From positions 15,048,501 through 15,112,500 of the forward strand of contig NC_036447.1 of the NCBI RefSeq assembly GCF_002775205.1: a stretch of 64,000 bases of DNA, written 5' to 3'. The notes below the pieces were generated by a model. The model saw only the letters and a list, made by a program, of their open reading frames with translations, made no database searches and was not told the origin of the DNA. A program made the translations under genes and the position numbers. This stretch comes from Xiphophorus maculatus. Lineage: Eukaryota > Chordata > Actinopteri > Cyprinodontiformes > Poeciliidae. Of the stretch, positions 1-64,000 are shown piece after piece (the stretch's first letter is position 1; each line of letters begins with the position of its first letter).

Positions 1-140
1 GCCCTTTGGTGAGTGAGTGTGAAAGTACATGGTTGTTTGTCCTGTGTGTGTTGCCCTGTGATGGACCTGTCCACAGTGTACCCCGCCTCTCACCCAATGG
101 CTGCTGGAGAACAGCAGGTGTAGACAATGGATGGAAAATT
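1..140. repeat. Fragment of a widespread teleost interspersed repeat
   Basis: The text reads like the familiar fish repeat that runs from a tgtgtgttgccctgtgatgg block to a ccgcctctcacccaatgg block and ends in gacaatggatgg. It is cut by the left window edge. A second, more diverged copy lies at 48740-49035. The family name is not certain. It is non-coding. Confidence 0.5.
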
Positions 141-3074
141 GGTGTGTCAATACTAATAAAATTACAAAAAGAATGGAGTTAGCACTTTTTGTTAGAATTG
201 TAATCTGTGGAAGTGTGGGTGAGCATTGTGGAACTAAATACAGGCAAAGACGATGAATATCTCCTCAACCACCAAAAACAAACAAAAACATCAGATGGGT
301 AAAAATGGGTGATCACAGCTGTTTGTGAGCACAATTTTTATTGGATAAAATAATGCTTTTTAAATAAAGTAAAAGGAAATACAGCGTTGAAGGAGATGAA
401 CTTAAAAGTTGTTGAGTGGAATGAGACGTGGACCTTTTTGCAAAATATTAATATTAGTGACGTTAAAACCTTAGGAGTAAAGTATGGGATTGATCTAATG
501 CAAGAAAATTAAGACTTTCTCATAAACTCCATGGCACGAAGTATCAAGTATTATGATGCTTCAGCAGTTTTCAGAAATGGGAGAACTGATGTTCATCAGC
601 ATTAGAGTGATAATTCCGATGATCACAATATGAACAGAGACTATGTCTATCTAAATTCTTCTATATCTTGAGTTTTAACTATTTTGCATTAATGCTAGCA
701 TTCTACTCAATTCCATCACTCACCTGCAACATTCAATCTCTTGTGCTTACTTTTTTTGTTGTTTTTTTAAATCTCGTTTATTGAGATTATAGTCATTGTG
801 ACCTATGAGTCTGAACACAATTAGGAAGAGAAATAAATAAAAATAATGGTATACGCCTTTTACATTACCATCAATAAGAAGTTGAACACCTTGCACAAAA
901 ATGATCTGACAACAGCTTAGAAATGTAAAACACTCATATGCACAGAGCATTTCTATTTCCTCACATTCTTATGGTAATACTTTCATAAAGTCTCCAAACA
1001 TTCAAATTTATGTTGACTTGTAACCATAATGTACAAAAGTAAAACTTCAACAAGTAAATCAATATAATACAATACAATAAAATCAGTGTTATCTTTCAGT
1101 CAAATAGTTTAACATGTTAAAAAAAAAAAAAAAAAGAAGCTGTTTTTGGTTTCTTTTATGTTTTGTACTGTAAAAAAAATGTATTGTTGTTTGCATTCTA
1201 ACATTTACATTAAAATTTGTTTATGTGACCTACATATTAAATAAAACAGATAATCTCCAAGTAAATTTTAGAATTCGGTCACCATAATGCTCCAAAAGTA
1301 AAATAAAAAATAATATATAATATTCATTTTTATAAGATTTGTTACGACTGGCTCAGGGTCATAACAGAAAAAGGATTTATTAACAAAAACTATAATAGAA
1401 TGTGCATGTCATTATCAGTGGCGTAATGCATATACTTGGATGTGCTGTATGTATATGGAAGTGCTAAGATGCAAAAACAAAGACGTATGTGAATGAGGAG
1501 GTGAGATGAGGCCTAGCAGCAGAGCACCACATGCATGAGGAAGCAGAGTGGGTGATGAGAGTGGCAATGAAGGAAGAAACAGCCAGCCTTAAATATTCTG
1601 TGCTCTGGATTAGCAAATTCACAACCTGCTTTCCTACCTGACCACTTTCAAATAAGACCAATAGAGCCAATAAAACGTTAAAGAAGAAAGCACACACAGG
1701 GTGAGTACAATCCTGTCAGACTAAAACACACACAGAGTAAAAAACCCATGGAGTCTAAGTGATCCCTTTCCTTAAGACTGCAGAAAGGTTAAATGTGTAC
1801 AAAAAATCTCATGTTATATTCACATCAGTTGAGCCTGATAGCATAATGTCTTCAGTCAGATCTAATCTATATGTAAACTTTTCTTCTTTTATTCTCAAAT
1901 CCTTCCTTTCCCCAAGCGGCATTTTTACTTTGACTAATCAATTTTAATCGAAAAATAAAGCAAAAAAATAAAAACATTGTGAGGTTTGGCCAGCTTTCAA
2001 ACTAGATAAATGTCTTTAAACGTGGTAAATAGGTAATTACTAGTAAAAAAAAAAATGAAAGAAATATCCAGTCAAGTTGTTAAAGCCAACATGTTTCACT
2101 GGATACAAACAAGTAGAAGAAAAATATCAAAACTGCCCCAAGACTGTTTTATAGTAAGTACAAAAATGATAGTAAACCTAAACATGAACAATAATTGTCC
2201 AAAAATCTTGTTAAAATTGTCTTACTTTTAACATGATTCAATATAAGTTCCAACTACTGAACTATTCATCTAGCATAACACATTCTAGTAATACTGCATT
2301 TGCAACAACAAGCCAAAACCATTAGGCTTTCTGAGAATTCACTGTAAAAACCACCGAAAGAAACGAGCTGCACTTAACTGAGGAAATTCACTTCATTGGA
2401 AAACGCGGCTCTGAACTGGTTTGTTAGGTTTCCGTCAGTAAGACTATCCCTCAGCCTGTGTATTGATAAGCTGCAAATGAATACTAGATTTCACCGCTGG
2501 CTTTTTGACAGTTAGTGGGGCACATCCCGTTCAATTGTTACATAACCGAGAGTTAAACTCAGAGCCACATATGGAGTTAAGCAGAGTTCAGTCAACAGCT
2601 TTTCCACTGATAACTCTGCAGAGGCTTGTCCATGTGTGGCCATGCATGGCCACGGGGTGAACAGCTGGAGAGGGTGTACTGTAAATCACATTATCTTATG
2701 GTTTTACAATGGCATGTATAAAATATTTCATTCTTACATAATTGCTAATATGTACTTTCAGATTACTTGTTTTTATAGGTGCTAATGCTGATTAAGAAAG
2801 TTTTAATTGAGGAATATCCTCAATTAAAACTTCCTTAATCAGCTACTGTGAGATTTTTAAACTAACATTTGAACAACAGTGGCTATGTAAATATGCAGTC
2901 AGAACTGCATGTCAGGCTGAGAAAGTAGGCAGATGATTATGGTTTGCACAGCCTCTCTACAAGAGTCCACTTTTAATCCTAGACATACTGCAGTGTCTGA
3001 GCCAAGCTACTGCAGCATGTGCCGGTTTTTGAACAGCCTATGCTGCTTAAAGTTCTTTACGTACACACACAAAC

Positions 3075-3077
<3 letters not shown>
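141..3077. other. Non-coding flank downstream of tacr3
   Basis: No reading frame here shows codon structure or a family match. The stretch is AT-rich with poly-A runs (1120-1136, 2044-2055). It contains a long near-perfect hairpin at 2787-2843. The part nearest the tacr3 stop is probably its 3' untranslated region, but I could not place a convincing minus-strand poly(A) signal. The block 2330-2650 is less AT-rich than its surroundings and could be conserved UTR or regulatory sequence; this is a guess. Confidence 0.4.
2787..2843. repeat. 27-bp inverted repeat, 3-bp loop
   Basis: The arms are 2787-2813 and 2817-2843. They are reverse complements with one mismatch and the loop is only three bases. 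It lies just downstream of tacr3, so a transcript reading through would carry a very stable hairpin. No mature small-RNA evidence can be seen. Confidence 0.85.

Positions 3078-3138
<61 letters not shown>
3078..3138. repeat. (TA)n microsatellite in the tacr3 3' region
   Basis: An uninterrupted TA dinucleotide run of about 30 units begins roughly 35 bp past the tacr3 stop codon on the minus strand. It therefore lies in the presumed 3' UTR. It produces a spurious Tyr-Ile repeat frame on the plus strand, which is not a gene. Confidence 0.95.
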
Positions 3139-3141
<3 letters not shown>

Positions 3142-3172
3142 GTTTTTATGTGAATCTCAGCAAATGTGCTCT

Positions 3173-3497
3173 TCAAGAAAATTCCTCAATTTCGGCTTTC
3201 GGTGCGACCCCATTTTGTGATCCTACACCAGTGCCACTGGAGGCAATGATCTCCGACTGGCGTGAGGTAACGTAGCTTCTCTTCCTGACAGGCAGGGAGT
3301 GCTCGCTTCCTCCTGCTCCGCCGTTGCCTTCAGCAGGGTCATAGACCACAACCATGGTGGTATCCATCCGCGTCAGCGTGTACATGCTACTCTGGCGCGT
3401 TTGGTGCAGTCGTATTGAACGTAATTCCAGCTCGTCGTAGCTGGATGCCTTGATGAAGGGGCACCAGCGAAATGCCCTCTTGAAGCCTGTTCGAAAC
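3173..3497 (-). CDS. tacr3: tacr3 coding exon 5 (C-terminal tail and stop)
   Basis: The acceptor is TGGTCCCAG|G. The exon encodes [14 protein letters not shown], the helix-8 region, then the family signature SSYDELEL and a Ser/Thr-rich tail, and ends at TGA 3173-3175. The tail holds many Ser/Thr residues, as expected for arrestin/kinase regulation. Intron 4 is only 431 bp. Confidence 0.93.
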
Positions 3498-6400
3498 CTG
3501 GGACCAGACAAGGAGAAGGGAATAATTGTTGACTATACAAGAAGGTGAAGCTGCAGAAGCTGAAGCACAAAACAAAATCTGTTTGATGTGCATTTTTGAG
3601 GCATTTCTTCAATAATATTGAAGCTTAAATTGTTTACTGATACTGGAGGCATGTAGCTTTCTTGGTAAGACTTTAAAGTGCTTTGCAAAAGTAATTGTAC
3701 TTCTTTAACTTTTCCGTTAACTATTATGCTTTACTTTGTCCAATTAAATCCCTACAAAACACTTTCAAGATTGAGGAAGGGACATAAGAAATGCTTTTAT
3801 GAGACACTGTAGTTTATTCAGCCCATGTTCCATAGTAACATGTAATTTTCCTGAAAAATAAAGTGTTAAAAGTTGAAGCTGAGTTGAAGCTTAAGTTATA
3901 AACCTTGAAATATCTTATGGGAACCCACCTGCTGTTGAGGCAGCAGTAGATAACAGGATTATACATGGTGGAGCTCATGGCTAGCCACAGCACTGACAGG
4001 TAAACCTGCTGGATGTATTTCCACTTCATCAGACGTTTATTGAGACCGGTTGCTATGAAGTAGAGATGATACGGCAACCAGCAGAGGGCAAAAGTCACCA
4101 CCACAATGATCATCATCTTTACCACCTGTAACAGAAACAAAGGGCAGCAGTGAGGAACATACACAGTATTCTGCATGCCTATAAAAGTTACAAATGAAAA
4201 ATGGTTCATGTGCATCTCTCAAAGTCCATCAGTTTATCATTTTGGCCATCACTTGGACGATTGTAAAAAACCAGAAAAAAATTATTTTGTAAATTATTAT
4301 GTTTGTTTAGTTTATTTAATCTTTGCTTAATTTATTTGTCCCACCATAACAGGGTAGCTGTCTGCAGTCAGTAAATATGAGAACCTCATTCCTGTTTGTC
4401 AGACAAGGACTCAAACAACACAAAACTCTTTTTAGAGATCGATTTCTCATTACAAAAATCCCATGCTGACAGAATTTTACCTTAGTGACACAGTCTACAT
4501 TGTGTCAGATAAAACAGTTGATGGCAGCGGTGGAAGACACTTACAGAATGGGAAGCTTTGGGCACTCAACAAATGCTGTACTCCTCTTTTAAGCTTTTCT
4601 TTCCCCTTTACCTCAGATGTTATTATAATCCATTTTGTACGCTGAAGTAAAATATAACAGAAAATGTTTGGACAGTGTTGTTAATTATTTATTTAAGTAC
4701 ACAATGTGCCAGGTCCTTCTAGACAACTAGTCAGATGCAAAACAGACCCACTACTGCAGTGCTGCTTGTGTGTTAACATGACAGCATCAGTTGCCCCCGT
4801 GGACATAATACTTAATACTAATATCTGTCCTGGTAGATTCAGATGAAATTAGATCTCGCTAAATGCAACAATTCACCTTCTGAAAATTTGTCCTGAATTT
4901 TCAGATCTTCCACAGGTACAGAGCAAAAACATATAAACATAAGCAATTTATTCTATACCATCACTATTTAATATGCTAAAGATGCACGTTTCTCTACTTT
5001 AATCCTCACTGCCCTCATCCTGATTTTAAGGATTCTCTCATCCTTATCAGGCCGACATCCTCCTGACAAGAGCTCTTGCAGCTTCTCATTTTCATCACTA
5101 CTTGATTCTAATTCACCTTCACTATGCCTATGAACAGTTTGGATTAAGTCTACTTTTTTTTGACAAATGTGCCTGTAAAGATCAGTCACGGATTGTCTCG
5201 AAGCGCTGCATGGGAATGCGGTTCTCGTGACGCAGGCTGGTTCTCAGAAGTGCTCAGCAGGGATTCTTGTAGAGGAACCACTAGAGACAAAGCAGCCTAC
5301 TTTGAAATCTAAACAGTGGTCTTTGTTTTGAGTGAAGGTTTCAAAAAGGTTTATGGTTTAACACAAGTCATGTTGTAAACTGCACTGTGTGGCTCCATGA
5401 GAGTCATAAAATGGTATTTTATTTAGTTTTTTTGTGTGGACATAAAATAGAAGCACTCAGGACAATATAATCCAATGTTATGGGGAAAGGGATCAAAGAT
5501 TTTAGGTTGACAGCTCACCCCACTTTTTTTACAGCATTTGCAGTGAACTTTCACAGAAATACACATCTGTATATTTTAACGGACATGTGCCGTTTTGGTA
5601 CGTGTAGCTCCAATTTCTGTTACTGGGAAAAATCAAGTTTGTTAAGATTAAGTTCTTTGTTTTTTCTTAAGCCACATCAGGCCTGACATTTTGTGTAGTT
5701 GTGACACCTTTCTGGAGAGGACCCTCAGATGAGCCACATTAAGTGTTCTTAAGAAGGAGAACACTTAATGTTCTCCTTCTATGGATAATGCGTTTGGCCC
5801 TGTCTTCATTTTTTTTGTTTCCTTTATTTAACCAGGTAAACCCCATTGAGATCTAGATCTTATTTTCAAGAGGAACCTGGGCAGAAGTCTGCAATACACA
5901 GCAACCTGGTTACAAAATAAAACTAATTAATACATATGCACAAATACATATGTCATTGTTTAACCATGACTAAACTTTTGCTTTTTCATCCTATACACTT
6001 GAAAACAGGCTTAGAGTTTATTTGCTAAGTTTTTTTCCTAAGCGAAGCCTTAAACAACTGCTATTGCAGTTATTTATTTATTTTACTTTTTTCACAGAAA
6101 GTACTCCTAGGTCTGTACTTCTGTGTTCCTTATTTTTGTGTCTATGCTATGTCTTGTTTAAGCCCTAGTTGGTTGTGGCTGATCGGTATTCATACTGAGC
6201 TAGGTGCTGTTGGGGATATATATGTATATATATATATATATATAAATTCTCCCTATTAAAGGGGAATTTTCCTCTCTGATGTGGTTACATACATGTGAAA
6301 GAAATCGAAGCCATCATTGTTTATTGTCCTAATATCTGAATTTCTGCAGGTTTCAACTTGGTCACTAATGGTCTGTACATTAGTGTACAGTCTTCAAATA

Positions 6401-9400
6401 GACATGGATTTCATGCTCAAATTATAATTCCTGATATTTATGCAGCTAATTTTGAGATTTAGTTATGAGAAAAGTTTTTCTTTTTAAGATTTCCCCAAGA
6501 TGAAAGATGCTAATTATGGCACCCAAAATAAATGGATCAGCCTTGTGCGAAACCAATAGGCCACATAAACTAATGTGAATTTTCTCTGCTTTCTATTCAG
6601 ATCACAGACTGAAATGCCCTAACATTTAAAAGTCTGCCAGCAGGAGAAAGACAAGTCAAAACATTTTCAGTCTGAGCCTGAATACCTGATTGATAAACCC
6701 AAGGCCTTAACTAGGATATAGATTTGAGGTCCCCAGTGGTGCTTTTGCATTCAGGCAATCCCACAGAATTACAGCACCAACTTCAGGCCCCTTTCACTTA
6801 TTGCCCCCAACACAAGGGCTGACATGCTTTCATCAAGGTGTTGTGTGGACGTATTGAGGTAAAATGACAGGTGGAAGCTGAACTACCATTAAAAACACAT
6901 CTAAGCTGGCAACAGAGGCATTCACAGTGGGTGTGTAAAAAAGGAAACAGTATGTGCTGCAGTCTAATGAACAGTACTGTTGGCATCCAGCTGATTCTAC
7001 GATGGCAGATTGTTCTGTGTAACCACATAGGATTGAATCACCTCATTTTGGTATGTGGGAATTACCAAACAAAACCAGCTTGACAAAAAAGATGTTGCTT
7101 TTTGTGCTGATTATATTTAATAGTGTGAAAAGAGCTTTGGTTCTATTGCATTGTGTGTGTTGTGAAATAAAATATTGGCAAATAATTGGTTTACAAAACG
7201 TGAAAAAAGTGATACATAAAAAACCTTCACCAGCTAACCTTTATTTATCTTTTACTAGCTAATAAAGCTACAACTCATTTTTGAGAATGTTCTGTCCCAA
7301 CATAGTGTTTATCTGAAGCACTCATCCATGCTTTTCCAGTTCGCTCAGGTCATCTGCCGTCGGCCTTTTAAAAATACCAAGTGTCAGCTACAAAACCACC
7401 TTGCTTTCTGTGAACTGGTACAGCCAAACAGTGGAGTTGAATGTGCTCTATCACATCCTTCAATGCAAAATGGGGAGCTTTTACATGTTTCAACATAAAC
7501 TCAGCTGTCTAGGATTTATTATTTCCTCAATGAAAAGAAAACCTCTGTTCATCTTTTTTGTTTATCTAAGGCAATTCCAATTTGTCTTGAGCTTAAAGAA
7601 AATCATCTTTTCACTAACCACAGAGCATACAAAAAATGTCTAAATATGTCTCAAGAGGTAAAGAAGCCATAGACTAACTCATAATCAAGATAAATTACAT
7701 AAATAAGATACTAGTGCAAACTGCAGTTTTTAAAGACATCAATTTGTACAGTAGATAAAATATAATTTATGTAGTAAGCATATAAGCCAAATGTAAAACA
7801 GAGGACATATGTAAATCTCAAAAGCTATTTTGAAACACTGTATGCAGCCAACTCTTACAACAAGATGGTCAATACTGTTGCCATGCAAGAGGTTTGAATT
7901 CTGGAGTTTTGCAAATGTGACAACAACTAAGGTTCTTAATCAACTATGGTCAGAAACAATTTATTTTGACCTGAACTGAAGTTTGGTGTTGCAAACTGAC
8001 AAAAACTATATTCAGCATAGGTTTCTAGACAAGAAGAAGAAAAAGCAGCAGAAGAAGAGTTTTGATTTTGGAAGGAAATTATATGAACAAACAATGTAAA
8101 GGTTACTGTAAAGAATACACAGCTTTTAATGAAACTTAATAGGAAACCTCTGATTTTTATCTAATTAAAGCTCTCCTCACCAGGCCTTTAGTAAAGGTGG
8201 ACAGTCATGTCTTGAAAATTTTGAAGTTCTTCCTAACTTTTAAAAAAGAAAAAAAGGTTTAACACTGCTCTGTGACATGTTTGGACTGTATGATATTGTT
8301 TTATAGCCTCTCCGTGCTTTAAGCTTATCCACAACTTTACTCCTGACTTGTCTGCTGTGTATCTTTATATTTATGATTTCGTTTGATCACCAATGTTCAA
8401 ACGAAATTTGTGACAAGCCTTTCACAGAAGAGCTGGATGTATGTTGAAAATAAATGAATCACATAATTTACTAATTCAGAGAATTCCAGAAAGAATTGGA
8501 TTCACTCAATTTTATATACGGGTTTTAAGATTTAAGTCATGGTTGTCAGATTTCTATTTTTTTATTTTTAAAATGTGTAATCAATATTTTATGTTGGTCT
8601 AACACAAAATCACAATAATACACACTTACAGTTGTGGTTTTAATGTGACAAAATGGGAGAATGTTCAAGGTGTCTGAATGGTTTTACAAACGATTGCACC
8701 TGTCGACCTCTAAGATGAAAACCATGACATTTTTATGGAGAGAGTAGAAGAGAAAAAAGATGTGAATCCTGTTGGTTCATCCCTCTCTGCAGAAGAGAAA
8801 GCTTAGGTTTGTTCATTCTTTTTTATGAGCTAAATTGATATAATGCTTAAGGACTCAAGGCACTTACTTATACACATATTTTGCCATTACCTCTATTTAT
8901 CTGATTGAACTGGTTGATGTTTTGTTCTCTGGCAGAGTTGAATGTGTTTTAGCTTCTATTTATTTCACAAGTATAGTGTATGGGACTTGTTCCACTACTT
9001 TCTCCTGCTTTTCTGAAAACAATCATTCTCATAAGTTTAAAAACTACACAGTTCTGAAGTCCCTATTAAACTGAACAACGCTCTCAGATCAACTTCTAAT
9101 TGATCAGATCAGTATTTTACCACTTTGTTACTCTTTATTATTTCTTACATCTTTTTTCATGCAATGGCCTAAACTGTCTGAAGCATTCAACATTCTCCTT
9201 CTGTGTGTTTGTACAGCTAAAAAGGAAGTACAGAGATTATAATAAGATCAAGGCCTTGTTCAGGCCTGTTTAATTTCCTGTAGAGCTGGCTCTCAGAATT
9301 ACAGTGTTACAATCTAAAGGATATAAAATCAGATTTCGATCTACTGCCTCAAGTCACATATAAGGTTGAGACAGAAAACCCACAATTTACTTGTTCCTGA

Positions 9401-12400
9401 ATAGTGTGACATGTAGCAGTTCAATATTTTTTTTATTACACAGTTAAATTGAAATGAATTCATCTACTTTATTGTTCTCGACAAAGGAAGTAGTTTTTCC
9501 AATTAATGAAGCTACCAAAGACAAAGAAGCACAACATGTGCTATCAGAAATTAGAAAACCCTATAAGATGAAACTCTGCCTTCATTTTATGAGCGACTTC
9601 AAATTTCATCAAGCAATCACCAGCATTTCAATTTCACAGCAAGATGTGCCTTTCGTCAGGAAACGTGGTCTATTCAGTCAAAGGAAAGCAAACGATTGTT
9701 CAGGACTGTAGTGCTGTCACTTCAGCTGTGAAATACTAATGTATTTAAGAGGCAATAGTCCACATGACAAAGGGGAGGAGTTCATGGGTGATGGAGACAT
9801 AAAAATTGGCTTCAAGTCCTTTTCTGAAAACTGAGCTCTACTGGTACTTTACATTTAGTCAGTTTAATTAACTTGCAGAAGCTGCTTCACTAATTATGAA
9901 ATCTGTCCTAAGGGGGGAGATATTAAAAGTAAATATAGTGCCTTTACCTCTCTTACACACACAAAAAAACACCTCATTTGGGAACATTTATTAGGTTTTA
10001 AGATAATCGTACATTAGATTATAAATGATTTAGTTTGCTTCTATAAAATTATCAGTGTCACAGCTAAAAGCACCCCAACAAATTCTATAAAATAAATGTA
10101 ATATATTTTTTTCAAGCTGATCAGCATTTTTAGGGAACTTTTAATTAGAAATGCACAGAATGCTGTTCCCTTCAGTATAACTACGATTTGACACAGAACT
10201 GTTTCTCTTTTCCACTATTCAAAATTGAAAAGATTTGAGCCCATTCAAGTAGCATCTATGTTTTCATAGCTGTTTGCAAAAACCTTTCCCATATCTACAG
10301 TACGAACAATACTTAAAATATTTTAGACATACAGAGAGATGGTCAGAAAGGTCAAATAAATCTGCCAACACATGTTGATAGAGAACTACACTATTTTGTG
10401 TGAGATGATACCAGTCTGGTAAACAATGTACTTAACAAAAATTTGTTACTTATATCTACTAAGGAGGTCAGTTATTTCAATGTGAACTGTTTAATGGTTT
10501 AAACATTCAAATTTAAAATGGTGGCCATTAGATAAATCACCATGACTTGTTCTTGAAAGTAGTTTGCAAGAAGTCTCTAATATTCTTTATGGCCGGGGTA
10601 TCAAACTCCGGTGTTTAAATGTGTCTCAGGTCCAACCCACCTGATTCAAATGGCCGAACTGCCTCCTCCTCACCATCGACACACATACAGATTTGATTAT
10701 TTGATGCGAGTGAGTTGAAGCAGTGCCACATCTAACAGCTGCAGTTCACTGGTCCACAAGGATCAGAGTTTAAGACCCCTGACTTATAGAGAGTTCTAGC
10801 AGAGTCTTGTTGGCACAAAGATATGACAATATTTGTGTCACAGCAGCTTCATGGTTCAGTGGACAGTAGAGGAAAAAGTTGTGCAGAAGCTTGAAGCAAC
10901 ATTAGCTCATAAACTAATATCCTAACATTGATGTTTTGCCATTCTCTTTTTAAAAATGAAAAAAGTGTGGCACAGCTGCAATCTTAAGAAGATATGGCCA
11001 TCTACCTAAACTGACAGGCAGCACAAGTAGATATTTATTTACAGAGAAGCAGCCAAGAAGCACTTGGCACTCTTGAGAAGCTGCACAGATCCACATTCCA
11101 CAAATCGTTTATATAATAGTGGCAACAAAAAAGGCATCAGAAGTCCTATTTAAGGTTTGATGGCATGTCGAAGGCATCGCTGTGGTCGTACCAGTTTGTG
11201 TGATGGATAACTAACAACCTTGAACACATCATGCTCATATTTAAAAATGTTGGTGGGAGAACCTCTGCCATGCTTGAGACCGAGGTGGAGGTCGACTTTC
11301 CAGCAGGATAATAACACTAATCATAAAGCCGAAGCTATGATGGAAAGGAATAGACCAAAGCATGTTAATCAACAAGAAGTGCCTTGGCCTCTTAGAAAAC
11401 ATTTGGCGATATTAATGCTCACAGTTTTTCTCTTTAAAATGTGACTGAACTTGAGCTTTTTTCCAAAGAACAATCACCAAAAAAATGTGTCCCTAGATGC
11501 ACAAATGCTGATGGAGACACGTTCAAAGACTTAAGCAAAATGTGGTTATAGACACACTTCAGAATTTTATTTCTAAAAAATTTTGAAAACCATGTATAAT
11601 TTTTTTCCACTTTACTTTCATGCACTAATTTGCTTTGCAAGTGTAGGATCCTCTGAATATATTTCTGTGCCTCTTCAGAGTGCTTCCTTGATCTTGTGAT
11701 TAAATTGGTCCTTAAATTCAGATGAAATGAGTTCAGTCAGAGCACAGAGAATAAAAGATGGGCGGCAAACAAATAAAAAGAAATTTACATACTGTGGAGC
11801 ATAACCCAGAGGGCCAGTGTCAAACATTCTTTTACTATGTTCATGTTTTATGAATCCTAAAGCCAGTGACGATAAATTGTACAAAGAAAAAAAAGGAAAT
11901 GTCAAAGCAATATGTTGGTGTAGGTTGTCAGTCATTGAGGTCATGGCAATGCTGAATTTGAGGATCCTTCACGTCTCATTTGATAGACTTCAGCTCAGAC
12001 TAATTCATGAAGTTTAATATTTAAAAGCTAATAATTAGACACTCACACTCAGGAATGATGAACAGGGATAATTACTTCATTACTAAAGCATTTATACTGT
12101 TAAGTGCCTAAATTTCTTTTATTGCTCTCTTTAGACAACCGCTTCTCCTAATTGTTAGAATTTGAACAGTTTAACCAAGTTCATGAGTTTGTGTCATTTA
12201 AAACTTTGGGGTGGATTCATAGAAAACAATGCTAGAAAACATGGTCATAATGAAGAGGTCATTACCCTTTCACAGACACATAAACTATAGGTTTATGTAT
12301 CTGGACATAATGAAAGTGTTTTGGTCTTTATGAGAATTATGGGATGCTACCCAGAAATCAAACCATCAGCAAGTGTGACCAGTGACCGCCTCTGGTCTCT

Positions 12401-15400
12401 GTAACACAGCAAAGCAGGAGCTTTGCTAGTGTTACAGTTACAGCAATATTATCAACTGTAATATTAACAAACTGTTTAGCCATTTCTACATTTAAAGGAT
12501 GAAAGGAGAAGCTTCTCAGTCTAGAGTGTAGATTTATAGACCAAGCGACCTGAACCCTGAATTTGGCCCTGGTCACTTCAAACAGAAGTGAGCAAATGTG
12601 GCACTTTTCTTTCCTGTTTAGTTTACTTAAGACTTTCGCCTTTGATTAGAATTAAGTAGTCCTGTTGGATCGGGCTTGGACACAGTGTTGCGTCAGGTTG
12701 GATTTTTTGGGCCCGATTTAAACTCTATGCCATACTTAATCTTGTTCTGTTTTGCTGAAGGAGGGGCTGGCACACTTCCCAAAATAGATTGCACCAAGAC
12801 AAAAAGAACATTATTTGGAAATATTGAAACGACACCTCAAGAAATCTGCCAAGAAGCCAAAGCCTGGGCACAAATAGGCCTCCTAAATGAACAATAACAC
12901 CAAATTAGTCACATATAGGCTAAAGGGCAATAGAATCAGTGTACTGTTGTTGGAAATATTTTATGCAGGTTTTGGCTATCCTGTAATAGACTTCATGAAG
13001 TTCTCATAAGGTAATGCATTTCACTTACTTATCTCATGGTGCCTACAGAATGGAAGGAATGCCCTGACCTTTAGATTGATGATGCTTAACTGCTAATGCA
13101 GAGGCACATAAAATAACAGAATTATTTTCTCAAGGCCTCGCTTCATGTGAGGAAAAAAAAAAAAAGACAAATGCTTTAACTGAGCAGGCAAGGAAGTAAT
13201 TTATCATTGGGAAAAGCCTGGTAATCTTGTGGAGATTGAAACATCCATTCAATGCTTAATGTAGCTCCCCCTCTGTTTCCCAGCAGTATTCACACCTTGA
13301 AACGTGACAAAATATATTTCACATGTTGGCTGGATAGGTAAACAATTCATGGGTGTCAATGACCCATACGACCCACAGGATGAGCAGGTGGGTCAGTGAC
13401 ACGTGACTTCAATGACAAGTGTGAATGTCCCAATAGCTACTAACCCGAAACGCCCTCTCTGTCCCACTAAACCAGCCAGGGACTTCAGATGTGATAAAGT
13501 ATCTTTAAAAAGCATAGGATGAGGTGCTGTAAAACATCTGATGATAGAATTATGTAAAAAAATAAACTTAAATATACAATTATTCAAAGCTGAAGTTTGA
13601 TCAGTGACATATCCATAATATTTTTGCAATGAGCTTAACAGAGACAAAAAAAAATTCAAGAAAGTGAAGTGTCTAGAGAAAGTGACAAACTACAGTTAAA
13701 CCTGCAAGTTACTGTCCAAACTCTAAGCATGTATATCTCTGTGGGAAAAGCTTTACGTTAGGTGGAGAACTTATGCTACTATATGTCCATTTTTTGAAAA
13801 TAATCACACACACTGCATTCACAACACAGATTGCATTAAGTAAATGGATGCAAAGCCCATGACGTCCAGCAAATATGAACAATTTGCATGTATTTTGATG
13901 ACTGTAACTCACTTCAGCAACCGACACAGCAGGTGCAGAAGTGATCAATGAGTAGAGAAAATGTATTTTTTCCCTAAAGACATCAGGCCATAAAAAGATT
14001 GAGGCACTTCTGAAAATCTGTCCTTCTAATGATGGGGTTGAGGTGCTGCCTACATGCATCGTGTGTACCTCCATCTAAGCTTACAAAGCCATGACATAAT
14101 CATTTGGGCTTTTCCAAATTGTTTAAAGGCTTAGCAAACTTACAGTTTATAAATGTGTCTCGTTTTTCTGGCATTTAGAGAACAGAAAGCCTAATTAAGC
14201 TAAATGATTCTGAAATGGCATTGCCTCACAGGAGAAACTTCCAAAAACAGGCCTCTCTGAGATTAAATTTGTCCATTTAATTTATTGGAACATGGCATAG
14301 CTTTCAGCATCAAGCGAAAATAAGAAAACATGAACCAAGACACTATATGACTTCATGGAGAAGGCAAATTGTATGTGGCTCAAGGTCTTTCTGTATGTAT
14401 TGAAATACAATGAAGTTAAAAGCAATAATCAAAGGAAAATTTTAGCCTAAGTGGAATCTGGAAAAAACTAATGAAAGCAATAAAGTGTTTTGTATCCTTG
14501 GGTACAAAACTGAAGATGAGATTTTTTATATCAATCTTGTCTTCCGTTTTAGGTTCTTTAAAGCCTTCTGTATAATTATAAGCATTCACAGTTAACAGAT
14601 ATTTTTTATGAATATCAAACATATTTACTATAATTAGATAATTTCAGCTTTGCAAAAGGCAGTCATGGTCTAGGAGCGTAAACCTCTCACATTACTAGAA
14701 AACCTGAGAATTAATAACTGAGCTCAGAGCAAATTCTTTCTCTGAGTAATAAAAATCGTATTACTCCAATTGGCATCTATCCTTTCCTTCCACAGATTAA
14801 ATGCACCGGTGCCACTATTTCTATTGAAAAGGAAATTCACCATTTATTTTAATTAGTTTATCTTTACTCCAGTTCTTTATTTAATTGGTGTGTTCTTCGT
14901 AACGAGGAAATGAGCCTCACCTTAATGAGGCTTATTCTAAATGAGTAAAAACACTAGGACACTTTTGTTTGTAAACAAAATCCTCTGAAAATTAGGAAAG
15001 CCTCTGTCGCCCAGGGTTATAGCTTGCACTCATGCTGGTGTCTCACAGCAACATCTTCTAAATGTAAATGTGAAATAGAGTCTTTCAACAAAACACCAGC
15101 TATTAGGTTCACTCTGAGCACAGACAAGAAACAAAACTGAATTACAAGTTAGTAATTTAAAAAAAAATATATTTTTTCATGCCAATTTTCTCAGTATAAG
15201 TGGCTGGCGCAGACACGCTGTGACATGGTGTTTGGTGAAATACCTGTGAAAAAAAACAATCTAATTCTATCTATGCTTCTGAATTGAAGGCAAAAATATT
15301 TTTCACAGATTGCATTAAGTAAATGCAATCTGGAATTGCATTTACTTAATGCAATTCCATCTTTCAAAGTTGCACTTTGAAAGATGAAAGTGCAGTTATA

Positions 15401-18400
15401 AGCTAAATTTGAGATTTGCTGCATGAGAAAGGCAAGTAGAAATGACTATGGTATGAACTTTTGTATTAAATGTCAAGGTCCTCACTGAGTAGCTGGACTT
15501 GAGTTGTTTGTTTGTGCAAAGCTTGAGGGGGGGAATGGCATAAAATAGTTCAGTGACACTTGAGAATCAGCCTGAGAGCAGAAAATGACATAAAATGGCA
15601 GAACCATGGTACTGCTGGAGCTCCAGAGATCCACAGCTCAAGTGGGAGAATCTGCTGACAGAGACGTCTCTGTCTGCTTTTTTTCCTTAGCAGGCAGAGA
15701 CGACTACATGGTCGGTAGGAGGATGCAGGCAGTTTAATACAGGGCAATATCGGAAAAAAACAAAACTGTGCGGGTGGTCACTTTCCTGAAGGCTAGCAAC
15801 TCTAAACATACGGTTTAAATCAAAGCAATTCTTTTTGTCAGAATGACCCCTGATAATCTGTAGTAATACTTTTATAATGAGTTTCCATTAAGCTTTAGAG
15901 TGAGGTGGAGCTACTTTACCAGAAAGAATGGGCAAAATAAATTTGTCTCTTGATGTGTAAAGCTGGTAGAGAAGTACCAAGAAGACTTCCAGCTATAATA
16001 GCAGAAAAAGGTGTCATGACTCAGGGAGCTGAATTCACATATATGCCTCGCACATCTTTATATATTCTTTTTCTTTTTTAGTTTTGAAAATCTAGTCCAG
16101 TTTTCTTTCCATAGAATTCTGTGCCTTTTTGTGTGTTGCTCTCCTATAAAACGAAATACTCTAAAGTGTGTGGCTGTATAATGTGTAATATATGATTATA
16201 ATGTGTAGAATATGATTTTATACTGATTAAAATACTCAAGCCTGTGTTCAGAACCAGTCAAAGTCATCCAGTATCATCTAAGACAATTAGCAGGTATAAA
16301 TGTACATAAAACGTCTCTGTTTTCTATCAATCTGCCTCCCTTCAACAACTAAATGATGGTGTGGATGGCTGAGTAGAGCTTTAAACGACATTTTCACCAC
16401 GGCAATAGATTAGTTTAGTGTCACTGCTGGGAGGAGGGAAGCAAAGTGAAAGGTGGAGTGGGAATGAAATTTGTGAACATAAAGGAACATTTTACTGAAG
16501 CTCTAATTTAGAAAAACAAAAACTAATGTCATTGACATGCTAATGAGTTTTTTAATGCCTTAACTTTGTACTTGGTTAGAGTATAGTCTGGAGGCTTGGC
16601 ACATTACTAGATTGATGTTTCCTCTAGTGATGTGTTGGTCGCGAACGATCCGGCTCTAAGAGCCGGCTCTTTGAAGTGAATGATTGGAACCGGCTCCACA
16701 ATTGGAGCCGTTTTAGGATCCTATTTGGGAGCCGGGTTTTTTTCTACAGTACATCGCTGTCTCTCCGCCTCCCTGCCGTTGTACTTGTGCTCTGCAAGTG
16801 CCAGAGCCGATAGTTTTTCCCCACATTGTTTTTTTTTTGTCCTGCGGTGCCTCGCTGTCTCTCCCCACTTCTCCCTCTCCTTGCGCGTTTTGCTCTTCTG
16901 CCAGTGCTACAGCGGAGAGTTTTTTTCCCTTGGTCCACTGCCCTCATGTCAAGCGTGTGCTCCACATCTGACCAATCACACATAGTTTCAATTAATAATG
17001 TGGCGGGAAAACACTGGAAAAAAAAGTTTATCTCCACTTTTTTTGTGGAAACGGCAGGCAATTGGCCAAGCTGTATAGCGTTCGTCGGCAGGTGTTTATG
17101 TACAGACACTCACTCAGCGGTCAAGAAGCACAGAAAGAAGGGGAGTCAGTGTGAGAACTGAATAGGTGAAAATAAATGAGTGACAGAAAACGGAGCAAGA
17201 TTTGGACTCATTTTAATGCTACATCAAGCTCCAGGGCAGTGCAGACTGTGCAAAGTCAGCATTTCCTATCGTGCAGGCTCGACAAACAACCTGCACAGCC
17301 ACATGCGGACATCACACGCATCGGTATTGCTATAGCATTGTTATGCAGCATTTTTACTCATCATAAGTGCTTAACAATGTCAATAATGAAACAAAATATT
17401 ATAAAATTAGGTTTAAGCTATTAATTAATTAATAATGTCAAAAATTTATATGGGGAGCCGTTTGGGAGCCGAAAGAGCCGGCTCACCACAGTAAGAAGAG
17501 CCACTAGAGCCGCATCTCGAAAAGGAGCCGAAAATCCCATCACTAGTTTCCTCATTAATGCAGTAAATCAATACCCATTAGTTCACATGGAAGCAAAATG
17601 GGTCTGGCGATTAGTTTGGAACATTTGGAACGTTTCTGTTCCAAATCTTTAAACTCTCAGAGATTAAAACAAGAGAGACATGCAGTCAAATAAATTTAAT
17701 AAGTTTATCACTGCACAAAAAAATTTGGAGCACTGTATAAATAACATTTACTGAAACATCAACTGATTTAAGAATACCAGGATTTGTTTTAGTTTTTGAG
17801 AAAACAAAAAAGCATTTTTATTTATTATTTTTTATTCATTTATTATTTTATTTAACCACCTAAATATATTTAACATTCATTATATTGGCGTTGGTAACTG
17901 TTAGAATTAGTCACTTTTAAAGCATTTCTGATTAGTTTCTTTTATATGATTGCCTATTTGTTGGATTCACTCCTCCCATTCCGCTAGGGGGCTCTGTAGT
18001 TGTTTTTGCATTGGTTGTGGAGGGGAGGTGAAACAAGAGAAGAAACTTACGGCAGGCCAGTAATACACCGAGACTGCCGTTAGCTGAAGCTAACAAGCTG
18101 AAGCTAAAATAAAAATCATATTCTACTGGCGTTCATGAGTGTTGCCCAACGTGGTGAGTTATATTAATGCTGTAAGCTGTGGGGAGATGAGTTTTTTTGT
18201 TATCTGTTCTAAGCGTGAGCTTGCTGAATTTGCTAGTGCTAATTAGCCCAATGCTAGCTGTGTTTGCTGCTCTGATAGTTGAATGCCGATGTTTATTATA
18301 TGACGAAGAGTTCTAAGAATAAACTGCCTTATAACTGGTTAGTCAAGCCTAGCTAATAAATCTATGTTTAAGTTTGTGTTGATTGAATTCTGCAATACTA

Positions 18401-21400
18401 AGTATTGATGTTTTGTTTTTTCTTACCTTATTTACAGTTTAACCGGACGTGTAAAAGCACTCGGCAATAAAATTAACAACAACAATGACTATCTTATGTT
18501 CTTTGTAACACCTATTGATCCACTAAACACTAAACTAATATGTTCAGTGGATCAAACTGGACTGGACGGTCCTGTTGTTCTAGTAAAGTTTGGCTTCATT
18601 TCACAGAAATAAGGAATATTTTCCTGGAAAAGTAGCTGTCAGTCCAGCAATACAAGTCAGTAGAAAACCTGCAAGCATCAGTAAACTTCAGTGGTGGATT
18701 TAAAAATTGTTCATATTATTACTGAGGATGGTTTTTGAGCTATGGGTGAATTTCAAGCAAGAAAGTGCCTCTCCTTTTCGCCTTAGAGGACGAAGAGCCA
18801 TGATTTCTGGCAGGCACTCTTTAATAGTAGTCTAGTTTTACTCTTTTCTGTGAATTAGGTTTAATAGAGAGCAAAGCCGCAAGGCAAAATATTTAAAGTA
18901 CATGGTTTGTTTCTATGGTATGAAATAACTTTTGGATGAAGCAACAAACCCTTCACCAGGAGTTGGTCTGTTATCCATGTGAAGTGTACAAAAGTTTCAA
19001 AACGGCTAAAATTTTCCATCTACTTGACATAATGTCAGAGAAACTATGTAAATATTGAAGTGACTCACCAAAACAAACCAATTTATATGTTTCACATAAA
19101 GCTAGTGGTATAGATATCATAGCTTAATGAATTAACATTTCTGAATGTTAGTACATTTTATTTGTATAGCCCCTTTCTGCAACAAAGCATTTCAAAGTGC
19201 TTTATATCATTAAAACACAAACATACAAAGTAGTAGTAGAGTCAACAATTGAAGAATTACATTTTGTCAAGTGCCGTCATTACACGTCGGATTGTTGATT
19301 AATGTTTCATTGATTACATTTCAAATTGTACATTAATCATTATATCATATTGGCAGCAGTTAAATTATTTGTTGCTTCTCTCATTAAAGAAAATCAAAGT
19401 CATATTTTAGGTCTTGGTGCAAATACTGTGATACCCTGGAGTTCTGGTAGTTTTACTTAATCTTGTTTCATCTCCAGACTCTCCCACTGGTAAAGTTTAG
19501 AGTTTGTTTTAAGTGATTTTTGAGTGAATTGTGATAGTCAGAATAGTTTTTTTTTTTGCTTGAATACAGCATTTACCTACAAAAAGATAAAAACAAAAAA
19601 AAAATACACACACACAAAAAAGAATTTAGATATATGGTTAGAATATCTTCCATACTCTCTGAAGCTGCTTCAGCTGAACTGCACAGAATTGAGCCTTTCC
19701 CCAGGTTGGGGAGGAAATACTATCACAGTCACAGCAGTTTATTTCCAGGGTTCCTAATTTCTATCCCTTCAGCTTTCCTTCCCCCTGTGTCGTCTGTCTG
19801 TCCACCGCTGTGCTCCTCGGGGATGTTGTGGGGGTGTGGTATTTAGATACTGAAGCAGCGGTTATCAATCTACCTGGCCCCTGCAGGATATCTGCCTTGG
19901 ATTTCTAACCACTCGTCTCCAAATTGCCGTTAAACTCTGTTGAGCATCACACTGGACTCAGTAGAGCTCAACTGTGCAGTGAACATTTTTGTGCTTTTTT
20001 TGATTGAAAATGAACTCTTATCTCTTGGGTTCAGGACCGCTGCCACTGCAGCTATTCTGCCTGGCTGTTCGCTCTCTCCACCATGTTAGTCTGCCTACAA
20101 TTTTCAGTTCACCCAAATCCTGGGCTTTTCCTGTGCAATCATCAGCATAACTACTCCACACGGATGAAGCTATCCATTCAAATACCTTCGCTTCATGGCG
20201 CACCAATCATATGTGCAAGCCACTGCATGATGTAGTGACAGATTTATTTGAGAGTAAAAATCCAACCATTGTTGCTAAAATCTGTTGTGCTTAAAGTTTA
20301 AAATACGGCTTATTTTATTTTCACCTCTTGTAATTTCTGGTGCGGCGAATAGCTGGTTATGTAACAATCGCAGTTCATAATATTGTCACATTAGTGTACT
20401 TTGATCAACCTCCCTGTAAAGAAAAAAAACCCTTAGCCACCGGTCATTCATACAGTTCTATGCTTCATCACAGACATGTACTAACACCTGTCAGTAAGAA
20501 ATGTATCATTACAGTCAGTCCTGCTTTGATAGTGGCACACATGATGGCTTAGCATTTTAATTCTTATGAGAAAAAAAATCCTCTTAGGAATGTAATCTAT
20601 TCCACCCATCCCCTCAAACATAGGCAAAATTAATCAGGAAGGTAATGGGCAATCAGAAATGTTTGCAGTAAAAGCTCAAACGCAGAACACCTCAAAGAAC
20701 TGTTTTAAGACGGTTCATTATTACTCCTTCTTAAAATGACATTTCCATTGCAGAGCCCCAGGCATGAGCTTAAAATAGAGCACCTGTGGCATAGTGATGG
20801 TGGCAGAGTGGATTAAATCAAAAGTGATTTTCTTTTATCCAACATCAGTGAGAATAAATAAAGGATGAAGGCTTCTATTGCTTCATGGAAAATAAATGAA
20901 TCCAAGCAAGTGGAATTTGTCAGCATTGTGAGAAAGTGAACAAATTCTGGCACTTATGTGGTAATATTTGGGGCCTGCCATGCAAAGCAATGGCAGAAAC
21001 CTATTACTATTCTCCCAATTCTTTATTTTTCATCCGTAACCGTTAATGCGGCTCATACCGCTGCGTGCACACCTACAAATGAGGTATCAAAACGTGCAGA
21101 AAATTCACGCCATTGGAGCTATTACTTTTGGTGGGATTTGGGCTTAACGTGGCGACATAATTCGCAAAAAACTACGAAAAAAACCCCATTATAAGTCAAT
21201 GGGAAAAATCCTAGAAATACCCTATTTTTGAGGATTTTCTGTGTCGTCACGAATTCACGTAGAAATGCCATTCAAATTTCATTTTGTAGATACGTCTGTG
21301 ATCTCTTCGAAAGTGAAGACGGCTCGTCGATACCAGTTACGGTTTGTCCACAATTTGTCTCTAAGCGACCCAAAGTTTCTCATTTTTCCGAAAATTAGAG

Positions 21401-24400
21401 TGAGAGCCAGGGCCTTTAGATCTCGGCTAGAGTGAGAAATGAAGAGATTTTTTTGAGCCCAAAATAATTTTGAAATCGCCATCACGCCCACAAATATCGC
21501 ACGATTGGTATCAAAGTCGGTCCTCACATTGATACACATGTCTGCTCCGGTAAAATGTTTTCGAAATTTATCTAGACCGTACGGTTTTCTGTCACGGTGC
21601 TTCAGAGCAAAGTCATGCGACAGGATTCTCTAGGCTGTCTCAGGCTCTGTCACTACCAGTTCACACCCTGCTGAGACCATTATTTACCATAGCAACGGAA
21701 CTCAAGAGGCTATTGGCTGTTGGTTAGGACTACAAATACGCATCACTGTAGTTCTATCTATAGTGGAACCCTCAGTTGAAACAGATCAGGACTGAACTGG
21801 CCTTTACAACTACTTTCTGCTATGGGCTGTATATAACTGATTTAACTCAGTAACTGTTACACATGGGATTAGTTTGGAACTTTAAAATTAAGCATAATAA
21901 TAATTTCAAAATAAAAGCCTTGAATATTTTTAAATCAGATATTTGCTCTGTTGGGCAATATATAACTGATTTAACCCAATGACTGTTATACATGGGATTA
22001 GTTTGGCCCTTTGAAATGAAGTTTAACAACAATTCCAAAATAAAAGCCTTGAATATTTTTACATCAACTACTTGTGTTTTGAGCATTATATAACTGATTT
22101 TATCCAATGACTGTTATTCATGGGATTAGGTTGGCCCTTTGAAATGAAGTTTAACAAAAATTCCAAAATAAAAGCCTTGAATATTTTTACATCAACTACT
22201 TGTGTTTTGAGCATTATATAACTGATTTTATCCAATGACTGTTACACGTGGTATTAGTTTGGCCCTTTGAAATGAAGAATCCTGCAAATTTCAAAATAAA
22301 AGCCTTGAATATTTTTACATCATGTAATTGCTCTTTTTGGCTTTATTTGACTTTTTCATCCAAAGCACTGTTACACATGGTATTAGTTTGGCCCTTTGAA
22401 ATGAAGCATACTGAAAATTTCAAAATAAAAGCCTTGAATATTTTTACATGACGTAATTGCTCTTTTTGGCTTTATTTGACTTTTTCATCCAAAGCACTGA
22501 TAAACATAGGATTAGTTTGGCGCTTTGAAATGAAGCTTAACAAACATTTCAAAATAAAAGCCTTTAATATTTTTACATCTACTACTTGTGTTTTGAGCAT
22601 TATATAACTATTTTAACCCAAGGACTATTACGTATGGGATTAGTTTGGCCCTTTGAAATGAAGTTTAACAAAACTTCCAAAATAAAAGCCTTGACAACAT
22701 TTTAAATCATACTGAATGGTGCACGTCCGCCTTACTTAACGTTCTTGTGATTCTCAGCATGCTATTGATTACGTTGCAGCGTTCTTTAGCATCGATGCCA
22801 ATTTGTAGCGTGACAACGCCGGGCCCAAACCGACGGGCACGCCTTGGCAGGCCCCGGCTAAATTTCTGCCGAAATTTTCTAGTTGCCTAATATTCTTTTG
22901 TCAATACCACAGGTATTCTTCCTTTTCTATTTAATGGTCTCTAATTATCACTCATAGTCACTGATGAAGTCCATATGTTATTTTATAAAAGTAAAAAATA
23001 TATATGTCAAAAGTGTATCAGATCCACAGGTGGGATGTTGGTCTGCTTAATGGTGTGTTCCCACTGAGGCAGGCCTTAAGGTACATCAGGGCAGAGAGAA
23101 GTATCTAAGAGAGCCAAGCAAGTTTACCTAGATTCAAAACTTTCTCTTTAGATTTAGTACAACTCAGGTGGAATGAAGCTTAGCGACAGGGCAGACACAA
23201 CTCCAGAAAACCAGACAAAAATCCACTGGCACCCCTGAACCAAGATATCATCCAGCCACAATCCACAATGAAAGACAGTCTCAGATCTTCTGCTCTGCCA
23301 ATATAAGGAGTTGGCAAACACAATCCCTTTGGGTCTGATTCCTAATAAAAAGTGCTAATTTTGCAAGAGCATAAAAAAATTGCACATGCAGTAAGCACGA
23401 GTGTTGAACGTAATCTAAAAAGTTTGCATGTGCAGCTGATAGCTTAATTTAACTCCACAGCCTCTCACCCGCACAATCTCCTCCCATAGTAGGAGCCATG
23501 GACAGTTCTTTAAATGTAAGATTCTTCAGCAGCCTTGTTTACCAGCCCTCCTACTTGGATGTGTTCCCGTTAATTAATGGCTTAATTTTCTAATCAGCAT
23601 TTCGACAAGTTTTGTTGATTCAAATCGGGTATGTTGCATAAATCTTGCCAACTCACAATGCTACACATCACTGTGCTAATATAGTAATTGATCTGGTTAC
23701 ACTGCAAATAAAAAAAATCTAAATAGATGACAGACAATTTGCATTGGCCTTGAAGGACTTTAAAGGTAGAATGATAGTTTTTCTATTTTGTGATGCACTG
23801 ACTGACCGCTGCACCAAAATGGAGATTCTTATAGGGAATTTTGCAGAAATTATATCAAATGACTATTTGCCATTGAGTTAATCACAAAAGATCAACTTAT
23901 TACAGATTATTCAGATGAAACAAAGGTGATTCCATTAAGCATTAGCAAACTTCCAACACACAAAATTTTGCTGTCTGAACTAATCTTTAGCGTTTTTCCT
24001 GTGTACTAGTTAGGATAACGATGTTGGTACTTGGCCCAAAGCACTGCTGTTTCTGTGTACTGCTGAGCTTCAGAGCAACTGAGGCACAAACAGAAAATAT
24101 ATCTGCCTAACCTGATCTCTTCCCAAACAAGAAGCCCCACAGTCCCTTATTCGTCACAAAAAATTATTTGTGAAACAGACTTTCTGTGGCACAGCTCATT
24201 ATTATCACAGTACATTCATAGAAAAAGTAACAGAATGCCTGAAAGAAGTATTAAACAGAGAAATAAAGCTGATCAATATTATTCCACAAAGTCAGTAACG
24301 GCTGACCTGATTTCATCAGGCTGCTTTTTCCATTACTATCAGGCTCTGATTGTGAAGCTCTATCGCCTCTTGTTTGCAGTGATGCCTCCTTAGTAAATCT

Positions 24401-27400
24401 CATTGTACGGTAAGAATATATGAACTTTAGAGACCACATATAAAACTGAGAGGTCATTACACAAGAACACCCAGAAAAACAAACTAGTCCTCTGAAACCT
24501 TATACAAAATTTATATTTTTAAGATGGTGAAACAATGAAATGTCAAACAGTACAGTGTGTTACACAAAACAAACTATTCTATTAAGCATCTTTGCAAAGG
24601 GCTTTTTGTTTTCCAGAAGTCATAGCTGAGAAAATTATAATTTTTTTTGAACTATTGCCAACTTGAAGAAATATTACAGTTTGACATTTTTCACACTGGG
24701 GCCTGTTTTAGTGGTAGTTTTTAACATTATATTGTCATGTTCCTTCAGTTTGGATTTGAATTTTTATTTCAGAGGTAAAATTTCAGAGTGGAACAAAAGA
24801 AGTACAGACTTTAATAGAGATTCAGTAGATGCAGCTGAGGGTTACGGTAATGACCTTCCAACGTTTCAAGATTGAAGTGAAGCAGGCAAAATGTTGGTGA
24901 GAAATTACTTTAAAAAAGGTCTGGTTGTTATAATGCTAATTAAGATTATTTGAATTGATCATCAATAATGAGATACAACAAAAAATATCTTTTGACATGC
25001 CAAATGCAATAAAATGCAAAGAAAAGCTGAACTTATTGTTTGAAAAATGTACATTTCTTTTACATTATTTTATCTTTTGAGAGATGCAAAAGATAAAATC
25101 ACCCTAATAGTGCATTAGACAACCCTGGAGGTTCTGAAGGTTAACATCAGAATGTTAACCTCGTGTTCTATGTTATTTAAAATGGCTTTAAAAGATACAG
25201 TTTGATTAATGTTCTTCAATGCATGTTCTGTTCTCCAATAAATGAGTCACAATGATTTTAAAAAAATCGGCAAAATAGCACAGATAATTAGAAAAACCAG
25301 TTATAAATGAAGGAATCTGAACCATGAGACAGTACACAGATTGCCAGTTACCCAGAATATGAATCATTTTGACTGCTTAACTATATAAAACAAATTGCCT
25401 TGAGCAGTCATTGAATTTTATTTTTCTTTACAAATTAATTTACGTCACTGTAAGTCCAGAAAATAATACATGCCTAATTTGTTGACACTTGACAGCATTG
25501 CCTACTGCTGTTTTCTTCTTTCTTAAGCCTCTTCTGTTCAGAGCCTGACTACTGACCTATACGTCTACCTATACTTGGCATATACTGCTGACACAAAATG
25601 GAATTAAATCAAAACCCTTTCTACAAGGAGCAGCACACACATCGAGGCACAAAATAATTTCTTGTCACTTATTGATCTGCTCAGTCTCTCAGCAAGACGT
25701 CCCCTGAGAACCATTCTCTAAAAACGTAATGGACACCATGAGGAGACAAGCAACGATTCCCACAGAACATAAAGCGGGCATAGGGTGATAAAAGTTTAGA
25801 CTCTGTATGGTGCCTTGAGACATTTATTATATTTTATAGCAGCTTTCTGTGGCAGGCCAACACAAAATCATAGTACAATAATTGTAAACTGGAGTGAATA
25901 AAAGGCATCATGAAGATTTAGCACACAGCAGTCAGATCATGGATGAAGTAGTGGGGATGTTCAAGCAAGATTAGGTAAGAAAAAAACTTATTAAGAGTAA
26001 AGAGCACTGCTGGCTAGTCATCCGAAAATGGAAACAGTATGGTACAGCAGCAAAGCCACCAAGATATGAGTGCAGAGCTGCTGCTAGTCCTTTGGGGTGC
26101 CTGAAGCACATATGATATAATAAATGATTTCATGTTCCTGCGCTAAAGCACATCTTGGATTAAATGAAACAACGTCACTCAGACCTCAGTGGGTGGAATG
26201 CTATAAATCAGTTTATTTTTGTAAAACATGGTTAGCTGTTGCTATTTAACTGCTTATAAATAGATTTCTTGTTCAGAGATAAATAAAAAGAACTTTGAAA
26301 TCAACACATAAGCAACTATTGATAAAACAGAATATCTATATGGTGTTCTGTTACTTTATATATATATACAGTATATATGTATTACCACCTAGATATCACA
26401 TCTGATTAAATAAACATAACTGACTGATGACTTAAGACACTCTTGGGGATTATCCCATTTTGCGGTGCAATATGCCAACACCTATTGTGACTTCAGTATT
26501 GGGGCCAAGGGAGTCATGCTGCCGCTGTCAGGAGAGTGACAAACAGGACTTTGTTGGACCTATGGAACATTTTGTTCAGTCACTAATATATTCACACAGC
26601 TGAAATAAATCATTCTTCAAACGTTTCTATGCTTCCGCCATAAACTGACTTAGTCATTTACAAATATTCATGAAGCTTAATGAGCTTTATTTTTCTCTCA
26701 CCACACCTAAAACATTCCCCTTAAGACACAAAACTAACACATTTGTTTTGAAGTTTTTCAGTTTTAATAATTGCCACAAATCAGGGTCCTTTATAATGTC
26801 ACCTAAAATTTAATGAATAATAGATGTGATTAAGCTAACCAAAGAAAAATATGTTGTTTTTAATCTAATAGAAGACATGAAAGAACATGGTTTCATACAA
26901 TGACTTTTAAAGAGAGAGTACAACAATGATGCTGAAAGTACGATTATTTGTTATCCTAATCAGGCTCCAGAGTTTTCTCACATGTGTTTATTCTCTGTAA
27001 TAGTTGCCAACAGCTCCAGAATGAAGACATGTCTGTAAGCAGATGCTGACTCCTCAGGATAGAGGAGAAGGTGCTAGACATGCAGACAAACTCATAAACC
27101 CTGAAGACAGGCCTGTCCAGTTGCATCGACAGTAAATGACAATCATATAAGTTGGGGTCTGTTGAATTAAAGCTTTTGTTCTCTGAAATTTTGACAGAGC
27201 AATACCTGCCTCTTCAACAGATTTATGATTGCCATAAAGTGCCAGAGCCAACATTTGCACTTTTAGGTGGGAACATTCGTCAATGTGGCCTGCATTGTTA
27301 AATATTTTAGCACAGTCTACTAAATTACAGCTCTTTTTAATACGCCTGAAAGGACGTGAGATGATGTATGCTTAATTTAGCTGAAGCAATCAAAGTCTAG

Positions 27401-30400
27401 AATATACTTGGTGCAGTAATTTTTTTTAGTTTTAATAAAATCTTAGTGCTTTTACATAAGAAATATTAACACAATTAACGACGTAACAAAAAGCTTACAT
27501 AGGGCCTTAAGGTTTAACCTTTAATTTTACTAAGATGTTTTGTATTCATGTCTTTATCTGTAGGATTGACTTTCATGAAACATGTTGCAAAAAAAGGTAA
27601 TGGAGAATGAATGCTTTCAGCCACACTAGATGCATTCAGACAAATAAGCTTAAATGCAAATTCCTAAGGGATTGTCCAGAGACCTGTAATTATTCGGTAT
27701 GCTTGAATCATGACAAAATGTCAAAGTACTGCTTCCAAATATCTTGATCTTAGCTCATTTTATGATTAAAGATTAGAAGAGCAGGTTACCTGAAAGTCTG
27801 TTACAGGCAAATAAACACAGTTTATTCCCCGTTTGCATCATTTTAGCTTTCAGTTGCGCTGCCGTTTGAAGCAACACAAGACATGCTTCAATTCCATCCA
27901 AAAGCAAAAACCATCATTAAGCTTGCTTACCTTCCTTTTAGCTCTGAGCTGTCCATGATAATTGTCAGATGAGTCTCCAGGAATCTCACTACCCCACAGT
28001 GTCACCCCCACGATGGTGTAAGTGATGCCCATCACCACTAAGGGCAGCACATATACTAGCACAGTCACTATGATATGATACCTGAGGGGAAAGAAAGGAA
28101 ATGTCACAGGGTGTAGGAGAACATAAAAAATGTTGATGTTAAAACATTGCGGTTAATCCTTTGCAAGTACTGGCTAATCAGTTTAAGTGTAGAGCAATCA
28201 CAGATGGCACTGCTACAGAGTGGTTACAATCCTTTTGAACTCAGCTCCCATTTCAAAATCTGCAATCCAATTTAGCAAGCCAAGCACCAAGAGTACGTGG
28301 CGGGTGGGACAGAATTAATTTTGTTCCTGGCTTAGATTTTTTTTTTTTATGTTCCACTTTAAGCAGTAATTCACTCACACCTAACAATGCCCTGTTACAG
28401 CCCTGATCAGAAGCTTACAAGACTTCATCTTGACTATAAACCCTCACGGTTATTTGATTGAACCAGTGACGTGTGGTGAGGCACTGCAAAGCTGGTGAGG
28501 CACTGACTTAATCATAATCAGATATACAAATGTAGACCAACTGCACCTGAAATTTCGCGCATGCGGACAACGTTGGAGGGCAAAAAGACAATTCTTTACA
28601 TGCCAGCTAAATAAAAAAATAATACTTTACAGTACAAACCACAGGGTGAAAATAGCAATATAAACTATTTTATCATTATATTTTTCCATTATGACAGGTG
28701 AGGCTCTGCCTCACTTGCCTCCCCTAACTGCACGTCACTGGATTGAACGTTCCTTTTCAAGTGGCATCTTGATCACACATTTTTTATCCACTGAGAAGCT
28801 TCTGGCATAATTGCAGATGGATATTTGACCACTGTTCTTGATCATTTCTGTAGTTTATTTAAATTGCCAGGTTTCCTGGCACAGCTTTTAGGCATAGAGC
28901 ACAAATTATTTTGAGTAGGGATTCTGATAACAGCATTTCCATTCTTAATACCAACATGGTCAGCTATTCTAAAACTAGCTTTGATGATTTTCTTTATGCC
29001 ACTTTATCAAAAACGATCAACCTCAGAAAGAAAGTATGAGAATAATCCATGATTCACCAAGTATAAGCTGACCATAAAGTGAAAGATGTTAGAATATGAG
29101 TGTCGTAGTGAAGAAAGCTTAACATCAAAGCAGTTCTAAATTAGATGGCATCAGAAAAAAAAGAACCCTTTCAAGTAAATTTGCAGCTTCCCAGAAGGAG
29201 TTGTGAAACACCTTTTCAGAAAAACATTTATCAGAGGATACAATGGTTAAGCTATTTGAACAGGAAGCATTTGCTGAGCAGCAAAGTTGATGCTTAATTG
29301 TGATGGTGGCAGCATCATGACGAGGTGTGTTTTCTATCAGTGGTAGTGGTGCATTGCAGACAGATGGCAAGATAATTAAGAAAGATGACAATCTTCAACA
29401 TCACCTGAAATTATTAGCCAGATGGTTGAAACTTGGACATACAGTAAATGGACTTTCCGACGAGACAATGATTCCCACTGAACATAAAACTATCCTTCTG
29501 GTGTGGATCAAGCAAAGAAATTACCAATAAATTTAAGACTGTGCACCAAATATTTGTGTTTAATTTTAATTAATGTTGCATATTGTTCAGTCAAACCTTT
29601 GATTAAGATTGTATTTTAACATTTTCTCACAAGAAAAAGACAAATGTCAAAAACTAATAGCGTTATATGTTATCATCATATGTAATATAATTACATTCTT
29701 TCTACCAGTTTGATTAAAAAAAATATCAGGTATCCCTATGGTGGTGGCTGAGTTAAAGCCACCACCATAGCTCAAGCGGAAACCTATAAACCTCTGAAAA
29801 TTACATGGAGAGAAACAAATAATCTTTCTGAAATTATATTTCCTCACATAAAGTGGTCATCTGCCATGCGAGGCCAGGCGACATAGCAGATGGTTCTGTG
29901 CGGTTGAGCTCGAGTGGTGGAGAAATAGCACAGAGGGAAAGCCAGTACCACTGCCATGCTCCAGATACTGACGATGACTCCCATGGTGACCTTTGCTGAG
30001 AGACGGGGCTTCAGTGGGTGGATGATGGCCATGTATCTGCGGAAAGAAGGTTGGCATTTTTAAAGATGGTCTTTGTGCTTGGACACACAACATAGTTAAT
30101 TACTGATTAATGGATTTAATCTTACTGAACTCAATGTGTGTTAATATTCCACACACAAAATTGTGTCTTCTGGAAATAAGAAATTTGTGTGAAAATGATA
30201 ATATAATAAGAAGAAGGAAATTAAAACAGAGCAGCCTGTTACGGATGTAATTTTGTAAGGTTTTGACCGGGTGGAATGACCTAATGTACCAGTTTTCACT
30301 GAGCTGTAAGGAAAAATGTTGGATCTGTTTGTTGTAGTTATTGTATGCATTGTCTGTTGTGTTGAGAAGCTACATAATTTCCATAAAAATGATTATTTCA

Positions 30401-33400
30401 TAAGGTTTCACATGCAAGTTTATTGGGTGCAATACACCTGGAGTGTATTTTAAAACAGTGCTTTATTCTGTGCAGCACAGTGGGGAGAAGCATTGCTGCT
30501 CTGCTTTCAGGAAAATAAACGAGGCTTTCCTTTCAAAACATTACATATACTGGTGCTGCATAACTACTGCTGTATTTCTCAGTGCCTTCAACTCCATCAC
30601 ATCAGCCAACATTGTCTTTCAATCTTAGTTCATAAATCACCCTGCTGCAAATACTTGATTAGGGATCTAGTGTCGGGGCCAGTGTAATGTAGTTTCACAC
30701 AATTGCTTGTGATTGGATGAAGCATCTTTGTTGTTGCCCCTCAGGGAGCTGCTCTGGTAACAGAGAAAAAGCCAATTTTTTTTACCTCCTCAGTGAAACT
30801 GAATTTGCAGCTCTGAAGCTTTTTGATCAGCAGTTTGAAAATCATGCAGCGTCCAAAATGGGGTTTGTGTAACTGGTAACTTTTAGAGTTTCAGTTGAAA
30901 TAAAATGCAGAAACACCCAGAAGCACATACACTGATTTACACTGTTTTTAGGCTGCAGGACATTAATAAGTTATATTCACCAAGTAGAATAGCAAATATT
31001 TCTGAATTTGTAATTTGGCCAGTGGGAATGAAATATTCAAGAAGACGATGTTGTGAACCTAGAAGAAGTTACCTTGGAAGATGCTCACTCTAGCAGCTAA
31101 ACATTATGCAATCAGTTAAAATCTAAGTCTTCAAGACTCAACCCTGGTTTAGATTTTCACACTGGAAAACATTGTAGTAATGGTCCCCTTTTTTATCCAT
31201 ATTTTCTGTACAAGCCCTGAATTGGCAAATTATTGAATATTTATTAAACTTTGAATAAGATCACTGACCAGAAATTGACCCCTTTTCCTTTGGGATAGTG
31301 GAAAAGCAATCTGGATGGACTGAAAACAGCTGCAAAGTTAGTCACTTTTAGTCATGTTTTGGTCCAATTCTAAAAAAAACGGTCTATTTAAAATCAGTGA
31401 CAAATTTGATGAGATGGGTTCCTTTGCTTAAATATTATTCATCTCTCAAATTCTAGTCAAATTGTTTTGTTTACTGACATTTTTGTTGTCGAAGAAAAAT
31501 AAAGGCATTTTTTAAAATAAACATTTCAGTTAAAAGGTCAAGTCGTCTTTGAAATGTTGATGCACATTTTTATTGGTTTAGCCGTTCCTGCTAAAAACAG
31601 AAATGGTTTAGTTTTAGCTTGAAATACTGATTTTCTACAATTTACTGTTTTAATTCAAATCCATTCATTGATTTCCTTGTGAGATGGAGAACTTAATTAG
31701 TAAGTGCTGTTAAAAAAATGCAATAGTTATACTTTTAGCAGGATTATTCAGTATTGCAGATCTGTACATCCAGATATGTGTGTGAAGCTCATTAATGAAC
31801 ATTCTGGCTGACTAGGCACAAATAAAAGAAAAACTTCACATTAGTGACACTCCACAACTAGAGATATCTTTCCCAAAGACAAAGTTTGTTATGATATCAA
31901 AACTTATGGTCATCCCTAATAATTACTTAAGGACCATGAATTTCCATTTTTACATAGTGTCATGTTAATGGTAAAACATGAATTTAACGTCAGGACCAAA
32001 CTGTGCATGACTGTGAAAAAAGCAACAACATCAAAGCAGTAAGATAACAATAATAAAAGGTATTACTGATCACAAAGTGTTCATATCGGAGGAATGTTCA
32101 AAATAATGATTTTGTATTCAGATCAGGACGAACAACCTTTTGCCTCTGAGTGTTTTGTTCAACACAGAGTAGAGGAGGAGAACTTTGTATAATTTGTGAA
32201 ATTTACAGAGTTAGTGTCATTGTTTTGGATAAAACTTAGCTTTGTCCAAAAATAGTTTGGGAGCATTAGCCAAAGCATAAATTCAAAGCTGTGTTGGTAA
32301 GATAGAAAGAGAAATGGTATCTGTTTGGGAAATAAATCTCATCAGAATGTGAGTCGTGTAAAAGAAACATGAGACTTAACACACAAGTGGTTCTACAAAA
32401 GAATAGATAAGAGGAATTAAGTTAATGTTTTGGAATGGCCAAGTCAAATTCTTGACCTAAATCCAGAGGAAAGGTTGTGGAGGGAACTGAAGCGGACGGT
32501 TCATATGAGTTGAAACTGTTCCGCACAGCTGAATATGAATGTGCATGACTGATTAGGTTTCACTAGAAACTTTACATTGTAATGTTTTCAATATGTATTA
32601 GTTTTATTTAATTCTATAAGTATCATCTACTTCAAACACTCATAATTAAGCCTATATTTATAAACAATTTAAGCATCACTATTTATGGAGGGAGTGCTGT
32701 TCTCAAGCCGACAGTATATGTATGTGCAATAACTTTGTTGCAATAAATAGCTGGAATACCGGCTGTAAATTCACTCTTTATGCAAAAACTTGTCTTTTGC
32801 AGCAGTCCCCATAAAAGCGCCTGCCTGCAGAGAGATTTCAGGAAGGACAAATTCACAGATGATCACGAACTGTGGCTTCTGCCATTTCAAGACATCAGAG
32901 CGGAGACAGCGCCATACCAGGGTTAAGGAAAGCATGACCGGAGGTTACATCTGCATCATGTAGGCTAGGTCATTGCAATGTTCTCTTTCTCAGTAAACAA
33001 ACTGTGAGATTCAAGGGGCACTGCAGGCCAAAAATACCAATTGTAGTTGCAGTAGAGGAGCCAAAACAGGCTTTGCTCGAGGAAATACATTGTTTTGTGT
33101 CAAGGGGAAGCACTGTGCTGAGAAGACACCTCACACAACATCACAGCACGCTCAACATGCAAACTTAACAACACTGCTATTCCTTCTTTGCATCTTTTGT
33201 CTTCATCTTCGGCGAATAGATGAAGCTTTCATAGAATAGAATAGAATAGATCTTTATTGTCCCCTATAGGGGAAATTATGATAGTTTAGTAATTAAAGCC
33301 CAGCTGAAAGTGTTGAATTTCCAAATAACTGGAAACCACAGAGCAATAAGAAACAGAGAAGAAAGGATGACTGCATGTGACAGAAAACAAAAAGCTTAGA

Positions 33401-35422
33401 GCGTTAAAAATGGGAAATCTTTTCTAACATGCTGGCACAAACTCCCATTCACAAAGCTACTGATTCAGCCTGATTGTGGTGTAACAAAAATAAATATATT
33501 CTCAACTATTATTGTAACCATTTATTGTCTAATAAAAATCTAAAAGGTATGACATGCCTATGTATGCAGCCCACCTGACTTAAGATTTGTAAGACCACCT
33601 TCTGATATAACTTTGCTGATTTTTTTATTCATTTGTCATTGAAACAAAGCTCAAGTTCAGTGAGAGTATGTGGTGAGCATCAGCAAGCATCAAGAATTGC
33701 CACATTTTCTCAGTTGGATTTAGAGCTGGGCTTTGACTAGACCATTTTAACTAATTTCTATGATTTGAATTAAACCTTCCCACTGTAACTCTGGCTCTTA
33801 ATGAGGTTTTCCTGCTTGAAGATAAACCTCTATTTATGTCTAGCATCAGGTTCTCTCCAGAGATTTCATGTATTTAGTTCCATCTACTTGACAATCAGCC
33901 AGTTTCCCTGTCCAAGTTGAAGGAAAGCCTACCGACAGTCATCACCATGTGTTGAGGCAGGAATTGTGTGCAGAGTTGGTTTTACTCCAAGCACATTATT
34001 TTGTACGAATGCCAAAGAGCAACATTTCAGTCTAATTTGACCACAGCAGTTTCTTTCACAAGTTCACTGAGTCTCTTACACCTCACAATCAAATGGCTTT
34101 GTTTCCACAATGGCTCTGTTCTTGTTACTCCTCCATAAAGGCCTTAATTGTAGAGAGCACAACTAATTGTTCTGCTGTGAACGGATTATAATCCCAAGAT
34201 GTAAACCTTAATTGGCCAATCTTTCTAGGTGGACAACCATGACCTGCCCGGTCATAGCTGTGATGGTTTACATTTATACCATTCACTTTTAATTTTCAGA
34301 TTACTGACCAGATCTCTATTCTATGCTTGCAATATTGATTTAAGAGCTAAACTTCCCAACAACTTGTTCCTGACCTGTCTGCTGTGGTTCTTGGTGTTTG
34401 TGATGTTGTTTCTTTAGTGATGCTCTTTAACAAACCTCTGAGGCCTTCTTGGAACAGCTGTGTTAACATGAATAATACGCAGGCGGACTCTAACTCTGTG
34501 AATTCTGAAAGCAATTTGATGGGCATGGTTTTATTTAGGGGTATTATAGTAAAGAGTTTTGCATTTCTCAGTTTTCTTTTCTTTATAGAAAAAGGTCAAA
34601 CAAAAGTAATAATTTACTTAAACTTCCAATTTGCTCAACATGTTATGTTTGTCTAAACCTCAATAAAACCACTCTACGTTTGTGGTAGTAATAGGGGAAA
34701 ATGTGAAAAAACAAAACAAACAAACAAAAAAACACCGAAAAAAAAAAAACATGAGAGGATGTCCTCTAGTGGAAAATAAACATCAGGGTGGCTAATGAAG
34801 AGAGCAAGAAGATAATTGGGAAGTTCAATTCAAACCGAAGTCTCGGAAAAGACATAAAAGCCGAATAAACCGCAGTTTATCTTCAAGAATTGAATACGAG
34901 AAATAATCAAGTCTAATTCAATTCAATTTTCTACCAGCCCTGGTGTAGCCCTACATAATTAAATTTAATGCAACCATACTTGCTAATATACAACATAGAC
35001 TAAGAATCACTGCATTATCTGAACTATTATTAATGTTAATTTCCATAGACCCACCTGTCCACAGCTATTGCAGTCATGGAGTAGATGCTTGCAAACACAG
35101 ATGTCACTGGGAAGAAGTTTTGGAATTTACAGTAGGCATCCCCGAAGTACCAGTCTCCATGGGCAGCGTAGATAAAGTTTATCAAAGTGTTAAAAGCGGC
35201 CATCGACGCGTCCGAAAAGGCCAAGTTAAGCAGAAAGTAGTTGGTCACCGTCCGCATCCGCTTATGGGCGAGAATGATCCATATCACGATGAGGTTTCCA
35301 AACACGGCCACCGCCAGCACGGAGCTGTAAGCGACCGACCAGAGAGCGATGCGCCACGGCGGCTGCACGAACTGGTTGGTGTAATTCGATGTTACATTGG
35401 ATCCGTTGTATGGCGTCCCCAT
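3173..35422 (-). CDS. tacr3: Tachykinin receptor 3 (neurokinin-3 receptor), complete, 5 exons
   Basis: This is a class A G-protein-coupled receptor for tachykinins, expected in the neuronal plasma membrane and coupled to Gq. Coding exons on the minus strand: 35055-35422, 29848-30036, 27931-28081, 3929-4125 and 3173-3497. All junctions are GT/AG and the frame stays open for 1230 nt, giving 409 aa. The N-terminus has three N-glycosylation sequons (Asn6, Asn9, Asn13). Seven membrane segments follow, with the DRY motif at residues 122-124 split by intron 1, CWLP near 251-254 in helix 6, and NPVIY at 292-296 in helix 7. Four introns at the positions of the mammalian receptor gene, and near-identity to human NK3R through helices 1-3 and the [10 protein letters not shown] segment, favour tacr3 over tacr1 or tacr2. 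Which teleost paralogue it is cannot be decided here. The N-terminus is shorter than in human (465 aa total there). Confidence 0.93.
3929..4125 (-). CDS. tacr3: tacr3 coding exon 4 (helices 6 and 7)
   Basis: The acceptor is TGTTACAG|GTGG and the donor AGCAG|GTGGGT. The exon is 197 nt. It encodes [20 protein letters not shown] (helix 6) and helix 7 with [15 protein letters not shown]. It ends two bases into Arg302, which exon 5 completes. Confidence 0.93.
5737..5780. repeat. Overlapping hairpins with exclusive pairings
   Basis: Segment 5737-5749 is the perfect reverse complement of 5758-5770. Segment 5752-5762 is the perfect reverse complement of 5770-5780. The two stems share bases, so only one can form at a time. 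Confidence 0.85.
5810..5940. repeat. Degenerate teleost interspersed repeat
   Basis: The stretch has the common fish-repeat text in which a tttaaccaggtaaaccccat block is followed by an attttcaag..gaacctggg block. It is non-coding and intronic. The exact family was not determined. Confidence 0.45.
8180..8705 (-). mobile_element. Degenerate Tc1/mariner element, 5' half
   Basis: The plus strand reads as the complement of a common fish Tc1-like element. A gtaaaggtggacagtcatgtctt block (complement of the HTH region) is followed by an acaactttactcctgacttgtctgctg block. The terminal stretch holds atgttggtctaacacaaaatc and acaaaatgggagaatgttcaagg. Many stops and deletions make it non-functional. It lies in tacr3 intron 3. 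Confidence 0.7.
8376..8407. repeat. 11-bp perfect hairpin inside the Tc1 remnant
   Basis: An atttcgtttga arm is followed within ten bases by its exact reverse complement. It is a short snap-back structure within otherwise decayed transposon sequence. Confidence 0.7.
10594..10782. mobile_element. hAT-type MITE, diverged copy
   Basis: Terminal inverted repeats are recognisable: a ggtatcaaactccgg start and a gatcagagtttaagacccctg end. The interior holds a degenerate tgattcaaatgg block. A better copy of the same family is at 38178-38402. No target duplication could be confirmed. Confidence 0.55.
10960..11650 (+). mobile_element. Degenerate Tc1/mariner transposase remnant
   Basis: Recognisable transposase DNA runs in order. 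First come the HTH part (ctacctaaactgacaggcagc) and the gagaagcagccaagaagcac block. Next is the catalytic-region text gtggaggtcgactttccagcagg followed by ataataacactaatcataaagc, corresponding to FQQDNDPKHTA. The 3' tail has aaaattttgaaaaccatgtata. Frameshifts break it; an open frame at 11220-11444 is only a fragment. It lies in tacr3 intron 3. Confidence 0.75.
12690..12960 (+). mobile_element. Second-type Tc1-like transposase remnant
   Basis: The stretch ctcaagaaatctgccaagaagccaaagcctgggcacaaataggcctcctaaat is written here only in part: aaagcctgggcacaaatagg followed by cctcctaaatgaacaataac. It matches the catalytic region of another fish Tc1-like family, ahead of its DDE segment. A 73-codon frame at 12676-12897 covers part of it. 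It is broken and non-functional. Confidence 0.5.
12961..15599. other. tacr3: tacr3 intron 3, repeat-poor stretch
   Basis: No coding signal is seen; several open frames of 65-121 codons on the minus strand lack family features and codon bias. A 22-bp segment at 13825-13846 recurs exactly at 15304-15325, where it forms one arm of a perfect hairpin. A 13-base A run lies at 13151-13164. Confidence 0.4.
15309..15385. repeat. Two adjacent perfect hairpins
   Basis: The first stem has 21-bp perfect arms at 15309-15329 and 15335-15355 around a five-base loop. The second has 12-bp perfect arms at 15359-15370 and 15374-15385 around a three-base loop. They sit three bases apart in tacr3 intron 3. The first arm, with its left flank, is also found 1.48 kb away at 13825-13846. 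Confidence 0.9.
15600..16190 (+). mobile_element. Tc1/mariner remnant with internal deletion
   Basis: Two recognisable pieces of the same family remain. One is ccagagatccacagctcaag followed by tgggagaatctgctgacaga near 15626-15661. The other is the transposase C-terminal text with gtaaagctggtagagaagtacc near 15957. Between and after these it is decayed. No coding capacity remains. Confidence 0.6.
16617..17553 (+). mobile_element. hAT-superfamily transposon with BED-finger remnant
   Basis: The element occupies 16625-17545 (921 bp). It is flanked by perfect 8-bp target duplications gtttcctc at 16617-16624 and 17546-17553. Its ends are tagtgatg and catcacta, and both subterminal regions are rich in gagccg/cggctc motifs typical of fish hAT ends. 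An internal GC-rich segment holds a diverged duplication (about 16755-16825 and 16848-16928). At 17176 a frame starts with [13 protein letters not shown], the BED zinc-finger beginning. The finger's Cys pair (codons 17240-17242 and 17249-17251) and the [10 protein letters not shown] histidines (codons at 17300 and 17315) lie in another frame because of a small deletion near 17238. The catalytic domain is absent, so it can move only in trans. Confidence 0.85.
17176..17335 (+). pseudogene. Broken BED-type zinc finger of a hAT transposase
   Basis: Translation gives the conserved aromatic start WTHFN and then, after a frame change near 17238, C-R-L-C and [10 protein letters not shown], the two halves of a C2H2-type BED finger. 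In the intact family this N-terminal domain binds the transposon ends. Here the frame closes at a TAG near 17330 and no RNase-H-like domain or dimerisation region follows. It is a relic of the element at 16625-17545. Confidence 0.7.
17899..18510 (+). other. Possible solo LTR or spliced non-coding unit
   Basis: The 612-bp stretch begins TGTTA and ends TAACA, as LTRs often do. It contains a GC-richer leader at 17970-18160, a donor-like CAACGTG|GTGAGT near 18150, an acceptor-like TTATTTACAG near 18437, and an AATAAA at about 18467. No target-site duplication is visible, which weakens the LTR reading. It may instead be two exons of a non-coding RNA. Either is speculative. Confidence 0.25.
18511..21029. 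other. tacr3: tacr3 intron 3, mid portion
   Basis: The stretch holds a degenerate repeat at about 19150-19260 (TTTTATTTGTATAGCCCCTTT type with caaagtgctttatatc, common in fish 3' repeat tails). An A-rich patch lies at 19575-19620. Nothing coding can be supported. Confidence 0.4.
21040..22882 (+). mobile_element. Helitron/Helentron-like non-autonomous element
   Basis: A 5' segment (about 21040-21830) of mildly GC-richer unique text is followed by a tandem array. A 3' segment (22715-22882) comes next, rich in cgggcc/ccccgg blocks. It contains an aaatttctgccgaaattt inverted repeat and ends in CTAG followed by T. An internal minisatellite, a subterminal hairpin and a CTAG-T end are features of Helitron/Helentron derivatives. 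The left boundary is approximate and no Rep/helicase coding is present. The family call is by structure only. Confidence 0.45.
21820..22715. repeat. Seven-copy tandem repeat, about 128-bp unit
   Basis: The marker ttagtttgg (twice slightly changed) recurs at 21869, 21998, 22126, 22254, 22383, 22512 and 22640, a period of 128-129 bp. Each unit also carries tttgaaatgaag and aaataaaagccttgaatatt blocks. Copies fall into two subtypes: one with a tgtgttttgagcattatata segment and one with ctctttttggctttatttga. This suggests block duplication within the array. Confidence 0.92.
22883..27930. other. tacr3: tacr3 intron 3, 5' portion
   Basis: No coding frame with family support was seen. A Tc1-type 5' fragment lies near 25810-25930 (ggcaggccaacacaaaatca). 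Short hairpins lie at 25069-25095 (tatcttttg/caaaagata) and near 25137-25160 (ggttaacat/atgttaacc). An AT-rich run lies at 26358-26380. Otherwise nothing recognisable. Confidence 0.4.
27931..28081 (-). CDS. tacr3: tacr3 coding exon 3 (helix 5)
   Basis: The acceptor is TTCCCCTCAG|G and the donor AAG|GTAAGC. The exon is 151 nt. It encodes [20 protein letters not shown] (helix 5) and the third intracellular loop start ending in LRAKRK. This is the expected exon of the family and its donor faces the giant intron 3. Confidence 0.92.
28456..28748. mobile_element. hAT-type MITE with perfect 8-bp target duplication
   Basis: The element occupies 28464-28740 (277 bp), with ends cagtgacgtg and cacgtcactg, perfect inverted repeats. 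The 8-bp sequence gattgaac is repeated exactly on both sides (28456-28463 and 28741-28748). It lies in tacr3 intron 2. Its ends match a MITE type seen across teleosts. It has no coding capacity. The intact target duplication indicates a rather recent insertion. Confidence 0.9.
29250..29530 (+). mobile_element. Tc1-like transposase fragment
   Basis: The stretch has the gtgatggtggcagcatcatg core of fish Tc1-like transposase genes, followed by agaaagatgacaatcttcaa and actatccttctggtgtggat. It is truncated and mutated, in tacr3 intron 2. Confidence 0.65.
29736..29770. repeat. 14-bp perfect hairpin in tacr3 intron 2
   Basis: The arms are 29736-29749 and 29757-29770 (ctatggtggtggct and its reverse complement), with a seven-base loop. 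It lies about 80 bp from the tacr3 exon 2 donor on the intron side, so in the pre-mRNA it would fold close to a splice site. Confidence 0.9.
29848..30036 (-). CDS. tacr3: tacr3 coding exon 2 (intracellular loop 2 to helix 4)
   Basis: The acceptor is TTTCCGCAG|A and the donor AT|GTGAGG. The exon is 189 nt and phase-matched to its neighbours. It begins by completing Arg123 and continues [15 protein letters not shown], the tachykinin-receptor second intracellular loop. Helix 4 and part of extracellular loop 2 follow, including the conserved Cys in TICYVAWP. Confidence 0.92.
30037..33559. other. tacr3: tacr3 intron 1, 3' portion
   Basis: Mostly unique AT-rich DNA. It holds a short Tc1-like piece at about 32420-32500 (tggaatggccaagtcaaatt followed by cttgacctaaatcc). 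A tagaa-type run with tctttattgtcccctatagg lies at 33228-33290, the 3' end of a common fish retroposon. The block 32690-33000 is more GC-balanced and could be conserved non-coding sequence. No gene was seen. Confidence 0.4.
33560..34690 (-). mobile_element. Near full-length degenerate Tc1/mariner element
   Basis: The plus strand is the complement of a Tc1-like transposon from tail to head: tcagttggatttagagctgg, gggctttgactagaccattt, ctccataaaggccttaattg, aggtggacaaccatgacctg, ttcctgacctgtctgctgtg and caaacctctgaggccttctt occur in the expected order. About 1.1 kb long, with frameshifts and stops throughout. Short open frames at 34229-34656 are antisense artefacts. It lies in tacr3 intron 1. 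Confidence 0.8.
34691..35054. other. tacr3: tacr3 intron 1, 5' end
   Basis: An A-rich run at 34706-34750 is followed by unremarkable AT-rich DNA up to the exon 1 donor at 35053-35054. Nothing else was seen. Confidence 0.5.
35055..35422 (-). CDS. tacr3: tacr3 coding exon 1 (N-terminus to DRY)
   Basis: This exon starts at ATG 35420-35422 and ends at an AG|GTGGGT donor inside the Arg codon of DRY. It encodes residues 1-122 plus two bases: the glycosylated N-terminus, helices 1-3 and the conserved extracellular Cys before helix 3. The Met precedes a segment colinear with human NK3R (NQFVQP.WRIALW), which supports this start. A further upstream coding exon is not excluded but is not needed. Confidence 0.93.
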
Positions 35423-35860
35423 CCTCCTCTGCTTTTATCCGAACTCAGTTAAGATCTAATCTATCAATATATGTTGTTTTTTTTTTGTCCTTTAATCTAT
35501 TTATTGAAGCGCAAAACTGGATTGGCAGAAGAGGATTTGCGCATAGGCGCCATTGCGCGCAAATTAAAGAGTCCCTATCTTCCTCGATGTCGGTCTGCAG
35601 TCGCTCTGGACAGCTCTCCAATCCGTGCGTAAACCAGCTGTGATCCGGTGCCTGTTGAATGTGGGTGTGAACACACAGCCTTCTCCGTCCGCAGCAACAG
35701 GCGAAGTGACGCACAAGTGCGCCGAACAGTGAAACAGATTGATCGATAGTTGTGTGGCTGCTGTTTCAAACTTCATGAATAACAAACAACATGAGCTGTC
35801 TGTCTCCGCAGTGTATAATCTGTCACGGAACACTGAGGTTTCTTTATCTCCAAAATGATG
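35423..35860 (-). promoter_or_regulatory. tacr3: Presumed tacr3 5' UTR and promoter region
   Basis: Immediately upstream of the tacr3 start codon the DNA becomes richer in CpG (35530-35720, with gcgcataggcgccattgcgcgc) than the surrounding AT-rich sequence. That is consistent with a CpG-type promoter. No TATA box at a convincing distance was seen. The transcription start could not be placed. Open frames on both strands here have no family match. Confidence 0.4.
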
Positions 35861-36202
35861 TTGTGACAGCAGAGTTCCAGATACAGGATATGAAATGTGG
35901 CAGCAATACTTTTTTTTCTAATACACCTTTTGAACAGTTAATTGTGGTAGAAATCCTCTAATTTATTATCACAAAGTAAATTTACACCTTATTCCTTGCT
36001 AAAGTCTTATTGATGTGAACCTTTTCACATAGTTACAGCCACAAACTAAACAATGAGTTCAGAGAAATTAACATACTTTTCAGAATCCTGGCGTTTCTCT
36101 TTGAATATCCTTTATTTATTCTTATGTAACATTCTAATTTTCTGAGACCTGAAATATGGATTCTCATTTTCTGTAATCCACAGTTATCCAAATTAAGGTT
36201 TT

Positions 36203-36292
36203 GAAATACACTGCTCAAAAACATAAAGGGAACACTTAAACAGGTGTTTAACACTTAAAGTGTTCCCTTTATTTTTTGAGCAGTATATTTCA
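36203..36292. repeat. Palindromic MITE end pair (ACTGCTCAAAAA type)
   Basis: A nearly perfect 90-bp palindrome: gaaatacactgctcaaaaac on the left matches, inverted, gtttt-ttgagcagtatatttc on the right, with an inner ataaagggaacactt repeat. The actgctcaaaaa end and TA flanks resemble a Tc1/mariner-derived MITE that has collapsed to its two ends. Confidence 0.65.
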
Positions 36293-36399
36293 TGCTTTGT
36301 GTAATGAATTTATACATCAGTTTCATTTTCTGAAAAATTGTTGAACTTTTTCTTGATAGTCTATTCTTTTGAGCTGTGCTTGTATGTAGGCAAGCAAAA

Positions 36400-37400
36400 T
36401 CCATTTCAATCATCCATGTTCAGAAGTCATCTAACTAGTAACCGGAGTCCATCTAAATGGAGTGCATAATTTCACAGAACACTGTTCAATCTATTATCCA
36501 GATATGGAAAAAGTGTGACACAGGTGGAAGAATCTAACACTGGCCAGAAGTCATGTAGTTGAAACAGCAAACATGTTGAACGTTCTCTGATCAGATGAAA
36601 CCAAAAGTCATCTAAAACAACATGTGTGGAGGAAAACTGTCATACTGAACAGACCATGTTAAATGTAAACATGGTGGCAGAATCATGCTCTTTAGAAAAA
36701 TTGGAAACCAGGTTCTACAATCATTTAATCAATCTTTGTGATATATTTTCATTTCATTCATGTCATTTATTTTCCTAAAGTTAGGTGTAACACAAAGGTT
36801 TAATGCTAAAGGAGACATTGAACCACGGGCCACACTAAACATGTCAAATTAAATTAACAGATGAGAACAAATTATAATTTAGATGATAAACTGTTAAAAG
36901 TGCTAGAAAATCGTACAATTATAGAAGCAGATAAACTGGAGTAGAATTGTTTAGATCAAAGTACATTCATATGTCCAAATGGTCCAGTCAAAGTCGAGAC
37001 CAGAATTGAATTGAGATTCTGTTACTCTGTTGAGAATTATTGGTCACAGATGTTCTCCAGCTGATCCATCTGAGCTAGTTTTCAAAAAGGAATGGGTAAA
37101 CAATTTAATCTCTAAATGAAGAAAACTGGTAGAGACATAACTAAAAATACTTTCAGGTTTAATTGTAGTAAAGGGTGATGCTATAAAGTACTGATAAATG
37201 AAGACTTAAGACATATGTGACAGCCTTCAGGTACACATTTGTAAAAAACCTTGAAAAGCATGTAATTTTCCTTCAGTTTCATAATTATGCGATACCTTGA
37301 CTTGGTGTATCACACATAATTCCACAAAAATACTTCTATGGACATAAAGTGATAAAATATGAGATAGTCCAAGGGGTTTAAAGACTTTTCAAGACACTGT
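36400..37400 (+). mobile_element. Degenerate Tc1/mariner element
   Basis: Ordered transposase blocks are visible: ctctgatcagatgaaaccaaa, aaacatggtggcagaatcatg, tttagatcaaagtacattca, tggtccagtcaaagtcgaga and actggtagagacataac. The right end has gacataaagtgataaaatat and aagacactgta, the usual terminal text. It is heavily mutated. It lies 1-2 kb upstream of tacr3. Confidence 0.72.
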
Positions 37401-40226
37401 ATTTGTATGCAACTTGCAGTATCAATTTTAGTATGGAGCCATCTTAAAAGTACAACTGATGGTGGAGCAGGAGTGAAGCCTTTTCTGCCAGGGCAGCACA
37501 CATAAACAAGCTGAAGTCCCCTACAGACACCAAACTGGTCACATTAGATAAAGGCTCTTCATCCGCCTACGTAGCAACCGGAATAAATAGTGTGGGTTAC
37601 CAGCATTTCTTTCCAGGCTGAATAAATTCAGTCAGTCAAGTAAAGCTTTTGACTGCAGCCCACAGGTGATTTTACTCTTTATAAGCCACATCAAGAAACA
37701 TGCTTTCATTCAAAGGTGACTCGCAGTGAATGAGGATGTCAGTGAAAGTTAATTTAAAGGTAAAAAGTAAAAATAATTTACTAATAATTTTGGAAGGTAA
37801 TTTTTTACTCAAATCAAACGTACATTTTCAAAAGTATTGTAGGTAAAAGTTTAATTCTAACATCATTACCTTTCTTATTTTGGTAAAAAATAAAATAAAA
37901 TCCATCCATCCCAGTTTTTTTCTACTATACATTTGTCTATGAGAAAAATCCAAACTACTTTCATAGGTTTAGAATAATAATTTAATGTGACATTTTTCTT
38001 TTGACTGGTTGTAATAGCAAGATCCAAGTTGACAATTGACTTGAATCTGATTGTCAAGTTTTTTGCTCTCTTAAGCCACCTCAGGTTTTGCCCAAACTTG
38101 AAAAGGTTTTCTTCCTCCAAAGAGATGCAGGAACAACTCATCTCAGTGACATCTTTTATCTTTTCTTTTCTTTAGATCAAGGGTCTCAAACTCCAGTCCT
38201 CGAGGGCCGCTGTCATGCAGTTTTTAGATGTGCCACAGGTACAAAACACTGGAATGAAATGGCTTAATTACCTTCTCCTTGTGTAGATCAGTTCTCCCAG
38301 CCTGGCTAATTACCTAATTATTCTATTCAGGTGTGGTGCAGCAGAGGCACATCTAAGAGTTGCAGGACTGCAGCCCTTGAGGACTGGAGTTTGAGACCCC
38401 TGATCTCATTGACAGCATATGAACAAACATGTCACATGAGCAGTGGTTCACATGAGTAGTTCAGAGTAGTCAAAGAGTAGGTTGAAAACCCTTCAAATAG
38501 AAGAAATATTAATTACAAATAACAATGAGTTCATTTTAACTTTAAATAATTTACTCATTTCTCAAGTGATGATTTAATAATTTACTTGTAAGTTAACAGT
38601 GAATGAATAAAATAAACTATTCCAAACAGTGCAATTAATTTGTTTCCAAACACATGAAAAGCATTGCATCAAGCATCTATTTTGGCCTTCTGAATGCAAG
38701 TTGAATGATGTAAACTGAGAATAATGTCCATTCCTACCAGTGGTGTCTTTGAGGAAGCTTTAAGTTGAGGTTCTTTGTCTGAAGAGAGATCATTGTGAGC
38801 ACAGGTGTGCCAAGTTACCTTATAGATTTGGCTGCTGAGCTTGAGAAGTGAAAGGGATAGGTGCGTTTGATTCTTCGTGAGGTGCATGCCAGTTGGGTGG
38901 AGATGGTGAAAACATTCAAAAGTGTACCATTTGCTGTTTGAACCCGACACTGATATAGAATTTGTTGAGGGAGCTAAATATTAATAATGGCCAAAAGGAC
39001 CAACCTGAAAGACTTGGATTTCATCAACAAAATACCAATTAGAATATGCAAGTGCAATTACTACAATTACAAGGAGGGATTGATTGTGATTATGTCAACA
39101 AACATAGGGTGTACATATGTTTGACATACCTTTCTTTAACTGAATATAAACAAAATGTTCTTGTTTTTTTTTTTTTTTTTTCAAAATTGATTCCTACTTT
39201 GCATTGCTTTATCATCTGAGAGATGCCAGTCTTATTTTTAACAGACTTTTTGGTCAAAAATAGTTTTAAATATAAACCTGAATGTATCTGATATATTTAT
39301 TTGTCTTTTTGCTGTTTAACTTGCCTCATTTCCACTCAGAAATACTGATTAAAAATTAGTCAGCCAAAAAGTTAGCAGATTGCTATACCAGTTTTATATT
39401 ATTAAATTCTAACAGTTTTATTCACCAACTTTAACCTTAAATGGACTGCATCTAACACAGACTTGTATTTCATGGGGTTATCATCAGCCAGAACATTTTA
39501 TTTGTTCTGCAAAACCCAGTGCTGCAGGAACAGTACGCTTCTGTGGAAATTACCTCAGTAGAAAGCTACACAAATCATCCGGGCCATTAGAATTATACAT
39601 TACATTTCCTTTCTACAAGTTTAGTTTCTCTGTTTAAATCACACTTTTGAATTCCACCTACAGAACGTAACCAATTATGCTGGAGTAAAATGCAACTGCG
39701 GGAGGGCTCTGTTGCAGAAGCAAAATCTGTAATACCTATAATTTAAAGAGTCACTGAAACACATCAGATGTCGGAATGAGAGACGCTGTATGAAAAAGGC
39801 AGATGTATATTCTGATCTAGCCTGCTTGAAAGAAATAGTATTAGTTGACGTAGATTCCAGATGAATTTCATAACAGAAACTTGTAACTTTGGGGGAGTTT
39901 GTTAATGAAAACCACTGCTAGTCATAAACCAGTGCAGAAAATAAATATCACAAATAAGCAATTAGTCATATGTTTAGACGAAATGAATCCCTGCTATTTG
40001 TATGAAGTCTGGGACATGTGCTTGTGAACTGTTTGTGACAAGTTTATTATTTTTCTGAAATGTGAAATATGGCTATATAATGAAAAAGTGCCTAATAGAA
40101 ATGCTGAGCCTTTATTTTCACTCCGCAGACTCAATTACTCCGATAAACAAAAACTAAATCACACGTCTCTTCTGTTTTAACCCTCAAAAGTTTGCTAGAG
40201 AACATTAATGAAAAAACAGCATTATG
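37401..40226. other. Intergenic DNA between tacr3 and cnga1, part 1
   Basis: Apart from the MITE at 38178-38402 and a 17-base T run at 39164-39181, I see no structure. Open frames of 88-93 codons on the minus strand (37875-38141, 38669-38950) lack homology. Confidence 0.4.
38178..38402. mobile_element. hAT-type MITE with long terminal inverted repeats
   Basis: The left end caagggtctcaaactccag and right end ctggagtttgagacccctg are inverted repeats. They extend inward to tcctcgagggc and cccttgagga. About 225 bp with no coding capacity; same family as 10594-10782. A clean 8-bp duplication is not visible, so the exact ends may be off by a few bases. Confidence 0.7.
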
Positions 40227-40234
40227 AAAACCAA

Positions 40235-40430
40235 GGAATACAAAAGACAGATCATTTATAAAGGTGTGAAGAAGTTTAAAGCAGATTTAGGTTACAAAAC
40301 AATATCCCAAACTGAACCTTTCATTCTCAAAAAGTGGAAAGAATATGGGACAACTCTAAACCTACCAAGCCATGACAGTCCATATAAACTGACAGACTGG
40401 AGATTGTGAGCATTAATCAGTAACTTCATT
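40235..40430 (+). mobile_element. Tc1-like transposase 5' fragment
   Basis: The stretch includes aatatcccaaactgaacctt, gtggaaagaatatgggacaa, ctctaaacctaccaagccat and gagcattaatcag, the helix-turn-helix region of the fish Tc1-like family. It is truncated; the downstream half is missing. Confidence 0.7.
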
Positions 40431-40826
40431 TTGTCAAGAACTAATTTAATTGTTGGCTGCCACTTTAGCAGCTGGCCACTTAACAAACCCTACACTGTGC
40501 TATTTAAAGAACGCTTCTCAGCACTGTCAATGCAGGAGCTCCTATGAATTGCCTTTTGCTTACTTATTAAGTTTGGCAACCTTCCTAATCATACAGTTAG
40601 CCACAGCACAATCATAGACAGCCCATCATTGTCTGTTCATGTAGCTGTAACTCTGATAAGCTGAGATTGCTTCATGCTGTTTCCAGTCCCCTGCAAAGAG
40701 AGAATATATTAACAATCAGCATAATACGGCTTAAAAAGCAAATAGTGTATTACTGGTCTCTCACAGTCATTAGGCACAGTTTTTATTGTTTCTGATACAA
40801 TATTTGACAGTAGGAGTCAAATATTG

Positions 40827-41122
40827 ATCAACCCAGTGACCCAGCGGGTCACCCAGCGGGTCACTGGGTTGATTCCCAGTCTGTCCGCCTCTGTCATTGT
40901 GTCCATGGGCAAGACATTTCCCACACTTTTCCTACTGGTGTTGGTCAGAAGGGCCAACGATGAGACTTGGCAGACTTGCTTCTGTCAGACTGACCCAGGG
41001 CAGCTGTTGCTACAATCTAGTAACTTACCATTATCAGTGTGTGAATGTGTGCATGAACGGAAATGACTGGTTTCATTATAAAGCATCTTGGAGGGTCCAG
41101 AAAAGTGCTATATAAGTCTGAT
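40827..41122 (+). repeat. tRNA-derived SINE with a palindromic head
   Basis: A B-box-like gggttgattccc at 40866-40877 is followed by a common teleost SINE body. That body holds ttgtgtccatgggcaagaca, ctactggtgttggtcagaag, agtgtgtgaatgtgtgcatg and the terminal agtgctatataagtctg. In place of a normal tRNA head there is a hairpin with 16-bp perfect arms at 40827-40842 and 40858-40873. The 81-codon and 72-codon frames over it are artefacts. Confidence 0.7.
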
Positions 41123-41619
41123 GACATAATAGGTAAATGTACAATGTTCACAGGGGGGGCAGAGAAAGAAGTGACAGATCAGACAAGAGGCTGGAGATAA
41201 ACAAAGGAAGAAAATGAACAAAATTGTCTGACAAGGAGGAACAAAAACTGTAGCACAAGAGTTAAGCGCAAAGATAACATTTGAGTCCATTTTGTCGAAA
41301 TACCTGAGATTCTACAGACCTGTACCTCCTGTAAGATAACATTTCAGTGCAGTTAATGAGTAAGTATTCAGCTGTTTTGTTGTGTGTAAACCTTGATTGA
41401 AAAGGACCAGGAGATTGTAAAATCACAAAGAGGGGAACTTCATGTGCCATGGACCAGTAGGTCTCCATAGCGACGGGGCATTGAAAAAGTTGGTGCAGAG
41501 AATTTGGGGAAGTAGGTGTGCGTGGTCTAACAGAAAACTTTTTCATGTTTTAAAATGAAATGCTATTTGCTTATCCTTCTCAATGAATAATCAAAGTTGG
41601 TAACACTTTCTTTGACGGC

Positions 41620-41910
41620 TTGTGAATAAGACTGTCATGACACCTGTCATGAACATGAGTAAGTCTCCATGAATATTTATAATTGTTGTCATAAAGTGCC
41701 ATTTGGTAAATCATGACACTTTTGATACAAAGTTGACATTATTCAAAATGTCTTCATTATGACAACTTGACAGAAAAGATTATGTAGCTTTATGTTATTA
41801 AAGCTAAAGTTTAATCAATAATACTTTTATAACAAATTTATGTCAGATCATGATTTCTTGGTTAATGTCAAGTTGTCATAACAAAGACATTTTGAATAAA
41901 GTCAACTTTT
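41620..41910. mobile_element. MITE-like element with 44-bp inverted arms
   Basis: The arms 41729-41772 and 41866-41909 are inverted repeats with three mismatches in 44 bp. The left flank carries further tgtcatgacacctgtcatga short palindromes. The text belongs to a repeat type frequent in fish (tgtcatgac and tgacaact motifs). It is non-coding and the outer boundaries are approximate. Confidence 0.55.
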
Positions 41911-42119
41911 TTGATTTTGATTTTTGTTTGGAGTAAATAAATAATCTACAAACAACTTCATCATCTTTTAAATTATCTAAATATATTGCAAAAGAATAAC
42001 AAATAGTATAAAACCAATCATAAGTGGTGCAAAACAATAACAAAAAATTATTTTAAAAGAAAATCCACCCTTTTTAATAGAACCAACAAAGTTAAATATT
42101 TGTTTGAGGCTTCCTGCCA

Positions 42120-42480
42120 AATCCTTGCCTGGCCATTGCTTTGCTAATGTGCACTGCTTGGAAAAGATATGATTCCCATAAGCTAATTCTAATTGAATAA
42201 TTAGCTTCCAAGCCCCAGTTCAGAATGTGCCTTTGGCATTTCTCTCGGAGCACATTTCTTGCGAGACTATCAGAGCAGTAGATTTGACACTTCAGTCACA
42301 TCCCTGTTGTCAGCTTTCGTCGGGTCTGCTTTAGTGCTCTGCCACAACTCGGGTCAGCGCTCAAGGCTATTTGCTTTGATTAACTAAAAATGCAACCAGG
42401 AATGGCAGTTTATTTGCTAAAGGAAGAATAATGGACCTCCATTATTTCCTAATTATTCGTTAACTGGTATAAAAAATATG
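42120..42480. promoter_or_regulatory. Candidate conserved non-coding block
   Basis: The stretch is less AT-rich than its neighbours and shows no repeat character. It contains several homeodomain-type AATTA/TAATT cores (near 42188, 42200, 42450). This is what vertebrate conserved non-coding enhancers often look like, but without an alignment it is only a suspicion. It lies about 6.7 kb upstream of tacr3 and 4 kb beyond the 3' end of cnga1. Confidence 0.22.
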
Positions 42481-43639
42481 CTTTTCTTGAAGAATATCAG
42501 ATGCGAGCTTCATTTTGCAGTTGTTTAAGTGGGAATTTGTATAGGTTATAGTGACTATTGATCAACAGCAGACTGACAGACAAAAATCAATGGGATGATG
42601 GCAGAGGACATAGTGGCACAGAACAATAATTTCAACACAAACTCTAAAGAAATTGCACAGCAAAGAATTGAGTGCACAATTGGCTTCCTGCAAACCGTGA
42701 AATAAATGCACTTAAAAGCATTTGCTTTAGGCCTTAATACTTGTTTTCTTTAAAGCATATTTTCTGGATGAATTGCAGTAACACAGTTGGCTTAAGCACT
42801 ATTGATTTTTAAGGGGTCATGTGAAGTGGATTTCAGGTGACACATTTTGTTTAATAAAACTCCTATAGCATTTAATCTTGTTTAAAAGTTTAACTATCTT
42901 CTTTATATCATCACTACTTTTTATGAAAACTGAATCTTAAAGCTTAAACAGCTTGATGTGCTGTTTGTAAACCCACAGTGATTTAAACAAGCAGGTAGAC
43001 TGGAAGTGGACAGGGAAGTGTTTTTAGATCAACACTAAGTGGGGATTTTATTTTCTAAAACATTTGCTTCAGTATCAGTGAAAGTGGGTGATAGTGGTTC
43101 AGGATAAGGCTTTATTAGTTAACTAAAATAAGATACAATTTAGAAGTCAGAGTTATTGTTTCTCTTTTTTTGTTTCTCATTTCCTTTAAATTTGCCTTCT
43201 TGGGCACAACTTTTCTGTCACACTGCTTGTGTTTGAAACATCTCTGTGGTCTTGGGGCTTATTGTAAAATAAACCTCGTAGACTCAAGGATGTTAAAGTC
43301 TCAGTACTGAAACATAATAAGCTGATTTTTCACCATGACGAGAGTTGAGTGAACAAATGAAATGTGACTATTTTGAAGAAATCTTCAAATGTTTAGACTC
43401 CTGCAAATATCTAATTGAAGGAGATTTTCCCGATATGCTGCACAAAAACTGCTGCAATTGTGCCAGCTGAAGTATCTAACAGTAATCCTTTTGTGAGTGC
43501 CTCCTCTGTAATTACAACAGTGCTTGTATGAGTCACTTCAAAGATTGTGTACACACTGATAACAACTGCCTTAATGAGTAACTTGTTCAGGACTAAGCTA
43601 AATGGTTGCTTTCATTTTGTCAAAGCTATATAGTGTGTA

Positions 43640-43669
43640 TCTCTCTCTCTCTGTGTGTGTGTGTGTGAG
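43640..43669. repeat. (CT)n(GT)n compound microsatellite
   Basis: A tctctctctctct run is directly followed by a gtgtgtgtgtgtgtg run in intergenic DNA. Confidence 0.9.
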
Positions 43670-46664
43670 ATGGAGCCTTTATTGGTGAGAGACACAAAGA
43701 ACAATTGATCACCTCCTTCTTATGCTTCACATGGATGTTGAAAGGTGTAAATAAGTGTGTGCCATTAACATTTTTTTAAAATATGAGACTAATCCTATAG
43801 TTTTGAACAACATGTAGAAAATATCTGCATGTAGAGGATCTATGTTTTGATTTTATAGTTATTTATTAAACCTTAGATGAGAAGATTTAAAGAAGTTGGA
43901 CATTAACATGCATAAACATACAGTACATGCATGCATCAAGCAGCTCACACAATGAACTAGAGTAATTTGGTGTAAATTAAAAGTAACTAGAAAAGTTACA
44001 TTTACAAAATATTACATTCATCAATCACGTATACTTTGCTAAGATGAGGTTGGACCTCTTTTCAGACCCTTCTTTGTAACTCCAAGGGATCGTAAAAAAA
44101 AAAAAAAAAATCATTGTAAATCATTGAATTTGACCAGACCTTCCATCATCAACAACCATGCTCCACTTAAACTCACCTGGATCCCATTATTCTCCATCGT
44201 GATGCTCAGTTTAAGTTCAGTTAAAGCTTCTTCAGAAAATAAAGTGCTGGTGGGTTTTCATCTCCATGCCCTGCCATATTGTCTAAGGTTTTAAGCAGTT
44301 TTTGAAGTTATTTTGCTGTAGAAAGGACCCGCCTACCTGATACAGAAAATGTTCACATTCCATATTACTACATTGGGAAAAGATAACGTGCTGGTATGAT
44401 AACCACAGTGTAAATGGGACACAATTATTTCTCTTTTCACTCCAAAACGTCAGCATTTTTGACTTGAAAAAATAATCAACTGTAAGATTGATGCTGAATG
44501 TTTCAAATAAAATCTTTTTTATTTATTTATTTTTTTTAGTGTTAGTGTTGTGGTGCATTAGTCACACTCGCTGGTTGTGACCTGCCAGTACAAGCCATGT
44601 TCACAACAGTTCTCACAGGAGCATCAGAGAATAATCACATAATTAGATGCAGACGTTGTCAACAGATTCCTATTTACACATGCATCAGAGAGCAGTGGAC
44701 TTTCAGTGCATGAGACAAGTTCCCGCAGGTTTTCTGGACAGCTTATGAATAAGTGATTTCACAGGAGTTGTGCTGATATACATTCATGTGGTGCATTTAT
44801 GAATCGTGACAAAAATGTTTGAGAAAATGTAAATATAGCAATGTTCATATCTGTATATTCTGGAAAATATCCTAGAGCTGATATATGTAAATCAGACCTT
44901 ACCCATCATTAAATTGATAGAAAAACAACACAATTTAACCATTTGGTACCAACTTCTACTTAGAATAGATATGTAGGGTTTGTCTAATTTCCTGTTAATG
45001 GATGAGTGAGGATAATATTTGTTTCAATGTTAATTTGTTAGGGAAATTAATCGTTAATCATTCTTGGATTCGGTTTTAATTATGTATTCATGCTCTTGCC
45101 ATATTCAATTAATTCTCTGTTATTCATTACAGTCTGTCCATATTAGTTAATTCCTCTGTGAAACCATTTAAGTTATTTCTTGTAGTCTCTTCTTTGTGCA
45201 TTGTGGTTCATTCTACTAGATAGCAGATAATAGTATCTGTTCTTATTTTTCACCTTCTGTCTTAATTCCTGTTTTGCCTTTCTCCACAGAGAAATCTCTC
45301 ATCTAAGCTCATCTAAATCCTACACCATTATATCTTTGCTATTTAATTAAGAAGACTGCTTATCTCCTGTAAGCCTTTGTATTTGGGCCCTTTAAGAACA
45401 TCAGTATGACATTTTGGGCTTTAGTTCACTTAAATTTAAGGCATCTGCTAAATTATGTAATTTCTTTGAATTATTCTGTGTTGATTTCTTAAACTTCTTT
45501 TTTCCCCAGCTGGTCTGAGTGGTAGTAGTTGCTTCTGGTTTTCTCAAGGTGCTCTGTGTGCACCCATGTGTCACATACATGAGCAGAGTCTCAGCTGACA
45601 AATGTCATGCTGGAATATGCAGCTATATGCAAATATTGTTTGAAACATATTTCAAACGATAAATGACTGATAAATTAGACAAAAAGTCTAATTTAAGGTG
45701 GAGAAATTAAAAATCTTCACTCCCGAAAGAAAGCTCTTATGCTAGAGGTGGTGCAGAATTAAACCAGCACATGTGGTTTTCATTTAGTCATAAAAACAAG
45801 AAGACACATCCTATTGCATCACTTGTAGCCGTCAACTGGGAACCAGTGGCTGCCAAACTGGAAGTAGTCATGGACGTTTGTGTCCACTTTAGCTGCCATC
45901 ATTTTCTACAGCTACCATAAAGCAGTCTCATGTTGTGTTTCTCTTAACACTGTCAACTACTACTGCCGTGCTGTATGTCCCCATCCAACACATTTAGCAC
46001 AGATTTTTGTAGTTTGTGGTTTTGTTTAGGTGAGAAAAGCTACCAGTTGCCATCAGAGCAGAAATATGTTGAAGGAACATTTAAACATACCTAAACTTCA
46101 GTTCACTAGTATTTCTATGCGGGTACTGACTTTGACTTTTATCTTTCAACACATTTTTGTGATATAAAAATGTCGGCTCTGAACTTAAGTGGTTTTTCCT
46201 AAGCAGTAAAGTGCTTTTGATAAAATGATCTGTCAAATAATTTAATGCAAATGCAGCCTTTTTATCTCATTAAAATACAGTTCCACTCCCATCAAACACA
46301 GGTGGGTGTTTCTTACCTGCAACATTTGATGCATGATTCATATTCTTCTGGTCCAACTGCACTTATACTCACAGCACTTATAAGGACGCCAGCTAATGCT
46401 GCTGTGCTGCAAATACCAGAAGGTCTTTCCAGACTCAGTGTACATGAAGTCTTTAGAAAATGACAAACAAATGACAACAAACGGAATAGTTGGACAAAAT
46501 ATAATATTGCACAATAACAAGTTTTATGGACATATCTGAGTTGATAATTTAGCAATTGTCTTTCCTTCATCCCTTCTGAGTTGGCCAGAAAGCCTGACAG
46601 GATGAATGACAGCGATCCTTTCAAAAATAGTCTTTCAGACACCAAATGTTTGTTTTGTCTTTTA

Positions 46665-46769
46665 CTCTTCTGTCTTGTCCTCTTTTGCTTCGCCATCTTT
46701 TACTTCATCAGCTTTTGCTTCTCCATCTTTTACTTCATCAGCTTTTGCTTCTCCTTCTCCACCGTTATC
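46665..46769 (-). other. cnga1: In-frame acidic extension after the cnga1 stop
   Basis: Directly after the cnga1 TAG (46770-46772) the same frame runs 35 sense codons to TAA at 46662-46664. The codons continue the composition of the tail (Glu, Asp, Lys, Ala). They include a tandem unit AKADEVKDGE repeated about two and a half times. Either the TAG arose by recent mutation inside a longer tail, or some translation reads through. It is not counted in the 724-aa protein. Confidence 0.7.
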
Positions 46770-47759
46770 CTATTCTGTTTTTGTCACCTCACTTTTGTCT
46801 TCGTCTGTTATTTCTTCTGCTTCTTCCATAACCTTTTCACCAGCTTCTTTCCCTTCTGTTTTTTCTTCTGTTTCCACCACGTCTTTTTCATCAACTCCTT
46901 TCTCCTCTTCTGCTTTTTCTTCTTTTTCCTCCACAACCTTTTCATCAGGTTCTTTTTCTGCTTCTTTCTCTTCAGCCTCTTTTTTCCCTTCATCTTCCTC
47001 CTCCTCTTCTTCTTCCACCTCCTCTCCACTCAGGCGCTCCAGGTCTGTAATCCGCTGTCTCAGGGCTTTGCCAGTATTTTTGTAATTTCCCAAAATCTTC
47101 TTAAGCTTCACCTGCATCAGCTCCATTGTGCTGTACAGTTTGGTGACTTTCTCCTCCAGCTCCTTAACTTCAGGCTTAATGTTGGCGGGGTCCAAGTCTA
47201 TGAGACCATCTTTCATCAGGATCTGCCGGCCTTTCTCCTCTAGCATGGCTTTGGCATCTGGATATTCGATCAGTGACTCCATCAGATCATCTTTGGAAAG
47301 ACAAAAGAGGTCAGAGTAGCCAATGCTTCTAATGTTAGCAGTCCGCCTGTTGCCTGCTTTACTGCCTTTAATATTAAGGATACTAATTTCACCAAAATAG
47401 CTACCACTTCCCAGCACTACAAATTGTGTAACTCCATCATCGGCAACAACTGCTAGTTTTCCATCTTTTATGATATACATCTCACGACCAATGTCACCCT
47501 TTTTGCAAATGTAGTCTCCTGGACTAAAGACCTGCGGACAAAGTTTGAGCACGAGTTGGATCAGGAGGCCGGCCTCACAGTCCGCAAAAATCCGAACTTT
47601 CTTCAAGGTGTCCATGTGAACTTGGATGGCTATTTCCGCTCGTAGCTTGTCAGGAAGATATCTCAGCACCTCCCTCTCATCCTGTGCCTTGCCGTTATTC
47701 CACAGGTAGTCAAACCACTTAATAACTCTAAGCTCAAGTTCTTTGCTGACTTTTCGAAC
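46770..47759 (-). CDS. cnga1: cnga1 last exon: C-linker, cGMP domain, coiled coil, Glu-rich tail
   Basis: The acceptor is TTCATAG|G, phase 0, 990 nt including TAG. Residues 396-724 include the C-linker, a complete cyclic-nucleotide-binding fold and a leucine-zipper-like stretch ([16 protein letters not shown]...), which in this family sets subunit stoichiometry. Human CNGA1 ends soon after that zipper. Here 85 more residues follow (640-724), mostly Glu, Lys and Asp, recalling the GARP part of CNGB1 in composition only. Confidence 0.93.
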
Positions 47760-50383
47760 CTATGAATAGAAAAAACAGTATATTGTTAATATCCCTTCAG
47801 GTAATTCTATAATTGAAGCTTCTCATTCAGACTTCAGTATGATATTCTCAGACTTCAGTATGATATTCACCTGCATGTATTGTTTGATGTTGTCGATACG
47901 GGCCTGGAACTGGGCCTGTGCAGCATTCATATTGGAAATCATGGTGGCAATGTTTCCCACAATGGTAGCAAAGATCAAGACTCCAACTAAGAAGTCGACC
48001 ACATGAAAGAGAAACTCTGAATCAAGAGCAGGTGGTGGAGTTTCACCAATAGTGGTCAGAGTCAGTGTGGACCAATAAAGGCTGAATGCATATTTTCTCA
48101 TAGGCTGCCCAAACTCAGGCTCCTCTGGATCATCGAGAGCTGGGTAGACCCAGTCATCAGCACCAAAACCAATCGACTTGGAGAATGAAAAGTAGAAGCA
48201 TGCATTCCAGTGGATGATAATGAGAATGTACATGATTAGGTTTGCAATGCGGAAGATGTTTGGATAATTGGTTTTAGTCTCCGTCCTTGTGAAGAACTCC
48301 ATCATTCGGCCAATTCTCAGCAGCTTGTTGATACGGATCTCGGGGTAGTGAAGGCCAAAGACAAAATAAAGTAAGTCTGTTGGCAGCATGGAGAGAACAT
48401 CGAGACGAAACTGGAAGCTCTTAACGTAGTTATCTCGAAGCAACTTCTTATCTTTCACCATCAGGCCTTGCTCAAGATACCCTGCAAAGAAGGAGATGCA
48501 ATACAGAAGCAGGGTCAGTTTTAATTGTAAAGTTTATGTATACCAAATATATATTTTGATTACAAATAGTGCAAATGCGCTTCTCTTGTTTTACAGCACA
48601 TTAGTTGAGTTTGCAACTAGCACTGCGTAGTGCCGACCTCAAGTATAAGCAGTTTGTGTCCAGGATACATGAAGACAGTACTGTATTCCCTTCTTTATCC
48701 ATCTGCCGCCTGTACCAGATTAATTGTGTTCATCTTCACCCGGGGCATAAGCCTATTCTAATAGTCAACGGGTGAGACTCGGGATAAACTCTGGACAGCT
48801 AGACAGTTCAGGACAATACCAAGACAGGAGCTTCTTTTATAGAAGACTCCAAATCGGGACTTGGGTGGCTTCTCCCTGTGTGTGTTTTCTAAATAGAACA
48901 AGGCAACAAGGAGTTGAAGTTAACCTGCAGCCACCAAGCAATGTGCCCCACCTCCCATCCATTGACTACTGGAGAAAGGCATCAGCCCCACAGCCACCGT
49001 AGAAAGCAAAGCAAGTATAGACAGTGGATGGGTGAACAATGAAGAAAGAGGATGCCTTTATACTCAACATAGAACACATTAACTTTATTATTTTAAATGT
49101 GACATTTAAACATTTTTTGACAAATTCTTTTTTTCTAATTTGGGGATTTTTTTTGGTAGATGAAAAAACTCAAGTTTGTTTTCACCTGTTCTGGTTCTGA
49201 CGAACATATCCGCCAGGTAAATTAGATCAGAGCTGCAGTCCAACAAAACCCAGTAGAGAATGTAGTCCTGTTGCAGCTCCTCAAAGCATGCCCTGTTGGA
49301 AAATAGTAATAAACTGTTTATCTCCTTAACATCTAACAGAATAGAAATTGTGACATTCTTGACTGCTCTAAATTGGAGCTAAGTCTAGAATTTGAGAAAG
49401 AACCTTGAAATGACTTGGCCTCATTTCATGCAAAAGTTAGATAGTGCCATTGAATAAACACTTGACAAGAAAGGACAATGAAGCAATGAATTAGCTAATT
49501 AGCTAATTTACCTGGCTATAATCACCGTCCAATTATACATGACTGGCATTGCAATGATGAAAAGCCAGTTGTAATACAAATTCCCTGCAGGATTAATGAC
49601 GAATATTTCCTTGGGTCTGTGAACAAGCAGAAGAAATCATCCACCTGAACGAGCATAGCAATTATTTCCAGATATTCTTCCAAATTATGAACCTACTTGT
49701 CTTTGTCCTTTTCCTTTGCTTTTTCCTTTTCTTTCTCCTTTTCTCTCTCTTTCTCCTTTTCTTTCTCTTTCTCCTTTTCTTTCTCTTTTTCTCTTTCTTG
49801 TTCCTTTTCTTTTGCTTCTTTTTCTTCCTTCTCCTTTTTCTTTTTTCTGCAAGATTCAGTGAAATGGACAAAGACCATAAGATTTCCTCAAAGGCTTGTG
49901 ACATTTCTCAAGACTTTCTAATGTAAAATAATTACTCTTTCTTCTCCTTCTTGTCTTTCTTCTCTCCCTTCTCTTTCTTGTCTTTCTTCTCCTTTTTCTT
50001 TTTCTTTTTTTCCCTGGTGAAAAAAAAAAGTCATTTAACAACTGAGTCCACATGGCTAATCAAAGAAAAGTGAAGAGCTCAGACATATTTTCAGAACTTC
50101 AAACTGTACCTACTCTTCATTGTTGTTGTTGTTATTCATGTTGGCCAGACGATTTGATTGAGGTGCACTTCTGAAAGAAACACAGCATGTTACACATAAA
50201 GTTAATTGATGGGAAAATCTGTTGTCTTGTTTCATTCTTATGATTTGTGCATTTGACTCAACAAAGGTCTGCCTTTGAATGGTAAAGTATTTGAAGTATG
50301 ACTTACAGGTCATCCTCACTTTGCTCTTCACTGTCTGTGGTAAGTTTGCAAGCTGTGTGACCTGACATTGCATTGGTGGACAT
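46770..50383 (-). CDS. cnga1: Rod cGMP-gated cation channel subunit alpha 1, complete, 8 coding exons
   Basis: This is the alpha subunit of the rod photoreceptor channel that closes when light lowers cGMP; it acts in the outer-segment plasma membrane with CNGB1. Coding exons on the minus strand: 50307-50383, 50114-50170, 49936-50013, 49697-49846, 49512-49616, 49186-49292, 47871-48481 and 46770-47759. The frame is continuous (2175 nt, 724 aa). After a short acidic/Asn-rich N-terminus comes a Lys/Glu-rich segment (about residues 45-121), then S1-S6. The pore is [11 protein letters not shown] with its Glu near residue 338. The C-linker begins WFDYLW. The cGMP-binding domain contains [13 protein letters not shown] and NRRTANI. 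A coiled coil (about 596-638) and an 85-residue Glu-rich tail follow. The 107-bp exon and Lys-rich N-terminus favour cnga1 over cnga2/3. A teleost duplicate is possible. Confidence 0.93.
47831..47870. repeat. 21-bp tandem duplication at a cnga1 splice donor
   Basis: Two adjacent near-identical copies of tcagacttcagtatgatattc begin right beside the donor of the pore exon, on the intron side. The first base pairs of the donor (GTGAAT) are part of the repeated text's edge. It is harmless to coding but lies where U1 and intronic splice enhancers act. Confidence 0.85.
47871..48481 (-). CDS. cnga1: cnga1 transmembrane/pore exon
   Basis: The acceptor is TTTGCAG|GG and the donor CAG|GTGAAT; 611 nt. 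It encodes the end of S2-S3, the S4 segment with its regular Arg residues ([17 protein letters not shown]), S5, the pore loop and S6 ([20 protein letters not shown]). The donor is followed at once by a 21-bp tandem duplication in the intron. Confidence 0.93.
48540..49130. other. cnga1 intron with an interspersed repeat
   Basis: The stretch 48740-49035 is a diverged copy of the repeat at the left window edge (gtgagactcgggataaactctgg, cccatccattgactactgg and gacagtggatggg recognisable). The remainder is ordinary intron. The 76-codon plus-strand frame here is not a gene. Confidence 0.5.
49186..49292 (-). CDS. cnga1: cnga1 107-bp exon (S1-S2 loop and S2)
   Basis: The acceptor is CCAACAG|G and the donor ACAG|GTGAAA. 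It encodes [18 protein letters not shown] and the following S2 residues ending RTRTG. The 107-bp length and the residues match the equivalent exon of other vertebrate CNGA genes. Confidence 0.92.
49512..49616 (-). CDS. cnga1: cnga1 S1 exon
   Basis: The acceptor is GTTCACAG|A and the donor CCAG|GTAAAT; 105 nt. It encodes [19 protein letters not shown] and the first membrane segment ending in VIIAR. It joins the Lys-rich cytosolic N-terminus to the membrane domain. Confidence 0.9.
49697..49846 (-). CDS. cnga1: cnga1 Lys/Glu repeat exon
   Basis: The acceptor is CTTGCAG|A and the donor GACAA|GTAGGT; 150 nt, phases match both neighbours. Translation is an almost pure Lys-Glu alternation ([10 protein letters not shown]) with a few Arg, Gln, Ala and Asp. 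The underlying DNA is a purine-only hexamer-like repeat, so copy number is likely to vary among individuals. The plus-strand frames of Leu/Phe or Ser/Phe over this exon are antisense artefacts. Confidence 0.85.
49936..50013 (-). CDS. cnga1: cnga1 Lys-rich exon
   Basis: The acceptor is TTCACCAG|G and the donor AAAGA|GTAATT; 78 nt. It encodes [20 protein letters not shown] and a similar end. Together with the next exon it forms the charged N-terminal segment typical of rod CNGA1. It is similar in composition to the exon at 49697-49846, suggesting exon duplication or repeat spread. Confidence 0.85.
50114..50170 (-). CDS. cnga1: cnga1 Asn-rich exon
   Basis: The acceptor is TTTCAG|A and the donor GAAGA|GTAGGT; 57 nt. 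It encodes [18 protein letters not shown]. The Asn run comes from an AAC/AAT repeat. Phases fit exactly between the start exon and the Lys-rich exon. Confidence 0.85.
50307..50383 (-). CDS. cnga1: cnga1 start exon
   Basis: The ATG at 50381-50383 is the first in an exon whose acceptor is at 50412 (TCTTTGCAG|G). It encodes [20 protein letters not shown] and continues to a CT|GTAAGT donor. A second in-frame ATG five codons on (Met6) could also be used. Upstream of the first ATG the exon is 5' UTR. Confidence 0.8.
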
Positions 50384-50410
50384 GGTTATTACAGCAAATG
50401 TTTGATCTGT

Positions 50411-51750
50411 CCTGCAAAGATCAAACAAAAGACAGACATTGATTAATGATGACTTAATTCAAACTTATCATGTTAATACTGGCTAATGGACATTTGAATG
50501 TTAAAGCATGAAAAGCCTCACAGTTGTTCTACATGCCTTGAAACCGAAGCAGGGTGAAAATGTAACACTACCCAAAAAGTGTTGGATTTGAGATTACGTA
50601 CTCAAGATGAAGGGATCCAAAATGGTATGTCTTACATTTATGCCAGTGGCGGAGAAAAGAACAAATTAAACAGCTGCAAGTTCTTAAAGGAAAACTAAGG
50701 GAGATCTGGAGCTTTTTCAAGAGGAAGATGAGAGACAACACCTGACCAAACAACTATCAAAGCAACCTGGTTCTCCATTACATCTCAGCAGGACCACAGT
50801 TAGATCACCTCCATGCCACGCTGCTCATTCATAAAATTCATGAAAGGAGTCTCAACCTAGTTTTGAGTGCATAGAAGAAAATATGCTTTTTAGAAACCCG
50901 ATGTACATTAAGATTTGCAGTTGTAACATAACAAAATGTGAAAATCCTCCAAAGCCTTTAATTTAATTCCCTTTTAAAACGTTGCACTTCAAAGGAGCCT
51001 ATGTGAAATACAGTCAAACAATGGGAATACCAAGCAGGAGTTTGAAGAAAAATGATATAATCACACCACATTGATAATTTTTTACATAACCCTGTAATTA
51101 TGAATTCATGTGTTTGGAAATCAGGTTACCAAAATAAAGCATTCTTCTTTCCTGGAAGCATTGACTGACAGGTTTTCAGATTTCTCTAAAAGTAATTTAA
51201 ATCACAGAGACTTATCAGTCAAAAGTTTCTCTGTATCTTGTTTTGCTGTTGGATTTTTAATAACACATTTATTAAGCAGCACAAAACAGCAGGATGGGTT
51301 TCCTTCACGAACTTATGCAGCAGAGAACTTTAAATTACAAGATTACATCTATACTCATAAATAACACCCAAAACAAAACAGAGAATTTGCATGTTTATTG
51401 TTTTGCCTGTATCATTTTACTCTTTTTCCAAAGTTTGTGATGATAAATTGGTCGTGATTCTGACCATGCATGACTATCTTCAATATTTCAGTAAAATCTT
51501 GTCTGACTCAATTTTGTGTTTGGCCACAAAAAATAACGTTAAACAAAACAGAAAAGACAAATCATTAATATTGTGCCAGTGCAGTGTAGATTCATAGTAC
51601 TAAAATGTTTCATTTAGTGTAGTCCATAATAATTTAGCATGTAGTCAAATATAGCTGATCTTACCTTTTCCAGTCCTTAATTTATTAAGTCCATTTCCTT
51701 TAATCCTTTTGTAACTTCCTTTCAACTCTAAATCAAAAAGATACGTCATG
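50411..51750 (-). other. cnga1: cnga1 5' leader intron and candidate leader exon
   Basis: On the minus strand a donor-like AAAAG|GTAAGAT lies at 51664-51665, and the acceptor of the start exon is at 50412. This suggests a non-coding leader exon ending at 51665 and an intron of about 1.25 kb. The leader's start was not determined. Nothing else in the interval is recognisable. Confidence 0.4.
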
Positions 51751-52200
51751 TAATAATACTATTATTAGTGTCAAGACATAGATAAAAACTGATACCTCTG
51801 AGTTTGAAAGTCTGAATGAGTGTCAATGAGTCTGAGTGACCCTCACAAGGATTTGGGGATTAGAGTTAGCTGAGAAAAGGAAAGACACCATCTTAGTTTG
51901 TTCACTTGTCAGTCAAGCTTTGAGAAAATGAAGTTAGATGATTGGATGATTCCTAAGCCGTTTCTGTGTCAGTCAAGTTCTCATTTTTTTAATTTGCAAA
52001 TATCAGTAATGTTCCTGCCATTTGTGAAATAGCAAAGGATTTAGTCTTGCAGTGAGCTCATACACAGACACACACACACACACACACACACACACCCCTG
52101 CTGCTTCATCAGCATTCTCAGACATATCCTGTCCTGATCCTATTAGACCTGCACCAGCAGAACAGATTTCAGATCAGATAGATCTGCCCCCTTTAAATGC
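51751..52200 (-). promoter_or_regulatory. cnga1: Candidate rod promoter region of cnga1
   Basis: Upstream of the candidate leader exon the minus strand has a CRX-type TAATCC core (51857-51862) and a TGCTGA half-site of the NRL response element (52109-52114). CRX and NRL drive rod genes in vertebrates. Single short matches arise often by chance, so this is only suggestive. An (AC)n microsatellite separates the region from the intergenic part. Confidence 0.3.
52067..52095. repeat. (CA)n microsatellite
   Basis: A perfect ac dinucleotide run of about 14 units upstream of cnga1. Confidence 0.95.
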
Positions 52201-53630
52201 ATAAGAAAGGTGGAGTAACGTTGAAGCTGACCTCTGGCAGCACAGAAAGCTGGGCGTACATGGTGGCCTTCCTGTGGTAGAGTGGCTCACCCTGTTGGCA
52301 GGTCTGATTCTTGCAGCTTATTCCCAGTAAATATTGTATTTAAATCAGAAAACTGAAGTGCTTATTTGAACTTTATTTCTCTTCCAGTTTAACACAGAAA
52401 GAGATTTTAGGTTTGCAAATTATCATAGACAAAGGAGGTCAAATTTATTTCCATTTTACTTTCACACAGAGTAATTTCAAAATGTTTCCTTTTTGTTTGT
52501 TTTGTTGAGTTTTTTTTATTTTATTGTGTGGCTCTCATGGCCTTCTCTTTGACAGTTGTCAGAAAGGAAAGTGGGTCGTGAGAGAAGGAAAAAAAAACAT
52601 GTGACAAAGGTTGACAGGCCGGGACTGGATCCTGTGATGGCTTCCTTGTTAGTGGAGATCAAACTAATTTAAATTTCCTCTGCTGTTTTTCCTAAAATCA
52701 GACATTCTCTCCATAGCGACAACATCTGACAAAAGGTTTTTAAAAAAAAAAATAAAATTCATTTTTAATTTTTTTTCCATTTCTTCAGCATTTTTTTATG
52801 CAACGCAAGAAGGGTGTGACTATTTATTCCCAAATCTACTTTTGTGATGTCCCCAAGAAGGAAAAGTACGGAACACCCTTGACAGTGTACTTTGGGCATT
52901 TTGACAAGTCTTTACATACTTTTGACCAAAAACCATAAATGGAAAGACAGTGCCAGACAGCCTGTCTCTCCAAACTGCATCTCCCATGTAGTTTGTGGAT
53001 GTGTTGGTAAGTGGGAATCTCATTGGGAACATCTTTTATCCCGTGTAAAGCATGTAATGAAGGGTTATGTACTGTATCAGCTGAGGCTCGGCATTTCTAG
53101 TCACTGAAGTGCATTGAAGCACAGAGTCTAACTGCTTTTCATGCCTTGTAAATTTCACAGTCTTGTGCTTCCAATCCTCTCCAGACGGTGGTCATGTTTG
53201 CTGCTTGTGTAACTTTTTATGCCGCACGTTTTCTCCTCATGGAACTTACAATAATGTGCCTTATGACGGCACTTCATGACTAGCCAGCTGATCTATTTGA
53301 TCTTCTACAGAAATGGCGTCAGTATCAGTTTCACAGTTGCCAAGTTAGCAGTCTCTGCCATCATTATTTAGCCTAAAATGTCAGTATTTAAAATCCTTTT
53401 TATTGCCTTCACCATCAAAATAACAAAAAAATGCTTGAAAGATATTGTGCTGTGTAATAAATTTATATAAAAGCTTTTGCAATAGAAATAATGATATCAA
53501 TTAACCATAGTCATGTGGTGACACAGAAATATTAAGTTTTATTAGGATTTGTCTTGTAAGAGATGGAGGAGTGTACAGATTTTGCCTCATATGAATAAAA
53601 ATCACCCAAAATAAAACGTTGAGGAGCCCC
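52201..53630. other. Intergenic DNA between cnga1 and the SCPP genes
   Basis: I see no coding or repeat structure beyond short A/T runs (52737-52785). Open frames of 70 codons on both strands at 52820-53107 overlap each other and lack homology. Confidence 0.4.
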
Positions 53631-53639
53631 ACCTGGGAT

Positions 53640-53651
53640 TTTATTTTTATT
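53640..53651 (-). terminator. Candidate poly(A) signals of the acidic SCPP gene
   Basis: Two overlapping AATAAA hexamers lie on the minus strand at 53640-53645 and 53646-53651, about 430 bases after the stop codon. They would give a short 3' UTR. Other positions are possible. Confidence 0.4.
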
Positions 53652-54079
53652 CCAAATCAAAATGGCCAGACACAATTGTAGTCAGTCTGAAAATATAGCA
53701 TTATGACACAGATAAAAAGTTTACATGGCAACATGTGTTCAGCAAGAATATTTGTTTTAATTTGTAACAATAAAATGTGGATACAAAAAAAAAAACATTT
53801 TCTGACATTTTGTCACTCACTCAGTGGACACAACTGAAAAATTGCAAATCAATTAAAATATTTTTGAGGAAATAAATGTAAAAAGGGGATAAAAGAAAAA
53901 TAATCCACATCAAGATTTTGGCTTAGATGTGGACAAGCAACATCTTTACTTATTCTTTTGTCATGGCTTCTTCCAATGTTCATCCAAGAAACCTACAACT
54001 AAGTAAGCTAAGGGTGTTTCAAGCTCCAATTTTCTGTAAACACACAATACACCTTCGCAGACAAGGGAGAGGTGGATAA

Positions 54080-55761
54080 TTACAGTGTTGCAAGGACCTC
54101 AGCAGCTGCTGTGGCTGCAGGAACATCAACAACATCAACGTCAGTAGCGACAGGGCCGGCCACATCGACAGGCACCTCAGCAGCTGTGTCCACAGGAACA
54201 ATGTCAACAGGGGGCACGGCAACAACAACACCATCAACTGGTGCAACATCTGGAGGGATGTCAACCACTTCAGGTTCAGCAGCTGCTGCGGGGTCTGCTG
54301 CCGGGGCTGCTGTGGGGTCAGCAGGTGCGGTGTCCACCACAGTCGGCTCAACCTCAGCTACCTCCGTCTCTTCAGCTTCCTCCTCTTCGTCAGAGTTCAG
54401 AGGAGCACCAGGAGCACCGGGCACTGCAATTCTAGGAGCGGAGTTCCCATCCTAACAGAAAAAACAAACAAACAAAAAAAAAAAACTGTGTGAAGGCCAC
54501 ACCATATTTCGGAAATATGGTGTGGAATACTTAATGAGCAAAGGAAAATGAATGCAAAAGGTAATGTTCAAAAATGTTGGGATGTGCATGAGAAGTTTAA
54601 ATTATTCTAAATGAAGTTGGCACACATTAAGTCAGGTAAAGTGCACACAAAAATGCATTTACTCCTAGAAGTTTTTAAACTTGGTTATATATGAACATAC
54701 TGAATTGTTTAGCTATTTAAGTTTGAGGATGTTTATATTGACTCACTGTCCCACTTTGTGGCTAAGTGGAGAAAAACACATTATAAGCTACACCTATGAT
54801 TTGTCTCCATTGAAAGTACAAACTGTCAACTGACAAACACATGAAAGTAAAGTGAGCAAAATGTTGAACACAGTCACTGTTGAAACTCGCTTAAAAACAC
54901 AAAATATTTGGCTTAAAGTTTAGTCTAGAACCGCACCTCGGTTTCCTCGTCTGAGACGTCCTCTGCAGGGGCGGGAGCCAGCTGGGCTTGAAAAGCAACC
55001 ACCTGAAATAGATGTTGTTTTCTCTCTTCAAATGGAAAGTCTCGGCATATAAATGGGCTAATGCTGTCGTCATACTTACCGCAGGCGCAACAGCTGAATT
55101 AGCCTTTCCAAAAAAAAAAATCAAAAACCTTTTTGTTTATTAATCATTAGCTTATTATCTGTTAGTTTATGCAAAGTTTTCATATGATTTAACTTACAGG
55201 AGTATCAGCAGCTCGAAGGAAGGGATTTGCAAGCCCCTGAAAAAAACAAAAAAAGCAGATTCGCACTTGAAGTTGATGCTTAATGCCACATTATCTAAAT
55301 AAATTAACAAACCACTGATATTTATTTGTATAGGATGTCAAAAGGTCACCCTTCTTCCCCCACCTGCTGCTGGTATAGCCTGTACATCTCCATCAACCTC
55401 AGGGCCTCATTAGCGTGTGCTGCAGCCTGCTGGAAATTTAGAAAAATACCAGACATCTCCAGACATGAGCTACAACAAAGCCAATTATTCCTCCCTCTCA
55501 GACACCCGTCATGCTGTTTAGCTGATGACAAACCAAAGCAATCAGATCCAAATCGGAACTGAAAAGGAGGAGAGGAATCCTCTTACCTCACTACTCTCAC
55601 TGCCTGGTGCCTGCAGGGAAGTGAACAAACATTAATTAGTCTGGAAGAACAACAGTTTTTAAGCGTTAAATAAGTATATATCAAACAGTGAGACTGGCGA
55701 GACTTACAGGGGCAGCAAAGGTGGAGACCAGAAGGCACAGCAAGATTAAAACCTGCTTCAT
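54080..55761 (-). CDS. Acidic secretory calcium-binding phosphoprotein (SCPP), 7 coding exons
   Basis: Coding exons on the minus strand: 55708-55761, 55587-55610, 55364-55429, 55198-55236, 55080-55103, 54937-55002 and 54080-54451. All introns are phase 0 and all splice sites are GT/AG, giving 645 nt and 214 aa. Exon 1 is an 18-residue leader, MKQVLILLCLLVSTFAAP, a secretion signal. The next exon is APGSESSE, a short phospho-acceptor exon as in SCPP genes. A Gln/Ala exon (QAAAHANEALRLMEMYRLYQ) looks helical. SxE targets of the Golgi kinase Fam20C occur at Ser24, Ser86 and Ser111. The last exon (residues 92-214) is Asp/Glu/Ala/Val/Pro-rich with no aromatic residues. The expected role is a mineral-associated extracellular matrix protein. 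The member within the family cannot be named from sequence alone. Confidence 0.8.
54496..54524. repeat. 14-bp perfect hairpin in an SCPP intron
   Basis: The arms 54496-54509 and 54511-54524 are exact reverse complements around one base. It lies about 45 bp upstream of the last exon of the acidic SCPP gene, near its branch-point region. Confidence 0.9.
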
Positions 55762-55947
55762 TGTGATGGCTGGTAAAGAAAAATGTAGAAAAGAACATAG
55801 AACATTTCCTGTTTCATTTACTTTAAATGAAAACAATGGAATCATTGCATATGTTTAAGAAATAGCTTGATAGAAGATCATTTGCACTATAATTCAGAAC
55901 TGCAAAAGTATGTCAACAGTGAGCTCTGTGATAAAAATTCAACTCAC

Positions 55948-56060
55948 CTTTTTTTTCCTTGGAACTGCAAAAACGTTAACACGTGCCTCCTCAGAGAGGG
56001 AATGAAGTCTACTTTATGCCTCCCATGGATGCCCTTTATATCCTCTAATAGCCAATCACA
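55948..56060 (-). promoter_or_regulatory. Promoter and leader exon of the acidic SCPP gene
   Basis: On the minus strand a GATTGGC CCAAT box (56051-56057) and TATAAA (56035-56040) precede a leader exon of about 60 nt. That exon ends at an AAG|GTGAGT donor (55948). The second exon begins at 55769 (CCAG|CC) eight bases before the ATG. A non-coding first exon followed by a signal-peptide exon is the standard SCPP layout. Confidence 0.7.
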
Positions 56061-56984
56061 TCCACTAAAACATGCATAGCTATGTGTTTGAAGATTCTTA
56101 CATGTCAAAACTTAAAAAAAATGGTATGTGGGGCTGAGGCCCTTGTTATTGTTAATTACATGCTGTGCAGGCTTGCTTAGCAAACATACTCTTCTTTATT
56201 GCCCTAAGACCATATATGGAGAAAGTAGAAAGAGGGGGATGCCATATAGAAAACAGGGGCATTACAGACTGACTGAGAAATACAAACTGAAGTCAACTTT
56301 CTTTATAATGTTCATCTAAAGCACTGAGATAACATAATGTTCTTTACAAGACAGAGAACAGAACTCAAAATGTGAAAGTAAACAAAACCAGGTGAATGAC
56401 ATGAAATGAATAAGATGTTTAAAATCGGTTTTAAACTTGCAATGAGCCATTCATAAAATAAACTACAACAGAGGAAATAATTAAAGGTAAAAAAAAAATT
56501 CAAAAGATAAATAAAAGCATGTAAAATTAGAATATATAAACAAAAAACTTGTAGTACTAAAGAGAAATACAAAACTTGCGCTTCTAACCTAACAGTAAAC
56601 TAAACAAAAGTTTCTTGTAGTTTCATAAATATCAAAATGATATATGTCAACATCTACTAGAAGGATGTTTCAGAGTAAGATCTAAAAGATAAGTTTTAGT
56701 CAAATAGAATGTAGTTCTGACATTTTTAATTGTAGAACTGGAATGCATAGTAATTCTACACAGTCTAAGAATAAAATCAAAAAGCCAATGTGAAGCTATT
56801 TGAGTGGACTGTAATTAACTCGGGTTAGGCTGAATTCAGATGTCTAATAGACAACTGGGGACTTTCTGTCTTCAAGACAGCCTTACAAGCTTAAGTCCTT
56901 TTATGCTTTCACAAGCTATCTATGGAAAAGGAACGTCCTCATCATAACAATTTATGGATTTGATGAGAGAGTTTCCTTTAATTG

Positions 56985-57300
56985 CTGCGCAGACGTCTCC
57001 CATCCACCTTGATGGAGCTTGAGAAGAACTGCAAAGAAGAATGGCTGAAACTCCCTAAAGAGAGGTGAGATAAGCTTGTGGCATCATATTCAAAAAGACA
57101 AGATTGAAATTGCTGCCAAAGGTTTAAAAAGTTTTAAGGAAAGGCTGTGAAAATCTCGGTTTTCTAATGTCTTTTATTTCTATTATCATTCTTGTAAAGA
57201 AAGAGATTAATTCGATGCAATTTGGAATAACAAAATGTTGTGAAAAACGTAGCATTATGAATACTTTCTGGATGCACTGTGACTATTTAATACAGAAACT
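56985..57300 (+). mobile_element. Tc1-like transposase 3' fragment
   Basis: The text gatggagcttgagaagaact, aagaagaatggctgaaactc and attgctgccaaaggtttaaa corresponds to the C-terminal end of fish Tc1 transposase. It is strongly decayed. Confidence 0.55.
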
Positions 57301-58496
57301 AAATAGTTCTTCATCCAGATGGCTATGCAATAGAGTACAACTTTATGAATAGATCATTGCCTCAGTACAAACACATCTAGAGCCGTCTTTGATGTACTCA
57401 AGATTTATTTTTTCGTTAGGATGTTCTAGTCAATGTTATCAAACGTATCCATAAGACAGAATCAGAACAATTACCACATTTTCACAGGCAGTAGGGCTAT
57501 AATTAAATGTTGCTAACTTTATGTCACACAAATTGCTGCACATGAACAATATTTTAAAAGAAATCTGACTGGACTGTGGAAACTGGTGTGTCATCAGGTT
57601 AACTGTTTACAAGCCCTTAAAAATCATGAGACATGGCTGGTTATGCCCAAACCTTAATTAAAACCAGTGCCAGCCTTTGTAGTGAAATGAATAAAATACT
57701 CTTAGAAACAAATCCCAAAATAGTAAGCCAAGCATAAAATCCAAAACTATTGGTTCTTGTATTTAGTGGAAGTTAAAGTATTTATAATCCACTGGTCAAA
57801 GGGCTGGTCTCTTGAAGTGACATTCAATGATAATCCATGTGTATTTCCGGGTTTTTAAATGAAAACACTTATTTAGCAGAAATAATCAACATCTGAGGAG
57901 TTTGTTTTTCCCTGTAGTTAAAGAAACCTTTGTGGTTTAGAAAAAAAAAAAAAAGCTTTGGAGGTCTTCATATTTATTTTTCTTTTCTTTTTTGTTTCAG
58001 ATCAGATACTCTAAGATTTACTGTGTAATCTGTCAAACTTCATTCCAGACAGTCATGACTGAAATCTGCTGAGATAATGAGTTCCTCTGATAGATAACAA
58101 TCACTTCATTAGTTCTTCAAAGCCCTTCTGTTCCTGTGACGCCACACTGAGATTATTTTGTGAGTTTAATGAGGTGAAGAAGACATTGTTGTCTGTTCAA
58201 ACAGGAATACTTGTAATTCACCATCCTAATTAAACTCTGCTTTGCGCCACAGAGGGGCAATAGCATGCAATTCTCATTATTAGCATGCAATTCTCATTAT
58301 TTGTCTTTTTTGATGCATGTTTTCAGAAAGAGATTTGTCGTTTAGGATGGTAAGTGAAGTGGGACATCAAATTATCATAATAAAATTACATCTTATATCC
58401 TTATGTGTAAAACGGCTCTCAAGCTAATATTTTTTTTAATTTTTTGTTCATTGTTTCTATAATTTTGAACAATATTTCTCAGTGTCACAGTTGAAA

Positions 58497-58575
58497 TAAT
58501 GTAAATATATACATTATATTTACATTATTTATGTTATGTATGTTAAACATACATTCCTGTATGTTTAACAGGAAT
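58497..58575. repeat. Cluster of short palindromes
   Basis: An aatgtaaatat/atatttacatt stem is followed by a gttaaacataca/tgtatgtttaac stem. Both are perfect or nearly so, within 80 bp of AT-rich DNA. Confidence 0.75.
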
Positions 58576-59329
58576 ATGCTACCTGTTTGATTGCTGGGGG
58601 TGTGTAAGGGAGAGATCTGGGGTTGGGGGCTGGATTAGTCATTTTTCCACTCTGCTTTTATTTTTTTATTGTTTAATTCAATAACGTTACTTAATGTTTC
58701 AACAACATTCCCTAAAAAGAAGAGGAACCACTTTGGGTAAGTGTTTCAAATGAGCTTTTAACACTTCCGCTCTCCCTGCTGACAGATGTTTATGATGTTC
58801 CAGGAAAGAAAACATGTAAAGAAGAGACTGAGTAGCTTGAGTGGATGGCGCCTGTCTCTTTTGTTGGTGCGTTTTAAGAGGAAAGCTTTAAAGCCATGTT
58901 GCAACAGGCTTTCGTCCCCAGGGGAGCAGTTATTTGATGGATTTTTCCCTCGGTGGTGTTACATTTTTATAACAGTAAAATTTCACTGTGGGGAAATCTG
59001 ATAAAACCACTGAAACTGTTTATATTAAGTGTGATATCCTGCAGCACACAAGATGTCAGATATGCTTTTTCTGTGTTGCGTACACCATGTTTAGAATAGT
59101 TTTAGTCTTTCAAAAGCATGTTGATATTTTGACTTGATAAATTTCCTTTGTTTCCCCATCATAAATTTGACTTGTTTTCTGTTTATTCAATAAATTCCAA
59201 TAAACATTTTTGGTGAGAATCATTTTTGGCAACAGATTTTTTTGTTTTCAAACCTCTAAATAGAAAAAAGTGAATAAGAATGACACTTTTTTAAGTAAGT
59301 ATTATATGTTAACCTAATCCATCCTACAG

Positions 59330-59800
59330 AAGTATTCACACCAGTTGAATTTTCAACATTTTGACATGTCACAGCCAAAAGCTTCAATTAGACTAGCACA
59401 GTATCAGACAAATATAAGGACAGTGAAGTGATGATTTTAAATATTTATTTATAAATGCAAATCTGTCAAGTGTGGCCTGTATTTGTATTCAGCCCCTTTT
59501 ATTCTAGTAGCTTCCCCCAAAATAATTCCAGTTGACTTCAGAAAACACCAAATCAGTAAATTCACCTCTGTGTAATTTGATCTCAGTGTAAACACAGATG
59601 TTCTAAAATGGCCTCAGAGGTTTGTTAGAGAACAGCTGGACAGTGATCACCCCAGGTAGTTAATGGGTAGCAGTAGAGTATTTTTAAGTACTTTAAAAGT
59701 GGAGTAATATAGAGTACTCTACTATTAATTGTGTTATATCCTATAAAGTTAGGGTATTAAGCAAAATCCCAAGCTTTGAACAAATCAAGCATTTAAAAAC
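59330..59800 (+). mobile_element. Tc1/mariner 5' end fragment
   Basis: The left part matches the terminal text of the same Tc1 family (gaagtattcacaccagttga, catgtcacagccaaaagctt, gtggcctgtatttgtattca). Near 59767 is atcccaagctttgaaca, the transposase HTH region. The middle is rearranged by short tandem gtagagta-like units (59668-59725). Confidence 0.6.
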
Positions 59801-60341
59801 AATTCTGGTTATCACCCCTGAGGGAATGTTTTTCTAAAGTAGGGGCAGGGAGTTTGTCACAGTTGATGGTAAGGGGCATAATAAAGGGCAAGGCATGAAA
59901 AAAAACACAGAAAGATGCTGAAAAACTTGCTTGCTGAAAAACTTCAGAAAGGGGTGGAGGTTTATTTTCCTGGAGGACAACATTTTCATATTTCAAAATA
60001 TAACTATATAGAAATATTTTAGATCAATTATGTGTTATAATGTCTGTTCAGTGATTTAAGATTTTATTCGTTAGAAATGTAAACCTGGTAGACAGATACC
60101 CCCAAAGAACTACAGCTCTAATTGCCTTATGGTGATCTCATAAAGATGCATGCCACACGTTTAGGTTCTGACTTCTTTATAAATATCAACAAAATACATA
60201 AAATGATGTACCCTTAATGCGTAAAACATGTGGATAAAAAACTCAACGTGTGTTAAAGCCAAAACACAGATGCAAATAAAGACGCCTTTAGATTAACTCT
60301 CCAAATAAAGAGTAGTATTCGCAGAAATTTGCTTAAAACTT

Positions 60342-60347
60342 TTTATT
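60342..60347 (-). terminator. Poly(A) signal of the P/Q-rich SCPP gene
   Basis: AATAAA on the minus strand about 240 bases after the TGA stop, in an A-rich context. This would place the 3' end near 60325. Confidence 0.5.
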
Positions 60348-60586
60348 TTTAAAAAGAAAACAACAGTGAGAAAAGAAAAGGAAAGAACATAGACACTGTG
60401 AAAATGCAGCATGCTGGGTGTAACATTGTATCACAGTCAATAATTCTAAAACAGCTATTGTTATTAAAAAATTAATTTAAAGTCTTCTCAGGTATCTAGA
60501 GAGGTTATCAACATAGTTTGCTAATGTTCTAAAATGTTACTTCAAGCTGATTCTTCAATTTTACGTGTTTGACGTCGTTCACTCAT

Positions 60587-61966
60587 TCACATTTTATCAG
60601 GTGCCTGAAAACACAGAAAAATAGCATCCAATTATTTTTGTTTTGCATATTTGTGACATTTTTTGTGAACATTTACTAACTGTGCAAAGTTAATTAGTGA
60701 AGTGATTTATAGTTTGGTCACCTGGCTTGTTTGGACAGGTTTGTGCTGCAATGGATCCTGCGATGGTTGTGCATTCACATCAAAAGCTGGCATCTAAGGA
60801 AAAAAAACACATACATGTGAAGCAAAAATGTGGAGACATTGTAGAAAGCATATTACTAATACTCTGCTCTCTCACTTGTTGCTGGGGAAGTCCTTGAGGA
60901 GGAAATCTAAATGGGGGTACCTGAAAAAAAGCACATGAAATTTATGTTTATGATGTATTTTGAGAGTAATAGGAAAAATCTAATAATACAAAACTCTATT
61001 ACATTTCCCAGACTGGGCCCATTTGGCACAGGAGCAGTGTTCTGAATTATCTGAAACAAAAATAAACCTGCTATTAGAATCATGCACTATAGATATTATT
61101 AGGTTTGTAAGGATTCATTAAGTTACCCAAAATATTTACCTGGTTCTTAGCGAAGTCATAAGGGTAGAACTGCAAACATAAAACCACAAAACCACAAAAA
61201 TGTTAATAGTCGCACTGTATGCCACACATAATATAAAAAGTAACAGATCAGCACATACAACTTCAACACTCTGTCTGCCAGGAGGCTGTGGGATGGAGTA
61301 CTTGATGAAACCGTACTGAGGGAAGGTCTGTTGAAACAAAATTAGTAAAAAGTAAAAGCAGTTGTTGTCATAGTTTAGCACATATACATGCATGTGAGAA
61401 AACGCTTACTTGTCCTTGATTTGTTCCAGCTGCACCAGCACCAAACATGTATGGAAGCTTGGTAAAACATACAAAATACACATAAATGATGTAAGTAAAA
61501 ATGTAACAATTTGATTTTTACAGTTAAATGGAAACATAACATTAAAGAATTGGGACCTACAAATTCCACACTATAAACTCCTGGGCCTCCAGGTTGTGGG
61601 AAACCACCGGCGAAAGGTGAGTTAATCTGCATGAAAATTGGGGGAAAAAAACTTTTATTGGTAAAAATTAAACTTTGATATTTATTTTCTTAAAGTTCCA
61701 TCAAGCATGTAAGATAAAACTAAGGAGGAAGAGATTAACAAACTCAGTATGCATGTTTACCTGTGTCGCTGGAGCCCGGGGTCTAGATCCTGTGTAATGC
61801 GGCAAGTATTGGAACTAAATGCAGAAGGAGAAACATTTAGAGGAGTGACAGCAGGACACTTTGTGTGATAGTTTTAAAGTTTTTGCTGTTTAAAATAAAA
61901 TCTAAGACTTACGGGCACAGCACAGGCAGTGCCAGCCAAACATAGGCACAGGAAGACTGCTTTCAT
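60587..61966 (-). CDS. Pro/Gln-rich SCPP gene, 10 coding exons
   Basis: Coding exons on the minus strand: 61913-61966, 61761-61814, 61561-61626, 61410-61457, 61259-61327, 61140-61169, 61003-61050, 60876-60920, 60722-60793 and 60587-60604. Every intron is phase 0 with GT/AG ends; 504 nt, 167 aa, stop TGA. The leader is MKAVFLCLCLAGTACAVP. The mature protein is rich in Pro, Gln, Gly, Phe and Tyr: FQYLPHYTGSRP, LPYMFGAG, YGFIKYSIPQPPGRQ, FYPYDF and VPPFRFPPQGLPQQ. SxE phosphorylation sites are at Ser55 and Ser94. Cys is absent from the mature chain. This composition and intron phase are those of P/Q-rich SCPPs, secreted by dental or scale epithelium and involved in enameloid or ganoine-type mineral. 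The LPHY start resembles what I recall of scpp5; an odam relationship was also considered. I leave the name open. Confidence 0.82.
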
Positions 61967-62059
61967 TTTCGCCCTGAAAACACAACATTCACCGTTGTAA
62001 AATCTATGAAAGTCACACAGGATGGTTGGTTTCTGTTAGCCAGGTATACATGTACTCAC

Positions 62060-62170
62060 CCACTGCAATAAAAACAAACCAGAGAGAGAAGATGAAATGT
62101 TGAACTCAGAGGATGAGGTGATGCTAAATGATTGTGTTGTAGCTCAGAAAGGGCAGGTTTGACTTTTATA
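62060..62170 (-). promoter_or_regulatory. Promoter and leader exon of the P/Q-rich SCPP gene
   Basis: On the minus strand a CTATAAAAGTC TATA box (TATAAAA at 62164-62170) lies about 30 bp before the likely start. A leader exon ends at an AGTGG|GTGAGT donor (62060). The next exon begins at 61973 (TTTTCAG|G), seven bases before the ATG. This matches the layout of the neighbour gene. Confidence 0.7.
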
Positions 62171-63619
62171 GGGTGTCCCTTCACCAAACAGTTAATTACA
62201 GTCGAAGGGAGTGAAGTCACCCAATGAGGGAGTACAGATCAGGTGTCTGGCCCACAGCTTAACTAAATGACCAGTGGCCCAATCCACTATCTGAGTAATA
62301 GTAGAGTCAGTTTGATTACACAGTCGGTGGCTTAGCACCTTCACTCACCTCAACCTGCATTCAGCCACAGTGAGTGTTGGATTTCATCGTTTTATAGAAA
62401 TCAGTGTATTTTCAAGTGATTTGGAATTACTGTAAGTAAGATGTTGCAGAGTTGTTGACTTACTAATGAAGAAATCAGAATCGAGATAAAACCTCTGCAG
62501 TTTACATGGAAAATTGTGATTGATACAGCCTGTTCCAGCTGCGCCTGACAGGCACTTTAGTTTATACACAAACTTTAAATAGTGTTGCAGAAATCCGTAT
62601 TAGTGTGTTGTTTTATTTGTTCTGCGTATTGGGTTTCTAGAAAGACACAAGATGCAATTTTAGGAGTATTTTTGAAAAATGAAACAAAACAAAGTGAAGG
62701 TTTTTGTCGTTATTATGCAACAGTTTTATTTGTAATTTTTTTGTAGAACTCTGTTTATACTTTGACATTTAAGAGATTTCTTAGCATTTTTTTTGGTTTC
62801 TTTTTTTGTCAAAAAAGCCACATTTATTGATCTTGATTGGGGTAAAAGATCCAAGGGATGAATAGTTGTAAGCACCGTATACATAAATAGTGCCATATAG
62901 TGGTATATGGCACTATTTATACCACTATATACCACTTTATACCACTGTTTATAGTGGTATATGGAACTGTAAATAGTGCCATATACCACTATAGTTATGC
63001 TCCAGAATCCTGGAGCTACAATTTGATTGACTGCAGAGCTGCTTCTACTTATAACATGATAAATAAAACAGATGTGTTAACACTTGATGGTTGTTTGGAG
63101 ATAAGTCAAAGATTTATTATTTATGGTTACTGACAGATAACATTCCTACTCCTTATTAACCTGAAACTCACTTTTATGACATTTTATCAATCAGCAGTGT
63201 CGTTTCTGAGATACAACAGTGGAAGAAGATTTACAGTGAAATGTTCTATGAGAGACAAGCCATTTACCATGCGAGTAGAAGACCTGTTTAGTCAAAAAAT
63301 TTAAAATATATCTCCATGTCACCCATATTCTCTAAATTCCTAAAAGATATTAAGTAATATAGTAAACAGTGACCAGATACAATTTAATATCTACAATGCA
63401 AGTCTGAACACAAAGACTTGCTAAAAAGGAATCTAATCAAACAAAAATTCAGTTTTTTTCAAACTATACAAAACTGTCGGGCCAATTCTTAAAGAAAAAT
63501 CAAGGTTGTTACATACAAAACCTTTTTATGTGAAATATTTAAGAACTTATTGATATTATTACTTACTTATTTTCCTATATGTAGTTATTAGTACAAGACA
63601 AAACAACACAAGGACACTG
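62171..63619. other. Intergenic DNA between SCPP genes
   Basis: The main structure is the palindrome cluster at 62883-62993. The rest is AT-rich with no supported gene; 77- and 87-codon frames over the palindromes are artefacts of the repeated text. Confidence 0.4.
62883..62993. repeat. Nested palindrome cluster of an ATACCACTAT motif
   Basis: A 17-bp perfect stem lies at 62883-62899/62904-62920. Segment 62896-62918 is also the reverse complement of 62971-62993 (23 bp). In between the block accactatat/accacttt/accactgt is repeated in direct and inverted order. Several alternative folds compete. Confidence 0.85.
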
Positions 63620-63888
63620 ATTAATGCGTTCATTTCATTTATTGTCTGAGCTTCTTAATAGAAAGATCACAAAGAGGAATAGTGGAAAATAGGACAATCA
63701 TATTTCACAGCAAACCACTAATTTGCATTTCGTCACATTATATTTTTTATTTTGTTGAGGAAGAAAACAAAGCACCATCTGAACTGGAATGATGTCCATA
63801 AAGTGTAGCACCAAATTTGTTAGAGGCTATAAAGAGCAGCATCGTTGTCTGGTTTCTATTCCTCTGAGCTGGTTCCTGGTTTCCTCAT
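63620..63888 (-). CDS. Last exon of a third SCPP gene (partial, runs off the window)
   Basis: On the minus strand an acceptor TTTTCTTTTAAG is followed at 63888 by a phase-0 frame coding MRKPGTSSEE and TAG at 63856-63858. About 215 bases of 3' sequence follow, with AATAAA at 63638-63643. The short last coding exon in phase 0, the Ser-Ser-Glu-Glu acidic end (an SxE phosphorylation target) and the tandem position 1.5 kb upstream of another SCPP gene all suggest a third family member whose other exons lie beyond 64000. The first codon is only read as Met in frame, not as a start. The alternative is a chance splice-like site. Confidence 0.45.
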
Positions 63889-64000
63889 CTTAAAAGAAAA
63901 AAGAAACAAACTAAGTCAGCTGTGAAAATAATTAAAACTTATGACATAAACCTTTCATTAAGAGTTCATTGTATAAACTGTCTTCTCCTTTCTTAAGTTG
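63889..64000. other. Intron of the presumed third SCPP gene
   Basis: The pyrimidine tract and acceptor at 63889-63905 (minus strand) are followed by AT-rich DNA to the window edge. No further exon is visible. Confidence 0.3.

Follow-up and report, generated by a model that had tools for sequence, protein, structure and literature searches.

Tail-like codons past the TAG stop of a CNGA1-type gene in Xiphophorus maculatus and the case for a recent nonsense change

Vertebrate genes with stop codon readthrough, such as AQP4, LDHB and MDH1, in which the stop stands in the context UGA CUA, carry an in-frame extension past that stop. According to the portions of Jungreis et al. (2016, PMC5100048) drawn on here, ribosome profiling found readthrough in 42 human transcripts, while the conserved candidates then known from comparative genomics numbered 4 in human versus 283 in Drosophila. 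The same portions describe a second origin: a recent nonsense substitution that shifts the stop upstream also leaves a downstream open frame with a coding signature, and should be excluded before readthrough is called.

The locus described here lies in the window, a stretch of 64,000 nucleotides of X. maculatus DNA that was analysed as a whole, and belongs to a gene for a cyclic-nucleotide-gated channel subunit of the CNGA1 type. Teleosts have retained CNGA1 duplicates from a genome duplication, as stated in the part of PMC9803222 consulted. Like these duplicates (cnga1a and cnga1b), the window gene has a binding domain, a zipper, a pore and a Lys/Glu-rich N-terminus. It shares an in-frame extension past the stop with AQP4, LDHB and MDH1, but differs from them in its UAG GAU context, which is among the lowest predicted, and in having no local RNA structure. 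The coding-like open frame expected of a recent nonsense substitution is present after its TAG; such a substitution would also be restricted to one lineage, and the window gene is read in one genome.

The gene and its acidic tail

The gene is on the minus strand and is intact, with eight exons, GT/AG borders and 724 amino acids (725 codons including the TAG), in a model whose start codon and splice sites were chosen by reading the sequence, without a transcript. Since the eight exons join with GT/AG borders into one reading, the gene is not a visible pseudogene. Its parts, in the direction of transcription, are as follows.

50307..50383, minus: coding part of exon 1, including the presumed ATG start (spliced model, read by eye)
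50114..50170, minus: exon 2 (spliced model)
49936..50013, minus: exon 3, N-terminal Lys/Glu-rich part (spliced model)
49697..49846, minus: exon 4, N-terminal Lys/Glu-rich part (spliced model)
49512..49616, minus: exon 5 (spliced model)
49186..49292, minus: exon 6, start of the membrane domain (PDB match, spliced model)
47871..48481, minus: exon 7, transmembrane and pore region (PDB match, Pfam, spliced model)
46770..47759, minus: exon 8, the last coding exon, with cyclic-nucleotide-binding domain, leucine zipper and acidic tail, ending at TAG (329 open codons; PDB, Pfam cNMP_binding and CLZ)
46773..47024, minus: Glu-rich C-terminal tail, 84 codons, 52% D+E (composition count)
46770..46772, minus: TAG stop, context ACAGAA TAG GATAAC (sequence)
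46665..46769, minus: 35 in-frame codons after the TAG, acidic and with tail-like codon phase (phase and composition tests)
46692..46751, minus: two tandem 30-bp units encoding EAKADEVKDG (repeat finding)
46662..46664, minus: TAA, the next stop in this frame (peak of the coding-like signal 3 codons further on)

The Pfam domains above cut-off, Ion transport (PF00520), cNMP-binding (PF00027) and CLZ (PF16526), would suit any CNGA subunit. The tentative assignment to CNGA1 draws on two results: three exon queries have CNGA1 as their best PDB match (6e-120 for exon 8), and in a six-row tree, which left out the C23 and C7 copies, the gene groups with bovine CNGA1 and the C14 copy, although the support (79/88) is weak. 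Further CNGA-like genes of the same genome are found on C9, C24, C11, C14, C23 and C7, besides weaker matches. In the domains of exon 8, identity to the window gene is 75% for both the C14 copy and bovine CNGA1, compared with 72% (C9), 69% (C24) and 68% (C11). Because teleosts retain CNGA1 duplicates, it is probably the fast-evolving member of such a pair. It is unlike the C14 copy in its long end branch in the tree (0.39) and its long Glu-rich tail; the C14 copy (L015), as read, ends in ...PETTKEEEKK without one.

The intron at 47760-47870 splits the gene between QYMQ and VRKV; the C9, C24 and C11 paralogues (L010, L011 and L012) are uninterrupted, and the C14, C23 and C7 copies match here in several pieces, as though split by introns. 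A perfect 21-bp tandem duplication (47827-47868) lies in this intron, between exons 7 and 8, directly past the donor site. Tandem Repeats Finder reports a 54-bp period inside the Glu-rich tail (46792-46965). The N-terminal Lys/Glu-rich exons are also purine-rich tandem repeats (49696-49845 and 49935-50006, periods 9-48 bp), and so repeats seem to be gained and lost at both ends of the CNGA1 protein.

Elsewhere in the window are minus-strand exons of a rhodopsin-type receptor (35039-35434, 27853-28152 and 3817-4218; Pfam 7tm_1, the middle one below the family cut-off), which we take to be a tachykinin receptor. A 129-bp tandem array of 6.7 copies (21830-22694) lies between its exons. A 123-codon open frame on the minus strand (54083-54451), rich in Val, Pro, Ala and acidic residues, had no Pfam match at E 0.001.

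The codons beyond the TAG

The sequence-only reading had pointed out that the frame of the tail stays open for 35 codons after the TAG and contains a repeated unit, and both statements stand. On the minus strand, the TAG at 46772-46770 is followed by 35 sense codons (46769-46665), DNGGEGEAKADEVKDGEAKADEVKDGEAKEDKTEE, and then by the TAA at 46664-46662. The two 30-bp copies differ at 1 of 30 bases (GGA/GGC, synonymous), which is too little for a selection test, and a partial third unit has 18 of 27 bases as in copy 2. The further claim that the composition of the tail is kept holds for acidity, D+E being 15 of 35 residues (43%) both here and in the last 35 codons of the tail, but less so for the residue mix: compared with the tail of 84 codons, there is more D, A and G and less E (P 0.064 by permutation). 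A 15-bp repeat of 1.9 copies (46656-46684) spans the second stop, and the purine-rich tract thus has no clean end at the coding boundary.

The open length by itself is ordinary, being reached by chance in 9.7-11.6% of cases: over all frames of both strands the window has 7705 stops, of which 895 precede at least 35 open codons, and dinucleotide shuffling of the stretch left it open in 9.7% of 20,000 trials. The content read in this frame is not ordinary: at least 15 D+E occurred in 0.0000 of 20,000 such shuffles, and all 35 codons begin with A or G. Under a position-specific base model of the tail, the in-frame reading is 44 nats ahead of the runner-up phase, a value attained in 0.0003 of 20,000 shuffles. 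Because the stretch is repetitive, nulls were added in which the bases of a repeat unit were shuffled and the unit re-expanded; the phase preference then gave 0.0012 (30-mer) and 0.0070 (15-mer), figures that are weaker yet fairer than those from dinucleotide shuffles and that, like the other P values, are uncorrected for the choice of this stretch by eye out of 64 kb. The likelihood per codon (-2.85) falls inside the range of held-out 35-codon blocks of the tail (-3.13 to -2.50). Measured against 3'UTR composition, the cumulative coding-like signal peaks at codon 124, the TAA being codon 121.

As a control, seven loci (L002-L008) yielded 15 open frames with 12 or more D+E within some run of 30 codons, and 0 of the 15 stay acidic in frame past the stop, as judged by eye over up to 45 codons downstream. 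The control is a weak one: the acidic stretch is often not terminal, the frames are open frames rather than annotated genes, and the overlap of L003 and L004 double counts.

These data bear most directly on the view that the TAG is old and that the stretch is purine-rich 3'UTR with a 15/30-bp repeat, never translated and in phase by chance. We regard this as rather unlikely, though it is a serious alternative. The ordinary open length fits it, as do the repeat crossing the TAA and unit-level nulls that reach just 0.0070 and 0.0012. Against it, both phase and acidity match the tail and drop near the TAA, and there are several stops in the other two phases of the stretch. The C14 copy offers a further point in its favour. 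Past the TAA of that copy are 29 open codons (EDGGGQKN...), which start with a motif like the one after the TAG; this GGTGGAG-containing motif agrees at 11 of its first 15 bases (P 0.0045 by shuffling, with the length chosen post hoc). A motif shared after both stops would be a hint that the position of the stop is old. The likeness over at least 24 bases has P 0.16 or higher, and in the best gapped alignment the C14 stop falls elsewhere in the tail.

How the stop may have arisen

The sequence-only reading had left three options, a recent nonsense change, readthrough, and a polymorphism or sequencing error. The first fits best, on account of the tail-like phase that runs to about the TAA; readthrough has both the stop context and the lack of RNA structure against it. 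We therefore somewhat favour the view that the TAG is a derived nonsense change, fairly recent and either fixed or polymorphic, and that the 35 codons were formerly the end of the CNGA1 acidic tail. The tail would originally have run to the TAA, 35 codons further. A sense codon at 46772-46770 would fairly recently have become TAG, in all individuals or in some, with translation presumably ending there, leaving the channel 35 residues shorter at its C-terminus. The loss of the tail end may have been tolerated because the tail lies beyond the binding and zipper domains, is of low complexity and apparently changes through the gain of repeats. Points against this history are the C14 copy, whose tail is short and lacks a long acidic extension, the motif after the C14 stop, the 15-bp repeat across the TAA and the somewhat different residue mix of the stretch.

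Several results bear on this history. If the stretch were a copy of the tail, it should resemble some part of it, but the best in-phase 30-mer match is 20 of 30, not above codon-shuffled tail (P 0.95); copying of the tail past its own stop was rejected, no donor having been found. A search of the same genome with the stretch, in which simple repeats were skipped, matched only the stretch itself. A tail-like phase that ends near the TAA in sequence that is neither a copy nor matched elsewhere is what one expects of the remnant of a recently cut tail. With regard to age, simulated neutral decay (substitutions only, started from tail blocks) left an intact and equally tail-like frame in 44%, 16%, 3% and 0.8% of runs at 0.05, 0.10, 0.15 and 0.20 substitutions per site. 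The simulation suggests that the TAG is young; if the stretch is untranslated, that state probably goes back no further than about 0.15 substitutions per site. For the lost codon, no neighbouring repeat unit matched the TAG region better than codon-shuffled sequence did (P 0.20 to 0.89 over five segment choices), and so no ancestral codon is claimed. Scans with the CLZ-plus-tail part (149 aa) in viral_contigs and with exon 8 (329 aa) in genome_contigs gave 121 and 588 pattern-matched stretches, respectively, and no relative, as expected because neither collection is animal.

An assembly or sequencing error at 46770-46772, with a true sense codon and a tail that continues to the TAA, would account for a coding-like signal that continues through the TAG, and repetitive stretches are prone to errors. 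Against it, lone substitution errors seldom occur in a gene that is clean elsewhere. The assembly, with 704 Mb in 101 contigs, is reasonably contiguous, and no second copy contradicts the TAG. We consider such an error improbable.

Programmed readthrough, in which a fraction of the ribosomes would continue beyond the UAG and extend the acidic tail of the channel by 35 residues, draws on the intact and tail-like extension, but is very improbable given the remaining evidence. No leaky context was found at the TAG, and no stimulatory RNA structure within 161 nt. UAG-GAU stands near the bottom in LINfs3 (score -0.228, with 2 of 192 stop-plus-triplet contexts lower), and its LINiter value of 0.020 ranks at percentile 24.5 among 50,000 random contexts, with weights from Table 2 of PMC4359377 that were fitted on human contexts; the authors of that model, in the sections used, state that several readthrough mechanisms exist. 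The RNA around the TAG is less structured than shuffles (z +1.72 over 161 nt), 196 of 200 of which fold as well or better. Nor was abundant readthrough found in tested species outside Pancrustacea, according to the cited portions of PMC5100048. In a bolder version, regulated readthrough of the UAG might let photoreceptors produce a shorter and a longer CNGA1 tail from a single mRNA, and the acidic segment added in the longer one, which recalls the glutamic-acid-rich GARP part in CNGB1, would tune the channel or its partners; this is, if anything, slightly less probable still. Judged by titles and abstract openings, the open-access papers listed by literature searches included none on CNGA1 readthrough; one of them, PMC7554890, contains both cnga1 and stop codon readthrough.

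Finally, the TAG might be skipped by alternative splicing or edited from A to I, giving UGG. Neither the acceptor scan nor local RNA folding supported these possibilities, which are extremely improbable. The 21 AG sites within 130 nt from the TAG have at most 25% pyrimidines in the preceding 20 nt, whereas the seven presumed acceptors of the gene have 70-80%, and the locally unstructured RNA around the TAG would offer little duplex to an editing enzyme.

Implications for CNGA1 tails

Shortening of a tail by a nonsense mutation would be nothing out of the ordinary, barring evidence to the contrary from close relatives. The main lesson as things stand is that tail-like codons past a stop are weak evidence for readthrough. 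If readthrough were nevertheless true here, the gene would be a vertebrate case beyond the UGA CUA type. If the TAG is recent, as we tend to think, the gene would provide a datable loss of a low-complexity acidic tail end in a sensory channel, and would be useful for asking about selection on the acidic tail.
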